Assembly: GCA_910890315.1 (NCBI GenBank)
Contig: CAJVGD010000042.1
Coordinates: forward strand, 1,302,001-1,366,000
Source of the DNA: Serendipita indica DSM 11827
Lineage: Eukaryota > Basidiomycota > Agaricomycetes > Sebacinales > Serendipitaceae
DNA: 64,000 nt
Reading direction: 5' to 3'
Shown here in pieces: positions 1 through 64,000 of this stretch; position 1 is the stretch's first letter, and each line of letters starts with the position of its first letter. The notes under the pieces were generated by a model that searched no databases, was not told the origin of the DNA, and saw only the letters and a list, made by a program, of their open reading frames with translations. Made by a program: the position numbers and the translations under genes.

Positions 1-158
1 GGACGTGTAGAAGAGTTGGTGACGTTGCTAGATGTACTAGTAGAACCTTTATTCGCCCCTGTCTGGGCGTTGGATGAACTCCCGGCTTGTGTTGTCCCTG
101 AATGAGTGCCCGCAGAACTGTTCTTTGCTGATCCATTGTTATTTGTGCCGTTCATCAT
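1..158 (-). CDS. N-terminal fragment of a Ser/Thr/Asn-rich protein
   Basis: An open frame runs from an ATG at 158 off the left edge of the window. A second ATG follows directly, so the protein would begin Met-Met-Asn-Gly-Thr. The 52 visible residues are almost only Ser, Thr, Asn, Gly and Ala, with no domain. The low-complexity composition resembles the disordered N-termini of fungal regulators, but nothing fixes a function. It lies 180 bp downstream of the BCS1 stop on the same strand. The gene is cut by the window edge, so its length is unknown, and chance openness cannot be excluded over so short a stretch. Confidence 0.4.
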   Translation of the reverse strand, partial: MMNGTNNNGSAKNSSAGTHSGTTQAGSSSNAQTGANKGSTSTSSNVTNSSTR

Positions 159-337
159 GCAAAAATACTAAGAAATGGGCCGTTACCGCGGTCGCGTAAT
201 GGCCTGGATGAGCACACTCAAGTCGACGAAGGGTCAAAATTTGGAATCCCACTCGACGAGGTCGGTACCAGTCGGAGGATGCTAAGGTCCGTCTAAGAGT
301 GTAGATACCCACTGAACTATTTTAGTGAGAGTATACA

Positions 338-1890
338 TTATGCAAAGAGAATAGATGCATTCTCAACGGCCTCCTTTGCGGTGGGATGCCGAATAAAGTG
401 GCCCTGAAGTGACGCCATGCTGACATTATGACCTCCTTCTCGCCTTGTTTCCACGATAGAAGCGAGTTCATCTCCAAGTGCGGCTAATTGCGTCGCGTAG
501 TGTGGGTCGAGCTTCTCTCCCGTGTCTGGCTCTGAATAGAACTGACATAGAAGCCTCCTTGCTTGATTCGGCGTCGCGTCCCCAATCAGTTGAATCACGT
601 CGACTCTTCCAGGACGGATGAGCGCCGGGTCGAGCTTCTCGATGTGATTGGTCGTCATGAAGACGATGCGCTCTTCGCTGGAGGCAACACCATCCAACGC
701 ATTAATAAAGCCCGAGAAAGTGACAGCTGATTGGTACCTTTATGGTGTTAGCATTGACTATGGTTCATGGGCGCTACGCACCCGTCTTCCGAGACTTGCA
801 CGCGTTTGTTGAATGCGGCATCTACGTCTTCTATCAGAATAATGGACCGAGGAGGTGCTTGTGACAGTAGCAGAGTGAGCTTGTCGTCTGCGAGACCACG
901 GAGGGAGAGGTTGATCAGGTAAATGTCATAGCCCAGTGAGCCGGCCAATGCTTGAATATAAGACGTCTTTCCTGAGCCTGGTGGCCCATGAAGAATGTAT
1001 CCTCTTCGGAATGGAATGCCTGAATACTGGTTATTGCGGAGATTCCAGGGAGGATCCATACTTGCCTCGTTTTGCGTACCACTGCTTCCGGGAGAGGAAG
1101 TGACGTACGTCAGATTCTATTCTCTCGGAAACACCGTCATCCAGGACTACACTGGATATAGGACGTTTCATTCGGGGAGGTCCAAACACTCGCCATTCGG
1201 AATGCCAGTGGGTATAAATCAGCAAACGGCCTTCCTGCTCTGTAAGGGCCAGGTCACGCGCTTCAAGCAGTAGCTTTGGGAAGAGGTATCGGTATTGTGA
1301 CAGAGTTGTGATTGTAACCGTCTCCCAAGGACGGCCCGTGGCTGGATTCACTGCACGGTCATTTCGATCCCGTTTGATCTGCCAGGCGTCAAGTTTCATC
1401 GCATAGGATATTGAGAGTACACACTTGCATCCACGCGCCGTTATACTTGAACCAATGCGTACCAGGACCGGCGACGAGGGTGAAAAACGCGTTCACGCTC
1501 CCATTAGGTCGTGTCTCCATGAACGTCTCAACACTGAGCTGATGCATTCGAGCCCATCTCGACTGCGCAACAGCGGCGCGTGCAGAGGTTTGGTAGGCCA
1601 TCCAGCTGAGAAACCATTCGTACGAGCGATCTTTGCTCGGAATCTCTAATGAGACAAGCATGCGTCTCTGGGCTGCAATAAAGGCAAATTTTGACCCTTG
1701 TCTGAGCGCTCCTAACCCTACGGTCAAGGCCTAGCAATGTCAGTTCAAATTTCGATGTTGGCAAACCAGCACACCATCAATCCTGCTCCGGCAGAGAAGT
1801 AGGGACTATAATATAGTGAAAAATCGCATGGAAGAGCGAAGTAGACCCGTACTTATCGCCAAATATGCCCGTCAAAGATGTGCCGTCCAT
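338..1890 (-). CDS. BCS1: BCS1-type mitochondrial AAA ATPase
   Basis: BCS1 is an inner-membrane AAA ATPase that moves the folded Rieske iron-sulphur protein across the membrane for complex III assembly. Six exons can be read: 1890-1853, 1805-1775, 1730-1425, 1378-1066, 1019-782 and 737-338, giving 441 aa in frame, the usual family length. The N-terminal membrane segment contains [11 protein letters not shown] and then LGALRQG. The BCS1-specific domain ([20 protein letters not shown]) follows. Walker A is GPPGSGKTS, Walker B is [11 protein letters not shown], sensor 1 is VFMTTNH, and the arginine-finger region is LIRPGRVD. The fourth intron (1065-1020) uses a GC donor, G|gcaagt, which is needed to join AKR to GIPFRRGY. 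The product is clear from motif order; splice sites are inferred. Confidence 0.93.
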
Positions 1891-2188
1891 GCATTCGTTG
1901 TAGTCTGGGTTCAAGATCACACTCAACGTTCATTCAAGACAAAGTATGAGATGAGAAAGCATGGATTAGATCCCAAGATGCACTACAGCGTAAACTATCA
2001 AAGTCGACGTCTTCGAGTCTATAGAAGTCTACATTGAACTGATCTCGTACGCAAGCGAGGCATCGATCCGTTGAAAGCTGGATATTGATTGCTGGAGCTT
2101 CACTTTGACCAAGAGTCGTGGCTGAACCACAGTTCCGGAGGTTGAGCGCTGTCGGATTCTGGTGTGACACTCTCCAGCTATATCCAGT

Positions 2189-2969
2189 TCAGTAACGACG
2201 ATCATCATGACGGCGATCATCGTAGCGGCGGTCGTCGTAGCGTCTATCATCATAGCGACGATCGTCATAACGCCTATCATCATACCTGCTAGACCTCCTT
2301 TCGTCGTATCTGGAAGGCGGGCCACGGTAGTCGCGCTCGTATCGTGAGTCGTAAGGCCGAGGGTCGTATGGGCGTTCATCTGCAAGGGGCGTCAGTATCC
2401 CACATTAATAGATGCATGTAACATACATTGACGATCAGGGCGCTTCGGGGGGCCGTAGTAACGACCGGGCGTGGGGGTCCTGGCGCGGCCACGGCGTGCT
2501 CTTTCAACGTTGATGATCTTGCCTTGCTGCTCCGTCGAGTTGAGTTGGCTGATAGCTGCGTCCGCGTCTTCAACAGTCTCCATCGTGACGAAGCCAAATC
2601 CACGAGATTCCCTGGAGTGAGGGTCGTACATGACGGAAGCCTTTTTGACCTACGAGAGCATATAAGTAGACGAATTGACAGATACGGGTGGGCTCCTACC
2701 TTTCCAACCTTTGCAAAGATTGCTTCCAACTCGCGTGAGTCGATTCTGCTGCTCAAACCAGAAACATGAAGATTGTTTCCGGGGTTAGTACCGTCTGGTC
2801 TAGATAGGTTGTTAGTAGATAAAAGGGTGTACAGTATCAAGTCATACCCTCCGTCCTTGCCATCCCCATTACGCTTCGGAGACCTTGACCTGCTGCCGCG
2901 CCTAGGGGGTGGAGAGCCTCGGCGTGGAGGGGTGCCGCCGCGTTCACGATAATCGTCCACGTTGTTCAT
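2189..2969 (-). CDS. Tra2-like SR splicing factor (single RRM)
   Basis: Four exons (2969-2848, 2799-2700, 2649-2427, 2379-2189) encode 211 aa. The order is an N-terminal Arg/Ser/Pro segment (RRGSRSRSPKR), one RRM from about residue 50 to 125, and an Arg/Tyr/Asp-rich tail. In the RRM, LHVSGLSSRID is RNP2 and RGFGFVTM is RNP1. This layout matches transformer-2 type SR proteins, which bind pre-mRNA in the nucleus and promote exon inclusion. The tail ends in about six copies of a YDDRR pentapeptide. An upstream ATG would add a stretch with no RRM-family character, so I chose the Met at 2969, just before NNVDDYRERGG. A generic RRM/RS protein is the alternative; the RRM itself is not in doubt. Confidence 0.85.
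2192..2290 (-). repeat. 15-bp coding microrepeat (YDDRR units)
   Basis: About six near-identical 15-bp units lie in frame at the 3' end of the RRM/SR gene and encode YDDRR, the last one HDDRR. The units differ mainly at third codon positions, so selection has probably kept the peptide while the DNA drifted. This kind of repeat can change copy number by slippage between strains. Confidence 0.8.
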
Positions 2970-3524
2970 CTGCGTGTCGCCAACTGCAATATCGAGGTCG
3001 AACGTAAACAAGCGAGTCGAGAACGGGGGCGGGGCGAAAAAGTGCAAGGCTGGAAATGAGAGCGAACGACAAGTTGACTGCGCCAAACTAGATGTCGAGC
3101 TCGCCATAGTTGAAAATACATTGCCATTGTCGTCGACGACGTCGCACGAGGAGCGCAAGAGGGCCCGAAAGGCGAATTAGCTGGACCCAAAAGATTCGTC
3201 GAAAAACCGAGTCGTTGTGCTCTCTACGGTGCGAGACAAATGTTAAAGTCGCTGTAAAACTCACTGTCGTCGTTGGGCATATCCTGGGCGGGTCAACGCG
3301 AAACCAAGAAGATGGACGGGTTCAAGTTGTGACTCCACCGACGCCAGACGCTCGTGGGATATATTAGGCCCACATAAATGCTATAACATTTTGAAATAGC
3401 CACCACGGTCGCTCGCATGCTATCAACGCGGAGAGTAAAAGTCAGAGGGGTGCCTTTCTAGGATTGCCGTCTGGATCAAGAATCTAGTACTTAGTCATTC
3501 TTTGGTGCTTTGACCAAAAGTCTC

Positions 3525-3596
3525 GGGGCGGGGGCTCGGTGGTTGAGCAATCGACTGCAGATCGATAGGTCACCGGTTCGAACCCGGTTCGCCCCT
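3525..3596 (+). tRNA. tRNA-Cys (GCA), intronless
   Basis: A complete 72-nt cloverleaf can be folded by hand. The 7-bp acceptor stem closes with one G-T pair. The D arm is GCTC/GAGC, and the anticodon stem ATCGA/TCGAT carries the loop CTGCAGA, so the anticodon is GCA (Cys). The T arm is ACCGG-TTCGAAC-CCGGT. The discriminator base is T, as expected for tRNA-Cys. The B box GGTTCGAACCC is intact. A short T run two bases downstream, and a longer one soon after, could end RNA polymerase III transcription. It sits about 110 bp from the 3' end of the membrane-protein array. There is no intron and no sign of decay. Confidence 0.95.
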
Positions 3597-3704
3597 GATT
3601 TTGCACAATTTTTTGGTGCTGTGAATAAAGCATTCTTGTACAATGAATTTGGGATGATACAGGCCTACGAAATGCTCCGGACAGCGACCAACGAGCTATT
3701 GCAG

Positions 3705-4202
3705 TCAACAGAGGTCCGACCCAGCAGAAGCTCGCCCTGATGGTGCCGACTTTGACAAGGCATCGAGATAAATAAGATGAGTTGAGAAGTCTCTGCCGCA
3801 CTTGAGGGGTTTGTCATTGAGAGAGGCTATTGAAGCGTCAGCCTCTTGCCTGGTGCCCGAGCGAATACGGACGCATGAATATTGTTTTATCGTCGTCTTC
3901 TCACGATGATTAACGACTGGTGCTACCTCATACAGGGGAGGTGTCTTGAAGGCTCGCCAATGATGTCTGGAAGAGGGCGGCATGGCGCTCCCTGTTCTTC
4001 TCAACTCTTCATCACTCTCGTACTCCCAGAAATGGCTCATAGCGCGATGGCCATTAGGGTTCCAGCCATTACGGGTAGCAGCGGCGAAGGCCAATCGTTC
4101 CCTGCGTCTCTGCCAGAGTTTATAAAACCAAAGTTGGATGACGACGAGGAAGAATATTGCCCCCGTAAAGTATGCAAAGGAGAGAAACCCATTGGTGGAC
4201 AT
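3705..4202 (-). CDS. Small single-pass membrane protein, array copy 1 (divergent)
   Basis: An intronless 165-aa frame. Met at 4202 precedes a hydrophobic segment (about residues 5-25) followed by a basic stop-transfer stretch, QRRRERLAF. The protein then has a charged middle, a Trp near residue 80, PPLYEVAPVV, and a segment with SCVRIRSG. That order (membrane helix, basic patch, W..PL motif, V-x-I-R strand) matches the other members of the array downstream, but this copy is the most divergent and lacks the intron before the PL motif. An upstream in-frame Met at 4220 would add six residues. The function is not recognised. Membership in the family is inferred from layout and position. Confidence 0.6.
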   Translation of the reverse strand: MSTNGFLSFAYFTGAIFFLVVIQLWFYKLWQRRRERLAFAAATRNGWNPNGHRAMSHFWEYESDEELRRTGSAMPPSSRHHWRAFKTPPLYEVAPVVNHREKTTIKQYSCVRIRSGTRQEADASIASLNDKPLKCGRDFSTHLIYLDALSKSAPSGRASAGSDLC

Positions 4203-4480
4203 TGCTTGAATCGTAATCAATGAGTATTCAGCCCGGGTGCAAGTAGCAGATTACCCACAACGATGATGATTACGATGAGAGTTTAATTTGAGAAACTAAT
4301 ATTCCAGGAACAAGAGGTAGAGACGAAGGAATGACGCTTTATAACTCGCGAATGGCCAAGCACAGGTCCACTTGGCACAACTTGGCCATCTGTGTGGTTC
4401 ACATTCAGGAAGGTCCTGTCAGGTCCTACGTCAGGGAGGTACCAGGGATATCCCGGAAAACCAGAGTCTGCCAATCACTC

Positions 4481-5007
4481 CTAGCGGAGAGTGAATTGCA
4501 TCGAACCGATACATAATTCCTCTGCGTGCGTATTCATTATGTAGCCCATTTCTTTCGTTGGTAAACGAATGACCGCGGCAAGCCACAATGGTCGCCCGTC
4601 CATTCCGACTTCGTTAGATTCGACACTTCTTGCGCCTTTGCGCTTCTTAGGCGCACTTTCTATGTCCACATCTCTTTCTAATCCAAGTGGCTGCACCAGC
4701 CATGAGACTTTGACCACTTCTAGTGATGCGAGCTTACCAGCCATTGCTTATCATGTACACTCGTACATGCTACCTTTCTTATCAAGCAATGATAGTAGCC
4801 GGGTTTACTTGGCTCAATCTGATCCTTTGCTCCGCGTTCCAGCCACCGTCTGAAGACGACCATCGATGCCGAGGTGACTCTTGTTTGCCGTTGAAGACAG
4901 CAACATATGAAGCACACGGCAGAGCATAACAGGAGAGCGCAGAACACGAGCACTATAACAAGTGCTATTGAGATTTTGAAGTCCCATATGTCGACATAGA
5001 CCTCCAT
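4481..5007 (-). CDS. Small single-pass membrane protein, array copy 2
   Basis: Two exons (5007-4738 and 4690-4481) join in phase 0 to give 159 aa. Residues about 10-35 form one membrane helix with a Cys cluster at its inner end (ICCCLQRQTR). The family motifs follow: FRRWLE, then QWL directly before the intron, PLGLE directly after it, AAVIRLPTKEM, and EELCIGSM near the C-terminus. An in-frame Met at 5070 would lengthen the N-terminus; 5007 was chosen because the siblings also start close to the helix. No signal-peptide cleavage site or enzyme motif is seen. The role is unknown. Confidence 0.75.
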
Positions 5008-5832
5008 GCGCGCTTCTTCGTCGTGAAACTCGGTAGCCCAAGCCCTTAGGATGGAAACGATAAAAATCACGACGTAGAATGGAGCGCAGATGGACCGACT
5101 TTTGCCGAAGAGCCAACACTAGGCGTACGGGGTGAGCAAGAACAAGGGTAGAGCAGAGTGGAATATTATATATATATCTGTACCAAGGGCAAGGCTTCTC
5201 GACGAATATTACCTCGGGATGTAGTCGGCTATAGCGGCTATGAGCCACATCACCAAAAATAAGTTTTCATCAAGCGCCCGAGGTGGGCCGACGGAACGTA
5301 GTTATCATGTCTGTGGGAGTTGACCCTGGGCAAACTCGTTCCTTCCACCTGACTGCCTTATGAATATAAGGCGGATGTATGGTATCCATATGTTGACTCT
5401 CCTCGAATGTATTGATGCCTTGCTCATGCAAGAAGCTCACATGGTCCATGTTTGCACTCGGGTCTTTTGGTTTGGACCCCGGCATTTGTATAGCTCCTCT
5501 TGAAGTATATCAGGGATTATGCGCAACTTCTTACTTACTATACTGTTGTTATAGGGATACCGGATCGGAAGCAGCGTCGAAAGTGCCAGACGCATGCATG
5601 TATAATGATTCATTCGGTATTATCCGCATTATGACAAGTCCTGCGAGTGTCTCTCCGCGCCAGGCCAGCATATGTTAAGAGACCTAGAACTGGTAGCCTC
5701 GAGGTTCTCCATTAGGCGAAAGGATATAGTGGTGGAGGTCAATATGCGGTCATTCGCGTTTTAGATAAATCGATTGCAAAGTTCAAGATGTCGCACTCAT
5801 CCGGCTTCTCCTCACAAACAACATGCATATCA
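5008..5832. other. Gap in the membrane-protein array, no gene assigned
   Basis: These 825 bases separate copies 2 and 3 of the array. Only short open frames occur. None has a membrane segment, and none shows the W..PL or IRMP motifs on the minus strand. Two plus-strand fragments, IAPLEVYQ near 5500 and FGIIRIM near 5620, faintly recall the PL and IRMP motifs, but there is no membrane exon in front of them. The stretch may hold an eroded copy or just promoter sequence. Confidence 0.4.
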
Positions 5833-6380
5833 TCATGTACAGTCCATCGTACCGAGTACCAATTCACCACTATGCATGTTGGGATGATGATCTGATGCGC
5901 CCGTCGTTGGCATACGAATGATGGTCGACATGCAGAGCCTGGCACGGACCTCCTGTTTAGGCCTCCCGTCAAGCCTTTTACGTCCTATTTTCCAACGCTT
6001 CGTGGCCAGCTCTTCAGCATTGGTTGGTTGAAATTCTTCCAAGGCGATGGGCTACATGATCCGAAGCTTCAGTATCTTCTCTTATTCGCACTTTGTCAGC
6101 GTACCGTCCACTCTTTATCAAAACCGACTCCATCTGTCACCTCATCCGCAATTATATCAAAATATTCAGGTTTATCTGGCTCGAGCTCCATCCTCGCGTG
6201 GTTTTCGAGCCAGGTACGGAGGTGGGGGAGGGAATGCGCCGCTGAGTAAAGTCTCGACTTTCGCTGTAGAAAGAAACACAAGACCCCAATGGTGAATAAT
6301 AGGATGAGAAGAAGAACGAGCGAGATGACGATAAACTTTGGAGACGCGACGCCCGAGTCGCCAAAGGTAAAGACGGACAT
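5833..6380 (-). CDS. Small single-pass membrane protein, array copy 3
   Basis: Two exons (6380-6105 and 6051-5833) join in phase 0 and encode 164 aa. A strong membrane helix spans about residues 14-37 and is followed by basic FLQRKSR. LRTWLENHA replaces the RHWL motif. EWT ends exon 1, and PIALEEFQP starts exon 2, the same junction as in the sibling genes. The C-terminal part carries STIIRMPTTG and GELVLGTM. The spacing and intron position show common descent with copies 2, 4 and 5. The function is unknown; a type III or signal-anchored topology with a cytoplasmic tail is an inference from the basic residues after the helix. Confidence 0.78.
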
Positions 6381-6679
6381 GTTCCGCGGCGTTGGTCCCT
6401 TTGGCAGACGAAAAAAGTGGGTAAAGGGGTGGCCGCTGTAAATATGAGGCTCATACCCAAAGGTGATTTGTTATATGAGGTAGCATATGAGGGCGGGGAT
6501 TACGCATCACATATATATACTGGTCGTTTGTAGCGGGCATAAAGTGCACCCCCGAAATACGTTCAATGGATGTATATGAGATTACAGGGTTCCCGAAGGG
6601 TCTGTCCACTGAACCCTGCAAATGATCTAGTGTGACGTAAAGGATAATAACGCAACACAGATGGACAAACGGAAAAGTA

Positions 6680-7270
6680 TTAGGAGCTGAATCTCATCGT
6701 CCCCACAAAGAGCCCATCATCATGCGCAGAAGGAACATAGTTTTTTGTTTCGTCCATCGGCATGCGAATCACAGCCGATAGAATGAATCGTTTCTCCTCT
6801 ATGCCTCGTGTTCCACGCTCGTGCCCACGTCTCCCCCATTTCCACTGCCTCGCACGCTTTGGCTGCGTATTCGATACGTCCCCTTCTACAGGTACTTCAT
6901 CCTCTTCGAGGGCAAGTGGCTGCCAATATATTGTTCACCATAATCTAATTAGGTGTGACGAAGGACGTACCATCCAAGATTTGGATATACCCATTCCTTT
7001 GGGTACGCCATGGCTACAGTCACGCTCCGTCCCAGAAGATGCGTGAAAAGTAAGGGCAACACAGTAGTACACAACTGGTGGTGTATGAAGCCAATCTTGA
7101 AGCTCACGTGCAAGCCAGTGTCGGAACATCGGGTAGGCTGTCCGGCCATAGCGCCGCCCAAAGAACCAGAAAACCGAGATAATAACCAGAATGATGCATG
7201 AACCAGCAACTATGAAGGCAAGCCCGATCCCACTTGTGACTGGCAGCAGTCTCCCTTCCTCAGACGACAT
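6680..7270 (-). CDS. Small single-pass membrane protein, array copy 4
   Basis: Two exons (7270-6971 and 6919-6680) join in phase 0 and give 179 aa. The membrane helix covers about residues 16-38 and is followed by GRRYGRTAYPMFRHWLA. Exon 1 ends with SWM and exon 2 starts PLALEEDE. A basic stretch of Lys/Arg/Trp comes next, then SAVIRMPMDE and HDDGLFVGTM near the end. It is very close to copy 5 along the whole length, including RHWLA-ELQDW and PSAHDDGLFVGTM, so the two are probably the youngest duplicates in the array. No catalytic motif is visible. Confidence 0.82.
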
Positions 7271-7537
7271 CTAGGCGGGGAGCGTTGGGAAGAGAGAACG
7301 ACGAGGAAAGTGGGCGATACTAGACGCGTAAGGCATGGATATTATCCTTTACGGCAATCGCATGCCTATCGACGTTGGACGGAGAAATGTTCGGCGCTAA
7401 CGTATATATCGGCCTCTACAACCAATCATAAGGTGTTGACGGACATACCGATATTGATATCGATAAGATTGGGAGGACTTACAGCACCACGGTGAATTGG
7501 ACATTAGCGTACAAACGTAGATCAGACAAGAGTTATA

Positions 7538-8113
7538 TCAACAGCTGAACCCCATCGTCCCAACAAACAAACCATCGTCATGAGCAGAAGGGACATAATC
7601 CTTCATCTCATTGGATGGCATGCGAATCACGGCTGATATAATGTATCGTTTCTCTTCAGTCGTTCGCGTTCCGTGCTCGTACGTCCGTCTACGCCATCTC
7701 CACGGTGCTTTACGGTTTGGCTGCGCGTTTGACATATCCTCCGCCTCGACGGTCGCCTCATCTTCTTCGAGCGCGAGCGGCTACCAATACAGCGTTGATC
7801 ACAGAGTCGATATATATGAAGAGATACGTACCAGCCAAGTCCTGGGAGTCCCCATTCCTTTCGACATACCATGCCTCTGGCCCCCTTTCGTCCAAGAAGA
7901 TGTAGGAGTCTTAAGGGCAACGCAGTGGTACAATATCGGTGGCGAATGAAACCAATCTTGGAGCTCAAGGGCAAGCCAGTGTCGAAAAGCTGAATACGGC
8001 GTGCTACCATAGCGCCGTGCGAGGAGCAAGCAGACGTAGAGCCCCGAAATGAAACCCGCGAGTGTACCAATGATAATGAATGAAACACTAAGCCCAGTTC
8101 CCTCCGGCGGCAT
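7538..8113 (-). CDS. Small single-pass membrane protein, array copy 5
   Basis: Two exons (8113-7832 and 7780-7538) encode 174 aa. The helix lies at about residues 9-31, followed by LARRYGSTPYSAFRHWLA. Exon 1 ends with TWL and exon 2 begins PLALEEDEA. The tail contains SAVIRMPSNE and ends with HDDGLFVGTMGF. It matches copy 4 residue for residue in several blocks, and the introns of the two copies share position and phase. The stop at 7538 is 268 bp upstream of the start of copy 4. The promoter regions of both copies share the phrase ACCGATATTGATATC (near 7447 and 8329), which hints that the duplicated unit included regulatory DNA. Confidence 0.82.
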
Positions 8114-8380
8114 CCTGCGCCTCTCTTGACCGGCGCGACGTCTCAGTGTGGAGGACAGTGAGGAGAGAGAGAACGAATGTGTCCAGTTTTGTAATCCAAA
8201 TAGATATATATTGGGGGCATGACAACGACAACTCGACAGGGGAAATCTTCGGCCCTAACGTACATATGTGATATGAAGCTGCTCGATCGAGCCTATCAGC
8301 ACCCAATCACAAGACAGAAGCGGACATACCGATATTGATATCAATAAGATTACCAATCCTACATATATAACGGATTTGGG

Positions 8381-9052
8381 CTAACTATTCGGAATGGCGT
8401 TGCCCGTGATCGCCGCTGGAGTCGAACTTGGATTTTGCTTCGTGTTCTTGATTGTAGATGTCGTCCAAGCGATTGGGCCTGTGATGACTACGTGGGCAGT
8501 GCCAATAGTGAGACTGGTGTCTTCTCGCCAATCCTCCTCTTTCGCCGACGTTCGCTGTTTACTGTGGTAAAAATGACGTGGATGGGCTTCAGAAGGCATG
8601 GAAATGAAGACTGTCATCATATATGGTTCGTCGTCTTGGTCTTCTTCGTCCGTACTCGGATCCTTAGACGATTTCGGTTTTGCTTCCTCGCCACTTTCAG
8701 CTTGCATGGCTAGAGGCATGATGTTTCCCATCACGACACTTCTCTGTTTCATGGAAATCAACCTCTCGTCGCTTGGGAATACGGCTATACTACGCACCAA
8801 CTTTTCGTCACCAGAGGATATCCATGTCTCGAGAAAAGGCGGTTTGACCTTGTTCTTGTCTTCTAGATCCTCGTCGGGGATGCGGAATGGACTACGCCAC
8901 AGCGGACCACGGGCATTGGTCTGACCGACGAGGGTGCCGCGTCGATGGGCAATGAGGGTCCAGCAAAGGAGCGAACCAACGCCGAGGATAGGAGTGAGGA
9001 TGAAGATGATGGAAGGGAATACGGTGCGTGCAGAGTCAAAGTTGCCTGACAT
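8381..9052 (-). CDS. Larger intronless member of the membrane-protein array
   Basis: A single 223-aa frame with a helix at about residues 12-34 followed by AHRRG. The middle region is longer than in its siblings and rich in Lys, Asp and Glu (DEEDQDDEP). The family landmarks remain: MPLAMQ in place of PLALEE, VFISMPSEA in place of VIRMPSNE, and LTIGTAHVV in place of FVGTM. The intron found in copies 2-5 and 7 is absent, which could mean intron loss. The C-terminus extends past the usual end with a Thr/Asn/Ser-rich tail. Family membership is well supported by motif order; the function is unknown. Confidence 0.7.
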   Translation of the reverse strand: MSGNFDSARTVFPSIIFILTPILGVGSLLCWTLIAHRRGTLVGQTNARGPLWRSPFRIPDEDLEDKNKVKPPFLETWISSGDEKLVRSIAVFPSDERLISMKQRSVVMGNIMPLAMQAESGEEAKPKSSKDPSTDEEDQDDEPYMMTVFISMPSEAHPRHFYHSKQRTSAKEEDWREDTSLTIGTAHVVITGPIAWTTSTIKNTKQNPSSTPAAITGNAIPNS

Positions 9053-9566
9053 TATTGCTGGGGTGTGTGTCCTACAGAGATGGAGGACGAGGAGGTGTTG
9101 AGATGGTAATAACTGGTTGGACTAGAATGTCCGGTGAAATCGGACTTGGCGTAAGAGATGCACTTGGGGCTGAAGCAGTGAGTTGACTAAACGTGGCGAT
9201 CGATGCACCCAAATCTGATGAGTGAAGAGACCCGTTGCAAACCCGAAATACGCAGTACCAAGATGCCCGCAGCACCAGACGTCTTTATACGACCTGGAAT
9301 AGCCCCCGAGACCGAGAGGCAAGAATGTGTTGTAAAGAGGCGGCGCACAGGAAGCGCGCGAGGCCAGGCGTATGCGTGCCGGTTGCCGACAAAATGTGGG
9401 GTGAAAATAATGGACCTCCTGGTCGACTAGCAGAGTCTGGATAACTCGTAGATGGTGCACAAGATGAGCCCCGAGAGCGGAGCCTAGACGGGGCAGAGGC
9501 CAAGTTGTAGCTCATAGGCTGGTTACGCCACGCGGGGGACATATGTCATCCACTTAGGCCAAGCTA

Positions 9567-10045
9567 TTATAATACACAGTAGTCGTCTATGCATACAGAG
9601 CTCGTTCCTAATTCTATTTCATCTTCTGCAAATGTCCTAGAATCCACAGTGGATGGCATTCGCACAAAGAGAGCCACTCGATCGGTCGAAAGCGACATTG
9701 GCTGTAATGACTTAGAGTATGCAATCATATAGTTCACATACTTACCTGGATATCTGACCATTCGTACTTTTCCCACCCTCGAATGTATCCACCCGCCGTG
9801 AGCAGCGACTCGTGGATGGGTGGGACATCTTTCAACTTGCTTCTTGTTGCTGTTTCATCAATTTCCAATAGTCCAGCAGCGCGAAGAGCCTCGAGGGCAA
9901 TCTGTCGCCGTCTAATTGCCTGGGCTCTGATCACCCAGGAGAGAAGGATACCGGCTGCGAGGAGAATGCATGCACTTAGGACAAATAAGATGGATGGGAC
10001 GAGTTTGAGACCCGGAAGTTGTCCGTCTGAGCTCGTCCAGCTCAT
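9567..10045 (-). CDS. Small single-pass membrane protein, array copy 7
   Basis: Two exons (10045-9746 and 9701-9567) encode 144 aa. The Met at 10045 lies 15 residues before a helix at about residues 16-39, followed by RAQAIRRRQ. Exon 1 ends with EWSDIQ and exon 2 begins PMSLSTDR, the same phase-0 junction as in its siblings. ALFVRMPSTV and ELGTSSV follow. The C-terminal part is shortened: the long basic linker after the PL motif is missing. An in-frame Met at 10102 would add 19 residues. This is the outermost and probably oldest recognisable copy on this side. Confidence 0.72.
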
Positions 10046-12016
10046 GTAAGAGCAATGGTGGAATCCAAGCCGACGATGACGCGCACTGCGGAAGTTATCC
10101 AAGGCTGTGAGTTGGATAAGCCATTGTCAGTATATGTTAGTAATAATGATAATGATCATTAGAATACTCCGGTACTCGACCGCATTTCTACCTTGGTCCG
10201 CGCCATTTCAAACAGCACGTCATGTCCGAGCTCCATCAGATAACTAAACCCTGGATTATGACCATCCCTTCAATCATCAAACCAGCAGACTTTTTTTCTT
10301 TTCGAACGCGTCACTTGTTCCAGATGGACAGCTGCCGCCCAGACACAACCGCTCATTAATCTCCATGGATAATGACGTAATAGTAAAAATGCAAATGAAT
10401 CCGGCCTCGTTTCATTCGTTTTCGCACTCTGCCTTTCGCCGGGCCAATCCACTGGTTTCCGTCGATCCGGCCCAGCAGACACACTCTCCTGAAATGGATT
10501 GCCTCATACCAGAATTCATTTACATTCAAGGTTACCGCGCCCTATCTGCGCTGGATACCACTGCAGCGCATCGCCAGCCTCTCAAATTCCGAGTTCTCTT
10601 TGTACGCCCAACGCTGAGCGGCCGAACAAGATTCCACCGAATGCGATGCGAAATGGGTCGTGTTACACCTCGTTGACGGCAACGGGGACTGGCCTTAATG
10701 TGGCCTACCTAACCTCGCGTGCAACTCGAGGACTTGGTGGCACCAGCGCAAGTCTGAAACATTATCACTGCCCTTGTCCAAGCAGTTAATCTCACCATAC
10801 CTGGTTTCCTCCTGCCGAGGCGCACAGAGCTGGCGTGCAGACAGACACATCTTCCTCTTTGCCCAGCCCTTCATACCCGTCGTCCCCCTTTCCATCGGTA
10901 CTCGGTTAGCAAAGAATTTCTCTACCGGAGATGTATGATTCCAAACACACACACAAGTACTCATGAAACCCAGCTATCGACCAACTCAAACTTCAAAACA
11001 CTTTACAAATGGACCCATTCATTCACCAAATTTCTCAAGGGCATGCTGGGCGCTAGCTCGCTTTCTTTATTTGGTCCCCCACCGACCTTGCGGCGACAAA
11101 GCGGCGGCGCTGGTTGACACCTGCCATCAATTCGGATTCTCTCTTTGTTGCGATTCCAGGACAACATTTGATCTGCCCATAATAGCATTACCTGCTTTGT
11201 ATCCAGAAAGTTGACGTTTATTGCGACCATTAGGTAACATTGCGTTTGAGCAACTCTGTTGGTAGTCAAGTTTTGCTGATCATCTCGCCTAGCTTTGAAT
11301 TGGACCAGAAGACCAACCGCTTGGATGCGAGGAAACCACAGCTCTGCATCGCCGGCGCAGTAAATTCCTGTACTACCAATTCCCATTCAATCCCGGCGTA
11401 GATGTACAAACGTGGAATAGGCTTTTTCAGTCCGGGGAATCAGGCGGAGAGAGATTGAGGAAAGGGGGTAGCCGGTGCAGGGCCAAGAGACGCTTAAAAG
11501 GCGCCAGCCTCGCGTCTTTGCTTTTGGTCAGACACACATAGCGAAACACACACTCCCACTTGATATAGCACGAGCGCGCGAACACATCCCTCGCCAATCA
11601 TTTGCCCCCTCTTCCCCGGAGACATCGTCGCTCGCATTCTACAACGACGCCTATTAGCGTCATTTCCCGCGTCCCAAACTCGAGCATAGTAGCACGCGCG
11701 TACGCGTTATTCTCTCTACCGGGATCACGTCCTGCGGTCGCGTGCTTGGGAATAGAGAAGGGCTCAAACCTGCGTACGTACCTACTCTCCTCTGCGTGTT
11801 CAACCGTCATTTGGGAATTGGAGAGTCACGAGGGCTGACACGTCTCTCTATGGTGCTGTTTGATAGGAAAGTCCCTTGTTGCGTGGACTAGCCATCCTCA
11901 TTTCGCAATCGGCAACGTCTCTCTCGAAAGGACCACCTCCATCAGTAGTCGACAGCGCCTCATCGCCAACATCCAGCATACCCCCCTTTCGTAGAGTTCA
12001 GCCAGAACGCGAGCAG
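10046..12016. other. Long intergenic region ahead of the first zinc-finger gene
   Basis: Nearly 2 kb with no supported gene. Only short frames occur, with no domain or splice-linked continuation. The right part (about 11,500-12,000) is C/T-rich and probably holds the promoter and 5' untranslated leader of the zinc-finger gene that begins at 12,017. Long leaders are common in fungal regulatory genes. No tRNA, repeat array or mobile element was seen. Confidence 0.5.
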
Positions 12017-15000
12017 ATGCCGTACGACTCTTCGACGATTCCCCTGCACCTTCCGATCCTCATGGAAGAGCTGAAAAGAAACCATTATACCCTCATCAAC
12101 TCACCAGGACCCGCACACGGCCCCGGCATCAATACCCCCTCCACCCTCGATGATCCGAGCACCCACCCACATACGTACAACTTACATAATAATACTACTT
12201 CAAACGTTACTGTATCGCCGCCTCCCCTTCCTCTACAAGGCTACGCTCCCAACAACAGTGGCTTCGATCGGAATGGTCCGCCCCCTCCTACGAGAGTAGC
12301 CCCGATCCCCATTGGTCACTCTATGGGTGATGACCATCTCATTCGCTCGGAGACCTTTGGTCCCTGGAGCAGTATCCGTCCAAGGCTACGGGCGATGCAT
12401 GCATGCAGCCAATAGGAGGCGAGCATCAAGAGTCAGGAGGGTCGCTTAGTACAATCGACCCCGTTCTTAGGAGGGAACTCCTCGTTGAACGTAGGCAGGC
12501 TCTTGCTCAGGCTCACAAAAAGCTGGCTGCCCATCACCACGATAGTCGTTGGCTTGTTCAAGGAGCTGACTCTTACATACATCACCACCAGCTCACGTCC
12601 AATCGAGCAGCAGAAGCTGATTGCATTCTCAATTTATATAAAGGAGCCTGCGACCAACCCCCATCGTCATCCTTTTCCCCTGGACCCTCTAGGCCCCCAC
12701 TGGTTAGTCATCCAAGTGTTCTAGTATGCGTTTCACAGACCGCTAATCGCTCTCCGATCCTCTTTCAGATGGAGTCTACTCTGTGGTACACCCCAATCTC
12801 GGCCTTGCCCGCAGACGCGGCTACCATGGGCAATCTCCCTGGTATCGATACTCGGACCCATCATTCTCGCTCTGCTTCAGATCCTCATATCACTTCGATG
12901 AACATGGCCCGCTCCCGAGATTACCTCGCTCAGAGAGCTTCGTTTGCGGCACCCGCCGTGAGGGATCCCATTTCGCAACATGAATGCGCACACCATGGTA
13001 CCTCTTCCCCGTCTCAACCAGCTCAAACGATAGTCCAAACCTCCACCGACGTACACCAATACCAACAACAGCAGGCCCTCCTCCTGACCCAAATGGTCCC
13101 CTTGGATCATAGAGGCACAGCAGAGGGTTGGGCGGGATCGTTCGGAATCGGAATGACTGGTACTCGCGATTTGAGAGCATGTCCGGTGTCTCAGCGTTCC
13201 AATTATCAAAGCGACGGTCAAGCTGCCCTTCAGTCCAGCGCCATTCGGCGCCTTAACGGTCTCAGGGAAAGTGCGCAGCTAGTCCATGGTCATGAAACAC
13301 AATATCACGTGCATAATTGGTATTCCAAGTTGGGTATGCAGAGCTCCTCTTCCTTACCCGTCGGGCAAGAGGAGTATGGACAGGAAACCCCGCAGCAGTC
13401 AGCGGGTGTGGCATACTCTTCTGACTCACCACCAGCACGTCAAGCGCATCAAGTAATCACAGAATGCACTCATGAGCTGACAAATGGTATTTGGGACCGG
13501 GGCGCGCACGCCGACGCGTCGGTTCCGCCATCTTCCAATCCCACGATGCAGAATTACGGATACTCCTTGCAGTCTGGTGTCCCGGACGACACAATGACGC
13601 TGCAGAGTCTGACGCCGTACACCAACTCGCCTGCGGACAACTTGGCCAGAGTCGAGGCGTCCTACGCGCTGCCCAAGACGCATTCGCCACATCCACTCTC
13701 CACTCACTCGTCGCCCTACTCTGTCCCTCACTCGCCCTTTACCCATTCAGGACAGTCCCCCTTTGCTCAACACGCTTGCACCTCTTCCCCGCCCATTATG
13801 ACTCCTCCAATGGGTGGAATCTCTCAAGCACGACCCATTGGTACGAAATACCCACATAAATGCGTTACCAACTCGCATCATGGATCGTTGACCACATCAC
13901 CCATGATTAGACCACCTTCTAGCTCACTTAGTGTTTCGCCCGCCATCCAGTCTGCACCTCTCTTTAGCAACCATCACTATTATAGCGCGCAGTTTCCAAC
14001 ACCTTCTGCCACGTTTCCAACACCCGACATTCCCAATTATTCACCGCCGTCGACCGCTGCGTCTTTCCCCCATGCTCGGTTCAGCGAGCAGTTCCCTCAA
14101 GTGCAAGCGACAGGATTCAATGTCGACTTTAATCCAACTAGTGCGCTTTCTCCAGGTGATGAGATGTCCGGTTGGCCGCGCGCCCTCTTTAGCGATATCC
14201 CGTCCCTCTCTGATCCATCACACGGTACACCCGGGGGACATTCGTCACCCGAGACTAGTCAGCCTCATGCGACTCCCATACCAACTCCTTCCTCTTTGAG
14301 TGGCAATGAGGAAGATTCAGACGGGGCTGAGGATGTGGAAGCTCTGCCTGATGATGTATCCGAGCAGGCAGCAGAGGTCGAGTCGGTACCAGCAAGCGAT
14401 ACACTAGTGTCCCTCCCGTCCATTCCCCGCGCGACGGTAGACCAAGTGACGGCGTTTATCGAGCGTGCATTCCCCATTGGGACCCCAAAATGGGCTAGGC
14501 GTCGTCGTGCGCTTCGGATGGTGCTATTCTCGGATTGGAAGGCACGCGACATCAAGGAGCCTAGTCGCAAGTTGCTCTTGGAGTTTGTCGACACTCTCAA
14601 CTCGCCCACAGGCTCTTCTTCTACTTCGTCCGGTGCTGGGACGTCTTCGCAGGCCAGAAGGCGCCGATCAAGAGTATCCCCCACCTCGGCGTCCGCCGTA
14701 GCGAAGAATAAGCAGAGGTGGAGATGCGGTTTCTATTTGAATCGAACGGACGAAGCCGGGAAGCAGATTCGATGTCCTTGTGGATCAGTCCGAACTGTGC
14801 AGGCGTTGGAACATGTTCGCCGACATATCAAGCTCGAGCCGTTTGTATGTGAAGGGGAGCCCTGGTACGTTGTTTTTGTTTCTGGTGAATTCGCTTATCT
14901 AATCCACTATCCGAACAGTCCCGAATCGTCGACCGGGTGTGGCGCTCGGTACTCGTCGCGCGACCCGCTCAGAAAGCATCGCAGTGGCAAGGTTACGTGC

Positions 15001-15125
15001 GATACGTGGTGTGTATTGACCAGTGGTCTGGACCAGGAACTCATAAACTCTGTTTTCGATATAGTCTTCGTGGGGTCCTTCCTGGAAACATGAAACGCCA
15101 TCTGGAGAATAACTGCCGAGAATAA
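12017..15125 (+). CDS. Three-finger zinc protein, long paralog (putative transcription factor)
   Basis: About 947 aa from five or six exons. The N-terminal 700 residues are disordered, rich in Ser, Pro, His and Gln. A helical block follows (TVDQVTAFIERAFPIG to KLLLEFVDTL), then three zinc-finger-like units: WRCGFY...CPC...HVRRH, a second with GCGARYSSRDPLRKHR, and a third ending GNMKRHLENNC. The last two introns (14865-14918 and 15009-15064) each split a cysteine codon as TG|T, and the exon between them is exactly 90 nt. An early frame change needs an intron near 12,327-12,415; gtgatg to aatag restores the frame but was not confirmed. A 66-nt stretch at 12,703-12,768 looks like an intron but is also open in frame. 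The role as a nuclear DNA-binding regulator is inferred from composition and fingers. Confidence 0.75.
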
Positions 15126-16983
15126 CTGTCACGAGGATACCCCTATGATCGCATCACGGCCCGTCCTTGGTACCCCTCTTACTCCAAGCTCCTAATATCT
15201 TTTGACCGATCTCCTTTCATTTGCTCGGCGGTGTGAATGGCCAACGCACGTTTACGCATCTCCGGCAATCGAGAAGGCCTTTTTTGCATTGTCGTTGGTC
15301 CCACTACGCATACTTTGGATATTACGTCGCCCATAACATCATAACGCACTTCTGTTTCTAACTTATTTCATACCAGGCACATGGTGCCTCCTGTCTATTG
15401 GCCAATGTATTGCGCTTGTCCTATCTCACACTTCGGTACCGTAACGGCAGAGACTGAGAGCTTTAGCAGCTGCCAGGGGTTAAAAGGCCCCGTCCCTCGC
15501 GTTTTGGGCCACCCCAAAGTTTCAAAGAGACCGTGTGTCGATCGGTTTAACTAGGTTTGCTGAGTAGAGGTACCTGCAAAGGCTGACTGACCACCGGGTG
15601 CAGCCGGTCTCTGGGGTTTCAGCTAGCCTCCCTGGTCCTGAATCTGAGCCGCCAGGGGGGGCTCTGTATTTTGGCTGGTTTTTTTGTGATGTGCGTACGG
15701 CCCGGTCAGACTTTAGGAGCGGGAGTCTGGCTCGCTGTCGCTGGTAAGACATTCGGCCCCAGAGATGAAATAGGTAGCTCTTTGAAATGACCACCTGTAT
15801 GAGTGAGGCGATTTGTGAATGATAGCCTGTCGAAACCTGAAACGGGGTTGCAGACGCTTATCCTAAGAGGAAATACGGAGTGAAATGTCAAAGGATTTTT
15901 TTTTCACACGGAGAAGAGAATCGGCTGTATGACCTAGACCGCTGTACATCTTATTCAATGCTACTGTCATTGGAGCTAAGACGGGCATTCGAGACCGCCT
16001 ATAGCATATACATACATGAAATAGCATCTTCCAGATGTCAGAAGAGGGCGACGAACCCGGTGGCAGCATGAATGCACTCTCAAACCAACTCCACAGCCAG
16101 AGTACGACAGGCAGCGCGGGCATTTCACTTGTTTTTTAAAGGATGCACGCTGAACTACCAAGGATGAATCATCTCCGTCTTCGTGACGCCCGCGGATAAC
16201 CAAGGAATCGATCAACAACCGGAGCAATTCTGTGATCCAACGGTCCACTCTCGTGGCAAAAAAGCCAGCCCGCGTTGAATCGCACCTAGAAGTAGTTAGT
16301 CTCAGGGCGCTTAATCCAGTCTCGAATGTCGTATATTTATAGGGTTATCCGGGCACTTTGGTTATGCAGCGAATGGCCCGCCGGAGGTGTGCGCTAGTTA
16401 ACGGTTGTCAATTTGCGTGCAATTCGAACTCGCCTTTCATCATAGACTACGGGTCGAGACTCCCTCCCGCAAAGCCATTTCACATCGCATCTGGTTCTGT
16501 GGCCGGCAGTTTGTTTTCAAAATCAAAAAGGACCAATCGTCTGGAACAGGTTACCGTTATACTCGCCCAGAGCCCGTGATGGGGTATAATACCTCGTTGC
16601 GCATACGCATGCATCCCATACCCCTCCATCATCCCCATACTGAGCTCTCGTACAAAATTCCGCACGTGCTGTCCGTGGCGCCGGGCCTCTGCTCCTGGTA
16701 CGGGTTTATAACCGGATCAGGTGCAGGTGCGAGCGGGTACAGACCCCCCGCCGTGCATCCCCTCCCAAGGTATCCACCAACTTCACGTCGTCCTCCCAAT
16801 TTTACGCGTATTGCGGCTTCTAGGCGTAACACAATCGCTCTTTGCTGGATTCCATTGCCTGGTTGAGACAGGCATCACGATCTGGTGACAATCCTTGACT
16901 GTACTGGTTCAGCGGTCTCCGCGAGGGGCTACATAAACGAGACCCTGTTCGACTCGATTCTCACTGTTAATCCTTGGGTCATC
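15126..16983. other. Intergenic region between two zinc-finger paralogs
   Basis: About 1.86 kb separate the two same-strand paralogs. No frame here has a recognisable domain or splice partners. Homopolymer runs occur (T runs near 15,683 and 15,897). The part from about 16,400 to 16,980 probably holds the leader and promoter of the second paralog. I see no repeats or terminal inverted repeats that would point to a mobile element. Confidence 0.5.
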
Positions 16984-18271
16984 ATGAACCCCGACGAACA
17001 TCCGCACGGTAAGTGCGCTCGTTCCATGCCCCGATCACCAACTTATGCGGCCACCAGATCAGACCCCTCCCTCTGAATTCCCTCCATACTTGGAACAGTC
17101 CGGTCTCTTCCAAGTGTCTTACACGTCTATGCCAGTGGAAGTAACAGCCTCTAGTTCCTTTCAACCAGCCGAGGTGCTCTTTACTCGCCAGGGTCATCAG
17201 ATCCATCTACCATCTCCGGTTTCCTCGACACCGCCTACTACTCCAGACTATGAGCAGCTGGATACATTGTTTGCGACGAGTAGCGTACGGCAATTACCAT
17301 GGAGTATTCGCTCGCTGGCTAACAATGGTTACCGACTCCTTCACCAGCCAGGACCCTACCCACGTCCAAACGCTATTCATCGCGCACACTCATCACCTCC
17401 GATTCGCGGACATGTTGCACCATGCGAGGTTCGAATCCGAAACAATACCCCGAACAACCCAACCTCCCACTCCCAACCTCCGATACTCCAGATGCACTCT
17501 TTACACTCGATACCCCCATCTTCACACTCAAATGCACCGTCGTGGCCCCCGCCACCAGGATCCGCGCACGTCATGACAAGTATGCATCCTTCACCGCCGA
17601 TAGGCCCCTCGACAGACTTTGCCGTACAAGTTCCCTCATCGCATCCCTCGCACTCTCAATCACCACTGTCACCGGAACCGCAGAGTGACGTAGAACAGTT
17701 CATCCGCGATTCCTTCCCCGAGGGTACATTCGACTACGAGCGCAAACAAGGATGGCTGCGCGAAATTATGTACTCTCCGTGGAAACTGAACAACCACGAG
17801 GAACCTTTGCAGGATCTTCTACTCCGTTTCGCTTCGCAAAAACTCCAGGCCGGGAAAAACACACCAGTTTGGGAATGCACGTTTTACGTCGACGGCAGAA
17901 TATGTGAAAATTCGTCTACAGAGCGTCAGAGACAGGCCATCGAACATGTCCGGCGACATATCAAACTAGAGCCCTTTGCGTGCGCTCCATTGCCATGGTA
18001 GGTACCTATTCATCTTGAACCCAGAGTTTTATATACCTTTTTCCAGCCCTGGTCATCCCAACGGTTGCGACAAACGTTACTCGTCGCAAGATGTGCTCAA
18101 GAAGCACAGGACTGGTAAAGTAGTCTGCGACAAATGGCAAGTGCACGAAGCGCGAGAGTATCTTGTCTAACATCGTTCAGTGGCGCCTATGTTCTCGTTG
18201 GCAATTTACCCCGGCATCTCAGGAATAATTGCCCTCAACGCCTGAGCGCGGCCTCCTCTCTTGGTCAGTAG
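16984..18271 (+). CDS. Three-finger zinc protein, short paralog
   Basis: Four exons (16984-17008, 17058-17997, 18047-18136, 18181-18271) give 381 aa in frame. A Ser/Pro/His-rich N-terminus leads into the family's helical block (DVEQFIRDSFPEGTF to LQDLLLRFASQKL), then WECTFYV, IEHVRRHIKLEPF, GCDKRYSSQDVLKKHR and CDKCGAY...RHLRNNC. The first intron is phase 1. The second and third split cysteine codons (TG|C and TG|T), and the exon between them is 90 nt, as in the neighbouring long paralog. The last intron (18137-18180) has a GC donor, TG|gcaagt. EHVRRHIKLEPF is identical to the long paralog, so the pair is related by tandem duplication. Function is inferred only. Confidence 0.8.
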
Positions 18272-18680
18272 TTGATTTACCTTCCCGCTCGTTGAGACCG
18301 TTGACTGATGCTTTCGTGGTCTTCAAGTGCATATGTCTCATGAATATTCTCCTTGACCTTGTAGATAGCATGATTCTCATGTCTTTTTTCTCATCCAAGA
18401 GGGCTGAATTAGCTTACGGATCGCATTATGCTTGTGCAATGACAAGATACCCCCTGGCACGTGCGAATTACGGTATGTCTACCTGACCCAGCAATTTGAT
18501 CATTGACATGTGGTGCAGCTGGACCGAAAAACCCTATTTGAATCCAGAGAACTCGGCCTAACAACTGTTCCCAGCATTATGAATTGGCCGATGGGTGGAT
18601 TCTCGCCTCCCTTGTCAGAGCCTGACGCACCGCAAACAGAACTCACACAGGTGGACGCGTACTTATACATCGATTTGGGG

Positions 18681-18710
18681 CTCTTTACTCTCCCTCTCTC
18701 TTTCTCCCTT
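18681..18710 (+). promoter_or_regulatory. CT-rich tract upstream of the dynamin-like gene
   Basis: A 30-nt run made almost only of C and T lies 55 bp before the start codon at 18,765. Pyrimidine-rich tracts just upstream of the start are a common feature of fungal core promoters and mark transcription start zones. No TATA box was identified near it. Confidence 0.35.
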
Positions 18711-18764
18711 TGAACTTTGCATCGTCCTCCAGCCCAGCGATTCAGATACACTCAGTCATCCAGC

Positions 18765-21598
18765 ATGTCCGATATGTCCTACTCAGATAGTGACGGCGAT
18801 AGTTCTTGGTCCGCTGTTGGACTCTCGGACCCAAAGAATGGGCAATACCGAGACCGACGAGCGCTGCTGGATACAGTCAACCAATTGCATAGCTGTGGGT
18901 GCGTATAAAGACCGACTAGGGAAACATGCGCTAATGCATCCCAGTCTGAATAAAAGACTCGACTTGCCTCAAATCGCCGTCGTTGGCTCCCAGTCCGTGG
19001 GCAAGAGCTCCCTGATTGAGGCAATGTCAGGGGTGAGTGAGACGTGTAATTTCTCTCTCATAGTCAAGCTGAACCTGTATAGATCACACTCCCTCGCTCA
19101 TCTGGCACCTGTACACGGTGAGCCCTGAACGAATCGTGGAGCCGTACGGGAATATTGCTAACGCTTTATAAGATGTCCCATTGAATGTCGCCTCTCCAAA
19201 GTTGACACACCCTGGAAATGCGAAGTATTTGTTCGCTTCGAGGATGCGCGTGGGGAGATACGGTTCGGCGAGCCCATCAGCGACCACACACTTGTGGAAG
19301 ACCGCATCCGCCGTGCACAAATTGCAGTACTCAATCCTTCGTCTGATCCTCTCAGCTTTCTCGAGTCCACTTCGCTTGAAAATAATGAGCTGTCGTTCTC
19401 GGACAACATTGTCTCAGTCCGTATTTCCGGCGCTGAGGTCGATGATCTCTCCTTTGTGGATCTTCCAGGTAGGTACAGTACCATTTTATACGACTAAACT
19501 AATAAAATTGGTAGGGATTATTGCAGCGGTTCGTGCTGGTGGTAATGAATCCGATGTCGACCAGGTGAAAAACTTGGTTCGCAAGGTCATTGCGCGCGAC
19601 TCTTGTCTCATTCTACTCGTTGTATCCTGTGACAGTGCGTGGTAACATTGACTGTGAGACATTATTGACCTCGTACAGCCGACTTGGAGAACCAGGGGGC
19701 TCGCAGTCTCGCAAAGCAAGTCGACCCTAATGGCAGGCGTACTATCCGTGTGTATTTTCTCACCAAGGTGCTATAATAAGCCCTGATTGGCATCACAGCG
19801 GTGCTCACCAAACCGGATCGTATTGAGCGTGGTACACATGCCGGCTGGATGAAGCTCCTAGAAAATCGTGAAGAGCGCTTCCGGCACCCCTGGCACTGCG
19901 TCAAACAGCCCAACCAAATGCAATTAGAAAGCGGCATTAGCCATCGCGAAGCGCGTAAAAGCGAAAACGACTTCTTCGCCAACACTGAACCATGGTCAAC
20001 TCTCGACGTCGAGATTCGCTCCAGACTTGGGACGTCTGCGCTGACAGAAGCCCTGGGTACAATTCTCTTTGATCTAATCTGCAAGACGTGAGTTCTACCT
20101 TGTCTTTGTCCTGATAATCATAACTCTTCTAGGCTACCCGGAATCATCCACGAGGTCGAAAAAAGACTCAGGGAAACGAAGGATGCGCTAAGCAAGCTCC
20201 CGCAGAAGATTGAAGGAAACCCAGTTTCCATAGTCATGCAACTTCTCGAAGACTTCAAGAAAGACGTGTCGAGTCTGATAGATGGCAATGCAGATGCAGG
20301 TGCTAATGGACTCATCCAGTCGTTCCGGTGCGCAAAGGACAGGTTTCGCCAAGAAATATTTGATCAAGCCCCCAACTTTAAACCATATGGACGCTCCAAA
20401 ACAGCCACAAGAGTGGTGCACGACCACGTAGATGCCTCAATTGAGAATGCAGAGGATACTGAGCCACTAGAACCGACGAGACGCAAGGATCAAGGTCGTG
20501 TATTCTACTTGGAGGACGTCAGGAAGATGGCAAACGAGTGCGTTTAGAGACTTTTACTCTGTGGAGGTGTATTGACACACAGTTCTAAGAGCAATGACAC
20601 GCGAGCTGCCGCAAAATTTTCCGTATGCGATCAAAATCTTCTACATCAAACAGTCGACCTCAGAGTGGAAAACTCCGATGGAAAAGCTCTTCAAAAGTGC
20701 GGAAACCATGTTCGAAGACAAAGTCAGAGGTCTCGTCCACCACCACTTTTCTCGATTCAGCGCAGGGTCGTTTAACACTGAAATGATGTACGTGTTCCCA
20801 TCCCTTTGTGTTTACTTTCTTTCTCAATAGCCCACAAACAAGGCGTCTTGCACGTGCCCACCTCCGAGCATGCAGCGAGCGGACGCACCAGCGGATCCAC
20901 GAAATGCTCAAGCTCGAACAAGAGGAGCCCTTCACCGTCAATGAGCACTACTTGAGTGACTACAAGGTCAAGTACAAGGCACGCTACGAACGAATGTGCA
21001 ACCCGGAGCCGATTAGCAGCTCGATTCCTGCATCCCATCCGACGCCTCCTGCCACTGTGGTCGCAAGTGATTGGGCCAGCAGAAGCAGCGCAACGTCGAG
21101 AATGCATCTTACGCAGGCTATAACGTCGTTGACGGCGGCCGGGCTTCCTACGTTGACCGAAGACGAACTGGTAAAGCGGGTCAGAGCTTCCCGGTCTCTA
21201 CACCAGAAGGGTTGGTGGAAATCATGGCAGAAGTTCGAGCGTACTACCAAGGTCTGTGCTTGACATTGGCTCTCAATCGCTGCATCTAATGCCGATTTTC
21301 CGTAGTTGCATTCAAGCGCTTTGTCGATTATATCTCCATGATCATTGATTACGAGCTCCTCAAGCAGTTCTCCCGCACTCTTCATGTCGTTATCACGACT
21401 GGTATAAAGATTGGTGAGGATGGGTTCAAGGAGAGATGTATCTCGTTGCTTGTCGATGATCCCACCATTGTGCGGAAACGTGATGGGCTGATGCAAGATT
21501 TGGAAGTCTTTAGCACGGCATATATCAATTTGCAAAGCGTTGTGACCACTTCGACAATGGATTATGAGGACGAGGAGATGGAGGGCATGTCCAGCTGA
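18765..21598 (+). CDS. Dynamin-like GTPase
   Basis: Eleven exons encode about 780 aa: a GTPase domain, stalk and C-terminal GTPase effector domain. The P-loop is GSQSVGKSS, switch 1 is LPRSSGTCTRCP, the G3 motif is FVDLPG, and G4 is LTKPD. The stalk contains FTVNEHYLSDYKVKYK, and the effector domain contains IMAEVRAYYQVAFKRFVDY. No PH or proline-rich domain is present, so this is a dynamin-related protein of the Vps1/Mx kind that self-assembles and remodels membranes; which organelle it serves is not shown. Most exon junctions keep frame. The exception is exon 20831-21251, where the stalk and the effector part are in different frames around 21,171-21,205. That is either a base error, a real frameshift or an unrecognised splice event. 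Confidence 0.88.
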
Positions 21599-21842
21599 CT
21601 TGGTCTCAATTATGCTGGCGACCTTTGAATCATTGATGTGATATATATATTTGTCAAACAGTGACGATTTCCATGTTCCAATTTGTGTCTCTTGATCAAA
21701 TGCGAGACAGTCGTAGACCTGTCCTGGTGAACATGGCTTCATAGTACTTACAATGAGACACCTTAGCGCTGTGATTATAAATTTCGTTCCCTCAAGACTC
21801 AACCGAGTCGATCAATTCTACGGCTTGGACCCGTCCACCACC

Positions 21843-24005
21843 ATGCTTCGTGCCTCTCGTCAAATCCTGCGCCATGCGTCAAAACGCGCCATGAACGCAC
21901 GCTCAATACCAGCATCAGTACGGTATCAATCAACGGAAACGGCGAAGACGTCTGGAACACGTCTTCTCGCGTCGCTGGCCACGGCGAGTCTCATTGGCGG
22001 GACGATTGGCTTCTACGCGGCAGACGCAGTCACATCCAACGCGCCAAGATCCGCGCAGAGGAACTACGAAAAGCCCAAGTATGGTGGCCCGAACGAGGTA
22101 GCGGCCGCGAAGCAGGAACTTTTGCAACTCTTCCCTTCTAAGGACGGCAAGGAACGCGTAACCGATGACAAGCACAAACTAGAAGCCTATGGATTTTCCC
22201 CGAACTCCTATCACGAGGAACACTTGCACTCGCTCGTGGTCAAGGTACTTTCAACAGAGGATGTCGTCAAGGTCGTCAATGTTGCACGCAAGTATCGCAT
22301 ACCTGTCATTGCTTTTACTGGAGGAACCTCACTGGAGGGACATTACAGTGGGGTGCGTGGATTGCTTGGGAACGAACAAGCCGTCTGACTTGCAAAGTAC
22401 CAAGGAAACCCAGGCGGCATTTGCATCGACTTATCGGGCATGAATAAGATTTTGGAGATTCACGGTCTGTCACTATTGATTTGGGCCCGTCTCCGGAGTA
22501 ACGTTTTAATAGAGGCCGACTCGGACGTTGTCGTCCAAGCTGGAGTCAAATGGGAGGATTTGAATCATGCGCTAGAAGAAAAAGGCATTCCACTGTTTTT
22601 CCCGGTATGCAACGGCGTCGGACACTCTAAGCGACAACGTCTAATGATCCGTCTCTGCATCTAGCTAGACCCCGGCCCAGGCGCGTCGATTAGTGGAATG
22701 ATGTCTACCGGATGCTCGGGAAGTAAGTGAATACATTGCAAGCGAGAACAAATCTGATTATCATGATAGCAAATGCCGTTAGTACGGTATCGATCCAACC
22801 GGGCGGCGCCTCATCTTTTCTCAGGTTCGTTATGGTACTGCAAAAGCTGAATGGTTCCTGAACGCGGTGTGTGCCTCACACTCGCAAAAAGACTCACTCT
22901 CATTTCTTAAAGACTGTTGTGCTGCCTAATGGAGAGGTCATCAAGACAAGGCGTCGAGCTAGAAAGTCATCCGCTGGGTTTGACACTACAAAGCTCTTCA
23001 TTGGAGCTGAAGGAACACTGGGCATTATTACAGAAGGTGACGTTACATTCGTGGAGACAAGTTAATCGCTGATTAAGTATAGCCACTCTGAGACTGACAC
23101 CGAAATTACCCACATCGGTTGCTGTCGCTCAGTTCAACGATGTGTCTTCTGCGGTTTCCGCAGTTACTGAGGTTCTTCAGTCACCTATGGGTGCACACGT
23201 CCGTTAGTACTGCCGATACGACTGGATTCAAGGCACTCATCCTCTGGAGCAGAATGTATCGAACTTTTGGACAATCACATGATGGAGGCTATCAACCACG
23301 CGGGCCTTTCGGGCCACACTTATCCAGTCAAGGACAGCCTATTCTTCAAGTTTCAGGGCTCTCCCTTAGCTATCAAGGAGACGAGCAAAATTGTCCAAGA
23401 TATTGTCAAGAAGCATGGAAGCAAAGATTTTAAAGCAGCCAAGAACTCAGAAGAAGCGGAAGAGCTGTGGAATCATCGCAAGGTTGCCCTTTGGTCCTCT
23501 CTGAGTTGGCTCGACGACGCAGATACTCGGATATGGACGACTGATGTGTGTGTCCCACCAAGCAGACTCCCCGAGCTTGTAGGTGAGACAAAGAAGGACT
23601 TAGAGGCACATAACATCAAGAGTACAATCGTTGGGCATGTAGGAGACGGTTAGTCGAGACTCGATTTAGAAAGCGGCAAAGCTGATTGTCCTCAGGCAAC
23701 TTCCACGCGTTCCTTCTCTTCCGAAATGATGAGGAGCTCGAGCGAGTCAAAGGAGCTGTTCATCGTATGGTTCATAGAGCGATTTCGCTGGACGGAACAT
23801 GTACAGGAGAGCATGGGGTAGGCGTTGGCAAGAAAGAGTATCTCGTCGAAGAGCTGGGAGAAGGTACAGTCGAGTTAATGCGCTCGATAAAACGGGCTGT
23901 GGATCCGCTCAATCTGTTCAATCCGGGCAAGGTGAGCATCTTTCTTTCTCAAAAACCAGCAGCTTAGTTGCCCCTCAGCTTTATCCGGACAAGGAGAATA
24001 AATAG
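21843..24005 (+). CDS. Mitochondrial D-lactate dehydrogenase (cytochrome c)
   Basis: An FAD enzyme that oxidises D-lactate to pyruvate and passes electrons to cytochrome c at the inner mitochondrial membrane. About ten short introns interrupt it. The N-terminus is Arg/Ser-rich ([15 protein letters not shown]) with a following membrane-like stretch near residues 40-60, fitting import and anchoring. The FAD-binding part has [10 protein letters not shown] and [15 protein letters not shown]. The C-terminal oxidase part has [13 protein letters not shown] and [14 protein letters not shown], with His residues that usually serve the flavin site. [11 protein letters not shown] sits near the end, as in the family. 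The start codon has a good context, ccaccATGc. Glycolate oxidase GlcD and D-2-hydroxyglutarate dehydrogenase are relatives; the mitochondrial leader plus anchor favours DLD. Confidence 0.9.
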
Positions 24006-24068
24006 ATGCATCTTCGAGCAAACTCTCGCAAGCCTGTAGACTACAACAAACGAAATACAATCGGACCA

Positions 24069-24883
24069 TTACTTGTTCATGCCCAGACCCTCAAACAAGC
24101 GGACCATCTTATTCACACCAGGACAAATGGCGAGTCTTATACGTTCGTCTTCTTGTACGAGCGCACGGCCTCTGCCATCAACGAGCCATGCTTTGACATG
24201 GTCCGCGTCGTTGATCATCCCGCGCGCCGGTGGCCCGACTCGGACGCGGCGTGCGAGACGGTCTCGCTTCATGGACCATTTTAGACTGGTAATTGTTGGA
24301 AGCAGTCGGCGTGATACCAGTGGGGAGACGGCTTGCTCTAATGGGAAAACGATGCGCTGAGCTGCACGGCTTGTCGGCTCCTTGATGCGCTTTGTGAGGT
24401 GCTCTGAAAGGACGCGGATGATCCGAGCATGTTCCAAACGAAGTGACGATTCGAACTGCTTGACAGACTGTGGAGGGTCGTTTGTCAATCACCCATTAGA
24501 ACGCGAGACAGAGGCGTACCTGCACAGAGTATATGTATTCACCCAATCTCCACCGTCTTTCGAGACCTAGGCCTCGCAATACATTCATGCGCACCAGTTC
24601 CGGAACGTTTGGTCTCAGGGGTGTCCCATGTAAGCCTTGCGCGAACAGTGAATGTTCTACACGAGAAGGTGCAACAATTCTCAATCTGTTTCTATGCAAG
24701 ATTGGGTCTATGCAGAGTCGAGAGAGATGCGTTGAAACCGTAGCCAGGCAGTCGAGGTCTGGAAGGTCGAGGAAACTGACTACAATCAAGGTTAGAGGAC
24801 TAATTGGACCTCAAAAGGCTGGACTTGCGGATGTGGAGGAGCACCTCTGGCGGGAGAGCCAAAAGAGGACTTGTCTCTGCCAT
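24069..24883 (-). CDS. Short F-box protein
   Basis: Three exons (24883-24829, 24779-24520, 24467-24069) give 237 aa. The N-terminal F-box reads LPPEVLLHILSFLDLPDL and would bind Skp1 in an SCF ubiquitin ligase. Conserved-looking fungal blocks follow, such as VPELVRMNVLRGLGLERRW. The first intron (24828-24780) has a GC donor, ATCC|gcaagt, and is required to build the F-box helix. No WD or LRR substrate domain is present, so the target is unknown. The gene converges on the D-lactate dehydrogenase gene, with 63 bp between stop codons. Confidence 0.78.
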
Positions 24884-25110
24884 AGAATCCCCAATTCAAG
24901 TCTGAACTATATTTTCTTAGCGCAGACTCTCTTGGAAGAGGCTGCGGAAAACTCTCAGTTGGGGCAGGGTCCAAGTTGCGACGCCGCAGCTCAGCTCCCC
25001 CTCTCAGGTGACGTGACGCACATCATAGGTGAAGCTATCCTCATAAACACATAACACTGCATAAATATAATGCTCTTAAGAGATCCTGGCTCCAAGACGT
25101 CTTTGGGCGT

Positions 25111-27930
25111 CTAGAGTTTCGTAGTTTCCCCAGCTCCCTCCTTGTACATGTCATCAAGTATCTTCTTGTAGCGCGCGTACACGTCACGTCTGTAGAGGTC
25201 TGGGTTAATCTACTATATGACAAAGAGAGACATGATCACTGACCTACGGAGCTTGAACGTCGGTGTCAGCATGTCGTTCTCCACAGTAAACGGTTCAAGA
25301 GTGACGTGCACTTTCTTGACGCACTCAAATCTTGAAAGCCCATTCAGAACTCTATGCTATGTGAATGAACGATAACCATACATACCCTTTCAGCTTGTGG
25401 TGCTTCGCTTGTGCATTGAGCGCATTTTGGATAGTTGATTGTACCTTTGGATTCGCCAAATACTCTTGGAGCTTTTGGACATCATCCGCAGCGACGTGGA
25501 CGCGGAGTGTCTTTGAGATGAGGTCTGCAAGCGTCGGTAGCTCTGGCACCAACACTCCCAGCAGATAAGACTGCAAGGAATCACCGTGGACGTAGAGTTG
25601 AGCAATGAGTGGATGGGATGAGTATGTCTGCTCAATCTTCTCGAGTGCAACATATTCTCCTTGAGAGAGCTTCATAATATTCTGGAAAATATGATAAGAC
25701 AGCATCAAAGGGAGAACAAATAAGCGCACCTTGATACGGTCAATGATTTTGAGGCGTCCTTGTGAATCGAGTTCTGCGATATCTCCGCTGTGCAGCCATC
25801 CTTCCGAGTCAAGGGCTTCCGCAGTATTCTTTGGGTCTAAGAGCGGGATGAGAGATTTCATTTGCATACATAAGTTGGGCGCGACACACCTTTGTAGTAA
25901 CCCTTGAATACGCATGGACCTCGAGCACAAAGTTCTCCCCTAGGATTAGGAACATCCTTGGAAGTGTAATTCATGCTGGGCACATCTACGAGCTTGACCT
26001 CATTGCACGGATGTGGGAATCCAACCGTTCCACCGGCCGTGGTGTCCTTTGGGTGAATCCTCGTTCCAGCGGCGCAGTTTTCCGTCATCCCCCATCTACT
26101 GGGTGTTTAGCATCCCACTAGGACCAGATAATTGGAACATACCCTTCAATGACATCGCATCCCATGGAAATGCGTAGAAGTGTCAACGTCTCCGGATCCA
26201 CCGGAGCCGAACCGCAGGTCATAATCAAGACTTGACCCCCTAGAATGGCTTGAACCTTGCGGAAAACCAATGCGTCCCAGAACTTGTGCGTGGTCGCGCT
26301 CGTAGTTTCATAGTTTCGCTTCTTGACTTCCAAAGCTTTGCGAACCAATGCACCTATCAAACAAGAAGATTAGTTCTCATGGAACATATCAAGGATTCGA
26401 CGTACCGCGGATACCTGGAGCTGCGGCTGCTTGCTGGATACCCAGAGCTAGGCGATTCACTACTCGTGGTACGCAGGGGAAGAAGCGAGGTTTGAGCACT
26501 TGCGCATCCTCAATGAGTCTCAGTGGATCTCCGGTGAAGAAACCGATTCCGGCACCGAGGAGGAATGTAGAAAGCTCGTTGATGCGCTCATCTGACAGAT
26601 GTGAGCACTTGCATGACATACAGTGGTAATCACAGACAAATGTGACTCAACGGCAGATAACTGAGCATTGCTCCTTCATGCCAGGGCAAACCTAGGGAAA
26701 AGGCGTATACTCCTGAGGTCAGGTTATAGTGTGTCAGCAATACGCCTTTGGGAACGCTCGTGGTCCCTGACGTATAGCAAATGGTAGCTAAGTCATGTGG
26801 CTTGGGAGGATTAACTGGATATCTCGTCTGAGCACCCATTACCTCCACTGTGCAATGCGTCAGCGAAACCCCTCCACGATAATTGGGTAAGGTGGGTGGC
26901 GTTGGGCCAGGCACGCATCAGCGTCTGTGGCCGGGGAAAAATCGAGCCGGGAGTTAAACCTACGGCATCGCGCAGCAGGGAGAGGGCCATGTGAGTGTCC
27001 AACGAATCACGTACATTGCTTCATTGTGTAAAGCTCGAGCCTGTACTCCTTCGCCCAGGCCTGTGCGACCCTTGTCGCACCTTCGCTGAGATCATCAATG
27101 GAGACGATGACCCGCAATTTTGGGCAGCGGGGCCCAAGTGCGATCAGCCGAGGCAGGTTTTCCTGCGTCACGAAGGCCATCGAGGCTTCGGAATGATTGA
27201 GCCTGTGACATGGTGTCAAAAAAGGGTCAGCTTGAGTAGTAATACGTACACGTATTCTGTCATTTGTCAGAAAGGTTATCATTTTTGAGTATGCAACGCA
27301 CCGACGACAGTAGGACCAAGAGTATCATAGAGGGAAACCGTAACGCGCGAATACACGGCGAGAGCTTGATCAATGATTTGCCATTCTGTATTGAAAAAGG
27401 CGTGAGTAGTGTACAGTCACTTCTAGATCATCGCGTACCGGGTCGGTTGATAGACCAAATGCCGACAGTAGGCAATTCGCCTCCGCCAGCTTTTCCTGAA
27501 CGGAAAAGTCCTTCAATGGCACTACCCAAGTCGAGCTTGCGCTTGTTGACCTGCTCATACGTCTCCCATACGTAGTGGTCTGCATACTTGACTTCGTTCG
27601 ATGCCGGCGTGTTTGCCTTCGCGTCCGGCGCGAGACGAGGGCGAATGCCGAGGCACATACGTGTTGCAGAACGCTGGAGACCAGCCTCAAAGATTTCGTG
27701 CGTCGTGGTCGGCTTGAAATCCGTCCTTCCTGGCGCGGGGAGTTCGGACCACACCGGATTCCTCAAGTGTGCTGTCAAAAGGATTCATTAGGAGTGCAGA
27801 GAGAGATATTGAGGAGAAACTGACGAGTTTGACCCTCCTTCGCCGTACCGGCAACGACGTAAGACTGTGCTTTGTACGGAAAGTTTTGGGGGAACTCTGG
27901 AGGATCGAATATAAGACTTGTAGAAGCCAT
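25111..27930 (-). CDS. Long-chain fatty acid--CoA ligase
   Basis: An ATP-dependent acyl-activating enzyme of the eukaryotic FAA/ACSL type that makes acyl-CoA for lipid synthesis and beta-oxidation. About ten exons span 2.8 kb. The AMP-binding P-loop motif is ICYTSGTTSVPKGV, followed by LSYLPLSH, the adenylate motif RWGMTENCA, GELCARGPCVFKGYYK, and WLHSGDIAELD with RLKIIDRIK. The NIMKLSQGEYVALEKIE block is diagnostic of long-chain rather than medium-chain ligases. The Met at 27930 begins ASTSLIFDPPEFPQNF and was chosen as the first ATG after a stop. No peroxisomal C-terminal tripeptide is obvious; the protein ends TTKL. The gene is divergent with the ATPase-inhibitor-like gene at 28,050. Confidence 0.9.
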
Positions 27931-28049
27931 TTGGTGTCGAAGAGGATTGTTAGTTGGAGATGGTGGGGAAGAAGTTGGTTGTGGGTGACCCTTTGCCGGG
28001 GCAAAGAGAGAAGGAATAGCCGGATCCAACTCTTAGCCTACGCTTTATC
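27931..28049. promoter_or_regulatory. Shared divergent promoter, acyl-CoA ligase / IF1-like
   Basis: Only 119 bp separate two start codons pointing away from each other, so both 5' leaders and core promoters must fit here or overlap. No TATA box is evident. Assignment depends on the IF1-like gene being real. Confidence 0.4.
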
Positions 28050-28493
28050 ATGTCTTCGAATCAGGCAGGCCCAATTTCATACGGATACACTCAATACTCA
28101 ACCGAAACTTTGTCTTAGGACTCTTGGTCGCAAAAGGAACAGTCCGAAGAAGCGCGCTGGGCAAAAGCCAGAGTCAGTGACCTCATCCATGCGTCGCGGG
28201 ATTGGCGAATAATCTACTAATATTTTGAGTAGGAACAAGAGCAACTTGCTCAACTCAAGAAACAGATGGAAGAACAGAAGCCAGCTGAGCGTGCGAGGCG
28301 TGACGATATCGAAGGCGGTCATGCTCTGGGATGGAGGACCTGGAAGATAGATATGCTACCACGAGTGGAGAACACTAACTTGCGTCCAAACCGCGAGAGA
28401 TCCAGATCTGTCAGCAAGATGTCGTGGCCTATATGTACTGTTCAGGAAAGAGAAGACTACTTAAGAATCTTAGTGCATCAGAGTGTGCAGTAG
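28050..28493 (+). CDS. F1-ATPase inhibitor (IF1)-like protein
   Basis: Two exons at 28119-28172 and from 28233 join across a 60-nt intron with a good branch site (ctactaat). Together they read DSWSQKEQSEEARWAKAR and then EQEQLAQLKKQMEEQK. This lines up without gaps with the inhibitory helix and coiled coil of mitochondrial IF1/INH1, which blocks ATP hydrolysis by F1 when the matrix turns acidic. The first exon is uncertain. Starting at 28,050 (MSSNQ) needs a GC donor, CAG|gcaggc, and leaves no room for a mitochondrial leader, so a true first exon may lie elsewhere. The C-terminal end is also uncertain: the frame stays open to 28,493 but loses coiled-coil character after about 28,300. Confidence 0.5.
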
Positions 28494-30244
28494 AAATCGG
28501 TTGAAGGCTTACTCGCCGTAGAAACCCAGTAGGTGGTAGCTGAGTAGTGGATTGTCAATTCTCGGTTGAGACATGATATAATTGGATGAATCCACTGCCT
28601 CTTATCTGAGGTATCAAACCCTGATGGTTTATCGTGACAGATGCCGCTGATCAACCCCCCTTCGCGACGACGCTGCGGTGTAGGGGAAAATAAGGCCATT
28701 TCGTTAGCTCGTGCAAATATATGCCACGTATCAAGCCATTAGCAAGTATGAATGCTCACACCCGTCGCCCATGTCTCCCGTAGCAGGTCGTGACGAGACG
28801 ATGAGATTATTGGGCCCTGCAAAGCCCAGTAATTCCTCTGGACTATTGCCGAGCATCTGCCCATGGATACGTCTTAAAATGTGAACAATTAACATGGCTC
28901 AAGTCCGTGGTGAGAGGGAGAAACGCTTGGGTTGACGGTTCGATTCCTGCTAAGGATCTGGCTGTGCGTGCGCTATACACCTCTTGGGCAAAACAGAATC
29001 TTCAGAATCTTTGCAACTACAAAAATGGCTTGGTTTGTGTGGAAGCTGCTCCTCATTTGTCACTGAAGAGCCCGTGAAGTTCATTCACAGGGGATAAGAA
29101 TTGGCGTGCGGTGCTTCCTCTCGGTGGGGCAGAGCCGGCCTCGAAAATCAAATGAGAAAGTGAATGCATTTCTGATCGAAGAGTCCACGTGGCTCGGACC
29201 CAGCACACGCGGCTGAGACTGTCAGCAAGGGTGTCCCTCGCGTCACTGACGAGCTAATACAGCGACAGGGGTCTCGAGAAGATTCACCTCTTACTCAGCT
29301 TTCACTGCCTCACTTCCGACCGAGTCGGAAAGATAGACTCTATCTGCTCAGGCCGCGGCCGAATTTGTGGATTGCATCGCCTTGGGACGCCCGCAGCCCT
29401 TAATTTCCCTGAATGAAGACAGGCAGAGTAATAGTTTCGCTGCTCTGATGATACTCGGTTAAGTTCTGGCATGCACCATACCACCGACGCACCATGGGCT
29501 ACGCCACTTCGCAAATGAATCACACATCGACGCCAGATTTCAGCCCAAAGACCTTATGGAGCTAGCTCAGGGGTGACAGACGCAAGGCTACTGCGTCGGC
29601 TCCCCCCACTGCGAAATCTTGACCACGGCATAGAAGGGATCTGAGGCCCACGTGGACCGGAGCTATCGCACGCGAGATGACAGCAACGTCTCAAGAAACG
29701 ACTCTGCACCGCTTGCGCGGCCGACCCGGCGCTCGAACTAACCTTGGAGGGAATCGGGGGAGAACTCTCAGACACTAGCCTGGGTTGGCGCTGACGGGGG
29801 AGAGTGGTATTATGGGACAGATCGGGTCCTGTCTGGTTCATCTATGACGCCCACAGAGTAGCGGGCCTCGACTGCAGCTAGAATTGATGCCGGCTTTCTG
29901 CATGATGAAAGGACACCTCGAATGGGCAGTGAAACATGTCTAAACGGGTGTCAAGAGTGTATTCCGTGGTATTCAACAGCTGCCCAAACGGAGCGGAGCG
30001 CGCCGAAGGGCGGCTGGATATAGGAGGTCTTGTTGATTGCGGGGGGTCCCAAAAGCGCGAATGAATGGTCGAATGGGAATGGAAACGCACTGTCCGTAAA
30101 TGGAAAATGAGCTCTACGGCCCTCCGGCCAAGATATAAAACCATCTGTGCGGTGGTTATCGGCCTGCACGTGAGTTCTACTCCCCCTCTGCTACTCTAGT
30201 CCTCGACGCTCGGCCTTAATCGTCTCATCATTCCCATCAAAATC
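28494..30244. other. Gene-poor region
   Basis: About 1.75 kb with no supported gene on either strand. Small frames occur but have no domain, no splice partners and ordinary composition. A B-box-like GGTTCGATTCC near 28,940 has no pairing T stem. No direct or inverted terminal repeats were noticed. The last 100 bp lead into the small gene at 30,245. Confidence 0.5.
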
Positions 30245-30839
30245 ATGAAGCACATCTCCCAGATTGCTCAGCGCCTCATCCCCGGCAAGAGCCATGGATC
30301 GTTCCCAAAGACGGCCGACCAAAAGGCCCTCGAGCGACAACGCGGCGAAATGGATTCGTTTATGCTCTCTTTTTCCACCCATGAAGCCATCTGCGAATCT
30401 ATCCGCCGCACCCTCTTTGAGATCTACAAGGCGCGCAACATGTCCGGCATGCTCCTCCGCGAACTCCGTGTAGAGGACTTTGCACAGCTAAAAGATGGCT
30501 TCAAGGGAACATTTGAGCAACGAATCAGCGAGTATGTACTCATTATCGCGCCGCTAGACGTCCTAAAGCTCACCATCATGCAACAGACTCGAGGACGAGA
30601 TGGAGACGATCCTGGACAGTATGGACCGTGACAAGCTCTGTGCACGCGTTGTTGAACTCCTTAACGCTGCTGTAAGTCGCCGTTCACTCATCCTCCCATT
30701 GACATTTTGCTCACTTATCGCAGTTGGTGGCCGCGAGTTATGGTGGAACGTTTGATGACGAGGTCTACGAGAGCTGGAAGGCTGGTAAGTGTCTTCATAT
30801 GTAAATCGAGGCCATAATGACTTAGAACCATCCGTCTAG
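30245..30839 (+). CDS. Small helical protein of unknown function
   Basis: Four exons (30245-30531, 30587-30671, 30724-30784, 30826-30839) join in frame to 148 aa. The introns have clean signals: gtatgt, gtaagt and gtaagt donors with cag or ttag acceptors. The protein starts MKHISQIAQRLIPGK, is rich in charged helix-forming residues (SIRRTLFEIYKARNMSGMLL and DEMETILDSMDRDKL), and ends with an aromatic/acidic tail, SYGGTFDDEVYESWKAEPSV. The regular exon structure argues for a real gene. No signal peptide, membrane helix or known motif was found. Confidence 0.65.
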
Positions 30840-31627
30840 AGACCCTCTCAAGTGATCTTCCTCGCAGAGGCTCCTCCATCTCCGCCTTGACAACTCCATC
30901 GCGTATCCTCGCTCACGTCGACTTTGACGATGCGCGGACGTTGCCATGATGCGGATCTGTCAACACCGAACCGTCCTTAAAGCACCCAATGACAACCCCC
31001 TTCGACGACCTCTCACGACCCAAATATGCCGTTTTGCTTTTTGGAGCTATTTGCAGCACATACTAAGCTGCATCACAACTCTTTCCGTTCATCACTCCTC
31101 TCCTTTTTGATCCTATGTCTCTTTTGCTCTACCTATTGCGATCCACTCAACACTGTAGACTAAACCCCGACTCGTGATTCCTTGCTCTCTGCGCTCCGAT
31201 ACTGTAGCCCATCCGTTTCTCTGCCGCTGCCTCGCTGTGCGCTGCCGTCCGTATACCTATCGTATTTCGTATCACCCCCTGGAATGCCATTGGATGCATT
31301 TTCCCCTCTACTTTGCGCATGAACAAGACCTGCCTCAAATCTATATTATTACCAGTCGTTCAGCATGTCCGACGCCCGTTCACCGCATCTAACCTCTTCG
31401 TGACTGTGGGCTCAGCTTGCACACTTGACATCTCTATACGACTTCCATACTAGTCGAAATAGCATTTTCTATTGCGTAGTATAAAGTACTGTACACAGCG
31501 GACCGATTTGTACATTCGTTCGACAAAGCCTTCCCGCTCGAGGCGACCTGATTTGGGACATGGCGACCCGACCCGTCGTGGCGTCGGTGGGTTCCATTAG
31601 AGCTTTTCACGCGAGCGTATGTTAACG
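30840..31627. other. Convergent intergenic region
   Basis: About 790 bp between two converging genes. Short frames only. It probably holds the 3' ends of both transcripts; no clear poly(A) signal or repeat stands out. Confidence 0.4.
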
Positions 31628-33997
31628 TCACGGACGAGATGGAGGTTGTCCGCCCACCCTACTCGGCCCCAATGTCGGGCTCAAAGTCGACGTGACAGCA
31701 GTGGGCGGAGGGTCCATCACTCCCGCTCTCCCACCGAATATGTTTCCCGCATTACCTCGACTCTCGGATGAGTTGGAGGAGTGCTGGTTGATATATTTCG
31801 CGACCGTGTTCTGCCATTTGAGCACAGGCTGGAGCGCCACCCCAATCTCCTCGATTATCTGACGTTCCTCGGATGGCCATGCTGTCATCTCTTCTTCGTG
31901 TGCTTGCTGAAGCGTCGCTCGCAATTCTGCAGACCGTTCCTTGATCTCGTCCTCTAGTCGGCGACGGTCGTCTTGCAAGAGGGATTCCCACTCTTGTGTG
32001 ATCGATTTCTCAACTTCTTTGAGTACTGACGAAGCTAGAGTGGACACGTGGTCTTCCTCTGATGCATCGGTCTCCGCGCTTTGCTGAGCGATAGTCGCTT
32101 CAAGTTGAGCCAATTGCTCTTTTGCCTGAATAAGACGCGCTTTTGCGACTGACAATCGTTCGGTTTCCTGCTTCGACTGAGCCCTTGGTCATTAGAACCC
32201 ATGGAAAACGTACCTCTTCGACCGCTCTCCTTCCCTTCTGTGTCGCCTCTCGTAGACCAAAGACGACGGCTTTCATCTCCTCCAGCTCGCTACTCATTGT
32301 TCCATCCCATGATTGTGCCTCTTTTGACCTCTCGTCGATCTCTCTCAACTCGCCCTCATTCTCCCCGCTCATCCCACCGTAGCCGACGCTCGCGCTCCTC
32401 CTGTTGTATCCCCCGAGTCTCCCTTCTTTGTACAACTTGGTCATTTTTCTTGCAAGTATCGCCTGAAAGTCTGGCGTATCGAACCCAAATTCAAGATCCT
32501 CCAAAGATGCACTCAAAGAAGAAGCCCATTCTTCAAGTTCAGCCATCGCCTCGGGTTTCCACTTTGTTTTCAACTGCTTCTTCCCGTCTCGAGTGATCGA
32601 CTGTCCCTTTTCAGGGCCCGTATGCGGCGGCTTTGGTGTTGCGTCGCCTTCGACTCCATGGGGATCCTTTGAGTCGAGAAGAACGCCAAGCTCTTCGAGA
32701 CTACGACGGGCGACTCGAAGGGTTTCTTTCTGCTCTACAGTCACCCCTCCATCAAACTTTTGAACCGTAGCTTCGAGTGACATTTCATAGTCCACCAACC
32801 GTCCCACAAGATAGTCAACCTGGGAGTCGAGTTTTGCCTTTTCCGCTTCCAATCGACCGACGAGCTTCGAGTTCGCGGGCAAGGACTCGGATGTGCTCAC
32901 CGTCGCGGAACTAGGGAGAGATCGACGGAGGAGAGATACAGTCGAGATATTCTTGATCAGTTTGTTGATATCGTCACGCTTTGAAAGGAGTTCTTCAATG
33001 TCGGTCATGAGCCTGGCCACGATGAAGGTGAGGTCAGGATGTTGTTCAATCATTTAGAAGGAATTGAAAAGCAATGAATGTGTAAAATTTTGGCACTCAC
33101 GAGATTCTTTGCTCCCAGACATTGTCCATAAACGCCGTTTCCTGTTCTGACATCGCCCCGGTGCCTTCTTCTGGAACTAGCGTGACTTCCATGACATTAG
33201 AGTTCTCTCCAGGTTCTCCCGGAGAATATATATTCGCCGTTTTTGCCTCGCTCCGGGCAACCGCTGCAGGGGTGGTAGAAATTAACTCACCGCCTCCCAC
33301 TGCGTTGCCACTCTGAGTGCCACCTGGTAGGGCTGAAATTCCTCAGCAATAGTTCAAATAATAGAGATGAGTCTACCTTGTTCTTGCCCCTCGGAGATGA
33401 TGGCCTCAAACGGTTTTGCTTGCAGCGGCCACTCTGTTACTTTATCTGCTGTCGATTCACCCTTTTGTACTAGCATATCTCTTGGTACTGTAAGAGGACT
33501 GGGGCGGTTACTTCCGTGTGAATGTGGCTCGCTCGTTGTCCTGCGGTGACTGGGCCTACCCAACGGTTGTTCTCTTTCCATCTCCAGCTCATAGCGTGTC
33601 TTGTAACTTCCTCTACTTCTCCTGCGCTCATAGAGACCAAAGCTTTCACGCGGAGTCCGCGGAGATGAATGAGGAGATGAGAGCCTACTTCTGGAAACGG
33701 CTTCGCGGCGCCATTCGTCTGTACGAGAAACTCGTCGACGCTGTGGAGATATCGAGCGTCGTGTCGATGGGCTCCAGTGACGCCTCAGAGGTGACCTTGA
33801 GCGCGAGCGTCGGTTTCGGGGCGGCGGCGAGTAATATCGATCACGGCTGTAGTCACGCTCATTCGAGCGAGGAGAATGCTGATGATCAGATCTAACCAAT
33901 CGAAATAGAAGCAAGAAGGCGAGCGCTTAGTAGTCGACTTTGGATCGTTTGTTTTTGGTACGTACCTGTCCCTCGTATCAGGCCATGGCGGATGCAT
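31628..33997 (-). CDS. RS-rich N-terminus joined to a long coiled coil
   Basis: Roughly 700 aa from about five exons. A very short first exon (MHPPWPDTRD) splices to an Arg/Ser/Pro region with many RS, SP and RR dipeptides (RRSRSRSPLRR, RRSISPQRRR), like an SR-protein domain. A less ordered middle (about 33,100-33,500) follows, and then a long heptad-rich coiled coil from about 33,050 to 31,800 with KLVGRLEAEKAKLDSQ and AKEQLAQLEATIAQQ. The C-terminal 40 residues are Pro/Gly/Ser-rich. There is no RRM or kinase domain. The layout suggests a nuclear speckle or spliceosome-associated scaffold, but that is inference; no family was recognised. Confidence 0.65.
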
Positions 33998-34359
33998 GTA
34001 CCTACAGCAGACGATGGGTTCACGGAAACGTTTGTTTAGGATTTACAGCCAACGTCTTCCTGAACACTCTCACCAACACTTGTCTCCATACGGACAACCA
34101 TCACCAATCGGGTGCCCGTCATTGTCAAAGTACCAGCATCGAGTGGAATGTTTTTCTTGTCTGTGCATACGAAGTATACGGTACAAGTCATAAGACAGGT
34201 GATATAGATGCAGAAGGTTGGAGTCCGACTTCGAAATCGATGACGAACTCGACTGAGAAAAAAACTACCAAACATCTCATCGGTTCCACCAAGGACGACA
34301 TCTGTCAAAGTCAGCTACGCCTGCATGGGAGCCTGATTATGTTAGTGATTAGCAAATAC
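33998..34359. other. Intergenic region
   Basis: About 360 bp between two minus-strand genes. It must hold the promoter of the RS/coiled-coil gene and the 3' end of the acidic-protein gene. No feature stands out. Confidence 0.4.
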
Positions 34360-37051
34360 TTAGAGGCATGCACTCTCGGCCAGAGAGTCTAGGTTCGGCC
34401 AGCGGGCCTTGGCTATAGCTGACGATTGGAGTGCTACCGAATGATTACGCATGTCGGGGTTTTTTGGGACCCGATGCTGTATAGCGGGGTCAGCAAAGGG
34501 AAAGGATGGCGGAACGAGATACATACAATGGCGTTCACCGTCGTCTGGTTCCTCTTCAACCTCGCTAAATGATCGTTTCCGAATAGGTGGTGGTTGGTGG
34601 AGGTTGGTGGCGTGCTTCTCGTTCTTGCTGGTCTCGGATAGTGGCACCTCTCGATCTGAAGATAGCGGTGCTGGCGAAAGCTGAGCCTGGTTCTCAGCCA
34701 TCTCGAGGGCTGGTTCCACGAGTTCCTGCTCATCATATTGCGCAGTATCTTCTCCTTGCGTGCCTTCACCACCTGTTCCGTCTGCAAGTTCGTCATATTC
34801 TTCATCTCCCCATTCGTCATCATCCGGGAGAGTGGGCTCCTCTGCGGCTTCGGCTTCGGCTTCATCTTCGGCTGCAACATCTATTGGGGATGTGAGAAGA
34901 ATGAAACCAATCTGAAAGGCGTACGAACCATCGACATCCTCAACATGATGCTGCACATCTTCTGTCAGGCCATCTGTATTGGTTGTGGCTTCCAAAGTAC
35001 GATCTGATTGAAAGATTAGCAGAGAATTCCTGACGGAGTTCGCCGTACCATCCAAAGACTCGACTCCAAGGTGATCCTGATTATTTTCTAGAGATGCGCC
35101 GTTCTCCTCGGCGTCATATTCTATATGATGCTGTTAGCTTCCAGGAGCATGGTCGTCAATAACGTACCATTTGCAAGCTCAGTCTCGTCGAACCCAGCAA
35201 ATGGCAGCTCGTCCCCAGGTACGTACTCATCCTCGTGCACGTACTCTTCTTGCGCGGTATTATCTTCTTGTGTGTCGTCTTGGTTCTCTGTGGTAGGCTC
35301 AACTCCTTCACCCACGTCCTCCCAGTCATTTGTTTCTCCTTCTCCGACGGGCTGGGCAAGTTCGTCTATAGCATCTGCCTGATATTCGTCTTGCTCCTCT
35401 GACCACGCATCACCATCTGCATCCTCTGGCAATGGCGGTTCTAACTCTCCGTCGGCATCCTCTGGCAATGGCGGTTCTGGCTCCTCGTCTGCGTCCTCGG
35501 GCAATGGTGGTTCTGGCTCTCCATCACCATAGTTTTCATCAGCTTCTGGGGCATTATCAGCAGCATGTACCCCTTCAGGGGCTGATACTGGAAGAAAGTA
35601 AGAAACTTTACAAGGTAGAACGGGCCAACTCACCAGCAGGGTCAACAGATCCCGAGTTTGCATGATTCTCTATCGCCTGCTTGATAACATTATAGCGGTC
35701 GATGAAGCGAGATTGCAAAGAGATATCAAGATGAAGATAGCCCGAAAGGCCACAGCTCTGGTGCATAGAGACCAGGTCCGAAAGCGTAATCTTGTGTGCA
35801 TAAATGTTGTCCTATGATAACAGTGAGCAGAGAACTCCTTGTTCGCAGTAGAAATTCTCTCACCTCTGTCAAAACGAGTTGTAAATCCCGAACTACGAGC
35901 TGAAATTCTCTGTACTCAAACTCTGATCGTGAAAATATCGCTGGTTCAGCATTTTGCAACTCTTTTCGAAGCTCCATGAGCATGGTTGCAATTGGCTCTG
36001 CGAAAAGATGATGATGCTGATCTAGCAGTGTCAAGCGTGTGTCCGAGATCGATTGGGAAGTCGAAGGAACGAGGGAAACGTCGGGTTCTTTGAACAATGC
36101 CAGCGTTTGAGCCACAGTTGATGCTTCGGAAAAGGCGGTTAAAAGCACAGTCGTGACCGGAATATGCTCAGACTGCTGTGCATCTTCCAATCGTTCTTGA
36201 GCCGGCTCCACTACCTCCTCTGCTTGCTGCTCTAGTGGTGGAGCCTCCAAAGTGCTCTCTTCTGTTGGGGTCTCTGCAACAGGAGCTACATCTTCTCCTC
36301 CTTCTGGCTTTGTTCCTGGTGGTCCTGTAGTCTCCGGACTGTATCCCGTGATTAAAGCAGGCTCCTCTACACCAGGCTCCACGTTCTCCGCTCTCGCCAA
36401 TGAGATTGGCTGCTCATTATCGAGCGAGTAGGGAGGAGGTTCAACAATCACGGCAGTTGTCGGTACCGCGGCTGCTAAGTCTTCAGATGGTGGAGGTTCA
36501 TGAATGGTTGGTGCTGGAGCCAATATTTCAGACTCGGATGGTGGTGGCTGGCTCGGAGAGACCACTGTAGCTGATAAATCAACCGGGGGAACTGTAAGCA
36601 TGCCCACGGGCTCCACAACAGGTTCAAGAGAGGAAGTTCCAAAATGGCTTTCAACATGCGGCACAGTCACATCGTGAAGTTCTGCGTCTGGAACCTCAGT
36701 ATCGATGGTTTCATAGTTGCTCTCTGGCCCTCCACCCTCATAAGTCATCTCATATTCGTACTCTTCTCCGTGTGCGGCCGCGCTCATCTCAACTTCAGCC
36801 GCGCTCATCATCCCGTGGTCCTCTGTGTCAAACTCGACGTCGACGAGCTGAGCATCTGTATTCTGATCCGAATTCGTTGTCCAATATGGTTGGGCATCCG
36901 CCGTGGTCGTGAACGCCATCTCGTGCGGCGTTTGTTCTTGATGCTTGGGCGATTCCATGTCAATGGCAATCGCGGCGTCTCCTGGATGGTCTTCTTGCAT
37001 TGCAGAGTCATCCATTGTTCCTCCGATCTGTGGCAGCAGGGCTACTGACAT
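34360..37051 (-). CDS. Highly acidic Pro/Glu-rich protein
   Basis: About 780 aa from six or more exons. Exon 1 (from 37,051) is a 400-residue Glu/Pro/Val/Thr-rich region without domains, ending with a more helical block (REFQLVVRDLQLVLTE). The next exon holds the best structured part, DLVSMHQSCGLSGYLHLD and SLQSRFIDRYNVIKQ. Then come three copies of a 12-residue acidic repeat, long Asp/Glu runs (DEWGDEEYDELADG), a basic patch (IRKRSFSEVEEEP) and the tail HRVPKNPDMRNHS. Such acidic proteins are often nuclear or chromatin-linked. I do not recognise the family; some small exons near 34,900-35,120 are uncertain. Confidence 0.6.
35421..35528 (-). repeat. Three 36-bp in-frame tandem repeats
   Basis: Units at 35421-35456, 35457-35492 and 35493-35528 are 36 bp each and encode variants of EPEPPLPEDADE. 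The first two units are closest in DNA sequence. They lie in the acidic protein gene and keep frame. Confidence 0.85.
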
Positions 37052-37153
37052 TTGCAGATGAAGTCAGGTTGAAGATTTTTAGCAACCTGCTCTCAGATTC
37101 AAGTAAGGGTGATAGCGCAAAGAAATATATACTCTGTAACGAGGTAATATAAT

Positions 37154-38770
37154 TTATGGTATCCAGGGGCTAACAGAAGGGCCACCAACGCGGGCAGTGA
37201 GAAATGTTGCATTACCCCCATCATTGACGTAGAAACAATCCTCCAGACGTACCCCAACCTGAACATTTCAGTGGTTAACAATCTAAATGCGCTTTCAGAC
37301 CTCTCACCTCGCCCTCGATGTAGATCCCTGGTTCGTTGGAAAACGCATTACCCTTCTTCAGAAGCACATCACTCCCTCCAACAAGATATGGAGATTCATG
37401 GCCCTGTATTCCTATACCTACATGTCATGAGCGCTTCTTTCCAAAGTACACTCTCGCCTTACCATGCCCCAGCCGATGCGTAAAGTGGCCGCGGTAGCCG
37501 TACTTGTCGATTAAACTTCGTGCTTGGGCATCGACGTCTCTAGCCTTGACGCCCTCCTGAGCGTATTTTGCAGCAGCAGATTGAGCCTTCTGGACCGTAT
37601 ACCAAACCTCTAGATGCTTGGAAGGTATTCGCGATTCAGGGAGTGCCACAGTCTGTGAGACGTTGAGAACCCAGAATCACGATCTAATAGTACTTACTCT
37701 TGTAACGTCAGAGTAGTAACCATGCAACGTTCCCATCAAGTCGAAGAGGGCGAGGTCTTCCTTGCCCAGCTGTCGGTCATTCCCGCTGCCATGAGGCAAT
37801 GCGGCGTTTTCTGATACGAGGTGAGTTATAGCAGAAAGGTAAAGTGACCTACTTCCAAAGAGGACGAGGGCACTGAGATCGTTCAATCCGGCTTCATCCA
37901 TAGCTGCGAGAATCATCCCTTTCGCCTCAGACTCGCGGATACCTAGCTTCAAGCGATACCTGACCTCTCTCAGGGCAAGTAGTGTAACCTACGCCACTAA
38001 GCTGGGTGCCTCATTGTAACGGGACATACCTCGTTTGCACAACGCATGATAGCCAGTTCCGCCGGTGACTTGCGTTCACGCAAAGCACGTACCTGTGCCG
38101 ATGATATCTTGACAAAGGCATGCTGGGCTGCCTGTTGTATCCCATCAGCGATGAAATAGCGCGACGCCTCGTCGACGAAGATGGTAGGTTTGGATGTGCC
38201 GGAGGTGATGACCGAGAGAACCACTTGATATGGATTCTCGTCTTCTTCCCAGGTGACGAACTGTATGTCGGACGATGGAATATTCAACATTTTGGCTCGA
38301 GTCAACTCGAACCGTGGAGTGACGACTGTAAGAGAGGGAACAATCTCCTCGATATTGTTATGGCGTAGTACCTTTGGTGCAATGACGATGAGAAATGGTC
38401 TCTCAGACGCTTTCCATTTCGCAGACGAGACGTTTGCAAAATAGAGTGCGTTTGCGCCCGGTTCAGCGACATATGCAGCAGCTCCAAGGTCATATAAGAC
38501 CTTCGTAAGTGCGGCTTGTCGTCCAAGGTACTCCTCCCTTGTGATTGGAGGAGTAGATTTGCAGTGATCTGCGAGGAACGAAAAGTCGTCTGGCTTCCAG
38601 AGTGGTTCGGGTGCCTTGGTCATCTGGAGAAGAGTCCAAAGGGAACCAATTGCGAGGAGGAAGATTGTAAGGAGAGAGCTAAACCTCCGTTTTGGTTTTG
38701 TCGCCATTGTCAAGACATGTTTCTCCATGGGCGAGGACCAAGGTATTAGTGAAGGCCAGTTACGACGCAT
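37154..38770 (-). CDS. Membrane-anchored Xaa-Pro aminopeptidase (M24)
   Basis: A metallopeptidase of the M24 'pita-bread' fold that removes N-terminal residues before proline. About six exons. Residues 30-50 form a membrane segment (LLTIFLLAIGSLWTLL) after a basic stretch (KPKRRFSS), so it is probably a type II signal-anchored protein of the secretory system. The creatinase-like N-terminal domain follows. The catalytic part shows the metal ligands in order: FDLMGTLHGYYSDVTR (two Asp), GHFTHRLGHG (His), SNEPGIY (Glu) and VRLEDCFYV (Glu). The protein ends SVSPWIP. Start choices are Met 38770, 38728 or 38707; the first was used, but the third (MATKPKRR) is equally likely. Confidence 0.85.
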
Positions 38771-38843
38771 GTAGATACAAAGTAGTATTAGAGCATCGAA
38801 GATTCATTATTACAAGGGCTGTGGTTTGTCTTGTATTGGCAGT

Positions 38844-41353
38844 TCATCCGTCATATTCCTGACCTTCGCCGCCGCGTGCCGGCTCCGGTCGGTTCGTCAG
38901 ATTACTTCCTCTGATAAACGTGGTAGCGACATGGTCTAGTCCATCACCTTCTGATCCCGACGATTCCTCGCCGTCACCGCGATCCTCTGGCGCCGACGAT
39001 TCTACACCCATGGATTGTTGAGCCTCAGGCTCCTCCTGCACCTGTTCACCCTCGGTCGGCTTTTCACTCTTCCGTCCAGAAATAGTCAATTTTTCCTGGT
39101 CTGCTGTCGGTTCGCTCGCGTCCTTGGGCGTTGTCCTTACTTCGTCCATATCCTCGTCTGGATCATAAGGAATATTCTCCACCTCCGCAAGCCATTTTTT
39201 GACCTTCCTCGAAACGCTCCTGTGTATATAAGGAAGAGACTTCTTCATGGCCCGACGATAGGCTCTGGCATCATCCGACTTGAACGTATAAATCTCGTCA
39301 AGATCAGCTTCCTGGTATTTCCGGATGGATTCCAAGTCTTCTTCATTGCGTTCGTAGTAGGGCTCCTGTATTGCGACATAGCGCGGAGGCCGTCGAATAG
39401 CACTCGGGGGTCTCTCAACAAAGCCGTACTTGTGTTTGCCCATTCCAAGAAATTCCTCATACTTGATGATATCCATGGGGTGCATCACGTTGTCCCACAT
39501 AGAGGTCAATTTTGATGCATGTTTCTGGAGTGCCATCCAAGCCAAACCAAGACGTACCCGCTCGACCAAACAATGTCGATCATCGTCATCGCCGGTTGCT
39601 GGGCGATAGAGGGGAATCTCGTCAAAGACGTAGGAGACGTAGTTGATCGGCTCTGGCCCATCCGGATCGTCGGGGAGGATGGGGATATGCGCCACAAGGT
39701 AGCACTTCTCCCAATCGTACAAAATCCCAGGAATCCAACCCCACTCCGGAAAATCCCACCAGTAGAGCGTCTTAGGCGTAGGCTCCTGGTCAAGTGGATC
39801 AGGTAGAAACTCTTTGACGTTTTCTCCCTCCGCTGCGGGTGGGAAAAGCGGCACTTCGGCAGCCTGCTCGCTTCGGCGCGGGATAACTTGCTGCTGTACG
39901 CGTAGCCACCAGGTCATGACAAAGGTATCCAGAGAGGGCTGAACGGCACACGCCAAATCCTCGACACAGTGACTGAGTCTCTCTTCTGGCGTCTTTCGCT
40001 GCCACTCCTCAGTCTCGAAATGTGGCGCTTGATCCCATTTTCGAACAAAGTCAGGCCATTGGACGGGACCCTTCATGGCAATCAAAACAGCCGGACGTGT
40101 ATACGAAATGGGCCAAGTGCGGGCGATTTCAACCTCTTCTTTCTTGTAGGGCCGAATAGTGTTGTGCACCAGAGCGAATTCAATCCGCGAAGGTGAGTCC
40201 TCAAACGTCATTGGACCCCACCATTGTTGCTTGGGCGTTCTACACCAAGTCAGTCGCAAAGCAGAAAAGTGGGAGAGTATGCATACACGAGGAGCCAGCA
40301 CAAAGGAATATTTGTAAAGAAGGTAATAAATGCGGATTCGACATTGTTTTCTCCCATTGGCATGTTGACGACTTCCAAGAATCGCTCGAGACAAGGGAAA
40401 ATCTCAATATGGTCACCTTCAGCAATCCCCTTTGGACGGGTAAGGCGGAAATGAAAGCAAAAATCCGGAAGCAGCGATTGGCTGAGGCGGGTAGAGAGGT
40501 GACGACGGATCAGATTCTTAGTAGGGATTCGTTCGAGGTGTTCTCCGATAGGTTCCGTATAGAATGCCATACGAGTCCGAAATATTTCTTCCCTGTCGTA
40601 CTTGTCTGATTCCCAAGGTCTGTTACTTGCGAGGACAATGACCACCTCCTCTTGCTAGTTGGCCGCTTGTAAGAGTGAAATTCACAGGCGGCATTGAGCA
40701 CTTACAAACCAATCCTCGGGCATGCCCATCTTTTTTCCAGGTTTCGGCCTCCATGCCTCCTTCATCCGTTCAATGTGGTCGAGATGGTGCCGGATGCGCG
40801 AGGATAGGGCTCGTGGAATGGAAGCGTTCTGGTAATGATACCAGTCCCAGCCTGGAAGAAACTCTTTAATTTTCTCGGGCCCAGATTGTCCTGGCTGTTC
40901 GTCCTGCTCGGCAGGTTCGGGAGCAGGTTCGGGCGTTTGGGCTTTCTTTTGTCTCTTTTTACTCTTTCCTTTGCCCTTCTTTGGTGCAGGTTTCTGCTTC
41001 TTATTCTCTATGGGCTTTCCCGTACTGGGATCAACATCCAAACTGCGGGCTGTGATGAGCCCGACGCGTCTTGCGTGTTGTAACCAAACTCACAAGATAG
41101 GTGGGTCCCTGAAGATGCCGGCATAGTCCATCAACAATCTCAACTGATGCTCGGCACGCGTCTTTTGTTCCTCTTCGTCATAGCTGGCCATTGAATCCGA
41201 GTCGGGGAACTCGTCTGTTTGTGGCTGGATCCAGTCTGCCGGGAGTAGTTCGCGCTCCTGTTCGACAGCTTTCGCTTTCTTGCGTTGTTTTAGTGTTATA
41301 TCCGGGTCTACGGCCTCCGCCGTCTCGTCAAAGTGGACCTTTCTTTTGCCCAT
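38844..41353 (-). CDS. Conserved-looking large protein of unknown function
   Basis: About 770 aa from four or five exons, starting MGKRKVHFDETAEAVD at 41,353. A basic nuclear-type segment (KKQKPAPKKGKGKSKKRQKK) is followed by several Trp-rich globular stretches, such as LPGWDWYHYQNASIP, KQQWWGPMTF and YWWDFPEWGWIPGILYDW, and by an acidic Ser/Glu-rich tail. The density of aromatic residues argues for a folded domain rather than disorder. The exon joining DPPI to LDVDPSTGKP uses a 50-nt intron with gtgagt and gcag ends. The gene begins 115 bp downstream of the V-ATPase subunit H stop on the same strand. No known family motif was found; a nuclear location is inferred from the basic segment. Confidence 0.65.
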
Positions 41354-41468
41354 AGTTGTGGCCGTGTCTAACGTTTGCCCCGACGCGCGACCAGACAAGT
41401 CGCCCTGAGTTTGCCACAACTCTTTCAAGTCCATCTCTGAGATAGTATTACACATTCGTAACAACTCG

Positions 41469-43255
41469 CTACACACTCCGCCATGGATGGCTCACGAGTC
41501 GCTGGACGGCAATCAGCGCCTCATACCGCACATCTCCGTTTTCATGACCCATTAGCTCCATGATCCTTGTCTTTCCACCTAGGTCGGCAACGATTCTACA
41601 AAAGATCAATCTCTTGTCTAGTTTTTCAGGGAGCTGCACCTACTTCTTACCCCGGTCGTAGAACTTGACATATTGGCCAATATCGTGTGAGCCAACAGCG
41701 AGGACGAGCGGGTCCGTAGAGCTCTGTAGGAGGCCAATCAAAACTCTGTGACATGTTAGAGGCGGGCAGCATCATCCAACTTGTCGACAAACCGGAGTTG
41801 TTGGTAGTCGCGCTCATTCAGTCGGACTGCATTCTCCTTCCAAAAATCGTCCGAGGTATGTACCGGAGTCCATGACAAATGACCAGAGGCAAGCTCCGAG
41901 GTGTACTCATCGTATGTTCTGTCAATCACCTCAGCTCTAGTTTCCTCAAGTTGGATCATACGAACGTCAGACTTTGGAAGTTTGCTGTAAGCTCATCCTT
42001 GAGGAACTGGAGGTCCTCGACAATGTCTTCATCGGTCCACTTCCTTGCCAAAAGTGTCTTGATGAAAGGGAGCAATTGTACGACGAGCATGGAGGGGAGG
42101 TTGTTCTGAGGAGCCTTGGTGACCAGATTCTAGACAGTGTGAGTTGAGTCATTGTTCGAAGGATCTATACATACTCTAAATGTTGCAATGATGACCCTCG
42201 ACACCTTCTCCTTGACTGCCGACTGAGCAGCGTCCTTGAGTAACGGAATGATATCATACTGCCTGTATCTACTTGAGAAAACATTTCCCAAAATGCATTG
42301 ATGCGTACTTGTTGATCTCCTTGGCCACTTCCGTTTCGAATGTCATCAGCCATAAACAAAAGGTGACTTGGTACGTCATTTGAGGACCTGGGTCACTCTT
42401 CAAGATGGATACCAGTCTGTAATGATCAGCTTCATAAAGCACTGGACAATATTGCATGCTCACCCGTTCAGAATTGCAGGCATCTGCCAGACGGTTTTGC
42501 GAACCTCAGAGCGAGGTAGCAGTGCTTCTAGGGCTTGAACCGCGACATCTCTACCGTTTACCGAGCTCCCTTGTACAAGGGACGAGAGTGTATGTAGCAA
42601 TGGTGAATATTGCTGGGGCTGAAGGGTACCTGGTTCTGCACTGGATACAATAAGCACTTCTCCTAGGTGAGCAGAGTCTCTTACCTCATCAGAGTTGTCA
42701 CAATTTGACAAGCCTTCAACTGTACCCATTCATCACTCGATTCAAACGTCCTTAAAGCCCATCAGTCACAAGAACATGGACCAAGAACGGAGTTTACTTG
42801 AGGAATGGAGTGTAAGGAAGCTCGGTATCAATCTTCTTTGTAGCGAGGAACAGCGGTATACGCTCGTCATGATCTATCCGCCGATTCAGTCAAGATACAG
42901 GACGAGAGGTAGAAAACAGCGAACCGAGAAGAGAGTCACCAATCAAAACAAGAATGTTTTGCATAGTATCGACACGCTCAATCTTCTTGAGCAAGGTAAG
43001 ATAGAGCAGCGCATACTGCGGTCCGTCTGTGACGAGAATCGACTCGATCTTTGCTCGTGGCTGTCTATCCACACGTTTGATGAGTGTTAGCTCGTCGCTC
43101 GTTATCAATTCTGCTCGTTGGTATCCCTAGGATGGACGTTATCGCGCTGAGCGCACGTATGCTCGTCGTCGTACCTCCCACGGCACCGGTTTTGACCGTA
43201 TTTTCGTTGCTCCATCATCTAGAAAACTATTGGAGACCAAGGCGAGTTGCGACAT
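41469..43255 (-). CDS. VMA13: V-type proton ATPase subunit H
   Basis: Subunit H is a HEAT/armadillo-like protein that couples the V1 and V0 sectors and restrains ATP hydrolysis when V1 is free. It acts at the vacuole and other endomembranes. Around seven exons. The N-terminus, [20 protein letters not shown], and the following [17 protein letters not shown] and [11 protein letters not shown] match the family. The C-terminal domain has [37 protein letters not shown] and [19 protein letters not shown]. The stop at 41,469 follows SHPWRSV. Its length, about 440 aa, is normal. Identification is firm; internal exon edges near 42,150-42,460 were not all resolved. Confidence 0.9.
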
Positions 43256-43346
43256 AATGGCTTGAGAAGAGGCCACTTTCGGTCAAGTTTAACATGCAAC
43301 AACCAACAGAGTCTATCAGAGATTTCGGGTGGTACATGGCAAAAAA

Positions 43347-46300
43347 CTACTCTTCATCAGACATTTGGATCTCTTCCTCGTTGCCTTCTGCAGCCTTGTC
43401 ACCGTCTTGCATTGACTTGTCTGCGTTTGACTCTGCAGGTTTCACAACCGTGGTCGTGGCACGGACGAAAGCGGGGCCTTTGGTAGCTTGCTTCTCCGCT
43501 GCAGCCATAGGATCAACAGGTGCAGAGGGCTCGATACTTTTTGCATCCTTCTGAGTTCCGAGGGTATGGGCGGCAAGGAAGGATGCTTCCGTGTTGTACT
43601 GGCTCTGTACACTGCGCTTGATCCTCAGGTACTCCTTAAACGTGTCTTCCGAGCCCGTCTCCACCTCGAATTGATTCCACTCGGACCAGAATTCGGGGAA
43701 CAACCGCGGGTCGCAAAATTGCGAAGCGTGGGCATAAATCGCACGTGCTCTGTCAATCTCGCCGAGCTTGCGTTCCATTGCGGCAAATCTCAGGCACATT
43801 TGAGCCGTTTGTCGGTCTGGGAGTACCTCGAGTGCCTTCTCGAAGATGGATCGGGTCGCTGGCAAGCCGAAATTCTCCGTGACTTTGGCGATGTAGATAG
43901 TAAACATCTAGAGACGGTCAGGGAGGCTCCATATCGATGGGACTGCTCCACATACCTCAAACTTGTCCTCGTCGGACACCACCGAAGCAGCTCTCTCATA
44001 AATGGCCATGGCCCGCTTCGCCAATCCATAGTCCTCCTCCAATTTCGCATACATGAGAAAGAGGGGTTTGCAGTACTTTTGAGGGCACTTTTCGAGCGCT
44101 TGCTCGAACAAGTCTCGTGTTCGCTCGAGCTTGGAACCACCCTGTTTTCCAATTTGGTCAGCAGAAGTCAACGAAACACAGAGACGACATACGTAGCGCT
44201 TGACAAACTTTGACAAGTAAATGTTCCAAATTTCGAATGAGATGGGAAAGTTAAACAATTCGACACCCCGTTCATACACTTTGAAGCTTTCCTCGTAATA
44301 CTGATTGTCCTCCAGGAAGGTAGCGTAGTTGACAATTATCTGCAAGGCGGAGATTAGAATGATCCTGCCAGTGGTCGTGTCGCGCTTTACGCACTTGAGC
44401 ATTTGCTATTCGTAACTCGAGAATCTTGTCGTAGACTTTCTTTGTACTTTCAACAGATCCAATAGACTCCTCTAGGTCGACGTAAAAAGACCATAGTTTG
44501 AGCGACTTGAAGAGTCGAGCCTGAACGGGGAGACTCTATAGAGGAATCAAATCGTGGTCGGAGGGACTATAACGTCTCTTACCTGATCATGGTAGTTAAT
44601 CTTTGGGTCTTTTGGCACATACGCAGCGCGTTGCATAAGTCGAATGGCTTCATCGAAGTTTCTATAGTGGCATTGAGAAGGTAGTCCCAGGCCAAGATGC
44701 GCACCTACTCATGCCGTATCTCCATCTCTGCCCATTCGCACCAAACCTCGGCAAGTTCCTCGACCGTTCTAAAGTTGACCTTGGTTGCCTTTTCCAGGAG
44801 CTTTCTTGCGCTGTCGAGGCTGGGCTCAGACTGGCCCGTCGTCCCACCTTCTTCATAAAACTTGGCGAAATTAATGTAAAGGCGGTGGAAATTGGCGCTG
44901 GCCTTTTTCGGCGCAATGGTTTCCAGCGCCCTTGTATACGTCTCAGCGACTTTTTCATCATTGTCTCCCCAAAGCGCTATTCGCTTCTCCCACTCCTGAA
45001 CGTCGTGTGGATTTCTCCGAATCAGAACGTCGTTCACAAGGAACGGCCTTCGATCGTTTAGTTCCTCAAACGTTTGCATCTGGAGGTCCAGGTCCGCCTC
45101 GATCTCCGCCGCCGACTCTTCGTCTTCTGGTGATTCCAATGCGGCCATCAACGCAGTTATGAGCGACTCGAAAAATTCGGCATAGGCATCAAAGATTTGG
45201 GTAAAGTCCCGAACAGTGAGCACAGAGGTGATCCCTTCCTCGAAGGTTTGTTTGGCCTAGCCAAAAGTGAGCACGAAAAGTGATTGGCTTTTGTGAAGGT
45301 ATTACCTTTTCAAACTCTCCCCGCTTCGACCAGTATGTGGCCATGCCGGCCCACAGTCGACCGGCTTGGTCTTTGTAAACGTCGAGACCGTCGCGCCGCA
45401 CGACCTTCTCTACATTAATCTTGCGAGGACTCGAAGGGTCCACATCTTCATCATACGTCTCCTCTTCTTCCACAGGTTGTGGAGGCGCAGCAAACCTCAC
45501 CAACGATCCAGTCCCATTCTTTGTAGCTGGCTTATTTTGGGTGCTCGCACCGGGCTCGGCAGCGAGTTGCTGTTGCGCTTCTTCAATATCCATTCCGACC
45601 TCTTCTGGATACTGTTGTACCACATCCAGCCATTCTCCGAGGAGCTGGTATGGGCTCTTTCCTTCGGGACTGGTGTATTTGCCTTTGGCAGCCTTTCTCG
45701 CAAGACCCAACAGCAACTTTGCAGCCTCGAGTGGCCTCGGTTGTGGGTTATCCGGAGAAAGCAGGATAGCCGTATACCGTTCGGTGATTGAGGGGTCGAT
45801 GGCGAGATAGCGTCGGTAGACGCGTGCCGTTGTGCTTCCACCCTTTGCTTCAGACCATAAGAGATATACAGTCCAGACTCTTGAGTGAAGAGACGGGGGG
45901 AGCGTCCGAAGTGCACGGTCAAAGGTTCGGCGTGCATGAGTATGGGAGATCTGGGCTGGACATTGAGGATGCTGAAAGAGGGTAAAGTACATTAACCAGA
46001 GTCGTGGCATCTTCGTATAATAGTCAGCAAGCTTGTTTCAACGCGCTCTAGAGTGAGCTCACCGTCGGAAGCCAAGTCAAGGCCCGTTCAAACGTCGCAA
46101 TGAGAGACTTCCACTCCTCCCAGCCAACTACACCGTCAAGACCCGCTTCCCACGTCTCAGCATATGCCAATTCATCCTCCAACGCCTCTCTCATCTCAGC
46201 CAGCTTTTTGCGGCCTCCTGCTCGCTTTGGTTTGACGCCTTTTCCGAGCACATAGAGGCATCTCATTTGTAAATACGCCTTCCATAGCTTGAACGAGGTT

Positions 46301-46620
46301 GGAAAATACGCGAGCGCAGACTCGTATAGGTACACCAACTTTTGCAGCCCAAGACGCGCCTCGGGTGTGCTCAGCAGACCCAGCGTCTGTTCTATTTCAG
46401 GCGCAGCGGGTTGAGCTTTCTTTTGCTGCGCGATTACCGCGTCCTTTGCCGCTTGGATCGCCGTCCACCAATGTCGAAAGGAGCCGGCGTTGCGCTGTAG
46501 ATCTTCTTCACGCTGTACATCGGATGGTTGAAGTAGATTAGGATGCGTTATAGGGGTAGGAATGGGCCAGGTCAGAGGAAAGAGGGTGTGTAAAGGGCTC
46601 TCCTCCATGGTCAGGTCCAA
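43347..46620 (-). CDS. SYF1: Pre-mRNA splicing factor SYF1 (HAT repeats)
   Basis: SYF1 (human XAB2) is a large HAT-repeat scaffold of the NineTeen complex in the spliceosome. About nine exons encode roughly 950 aa. The repeats are easy to see: LWKAYLQMR, LWLMYFTLFQHP, RVWTVYLLWSE, HDVQEWEKRIALW, EVWCEWAEMEIRH, IWNIYLSKFVKRY, PLFLMYAKLEEDYG and FPEFWSEWNQFEVETGSED. These include the conserved Trp and Tyr pairs of each helix-turn-helix. The C-terminus is acidic (GNEEEIQMSDEE), as in the family. The Met at 46620 or, four codons later, at 46608 could start the protein. It lies directly downstream of the third zinc-finger gene's 3' end region, on the same strand. Confidence 0.92.
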
Positions 46621-46963
46621 CGTTCCGCCGCTGCTCTGTGTGTTGTAAAATTCAGTGTGGTGCTACGCAGAACGACTTTCTAAACGCGATATAAACATCT
46701 TCAAGAGGGAACGTGGGTAGCCGGTATGAGCGCTCCTGCACTCGATGGGTTACATTGATCAAGGTTGGTAGTGAAGTAATTGTACAACTGATATACTATC
46801 AATAAGCTAGGTGGCTGCTCCCGGACCCCGCCTACCCACAAATCGATGTGGGAGTCAAAGTCTGCAAACAAGCCACGAGATGAAGACGTAGAGGTGCGTG
46901 ACATAAGTTACAATGTAGCACCGCACCCGACGCTCTCTATAGGAGGACGTATGGACGTGGATG

Positions 46964-48113
46964 CTACTCGTGAGGTGGTGAGGACGAGGAAGAGTATTCG
47001 GGCGAGCTTCCGTTGGTCACCTGCTGGGTGCAGGCAGTTTCTCGGTGTCGTTTGACATTACCCCGTAGCATGGGTTTACCGCTGAGGCGGGAGTGTAAGC
47101 TCGTGTGACCCAAAACGCGAGCGAGGTGAACGTACCAGTGCGAGCACTTGGTCTTGACTGAGCGGTGCTTTTGTCTCGGTTCGGCTGCGCAATAACGCTT
47201 GCGACACTGCTTGCCTTTGATGGGACTGCAGATATGTGCCTTAGCCACAGGAGAAGCAGACAAGGGGCGAGACGTACCACGGGCCCGCGTCTAGACAGGC
47301 ATAGGGGAAATGTTGTAGATGGAAACGGATGTGACCCTTGGCCTGATCCTTTTTTTTGTATGAGCTCCCGCATGGACTACCTCCAGCGTAAAAGATGCAC
47401 GTCCAGCGGTTTCGTTGACTGTCCAGCCGCATAAAGTCGAGGAGGAGGCTTTCATGAGGCTCCATTCGGTTTTCTTTTTTCCAGTCGGCGGTCATCACGT
47501 CCGCAAGCGCCTTTCGCTTCTGAGCATGTGCTTCAGAATCCAAGGGGAAACAATTGTGGAGAAAGTCCGGCGGAACGACGTGAGCCTTGCGGGATGGTTG
47601 GCGAGTCTCCGGCGTAGTGAGAGGTACAGTCAGCAATAATGGAGAGGGGCTCGGTTCGCGAATGGTCGGGGGTGGGAGCAGTGGCGAACTCGTCGCCTGC
47701 GCCGCCCATTCCCAGGTCTCCGGGTGTTGCTCGGTATTGATTGGGAAGAGTGATAGGGGCACTATGATGTTAGGAGGGGGAGAGGCTGTCACGAATGACT
47801 CTGGGGTTACAGGATAGGAGTCGTGGCCCGGAGGTGGCCTTAGATGGCTCCAATGCATCGCCATCACATAATCAAATCCAACATTGGCGGATCCCAATGG
47901 AGGTGATGGTGCAGTGCTCTGCTGCAAGCCGTAGTACGGTGCGTACCGAAGCGCACTCATGTTCGCTTCCACAGACTTTGGGTCCTGATGGGAAATCGAG
48001 TAGAAGGCTGCAGGTGAATTGCGACAATGATGAGCTCGAAAGAAGTATTCGTAGGCCTGCCGCTCACCTTCTTGGCCACAACTCGAGGACATCCAACTCG
48101 ACCCGGAGTTCAT
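46964..48113 (-). CDS. Three-finger zinc protein, third paralog
   Basis: Exons 48113-47278, 47225-47136 and 47081-46964 give 347 aa. A Ser/Pro-rich N-terminus is followed by the helical block (VPPDFLHNCFPLD to LLLDFMRL), WTCIFYAGG, KGHIRFHLQHFPYAC, KQCRKRY...KHR and KCSHCGKPMLRGNVKRHRETAC. Both introns split a cysteine codon, TG|T and TG|C, and the middle exon is exactly 90 nt, as in the two paralogs near 15 and 18 kb. The finger sequences are more diverged than between those two. The first ATG at 48,113 was chosen; the open frame extends upstream without an ATG, so a 5' exon is possible. A 60-nt stretch beginning gtgagc (from about 48,070) may be an in-frame intron. Confidence 0.75.
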
Positions 48114-50032
48114 GGAGCGTTGATTAAAAGGAAAGCAATACTGATAAAGCGAGGACGAAGTTTGGTGAAGAGAGGAGGTAGAAGATGAGAGGAGAGGGGC
48201 GTAGAGGTTTGCGATCAAGGGATAGCCGGGCTTATAAGTTCGGTAACTGGAGGCTGGGACAGAGAACAGACGCCCGCCCGGACCAAGGGGTTCTTGAATT
48301 TCCAACGGCAAAGCGTGTCGAGAGCACGGCCACCAATCCTCGTAGTCGCAGCAGAACCAGAGCCTTGAAGTCGCCAGTGCAGCCTCCGTGAAATTCCGGC
48401 ACCATGGTTGGTCTCGATAGTTACCACGCCCCTGGCCCCGTCACAGCTTGATGCCATTATGCCATGCAGATGCCAATTCCTAGATAGGTTGCATTGCCTG
48501 TGATACGTTTTGAAGATGCAGCCTCTGAACTTTTCCTTGTGATCTGACACCGACCCAGATGACGAGAAGGCTGAGCCGTCTTCCACGTGCGAATGTATCG
48601 GTATGTCAAACTGGAACCATTTGAAACTCCTCCAGATGCCTAATCCGCAGACGACCTGTAGGGTGCTGAATCTCGATGACCTCAAGGGCGCAACCCGGTG
48701 AAACCAGTCTGCCGGCGTCGACTTGAACAAACTTTGAGTATTCTAATGATTTGGTGTCAGTATTGTTGGGCTGCGCCCTGCGGCCCGCGGAGGCAGTGAA
48801 CTGATAATATGCAGTCGATCAACGGCCAAGCAGTCTCTGAAAAACTGGGGCTTTGATTCAAGAGCATCGCAATGCACAAGGCTTGTCCTATTCGGCTCCT
48901 GAGCGGGGATCTCATTCCTACTTCGTAGCTGGCAAAAGGCCGTTGTTTCCAGGGGTACTGTTACGGGTCCACTGCAAGGATTCGTACGTTAATGAGAAGA
49001 AGAAATCAAATCATAGCATTGATCTGTATCGAGTTGGCCTAACAGGAACTCATGTTGACGAAGGTATCGGAGGAGAGGTGCAACCCTGCGGCTCCGCAAC
49101 ACCCCGCGCGAGGATTCGTTACCGAGGTCTGATAAAATCTGACAGTTCAGAGCGATCAAATATGTCGTTATGGACGCTTATTTTGAACACATTCCTGGTG
49201 CCCCCCCAGCAAGCGAAATGAAGAGTATGGCTGGTCGAGGATAACCTGAGCTTGCTTACGTGATTTGAATTGAAGTAATCAATCCATGTGCGCGCACAAA
49301 GTAAGATGATGCTCACTTCTGCAAGGGCGGCGTCGTCCTCATTGCTTCCGCGGTCGATGCGGATCAACAAAATTCTGGGACAAATTACTGGCACCATTTG
49401 GGACCTCTCCTGGTCAGGATTCAAGCGCCAATCGCATGCCACCGCACCCGAGCACGCTGTCGCGAGTGACCGTGTCCAGTCTTGGAGAGTCTGACATCCT
49501 GATCCGTACTAGACGGCTTTACAATCCACGGCTAGCCAAGCAAGAAGCCGTGTGTGCTCCCGTGCAGGTCGACGAGTAAATCTCTACCCACGACGCACTG
49601 CTCGACGCGTTCACAGGCGTCAAAGTGACAACCTGCGATATCAAATCAATTCTAAATGCTTACCTCACGCGTTTCAAACAAGAGTCTGTCACCATCGGTC
49701 GGTGGGGGTTCATAGTAGATCTTTACAAGATGACCATCCTTTCTCCTTGCAATAGTCGCTAATGAATAATCCAACATCACTGACAATCTCGAGACTCTTG
49801 TTCGGTAATCACAACAAGTAAAGCCAATCTTGGACCTCACCTCTGTGGGCGTCGGGCCTTTCTTCTTCACGACAGCTAGTGTGATTCCGACCCGTACTCA
49901 AGTTTATAACGACCTCCTCGACGATCTGTTCAACACCCTTTGTCCTTTCAAAATCCACGTCAAGATCCTCAAATCGCTTAATCCACCATTTCTACGACAG
50001 CCGGCGCTCAGCACAGATCGATCTGAACACCA
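48114..50032. other. Gene-poor divergent region
   Basis: About 1.9 kb between the third zinc-finger gene and STRAP. A 171-aa minus-strand frame (48215-48730) is open but has no domain and mixed composition, so it is not called. The part closest to 48,113 probably holds the zinc-finger gene's leader, as its paralogs also have long upstream regions. No tRNA or mobile element was seen. Confidence 0.5.
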
Positions 50033-51308
50033 ATGGCATCTAATCAGAACAGTCGAGCTGTTCCTCTTGTCGCCAGGTTCGTCTTGAATCCATGTCCGGC
50101 CGCTCAGCTGATAAACCGGTGGCCTGACTGTTCTCCAGTGGCCATACACGCCCAGTGACGCATCTCTCGTTTTCTCCTCTGCAAGAGGATGGCTCCTATC
50201 TCTTGATCTCGAGCTGTAAGGATGGCAAACCCATGTTGCGCGATTGGACCGGTGACTGGATCGGCACCTTTATGGGTCAGTTGTCTCACTTCATTGGCGA
50301 ATGTACCTCGTTGGTACTGACAAGTAGCCCTCATGGGACCACCAGGACACAAAGGCGCCGTTTGGAGCTCAAAACTCTCATTGGACACGGCAAAGGCCGT
50401 CACTGGCAGTGCAGACTTTACCGCGTGAGTATTTGACAGGTTGATGCTCCGAAACTCTTTGAGCCTAACTGTTCGTACAGAAAAGTATGGGACACGTACA
50501 GCGGAGAAGTCTTGCACTCGTTTCCGCACGATCATATCGTTCGAACCGTCGACATTTCACCCTCATCGGCGCAAATCGTTACCGGCGATCAGACGAAAAA
50601 GATCCGAATCTTTGATCTCTCTCGCCCCGACGCGGATCCTCGCTACCTAGTGGCCAAAAACATGGAAACTGCTCACGAAAAGTTTGTCAAGAGCGTCGTG
50701 TGGCTTCCAGACGGCCGTCAGATTGTCAGCGGCGGAGAGGATGGTGTCGTAAAGTGAGGACAGCACTTGTTCAATCGGGTCTCACAGTCTTACTCATGCG
50801 CGCTTCAGCTGGTGGGATCTTCGTACGAGTGATGCAGCGTATACAGTCAAGTTTCCAAACCCTGTTACATCTCTCGAGCTGTCCGCGCCCACGGGCACAC
50901 TCGTTTTGACATACGGCAACAACGTTTCGTTCTACCCTGTTATGCCAGCCTCTTCTCCTTCTCATACACTTACACTCCCTCATGCGCCTTCTTCGGCCTC
51001 GCTTCATCCCACCACGGGTGATCGATTCGTCACGGGTGCCGTTGGTGATCCTTGGGTCAGAGTGTATGGGCTCGTTGACGGCAACGAGTTGGAACTTTAC
51101 AAGGGACACCATGGTCCCGTCCACACGGTCATGTACAGCCCGGATGGAGAGATGTATGCGTCTGGAAGTGGTGAGCGCTTTTTTATTTCGGAGAAACTAA
51201 TTTCTAAATCCCTTCATAGAGGACGGAACGATCCGTCTGTGGCAAACTACGCCCGGCAAGTCGTACGGTCTTTGGCAAGGACAGACCAACGGCAACTCGC
51301 ACTCGTAA
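50033..51308 (+). CDS. STRAP/unrip-like WD40 protein
   Basis: A seven-blade WD40 protein related to human serine-threonine kinase receptor-associated protein (unrip), which works with the SMN complex and with signalling proteins. Six or so exons, about 345 aa. A short first exon (MASNQNSRAVPLVA) leads into SGHTRPVTHLSFSP, GSYLLISSCKDGKPMLRDW, VRTVDISPSSAQIVTGDQ, SVVWLPDGRQIVSGGEDG, WWDLRTSDAA and VHTVMYSPDGEMYASGS, ending EDGTIRLWQTTPGKSYGLW. The 'DGKPMLRDW' blade and the final 'TTPGKSYGLW' are hallmarks of this subfamily. The stop at 51,308 is 123 bp from the RVB2 stop on the other strand. Confidence 0.87.
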
Positions 51309-51431
51309 TGATCAAATATGGGGCCTTTTTACTCGTCTCCTTTCATGTAACAACCGGTAACGATCATAATTACGATGCATGTCGCACACACTTTTACATT
51401 CTTTTTGTTGCGTCTACATTTGATTCGACCA

Positions 51432-53171
<1,740 letters not shown>

Positions 53172-54412
53172 ATGCTTCGACGAGCGGTCACGCAGTCGTG
53201 CGTGCCGCTCAGGAGCAGCCATCATTCGCTGTTACTTAGAACATATGCAACAGCTGTAAGAGCGTCCAATGGTTCACAAACCCAAGGCCCACCGCCAACC
53301 GGTCCAGCAAAACGCAAACGAAACACGGCAAACCCGCTGGTAAAGATTGTAGACGGCTTCAAGAAGTTTAAACCAATCACACCAGGCTTGAGACACGTTC
53401 GAATGCTCATCAACCCGCATCTTTGGAAGGGCAAACCCGTTCGCGACCTCACATTTCCTTTGCGCAAAAAGGGAGGGCGAAACAACACAGGCCAGATCAC
53501 TGTTCGCTCCAGAGGTGGTGGTCATAAACGCAGAATACGAATCGTCGACTTTTACCGCAGAGAACCGGGCCCTCACGATGTTATTCGCATCGAATACGAC
53601 CCTAACCGCTCGGCGCATATTGCACTCCTCAAGAGTAGAGACAAAAATGCTCTACAACCTTGGTCATATATTCTCGCTTGCGAGGGTTTACGAGCCGGAG
53701 ACGTGGTCACCAGCTATCGAGGAGGCATTCCCGATGGTACCGTCGAAGGATATGTAGACGAGCCAAATGTCAAAAAAGACAAACTCAGCGATGCAGAACT
53801 AGGCCAGGAAGAGAGCTCAGAAGCCGCGCTCTCGCTGGGTATCCTTCGCAGCATCACCATCAAGCTCGGCAACGTTCTACCACTCCGCCTCATTCCTCCC
53901 GGCACCGTCATTCACAATATCACTCTTGACCCTAAAGGCCCTGCTCGCCTCGTTCGCTCTGCCGGAACCTCTGCGACCATGGTGCTCCAAGAGGAAAAGG
54001 GTGAATACTGTCAGATTCGACTGCAGTCTGGTGAAGTTCGCAGAGTACGAGCAGACTGCTGTGCTACGATCGGAAAAGTCAGCAACGGAGACTGGAAGGG
54101 CAGGATGCTAGGAAAGGCTGGACGAGCTCGATGGCTCGGAAGGCGACCCCATGTCCGAGGTGTGGCGATGAATGCGTACGTCATGTTTGACTTCCAAAAG
54201 TTCTACATTCATTGCTATATAGTCGTGATCATCCCCACGGAGGTGGAAGAGGCAAGTCCAAAGGTAACAGACACCCGTCATCGCCCTGGGGCTGGAATAC
54301 CAAAGGAAAGAGGACGAGAAAGCCAGGTCCTCGAGGACACAAGACTGGCAACAAGTATGTCATTCGCGAGCGGCCCAGAGGGAAGCACAAGATTTCCCTC
54401 ATTGTCAAGTAG
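53172..54412 (+). CDS. Mitochondrial ribosomal protein uL2m
   Basis: Large-subunit protein uL2 of the mitochondrial ribosome, which lines the peptidyl-transferase centre. Two exons (53172-54175 and 54223-54412) give 397 aa. The N-terminal 40 residues are Arg/Ser-rich with no acids (MLRRAVTQSCVPLRSSHHS), a good matrix-import signal. The core has GRNNTGQITVRSRGGGHKRR, VIHNITLDPKGPARLVRSAG and GRARWLGRRPHVRGVAMN. The intron splits the conserved VAMNA-RDHPHGGGRGK segment. The C-terminus, GRGKSKGNRHPSSPWG, belongs to the bacterial-type uL2 signature. The bacterial-type sequence plus leader separates it from cytosolic uL2. Confidence 0.94.
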
Positions 54413-54425
54413 ACACACCTTATTG

Positions 54426-54764
54426 TCACCCCTCAAGTATATCGCATTCTATTGTTTCTTCAGCATCCTCTTCCTCTCCATCTTCTTCGTTGGAGTCCTT
54501 TTGAGACGGCGTCCCGTCCTTGTTTTTCTCCTTGTCACCTACGGCGTCTCTCCATGGCGTCAAAAGTTGAGATCCCGTGACCTCCTTTGCTGATTGAATG
54601 GCTGCGAGGACATTCTTGTAGTCGACTGTCTTTCCGTCCCCGATGGGAAAAGTGACTGTCCCCTTGGCTGGGATCGGTTCATTCGACTGTTCTAGTACCG
54701 GTGGATTGACCCCATCTGGTACTGAGAGCGAATAAGAAATTGTGATTTTACGGTCGGATGCCAT
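54426..54764 (-). CDS. Possible EKC/KEOPS subunit GON7
   Basis: A single 112-aa frame with the order beta-rich N-terminus (KITISYSLSVPDG), a Pro/Glu spacer, a helical block (VDYKNVLAAIQSAKE, LLTPWRDAVGDKEKNK) and a long acidic tail (EEDGEEEDAEETIE). This size and layout resemble fungal GON7, a small intrinsically disordered subunit of the KEOPS complex that makes t6A on tRNA. The resemblance is from memory and is not strong at residue level, so the call is tentative. The Met at 54764 was chosen over one at 54986 because the longer frame overlaps the PTP-like gene's start on the other strand. It converges on uL2m with 13 bp between stops. Confidence 0.5.
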   Translation of the reverse strand: MASDRKITISYSLSVPDGVNPPVLEQSNEPIPAKGTVTFPIGDGKTVDYKNVLAAIQSAKEVTGSQLLTPWRDAVGDKEKNKDGTPSQKDSNEEDGEEEDAEETIECDILEG

Positions 54765-54892
54765 CAGGTCCAAAGTGGGTTTCGCCACTTGGTCTCCGAC
54801 CCATCCAACAAACGTACTCAACCCAGTCAGTTCCAGTGCTTGCAAAGATTTTTCGCCGAGATTGGTGGCGTATGCACTTCTCCAGGCAGACG
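54765..54892. promoter_or_regulatory. Divergent promoter, GON7-like / PTP-like
   Basis: 128 bp separate the start codons of two genes on opposite strands. Either both promoters share it or one transcript starts inside the other gene. Confidence 0.45.
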
Positions 54893-56108
54893 ATGTCCTC
54901 GGCCGCGTCTGTACTAGCGCCCCCGGGGCAGATACCAAGCTGGCTGCCCAGTCCATTACAAGAGTCATATATACAGAAAGTGGCAAAGGAAATATCGTAC
55001 CGCGAAGCCATCAGGGTGGAATGCCACGATCCACGATCTCCAGAATCTGCCGCGTCTCCAACCTGTGCGGCAGCGTATTGCACATCCGTGGCCAAAACTG
55101 CGACAAATTTACGATTTAATCGCTACACGGACGTCGTTCCATACGATAGAACACGCGTTGTTCTTTCGGACGGAGCGTACCTCAACGCCAGCTGGGTACG
55201 CGAGTTCGCCGGTGGACGCTGGACAGTGGCAACACAGGCGCCCTTGGATAGAACAGTCCACGCATTCCTTTCCATGTTTCTACTCCCAGTCGCCCCTCCT
55301 CAAGATCATACACAGCCGACTCCATCCAGCATACCAGCCTCGAATCGTCTCCGGACCATTGTACAGCTTACGCCGAACGTCGAGGGTAATATCAACAAAG
55401 CCTTTCAATACTTTCCTAGGACGGTTGGAGAGACCCTAACGTGGTCACCAGCCAAAGGAGTGTCCTCGCCGCCGATCAAGGTCAAGCTCGTCCAGAGTGT
55501 ATCACCTGAGGAAGAAGGAGAACAGCCCTCATGGATTCATTCGGTCTTGGCCTTGTCTTACGAAGGTCACCATGAGCCACCGCACCTTGTCAGACACCTT
55601 CATTTCCTGGTTCGTTTCATATTAGTCCCCGATTTGGCGTACTCACTCAGCTTAGGGATGGCCTGATCACGGTACCCCGCGGGACGTTCGATCTCTCCTT
55701 CAGTTTATGAAATTCGTCGATGCTTGCAACGCAGACACGACTCACGCAGACGCAGCGCAAAATCCAGACCCGCCGATAGTCATAGGATGTAGCGCTGGAG
55801 TGGGCCGTACGGGAACATATATCGCTCTCAGATCGCTCTTTCACGCGCACGGCTTGAACCAACCAAATCTTTCTCCACCAAGCCAGTCAGAAACCCCAAC
55901 AGCAAACTGGACTGGGGCAGTTCTTTCACCGTCACCTCTGGGCCCCCTAAGTCCTGCATTGCAACAAGACAAAATTGCACTCGAGGTGGATGCCCTCCGA
56001 GAGCAACGGCCAATGATGGTACAGAGCGTAGATCAATTGAGATTCCTCTATACTACGTTTATCGCCGCGTTGGAACTGGAGGGTCGAAACAGAATGAGCG
56101 ATTCATAG
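54893..56108 (+). CDS. Protein tyrosine phosphatase-like, active-site His replaced
   Basis: Two exons (54893-55609 and 55656-56108) encode 389 aa of the classical PTP fold. NRYTDVVPYDRTRVVL, GAYLNASWV, WTVATQAPLDRTVHAFLSM, RTIVQLTPNVEG, the WPDHG loop and a C-terminal Q-loop area (MVQSVDQLRFLY) are all present. The P-loop reads IGCSAGVGRTGT: the catalytic Cys and Arg are kept, but the nearly invariant His before the Cys is Gly (codon GGA). In studied PTPs that His lowers the Cys pKa, so activity may be weak or the substrate unusual. The frame is intact with a clean stop, so it does not look like a pseudogene. A Pro/Ser insertion follows the P-loop helix. Confidence 0.88.
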
Positions 56109-56130
56109 AACTTCCCAAAGATTGCAATGG

Positions 56131-57983
56131 TCAGTTGGAAGAGTCTCCTATTTTCTTAAACCCTGCGAAATACTTTTCCCTAAAGCCTCTGTGGCCAGAG
56201 GGAGCAGTGGCTTGGTCACCCAACTCTGCCATTCTGTATGCTGGATCAAACGACGGTGGTGGATATTCGGGACAGTTGGTGGATTTGCGCATAGTGATGA
56301 GCTTTGTTTTTAGAAGATTGGCGTAAACATGCATACCCGGATAGAGTACCTTGCACTCACCCTTCGACCCCATTTACCAAAGTTTTGTTCCGAGTTTGCA
56401 ACGAGTTCCATTCCCTCGCACACAGGAATGTCCACGTCTTGATATTCTTCGGATGCAGTGGGTAGAAACCAAACGAGTCGACCACCCGGCCTGAGCAAAT
56501 ACCGTGCGAGTAGGACGAGATCTGCCGTGAGATCCCCGAGTTCGTATGGCTTGCGCACGTAAGATCTAGTGAGAATTAGAGCTGAATGAGGGGCTTCATG
56601 TCGACCCTACGTCGTGTTCTCGTAGGTTTCGAGAGGTGCCCGTGGAACTGGTCGCTCTTTTGCCCGCCCTAGACGTTTTGCGCCAGCCCTGACTCCGTCT
56701 ACGAGATTTGAAATATGTCTAAGCGGAACTCAGGCACTCACATGGAGGATCACTGACTATGGCATCCAAAATACCACCAGTCCGGAATGGGTTTCGAGTA
56801 ATGTCAAACGTACAGCAGTCGAGAATTCTATTCAGGACGCCATACTGATCAGCTGACTGAAATATTCCCGGAGGATTGAGATCTAAAGGGCGGAGTCATG
56901 CACTCATAGTCGGAGTTTGTATAGGCTCACTCTTCCCCCGCATTTGCCGACCGTCAATGTCGCTACCGAATACCATCGCCCCAAAGAATGCTGAAGTCTT
57001 CGATATGTCAGCTTGCATCAAAGAGGCGCATCGACGCTCACAAAGAGCATGCTCCCGGTTCCACAATATGGGTCGTAAATAAGTTTACCAGGAGCGGCCT
57101 ATCTATATATCAGTACTATATGCTCTTTTGAAAAATCTCCAACGAACCAGCGCTTGATTAGCCATCAGAAGAGAGATCTCTGCGTCCATAGTCGTGTTGC
57201 CGTAGTAGACCCTAGGAAGCGTGAGAACCAAGTCAAATCCATGGATACCAGGTACCTTTGCTTCACGTCAAATTTGTGCTTCAAGCTCCTACAGGCGCCC
57301 TCTTCGATCTGCAATTCCTCAGCCACGGGCAGCTAGCGAATCATTGACCTACCAAACGCCCAAAGAACGCACGGTCGAAATCGCCATCTCCCTCGGTCCT
57401 TTTCCGTAGTGTGTGCTTTATGGGATCTAGAGCGCTTGCAGCACATTATTAGAATGACTGGAAATTTCCGAGCGGCAAACTCACACTCTTCAAAATAGGT
57501 AAGCACGACCGACGCATCCGCAAGCGTAATCGGCCCCTGAAACTCCATGTACTCGAAATCTTCCATGATCTTGACCTTTCGCTCCGATGGGATAGTGTGA
57601 TTCACGGCGGTCACCTCAAAACGAAATGAATTCTGTTGGTACTTGTCCCAAATGCTCTTATTGGATTTTGTAGATGCGTGAAGTTGCTCATAGGTCACGC
57701 CTTCACCGAGCAGCTCGTATATCGCTCTGAAGAAACGTCTGAGTCCGAGCACCTTTCACGAGATCAGAGCACACTACTTGACAAGAATACATCTTTGAGC
57801 AAGCAGTCTTGCATGGCGATCTTCATCAAGCTCCACGATCATAAAAGGTCGAGTAGGATCACGATCTTCTTCCGAGTCTGGTAAAGAGACTTGAAACCCA
57901 AAGAGCTCTGAAATCGATTGAAGCTCCGGAAACCGGAACTCTGCATGTGCTATAGCGTAATAAATGAGATACTTGCGACCCAT
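56131..57983 (-). CDS. TRM11: tRNA guanine-10 N2-methyltransferase catalytic subunit
   Basis: TRM11, with TRM112, methylates G10 of cytosolic tRNAs. Around nine exons, about 450 aa. The N-terminal THUMP-like part starts MGRKYLIYYAIAHAEFRFPEL. The methyltransferase part has RVYYGNTTMDAEISLLMANQ, motif I DPYCGTGSMLFV, GSDIDGRQMRGK, the DPPYGVRAGAKRLG catalytic motif (split by an intron) and a C-terminal LLRPGGRLVWFLPT block. Removal of a gtgagt intron near 56,360 joins KWGRR to LITMRKS, and the protein ends FREKYFAGFKK. The stop is 22 bp from the PTP-like gene's stop, convergent. Confidence 0.92.
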
Positions 57984-58045
57984 TTTAGTATTGGTGCGGT
58001 ACAAGGTTTGGACGCGACTACGATACAAGACAAGGTCAAGAAGAG

Positions 58046-60374
58046 CTACTGGATTTGAGTCCTTCTCCATACGGCAGTAACTAGCCCCAGTAAGCCACCA
58101 CGACGAACAACCTCTTCCAAAGATTCAATCCTCTCGCCGTTGACATGAACGGAAACTCCTCTTGAGCACGCCAAATCCAGAGCAACTTCTGATACGACAG
58201 TCTGCTGCTTGAACGGAAAGGTAACTCGCACGCCAGTTCTCCCGTCCGCGATTACCTCGTAGGTGACTCGAAGTTTCGTGGGCGTGTATTTGTCGCTGAG
58301 AAGTGACTCTAATAAGCCTACAGCATCTTCCATGCCCTGCTCGGCCTTGTCCAATGACGGCCCGAGATCATCAGCCCTATAGCCTGCTTGGAAGCCCACG
58401 CCTACAAGCAGTGACCTCAGCCACAACTGCTCCTTTAGAATGGAGATGACAGAAAGGACCTGATCCAATGTCCGAACTGGAAGATCGTGAAAGGCAAGCC
58501 CCGGTTCGGTCAGCGGCATCAGGACGTTGAATAGCCCTGGATCGTCTCCGGGGGGCGGTTGATATCGCGACGTATATGTCCTCGAAGCCTGAGTGAGACT
58601 CGGGTCGATGGTCAAATCGAGCCAACTTGGTCCAACGGCGACGGTAGGAGCCGTCAGAGAAAGCAAGTTAAGCGCGTCACTCGAGGTATGTGATTTGCCG
58701 ATAGCTTCTGCGACTCGCTTCATTCTGGCCTGGCTGAGGATCACAGAGGAGCTTCCGCCAGCAATCCGACAAGACATCGTCCAGCCTCCTTTGGACGAGA
58801 GCTCGCTCGAGCCCGTAAAGGAGGGTTTCATAAGGACAAAAGAAGTGAGCTCTGCACGCTTCACCCGAGATTCTTCGTCCAGGGCGAACGGCATCGATGG
58901 TGGATTCGCAATCAGCGGCAAACCGAGCATGTCCTCTATTACCGACGAACTTGGTAGCGAGGGGTCGTATGAGATGTCGACCTCTGGGACATCTAGCATT
59001 CGGCGTGTTTGTCTGTCGCTGAGAATGGCACGAAGGTGAGAGAGTGGAATGTCGGCCAGATCAGATGCCTCCTCTGTCCTAGGTTCTTTGGAGGCTTGCC
59101 ACGAGCGTAATAGAGTCAGGTACGCAAGAGGCGATAGATGAGGAAGAATGCTGAGAGATATCGAGTTGAGGTAGGGAAGTGGAATGCCACACGATCGCAT
59201 GGCGAGGATATCTAGTGGTACGGTTGATGAATATTCTGTCATGTGTGACTTCCACTCGCTGAACTGAGTGAGCACGATGAGAAATCGTTTGTGAAACGGC
59301 TTACCTAGACATGCACTTTTGCTCTATCCGGATTACTGAGAGCACCTTTTCAGTCAGAATTGGCACACAATCCCACCAGGACATGGCTACTTCAGCGCCA
59401 GCTTCGGTCTCATGTTTGATAATGTCTGCCATTTGATCGAGTCCCCGAAAGGCAGCCTGGAGCTCTAGGGCTACTTTCTCTACGCGGCGATTGTCGACCA
59501 TTGCCCACGTTCGCTTTCCGCCACATGCGAGCTCGAAGAGAAATGCATTCATCTTCTCCTCCAACATGCCGTGGAGAGTGCCGCCCGCGTGTCCACTAGA
59601 GCCAAACGACGTATCGTCCTTGTCCCCAACGGTAATTTTGACAGTGCGCAAGGTGAGCGGCACGACGTGTTGATGAATAGGCAAGTCAATTTGTGGGCTG
59701 TCTGCCAGGCCATCCTTTTCAAACTCAAAATCGACGAGTAGATGCTCCTTTGTCAAAGACGCGGTGATCTTTTTGGAGGGTGGCGGCGCGGGTGTTTGCG
59801 CGCGACCAGGTGTCGATGGAAAAGGTACGGGACCATCTGTAGCGTGCGATTCGTCCAGAAAGTATTCGAGTTTGGCCGCATTCGCCCATCTCTCGATCGA
59901 GTTGAGGACGAATGCGCAGACTTGTGAACGTAGAGTTGGGATGGGCAACCCAAACGCCGAGTATTGTGATTCGGAAGCTTCACGAGCCCCTCTCAGAGCC
60001 TTGAGCGTGGCCTTTGCTGTACGGGCTGCCTAACATGCATGAGTGACATTTGAGACATAGAAGGACGGTTGCACCTTATGGATAGATTGCTCGTGCAACG
60101 AGTGTTCCTTGTATAGTGTCACAGTCCGCTGATCGAGGATTGGATAGCTCGTAGCCGCCGTCAAGCTGTGGCTAACATCCCGAAAGGTAGACAGCAGCTT
60201 GCGCACTGCAGACGCGGGCGATTCGCTGTATCCAGCAGCTCCAAGAGTAGGATTTGCAAGTGGATGGAGATTGCGGCCGTCAGTGACATGCGGGAGTGGG
60301 AGTAGCTTGGAGAGCGTCCCGGAGACTGTCACCGACGCGTCAAATGACTTGCTTTGGCCATTTTCTGCCTGCAT
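58046..60374 (-). CDS. Possible Mediator subunit 1
   Basis: About 740 aa from three main exons. An N-terminal helical part (SAVRKLLSTFRDVSHSL, ARTAKATLKALRGAREA) is followed by a beta-rich part (ASLTKEHLLVDFEFEKDG, TLRTVKITVGDKDD), helices with MLEEKMNAFLFELACGG, and a longer C-terminal half ending ERIESLEEVVRRGG. The order helix bundle, then LLVDFEFEKDG-type strand, then helices resembles fungal MED1 of the Mediator middle module, which bridges activators and RNA polymerase II. This is a judgement on layout; no single motif proves it. The Met at 60374 is the first ATG; a short 5' exon is possible because a ttttcag acceptor lies just upstream. The start is divergent from RPL12 by 107 bp. Confidence 0.5.
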
Positions 60375-60481
60375 CCACGGAACTGTCTGTATCTGAAAAC
60401 GAGCCGAGGCGGGGCGGGCCAACGTCGCCTTTTGTTTGTTTCTGGTCGACCAAACTTGTCTTCAGTCACCCAAACCTTAGC
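60375..60481. promoter_or_regulatory. Divergent promoter ahead of RPL12
   Basis: A 107-bp interval between divergent start codons. It contains T-rich stretches (tttgtttgtttc) on the RPL12 side, as is common for ribosomal protein gene promoters in fungi. Confidence 0.45.
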
Positions 60482-61208
60482 ATGCCGCCGAAAATCGTTA
60501 GTACTGCCCAAATTTACTGAAATTGCTGCTAATCGAATGCTTATTCTTACATGTTTTACTGGCGCGATGGTCAACTTTGGGACAAATTGTACATGCAATG
60601 GCAAATGGCGGATTAGGACCCCAACGAAGTCAAGATCATCTACCTCCGTGCAACAGGTGGTGAAGTCGGTGCTACGGCTGCACTTGCTCCAAAGGTTGGA
60701 CCTCTTGGTTTGGTGAGTCTGGCATGGGCGGCATCTACCAACGGCGAGGGCTCATCTGTATATCGCATCTAGGCTCCAAAGAAGGTCGGAGAAGATATTG
60801 CAAAGGCTACAGGCGACTGGAAGGGTCTCCGAGTGACCGTCCAGCTTACCATCCAAAACCGACAAGCACAAGTGGCTGTCGTCCCCTCTGCATCTTCACT
60901 CATCATCCGTGCACTCAAAGGTATGTAATTATGGTCATATCCAGTCATCTTCCTGACCATATACCCCAGAACCCCCACGTGACCGCAAAAAGGAGAAGAA
61001 CATCAAGCACAACGGAAACATTACCCTCGATGAAATCTTCAACATTGCCCGGATAATGCGATCGCGTTCGCTCGCCAAAAACCTCGCTGGTGTGGTCAAG
61101 GAGATGCTCGGCACCGCACAGTCGATTGGCTGCACGATCGACGGACAACCACCACACGATATTATTGATGGCATCAACTCGGGGGATATCGAGGTCCCTG
61201 ACGAGTAG
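60482..61208 (+). CDS. RPL12: 60S ribosomal protein uL11 (L12)
   Basis: Cytosolic uL11 forms the base of the ribosomal stalk and binds elongation factors. A five-codon first exon (MPPKI, 60482-60496) splices over an intron of about 120 nt to [19 protein letters not shown]. The next exons read [33 protein letters not shown] and [18 protein letters not shown], ending with [28 protein letters not shown] and the stop at 61208. Its length is about 165 aa, as usual. The tiny first exon with a long first intron is typical for ribosomal protein genes in fungi and may carry regulatory elements. Confidence 0.95.
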
Positions 61209-61356
61209 GCCAATGGCTGAACTCCTCTGTCTTGTAATAACTTACAAAATGGGATACTGCTTACCCAGCCAATCTAAGAGCAAATGTCCTTTAATAGGTT
61301 GAACGCTATTCTACAGACTAAGTCTCGTCGAAATAAATACTATAACTAACAAGGCT

Positions 61357-63257
61357 CTAATGCACGAGAGGATTGCATCCGCAAGCGATTCCACGTATTC
61401 CAAAGTTTGCAATCGAACCAAGAACGAGACCCGTGGCGAGACTAGGGCAAGTAAGCGATCGTCCAACTCTTCAACACAAGCATACCTGAAACTGGTCGCG
61501 ACAGCGGCAACGTCTACCCATTCCTTTCGCATCCGTTTGTTATGCTCAAGACTCGGTGCGGCCATCATAATCAAGCTAACGCCATACAAATCAGTAACCA
61601 GTCCGGACAGAAAATAGGATGGTACACACCTAGTGAGCCATCCATTCGACACACCGAACGCGGCGAGAAGTGCAAAAAAGGCGGCATCCGAATTGATCAA
61701 TGGAACATCACCGCTCGAACCCTCTGGTTTGGTGTGTAAGGATCGTAGCGCCGGATCAGTGCCCGTTTCCGGAGGCGTGGCGCTAAGATTGACGTTACAT
61801 GCGAGAAAGAGGACCACAAAGACGATGCGAGAGACACTCAGTGCCATCAGCTTCTTTCGACTCCAAATTTGAAAGATGCGGAAGGAACAAATGAACCTTC
61901 CGAACCAATCTGAAGAATTGTAGACCAAGAAATGGACGGCAGTGAAAACTTGAGGTTTTGCGTCGGGTCGCACTGATCGCACTGCGGCTGTGACAGCGGG
62001 GAAGAGGGCCTGTCGAGGATGAATCCCAACTCTGATTTGGTATACGAATGCTTACCAGCGTCACGATGTATATAATCATGACCGACACGTTGTACATTGC
62101 GTTGGTCCACCAAACTTTCCAAAAACTGATGGATGCCGAGGGTTCCGACTCGGCGGCACCTTCCCTTGCCGTGTCCCTCTCCAAATCATGATTGGCATGG
62201 GCTTGTGTCTCGGGAGTGCGCTCCTGGTCTCGAAGTGACCCAACAGATGCACTCATAGCAAGGAGGGCTCCATCCTCCTCATCTTCAGAATCAATCCCGG
62301 CCGTCAATGGCGCCGTTGGATCATCTTCAGGGAGAGCCGCATACTGCGCAGCTACGGCGCTAATCTTTGCACCCTCAAACTTTGCAACAGTCTTCCTGAA
62401 CAACGGCATCCGTGTCAGACGCCTGTATGCCATGTAGGAAAAGGAGAGCCCGAATGTGGCAATGAGGAAGAAGTAGGTTGCCGACTTTGATATTGGTGAC
62501 CTCGCAGGACCCGACTTTGGAGGGCGGTGATCGCCGGAAGGCTTTCTACTTGAAGTAGAGAGTGTGATGATCAACTGAACGATTGAAACAATGACTGCAA
62601 CGGCGGCTTGTCCAGACATCATGCTCTGCATAGCCATAGCTCCAAAGTATGAGGTGTAGGATACCACCGATGTGAGTAGATAAGAGCCCGCGATAGCTTG
62701 CGTCGCGCCCATTGCGAGAGCGAAGCAGAAATACGGGAGGGGTGCTGATGGAATGAGTGTGCTGATGAAAAGAGAGCCGAGGGTGACCGTGAGAACTGCA
62801 TGAGAAACGGTTATTCGACGAGATTTAGATGCCTGAGTCGCTAGTCAGCTCTAAGGAAGACACTTGTCAATGGCGACTCACCGTAGCTGCTGTGTATGAG
62901 GCGTGGGCGAGAGCAACGAAAGACGCCAGCTGGTAAATCGCACTGAAATAACTAGAGAACAGGCTACGAAGTGCTGAACCCGACAGCCGCTCCAAAAAGA
63001 ACGGGATAGCGGTAATCATGCTATTCCACGGTAACAGGACAGCAAAGCCGAGCATGAAGAATATCCTAAATGCCAATAATTAGGTTATTAGCGACTCGTG
63101 GATATTGTAAATACCAGTTTATCCTCATTAGAGCAAGATTCGTGCTCGTCTCCGCAGCGCTGGCCTCCTTCCTGGCATCTCTTACTCGCACCGATCCCCT
63201 ACTCGTTTCTCTCGTATGTCCTCCGACATCTCCACGAGAATGTGAGGCGCCACTCAT
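61357..63257 (-). CDS. Equilibrative nucleoside transporter (SLC29/FUN26 type)
   Basis: An integral membrane carrier for nucleosides and nucleobases. About five exons, roughly 545 aa. A polar N-terminus (from Met 63257) precedes the first helix, INWIFFMLGFAVLLPWNSM, with the family's PWN motif. Other landmarks are SYFSAIYQLAS, AMGATQAIAGSYLL, the long acidic loop between helices 6 and 7 (DSEDEEDGALL), and NSSDWFGRFICSF, where DxxGR is the hallmark of ENT helix 8. The last intron, gtatgc to cctag, links ATS to LATGLVLGSIANFGIRG and the end CNPLVH. It is vacuolar or plasma-membrane; the sequence does not decide. It diverges from the Hook gene. Confidence 0.9.
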
Positions 63258-63478
63258 CGACGGCCAAAAGTGCGGTTGGGTTCAAGCTTGGAATCCACCT
63301 CGACCATCCATAACCAAACGCCTACAAACACGAACGATCACGAACACGGATCCAATATATTATCTACCGGTACCAGAACTTGACTCAACTTGAGAAAGCG
63401 ACCCGTCTGACATGCTTTAGGTTCCCGGTGACAACTGCGTTCAAACTGAACCTGGATCACACATAACATCATCTATAC
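63258..63478. promoter_or_regulatory. Divergent promoter, ENT / Hook
   Basis: 221 bp between start codons on opposite strands. No clear core element was seen. Confidence 0.4.
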
Positions 63479-64000
63479 ATGTCTTCTAATAGCGTAGAGG
63501 ACGCGCAAGCTGCTGCCTTTATCGCCTGGATTTCCACTTTCAACCTTAGTAGACCGGTTTCGTCTCTCTCGGATCTCAATGATGGGTCGGCCCTCTTCGA
63601 CGTCCTTACTGTCGTGTAAGCTGAAATACGTCGTATAAAGTATATATTGACCATCGTTAGCGACCCAGAATACTTTGCACGACCGGTTACAAGCTCTTCG
63701 TCGAGTGCTTTGCAACAGCCCGATAACTGGCCACTCCGATTCACATCTCTGAAGCGCCTATTTCGTCTCATTACTCAGTACTTTGTCGAAGTCCTCCATC
63801 AGTCCACCTCTACGGTCAAGTCATTGGATGTCCCGGATCTTCAGAAGATTGCCAGAGAAGGAGATGCAAAGGAAACTCTCGTGCTGTGCCGACTATGCAT
63901 TGCTATCGCAGTCATGAGTAAGCACAATGCAGAGACGATTGGTGGGATCCAGAGTCTCAAAGAGGTTCATCAACAAAGACTTATGGAAGCTATTGCTCTC
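63479..64000 (+). CDS. Hook-family dynein adaptor, N-terminal part
   Basis: Exons 63479-63615 and from 63661 to the window end encode the first 158 residues. They form a Hook (calponin-like) domain: AAFIAWISTFNLSRPVSSLS, LNDGSALFDVLTVVDPEYF, NWPLRFTSLKRLFRLITQYF and ETLVLCRLCIAIAVMS, then IQSLKEVHQQRLMEAI. In fungi, Hook links early endosomes to dynein and kinesin-3 for long-range transport along hyphae. A gtaag inside AVMSKHN is in frame and probably not used. The coiled-coil part lies beyond the window. Confidence 0.88.

Follow-up and report, generated by a model that had tools for sequence, protein, structure and literature searches.

Six of seven tandem genes in Serendipita indica appear to form a family of predicted single-anchor membrane proteins

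Six neighbouring minus-strand genes (copies 2–7) in a 64,000-nucleotide stretch of Serendipita indica DNA (the window) appear to share one ancestor, a conclusion that their sequences support in part. An earlier note had described seven related genes at this place. The array it outlined, running from 3705 to 10045 with seven ORFs that each have an ATG and a stop codon, is borne out (Table 1), and is real as a gene array once corrected; common descent, however, is firm for copies 2–5, good for copies 6 and 7, and unsupported for copy 1 in both profile and block tests. Codon-usage scores for the gene models are weak, with the predicted frame being the best of six in four of the seven copies. Our tentative overall reading is that copies 2–7 constitute an old tandem family of anchors with the N-terminus outside and the C-terminus in the cytosol, the tail of which carries strand-forming blocks and would probably serve to dock a partner at the membrane.

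Table 1. Features of the array and its surroundings (window positions)
Feature	Position	Strand	Length	Details
BCS1-like AAA gene	~341–1116	−		same strand as array
Copy 1	3705–4202	−	165 aa	single ORF; N-terminal hydrophobic segment; family membership unsupported
Copy 2	4481–5007	−	159 aa	exons 4738–5007, 4481–4690 (including stop codon); intron 4691–4737
Copy 3	5833–6380	−	164 aa	exons 6105–6380, 5833–6051; intron 6052–6104
Copy 4	6680–7270	−	179 aa	exons 6971–7270, 6680–6919; intron 6920–6970
Second conserved block, upstream of copy 4	7384–7404	−	21 nt	
Conserved element, upstream of copy 4	7440–7470	−	31 nt	
Copy 5	7538–8113	−	174 aa	exons 7832–8113, 7538–7780; intron 7781–7831
Second conserved block, upstream of copy 5	8242–8262	−	21 nt	19 identical
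Conserved element, upstream of copy 5	8321–8351	−	31 nt	30/31 identical to that of copy 4
Copy 6	8381–9052	−	223 aa	single ORF; family-site intron absent; predicted distant member
Copy 7	9567–10045	−	144 aa	exons 9746–10045, 9567–9701; intron 9702–9745; predicted distant member

As judged from their sequences, copies 2–5 are certainly paralogues. Each scores 53–139 bits when matched to a profile built from the remaining three, which none of 2000 shuffles and none of 453 control ORFs attain, and in a test for three conserved blocks in order, the score of each copy, when left out, is reached by 0/500 shuffles and 0/453 controls. The letters of the block test were trained on copies 2–5 only, and the block borders were set after the alignment had been viewed. 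The blocks, found in copies 2–7, are P-[LIM]-x-[LM], [VIF]-x-[RS]-[ML]-P (where x is hydrophobic in most copies), and [LI]-x-x-G-[ST], and the linker among them is poorly conserved. The two late motifs had been proposed for all seven copies as a V-[IR]-R-M-P strand and an L-x-[IV]-G-T end; they occur, with variation, in copies 2–7: VIRLP and LCIGS in copy 2, IIRMP and LVLGT in copy 3, VIRMP and LFVGT in copies 4 and 5, FISMP and LTIGT in copy 6, and FVRMP and IELGT in copy 7. The proposed [RW]xWL motif is restricted to copies 2–5. A tryptophan does precede the intron, but in copies 2–5 it is the next-to-last residue (W-x, intron, P) rather than lying one position earlier (W-x-x, intron, P), and in copy 7 it is the fifth residue before the intron.

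The common intron position holds in five of the seven copies: copies 2, 3, 4, 5, and 7 each have a predicted GT-AG phase-0 intron of 44–53 nt that abuts P-[LIM]-x-L. Two copies had been said to lack it, which stands for copy 6, where the open reading continues through the family intron point with no intron there; absence can be assessed for this copy only, because copy 1 is unalignable at that point. Elsewhere, copy 6 contains five in-frame GT-AG candidates, including a 54-nt one of usual size (GTGCGT...CAG, 8797–8744).

Birth by tandem duplication is supported, because neighbouring copies (2 and 3, 4 and 5, 6 and 7) are each other's best local matches. The closest pair, copies 4 and 5, has a dS of 1.20 and a dN/dS of 0.24, with 53, 35, and 80 differences at the first, second, and third codon positions, respectively; for copies 2 and 3 dS is 3.27, and the remaining four pairs among copies 2–5 are saturated. 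Copies 4 and 5 are therefore old, constrained duplicates under purifying selection rather than products of recent growth of the array, which the dS values do not support. The suggestion that array growth is linked to fast adaptation thus finds no backing in these values, and old tandem gene arrays of this kind are ordinary. The similarity of copies 4 and 5 is greatest in the conserved blocks (9/10 in W-PLALEED, and 28/36 from VIRMP to the end) and least in the N-terminus and helix (9/33).

Every copy has one hydrophobic N-terminal segment followed by basic residues, as the earlier note had it. Indeed, in 7/7 copies the up to 15 residues before the segment contain 0–1 lysines and arginines, and the 15 after it contain 2–5. 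From the hydropathy window and charge counts, which are the sole basis of the topology, we infer a single uncleaved anchor per copy that would leave the N-terminus on the outer or luminal side and a tail of ~100–190 residues in the cytosol. The tail would carry three short strand-like conserved blocks. Two AlphaFold models were both of low confidence (mean pLDDT 52.4 and 50.2; pTM 0.18 and 0.28). The low-confidence model of copy 6 has a helix at residues 8–40 and strands at 74–80, 83–89, 144–151, and 183–190, the last two of which coincide with conserved blocks; the exon-2 model has one short C-terminal hairpin only, and its VIRMP block is without a strand. We conjecture that the tail, tethered to the membrane, may serve as a docking module for a partner in the cytosol, and that the copies may have specialised through divergence of the helix and linker.

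Alternatively, the N-terminal segment could be a signal peptide or a reversed anchor, which would place the tail outside as a surface or secreted recognition protein. Proteins that are small, diverged, and repeated in tandem are frequently found at the surface, and the helix region is, as noted above, the least conserved part of copies 4 and 5. However, the basic residues come after and not before the hydrophobic segment in all seven copies, and the dN/dS of copies 4 and 5 gives no overall sign of fast change, so that we regard an external tail as unlikely.

The reading of copies 2–7 as one family also depends on copies 6 and 7, for which the evidence is more heterogeneous. Against the profile of copies 2–5, copy 6 scores a marginal 4.2 bits (reached by 7/2000 shuffles and 3/453 controls) and copy 7 a near-chance 1.2 bits (73/2000 shuffles, 195/2000 tail-only shuffles, and 20/453 controls), and most of their pairwise matches to copies 2–5 are at shuffle level. 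It could thus be argued that only copies 2–5 are a family, and that copies 6 and 7 belong with copy 1 among unrelated small membrane-protein genes whose common layout is due to chance. We consider this rather improbable, given that the ordered-block score is reached by only 1/3000 shuffles for copy 6 and 0/3000 for copy 7, and by 0/453 controls for either; that copy 2 matches copy 6 locally with a z of 4.9; and that copy 7 has its predicted intron at the exact point and phase of the family, which supports its membership. Adding copy 6 to the profile raises copy 7 to 9.7 bits, a score that no shuffle (0/2000) or control (0/453) reaches, but that 93/2000 tail-only shuffles do; the match between copies 6 and 7 depends on the helix region, the tail by itself giving p 0.154. 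Our first regular expression for the motifs missed copy 7, and the version loosened after the fact to include it matches 0/453 control ORFs. On balance, there is good sequence support for copies 6 and 7 as distant family members.

For copy 1, by comparison, 2752/3000 shuffles and 281/453 control ORFs attain the block score, and 529/2000 shuffles and 137/453 controls the profile score, leading us to reject it as a member; the sole sign of kinship is that, in one of six comparisons, it matches copy 5 locally (z 3.4, p 0.008). We also considered whether remains of a further copy lie between copies 2 and 3, which proved unsupported. Because tblastn returned a scrap of 15 aa at 5327–5283 with copy 5 (E 2.1; copy 4 gave 7 aa at 5303–5283, E 2.9), the interval 5140–5830 was aligned in a frameshift-tolerant manner, and the scores were reached by 1/60 shuffles for copy 4, 4/60 for copy 5, 10/60 for copy 3, and 18–38 of 60 for copies 6, 7, 2, and 1.

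The proteins might also reside in the mitochondrial inner membrane, each with a helix at the N-terminus and a folded tail, as clients of the BCS1-type AAA chaperone encoded nearby; the best-known client of BCS1, the Rieske protein, has a single N-terminal helix followed by a C-terminal domain. We consider this placement very improbable, since the BCS1-like exons, albeit on the strand of the array, lie >2.5 kb from it and are separated from it by a tRNA gene and other sequence, the 0–1 basic residues before the helix are unlike a typical presequence, and gene neighbourhood is weak evidence in a fungal genome.

The remark that no known family is recognised agrees with our searches of Pfam, NCBIfam, and PDB sequences, which gave no credible relative. 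Against Pfam-A, 0/7 proteins passed the curated cut-off, the best match being TMEM52 with copy 2 (E 0.031, 14.7 bits; cut-off 26.4), none matched DUF6533, and 0/6 exon-2 parts had a match when the limit was relaxed to E 10. Among viral contigs (searched with copy 6 and with the exon-2 parts of copies 4 and 5) and prokaryote genomes (searched with copy 6 only) no relative turned up, as expected; a literature search by topic had nothing on the family among the matches listed. As a lead only, small hypothetical proteins of mushroom-forming fungi with a C-terminal ending like 'AMPSP ... FGVAEV' presumably have one N-terminal helix, and their C-terminal strands may resemble those of copy 6 (FISMP..LTIGTAHV) and copy 7 (FVRMP..IELGTSSV). 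Among the matches listed for such letter strings in the full-text literature, titles pointed to chance letter matches.

Upstream of copies 4 and 5, the 31-nt element stands out from promoters that are overall ~60% identical around it. No family-wide promoter words emerged: 8-nt words shared by at least three upstream regions numbered 4 (control mean 6.24), 9-nt words 1 (2.36), and 10-nt words 0 (1.89). A bolder proposal, which we consider doubtful, is that the array consists of old paralogue pairs (2–3, 4–5, and 6–7) encoding uncatalogued fungal membrane-anchored docking modules, whose regulation is shared in part by way of the 31-nt upstream element, which would have changed hardly at all as the adjoining genes diverged to dS >1.

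A useful comparison is SNB1 (Snowball), a membrane protein of the DUF6533 family of Agaricomycetes, which is a case from mushroom-forming fungi of a membrane protein family without a known mechanism, but SNB1 has seven predicted helices (PMC10949477) in place of the one hydrophobic segment of the array copies. If not confirmed, the array would be an ordinary old tandem gene family. If confirmed, it would enlarge the set of fungal membrane proteins lacking a model by one unnamed family; its clean anatomy of a helix, three short blocks, and one intron position would allow a profile to be built and searched across fungi, and the 31-nt element would offer a handle on when copies 4 and 5 are used.

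The array is real: six of its genes (copies 2–7) form an old tandem family encoding single-pass membrane proteins, flanked by a neighbour of similar layout, copy 1, whose membership is unsupported. All seven minus-strand ORFs have an ATG start and a stop codon. Codon usage gives weak scores: a copy's own frame ranks top of six in four of the seven (copies 1, 3, 6 and 7), copies 2, 4 and 5 being the exceptions, and for copies 2–5 it is conservation that argues for real genes. The 64 kb window has 51% GC, zero N and 138 ORFs of at least 110 aa.

Features of the array and its surroundings (window positions; introns are predicted)
Feature	Position	Strand	Protein (aa)	Intron (nt)	Remark
BCS1-like AAA exons	341-739, 751-1116				above Pfam cut-off
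tRNA-Cys	3525-3596	plus			at the edge of the array
Copy 1	3705-4202	minus	165		
Copy 2	4481-5007	minus	159	47	
Copy 3	5833-6380	minus	164	53	
Copy 4	6680-7270	minus	179	51	
Copy 5	7538-8113	minus	174	51	
Copy 6	8381-9052	minus	223		
Copy 7	9567-10045	minus	144	44	
31-nt element	7440-7470, 8321-8351				upstream of copies 4, 5
21-nt block	7384-7404, 8242-8262				
SYF1 HAT repeats	43350-43907, 45192-46037				above Pfam cut-off
TIP49/RuvB-like exon	51435-51989				above Pfam cut-off
Ribosomal L2 ORF	53115-54590				above Pfam cut-off
Tyrosine phosphatase exon	54746-55663				above Pfam cut-off

Relatedness was assessed by local alignment of all 21 copy pairs, each against 500 shuffles. The six pairs within copies 2–5 reached z of 19–90, followed by copies 6-7 (z 7.4, p 0.004 at full length; z 1.2, p 0.154 for the tail after the hydrophobic segment), 2-6 (z 4.9), 1-5 (z 3.4, p 0.008) and 1-4 (z 2.0, p 0.054); the remaining 11 pairs gave p of 0.18 or more. 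Reciprocal best matches joined the neighbours 2-3, 4-5 and 6-7, as expected under local duplication. Profiles were scored against 2000 shuffles, 2000 tail-only shuffles and 453 control ORFs, and none of these reached the leave-one-out scores of copies 2, 3, 4 and 5 (52.9, 60.1, 137.4 and 138.8 bits). Against the profile of copies 2–5, copy 6 scored 4.2 bits (reached by 7 shuffles, 12 tail-only shuffles and 3 controls), copy 7 1.2 bits (73, 195 and 20) and copy 1 −1.2 bits (529, 1532 and 137). Adding copy 6 raised copy 7 to 9.7 bits (0, 93 and 0) and adding copy 7 raised copy 6 to 8.8 bits (0, 7 and 0), while copy 1 stayed at −1.2 bits against all six others. An ordered-block test used P-[LIM]-x-[LM], [VIF]-x-[RS]-[ML]-P and [LI]-x-x-G-[ST], with letters from copies 2–5 only; its borders were set after viewing the alignment, so that the counts are somewhat favourable. 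Copy 6 was equalled by 1/3000 shuffles, 0/3000 tail-only shuffles and 0/453 controls, copy 7 by none of the three sets, and copy 1 by 2752/3000, 2236/3000 and 281/453. The earlier note's seven related genes hold for copies 2–7, with copies 6 and 7 as distant members, but copy 1 is at chance level in both tests.

The common phase-0 intron described in that note was borne out at the level of sequence: in copies 2, 3, 4, 5 and 7 the predicted intron, beginning GTAAG or GTACG and ending AG, lies between codons directly 5' of P-[LIM]-x-L. Its reported absence from two copies stands for copy 6, where ATG and CCT codons adjoin, as would be seen after precise loss or before gain. Copy 6 does contain an in-frame 54-nt GT-AG stretch (8744-8797), which may represent an intron that sits elsewhere in the gene.

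Copies 4 and 5 (172 codons, 56% identity) have dS 1.20, dN 0.29 and a ratio of 0.24, which places these two at least under purifying selection on average, and differ at 53, 35 and 80 first, second and third codon positions. Copies 2/3 have dS 3.27, near saturation, and the other four pairs among copies 2–5 are saturated. These dS values and codon-position differences make the array old. Nothing here points to recent conversion or crossing-over between copies 4 and 5.

The likeness of copies 4 and 5 (identical positions: exon 1 179/279, intron 31/51, exon 2 168/237) extends into the promoter (143/240). In one 31-nt stretch there, 30 positions are identical, a level that 1 of 10000 column permutations attained. 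The unit's longest identical run (22 nt) falls within this stretch, outside coding sequence. This element is more conserved than the coding sequence; it contains the inverted arms CGATAT/ATATCG, which in the copy-4 version are perfect, as well as CGG-N5-CCG. Neither it (at up to 3 mismatches) nor the 21-nt block recurs in the window, so the other copies lack a recognisable form of either.

In each of the seven proteins a single clear hydrophobic segment begins at residue 6-21. The stretch of at most 15 residues ahead of it holds 0-1 K+R versus 2-5 in the 15 after, in agreement with the membrane helix and basic patch noted before. Since the basic flank of a membrane segment faces the cytosol (the positive-inside rule), this asymmetry gives a predicted outside N-terminus and cytosolic tail for all seven. 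AlphaFold offers only hints of a fold. Run on the exon-2 portion of copy 5 together with five further rows, it gave mean pLDDT 52.4, pTM 0.18 and a single short hairpin at the C-terminal end; run on copy 6 alongside the exon-2 portions of copies 2–5 and 7, it gave pLDDT 50.2 and pTM 0.28, placing a helix at 8-40 and four strands, of which two coincide with conserved blocks.

A Pfam scan covered 20 ORFs outside the array, and the families above cut-off (BCS1-like, SYF1, TIP49/RuvB-like, L2, phosphatase) point to surroundings eukaryotic in kind. The small introns, near 50 nt, would fit a fungal and probably basidiomycete origin. The BCS1-like AAA ATPase exons carry the BCS1 lid domain and lie ~2.6 kb from the array, and the tRNA-Cys gene sits at its edge, directly past the copy 1 stop. 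A 919-aa open frame (12334-15090, plus strand) matched nothing in Pfam up to an E of 0.01. Residues 30-95 of copy 7 gave a tblastn match at 21051-21239, plus strand (E 0.005, 25% over 68 aa, composition correction off), probably a compositional effect.

That the proteins belong to no known family was upheld in the libraries searched: Pfam had no match at cut-off for the seven full proteins and none of any kind for six exon-2 parts, NCBIfam one weak match (one of seven members, histidine kinase model, E 0.029) and PDB sequences another (designed enzyme, E 0.23). No relative was found in viral contigs or prokaryote genomes; similar endings may occur in hypothetical proteins of mushroom-forming fungi. 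The family is new by Pfam, NCBIfam and PDB, uncatalogued meaning absent there, not absent from fungi, and it is ordinary in kind. As a proposal adopted for testing rather than a result, its members would serve as cytosol-facing docking modules.
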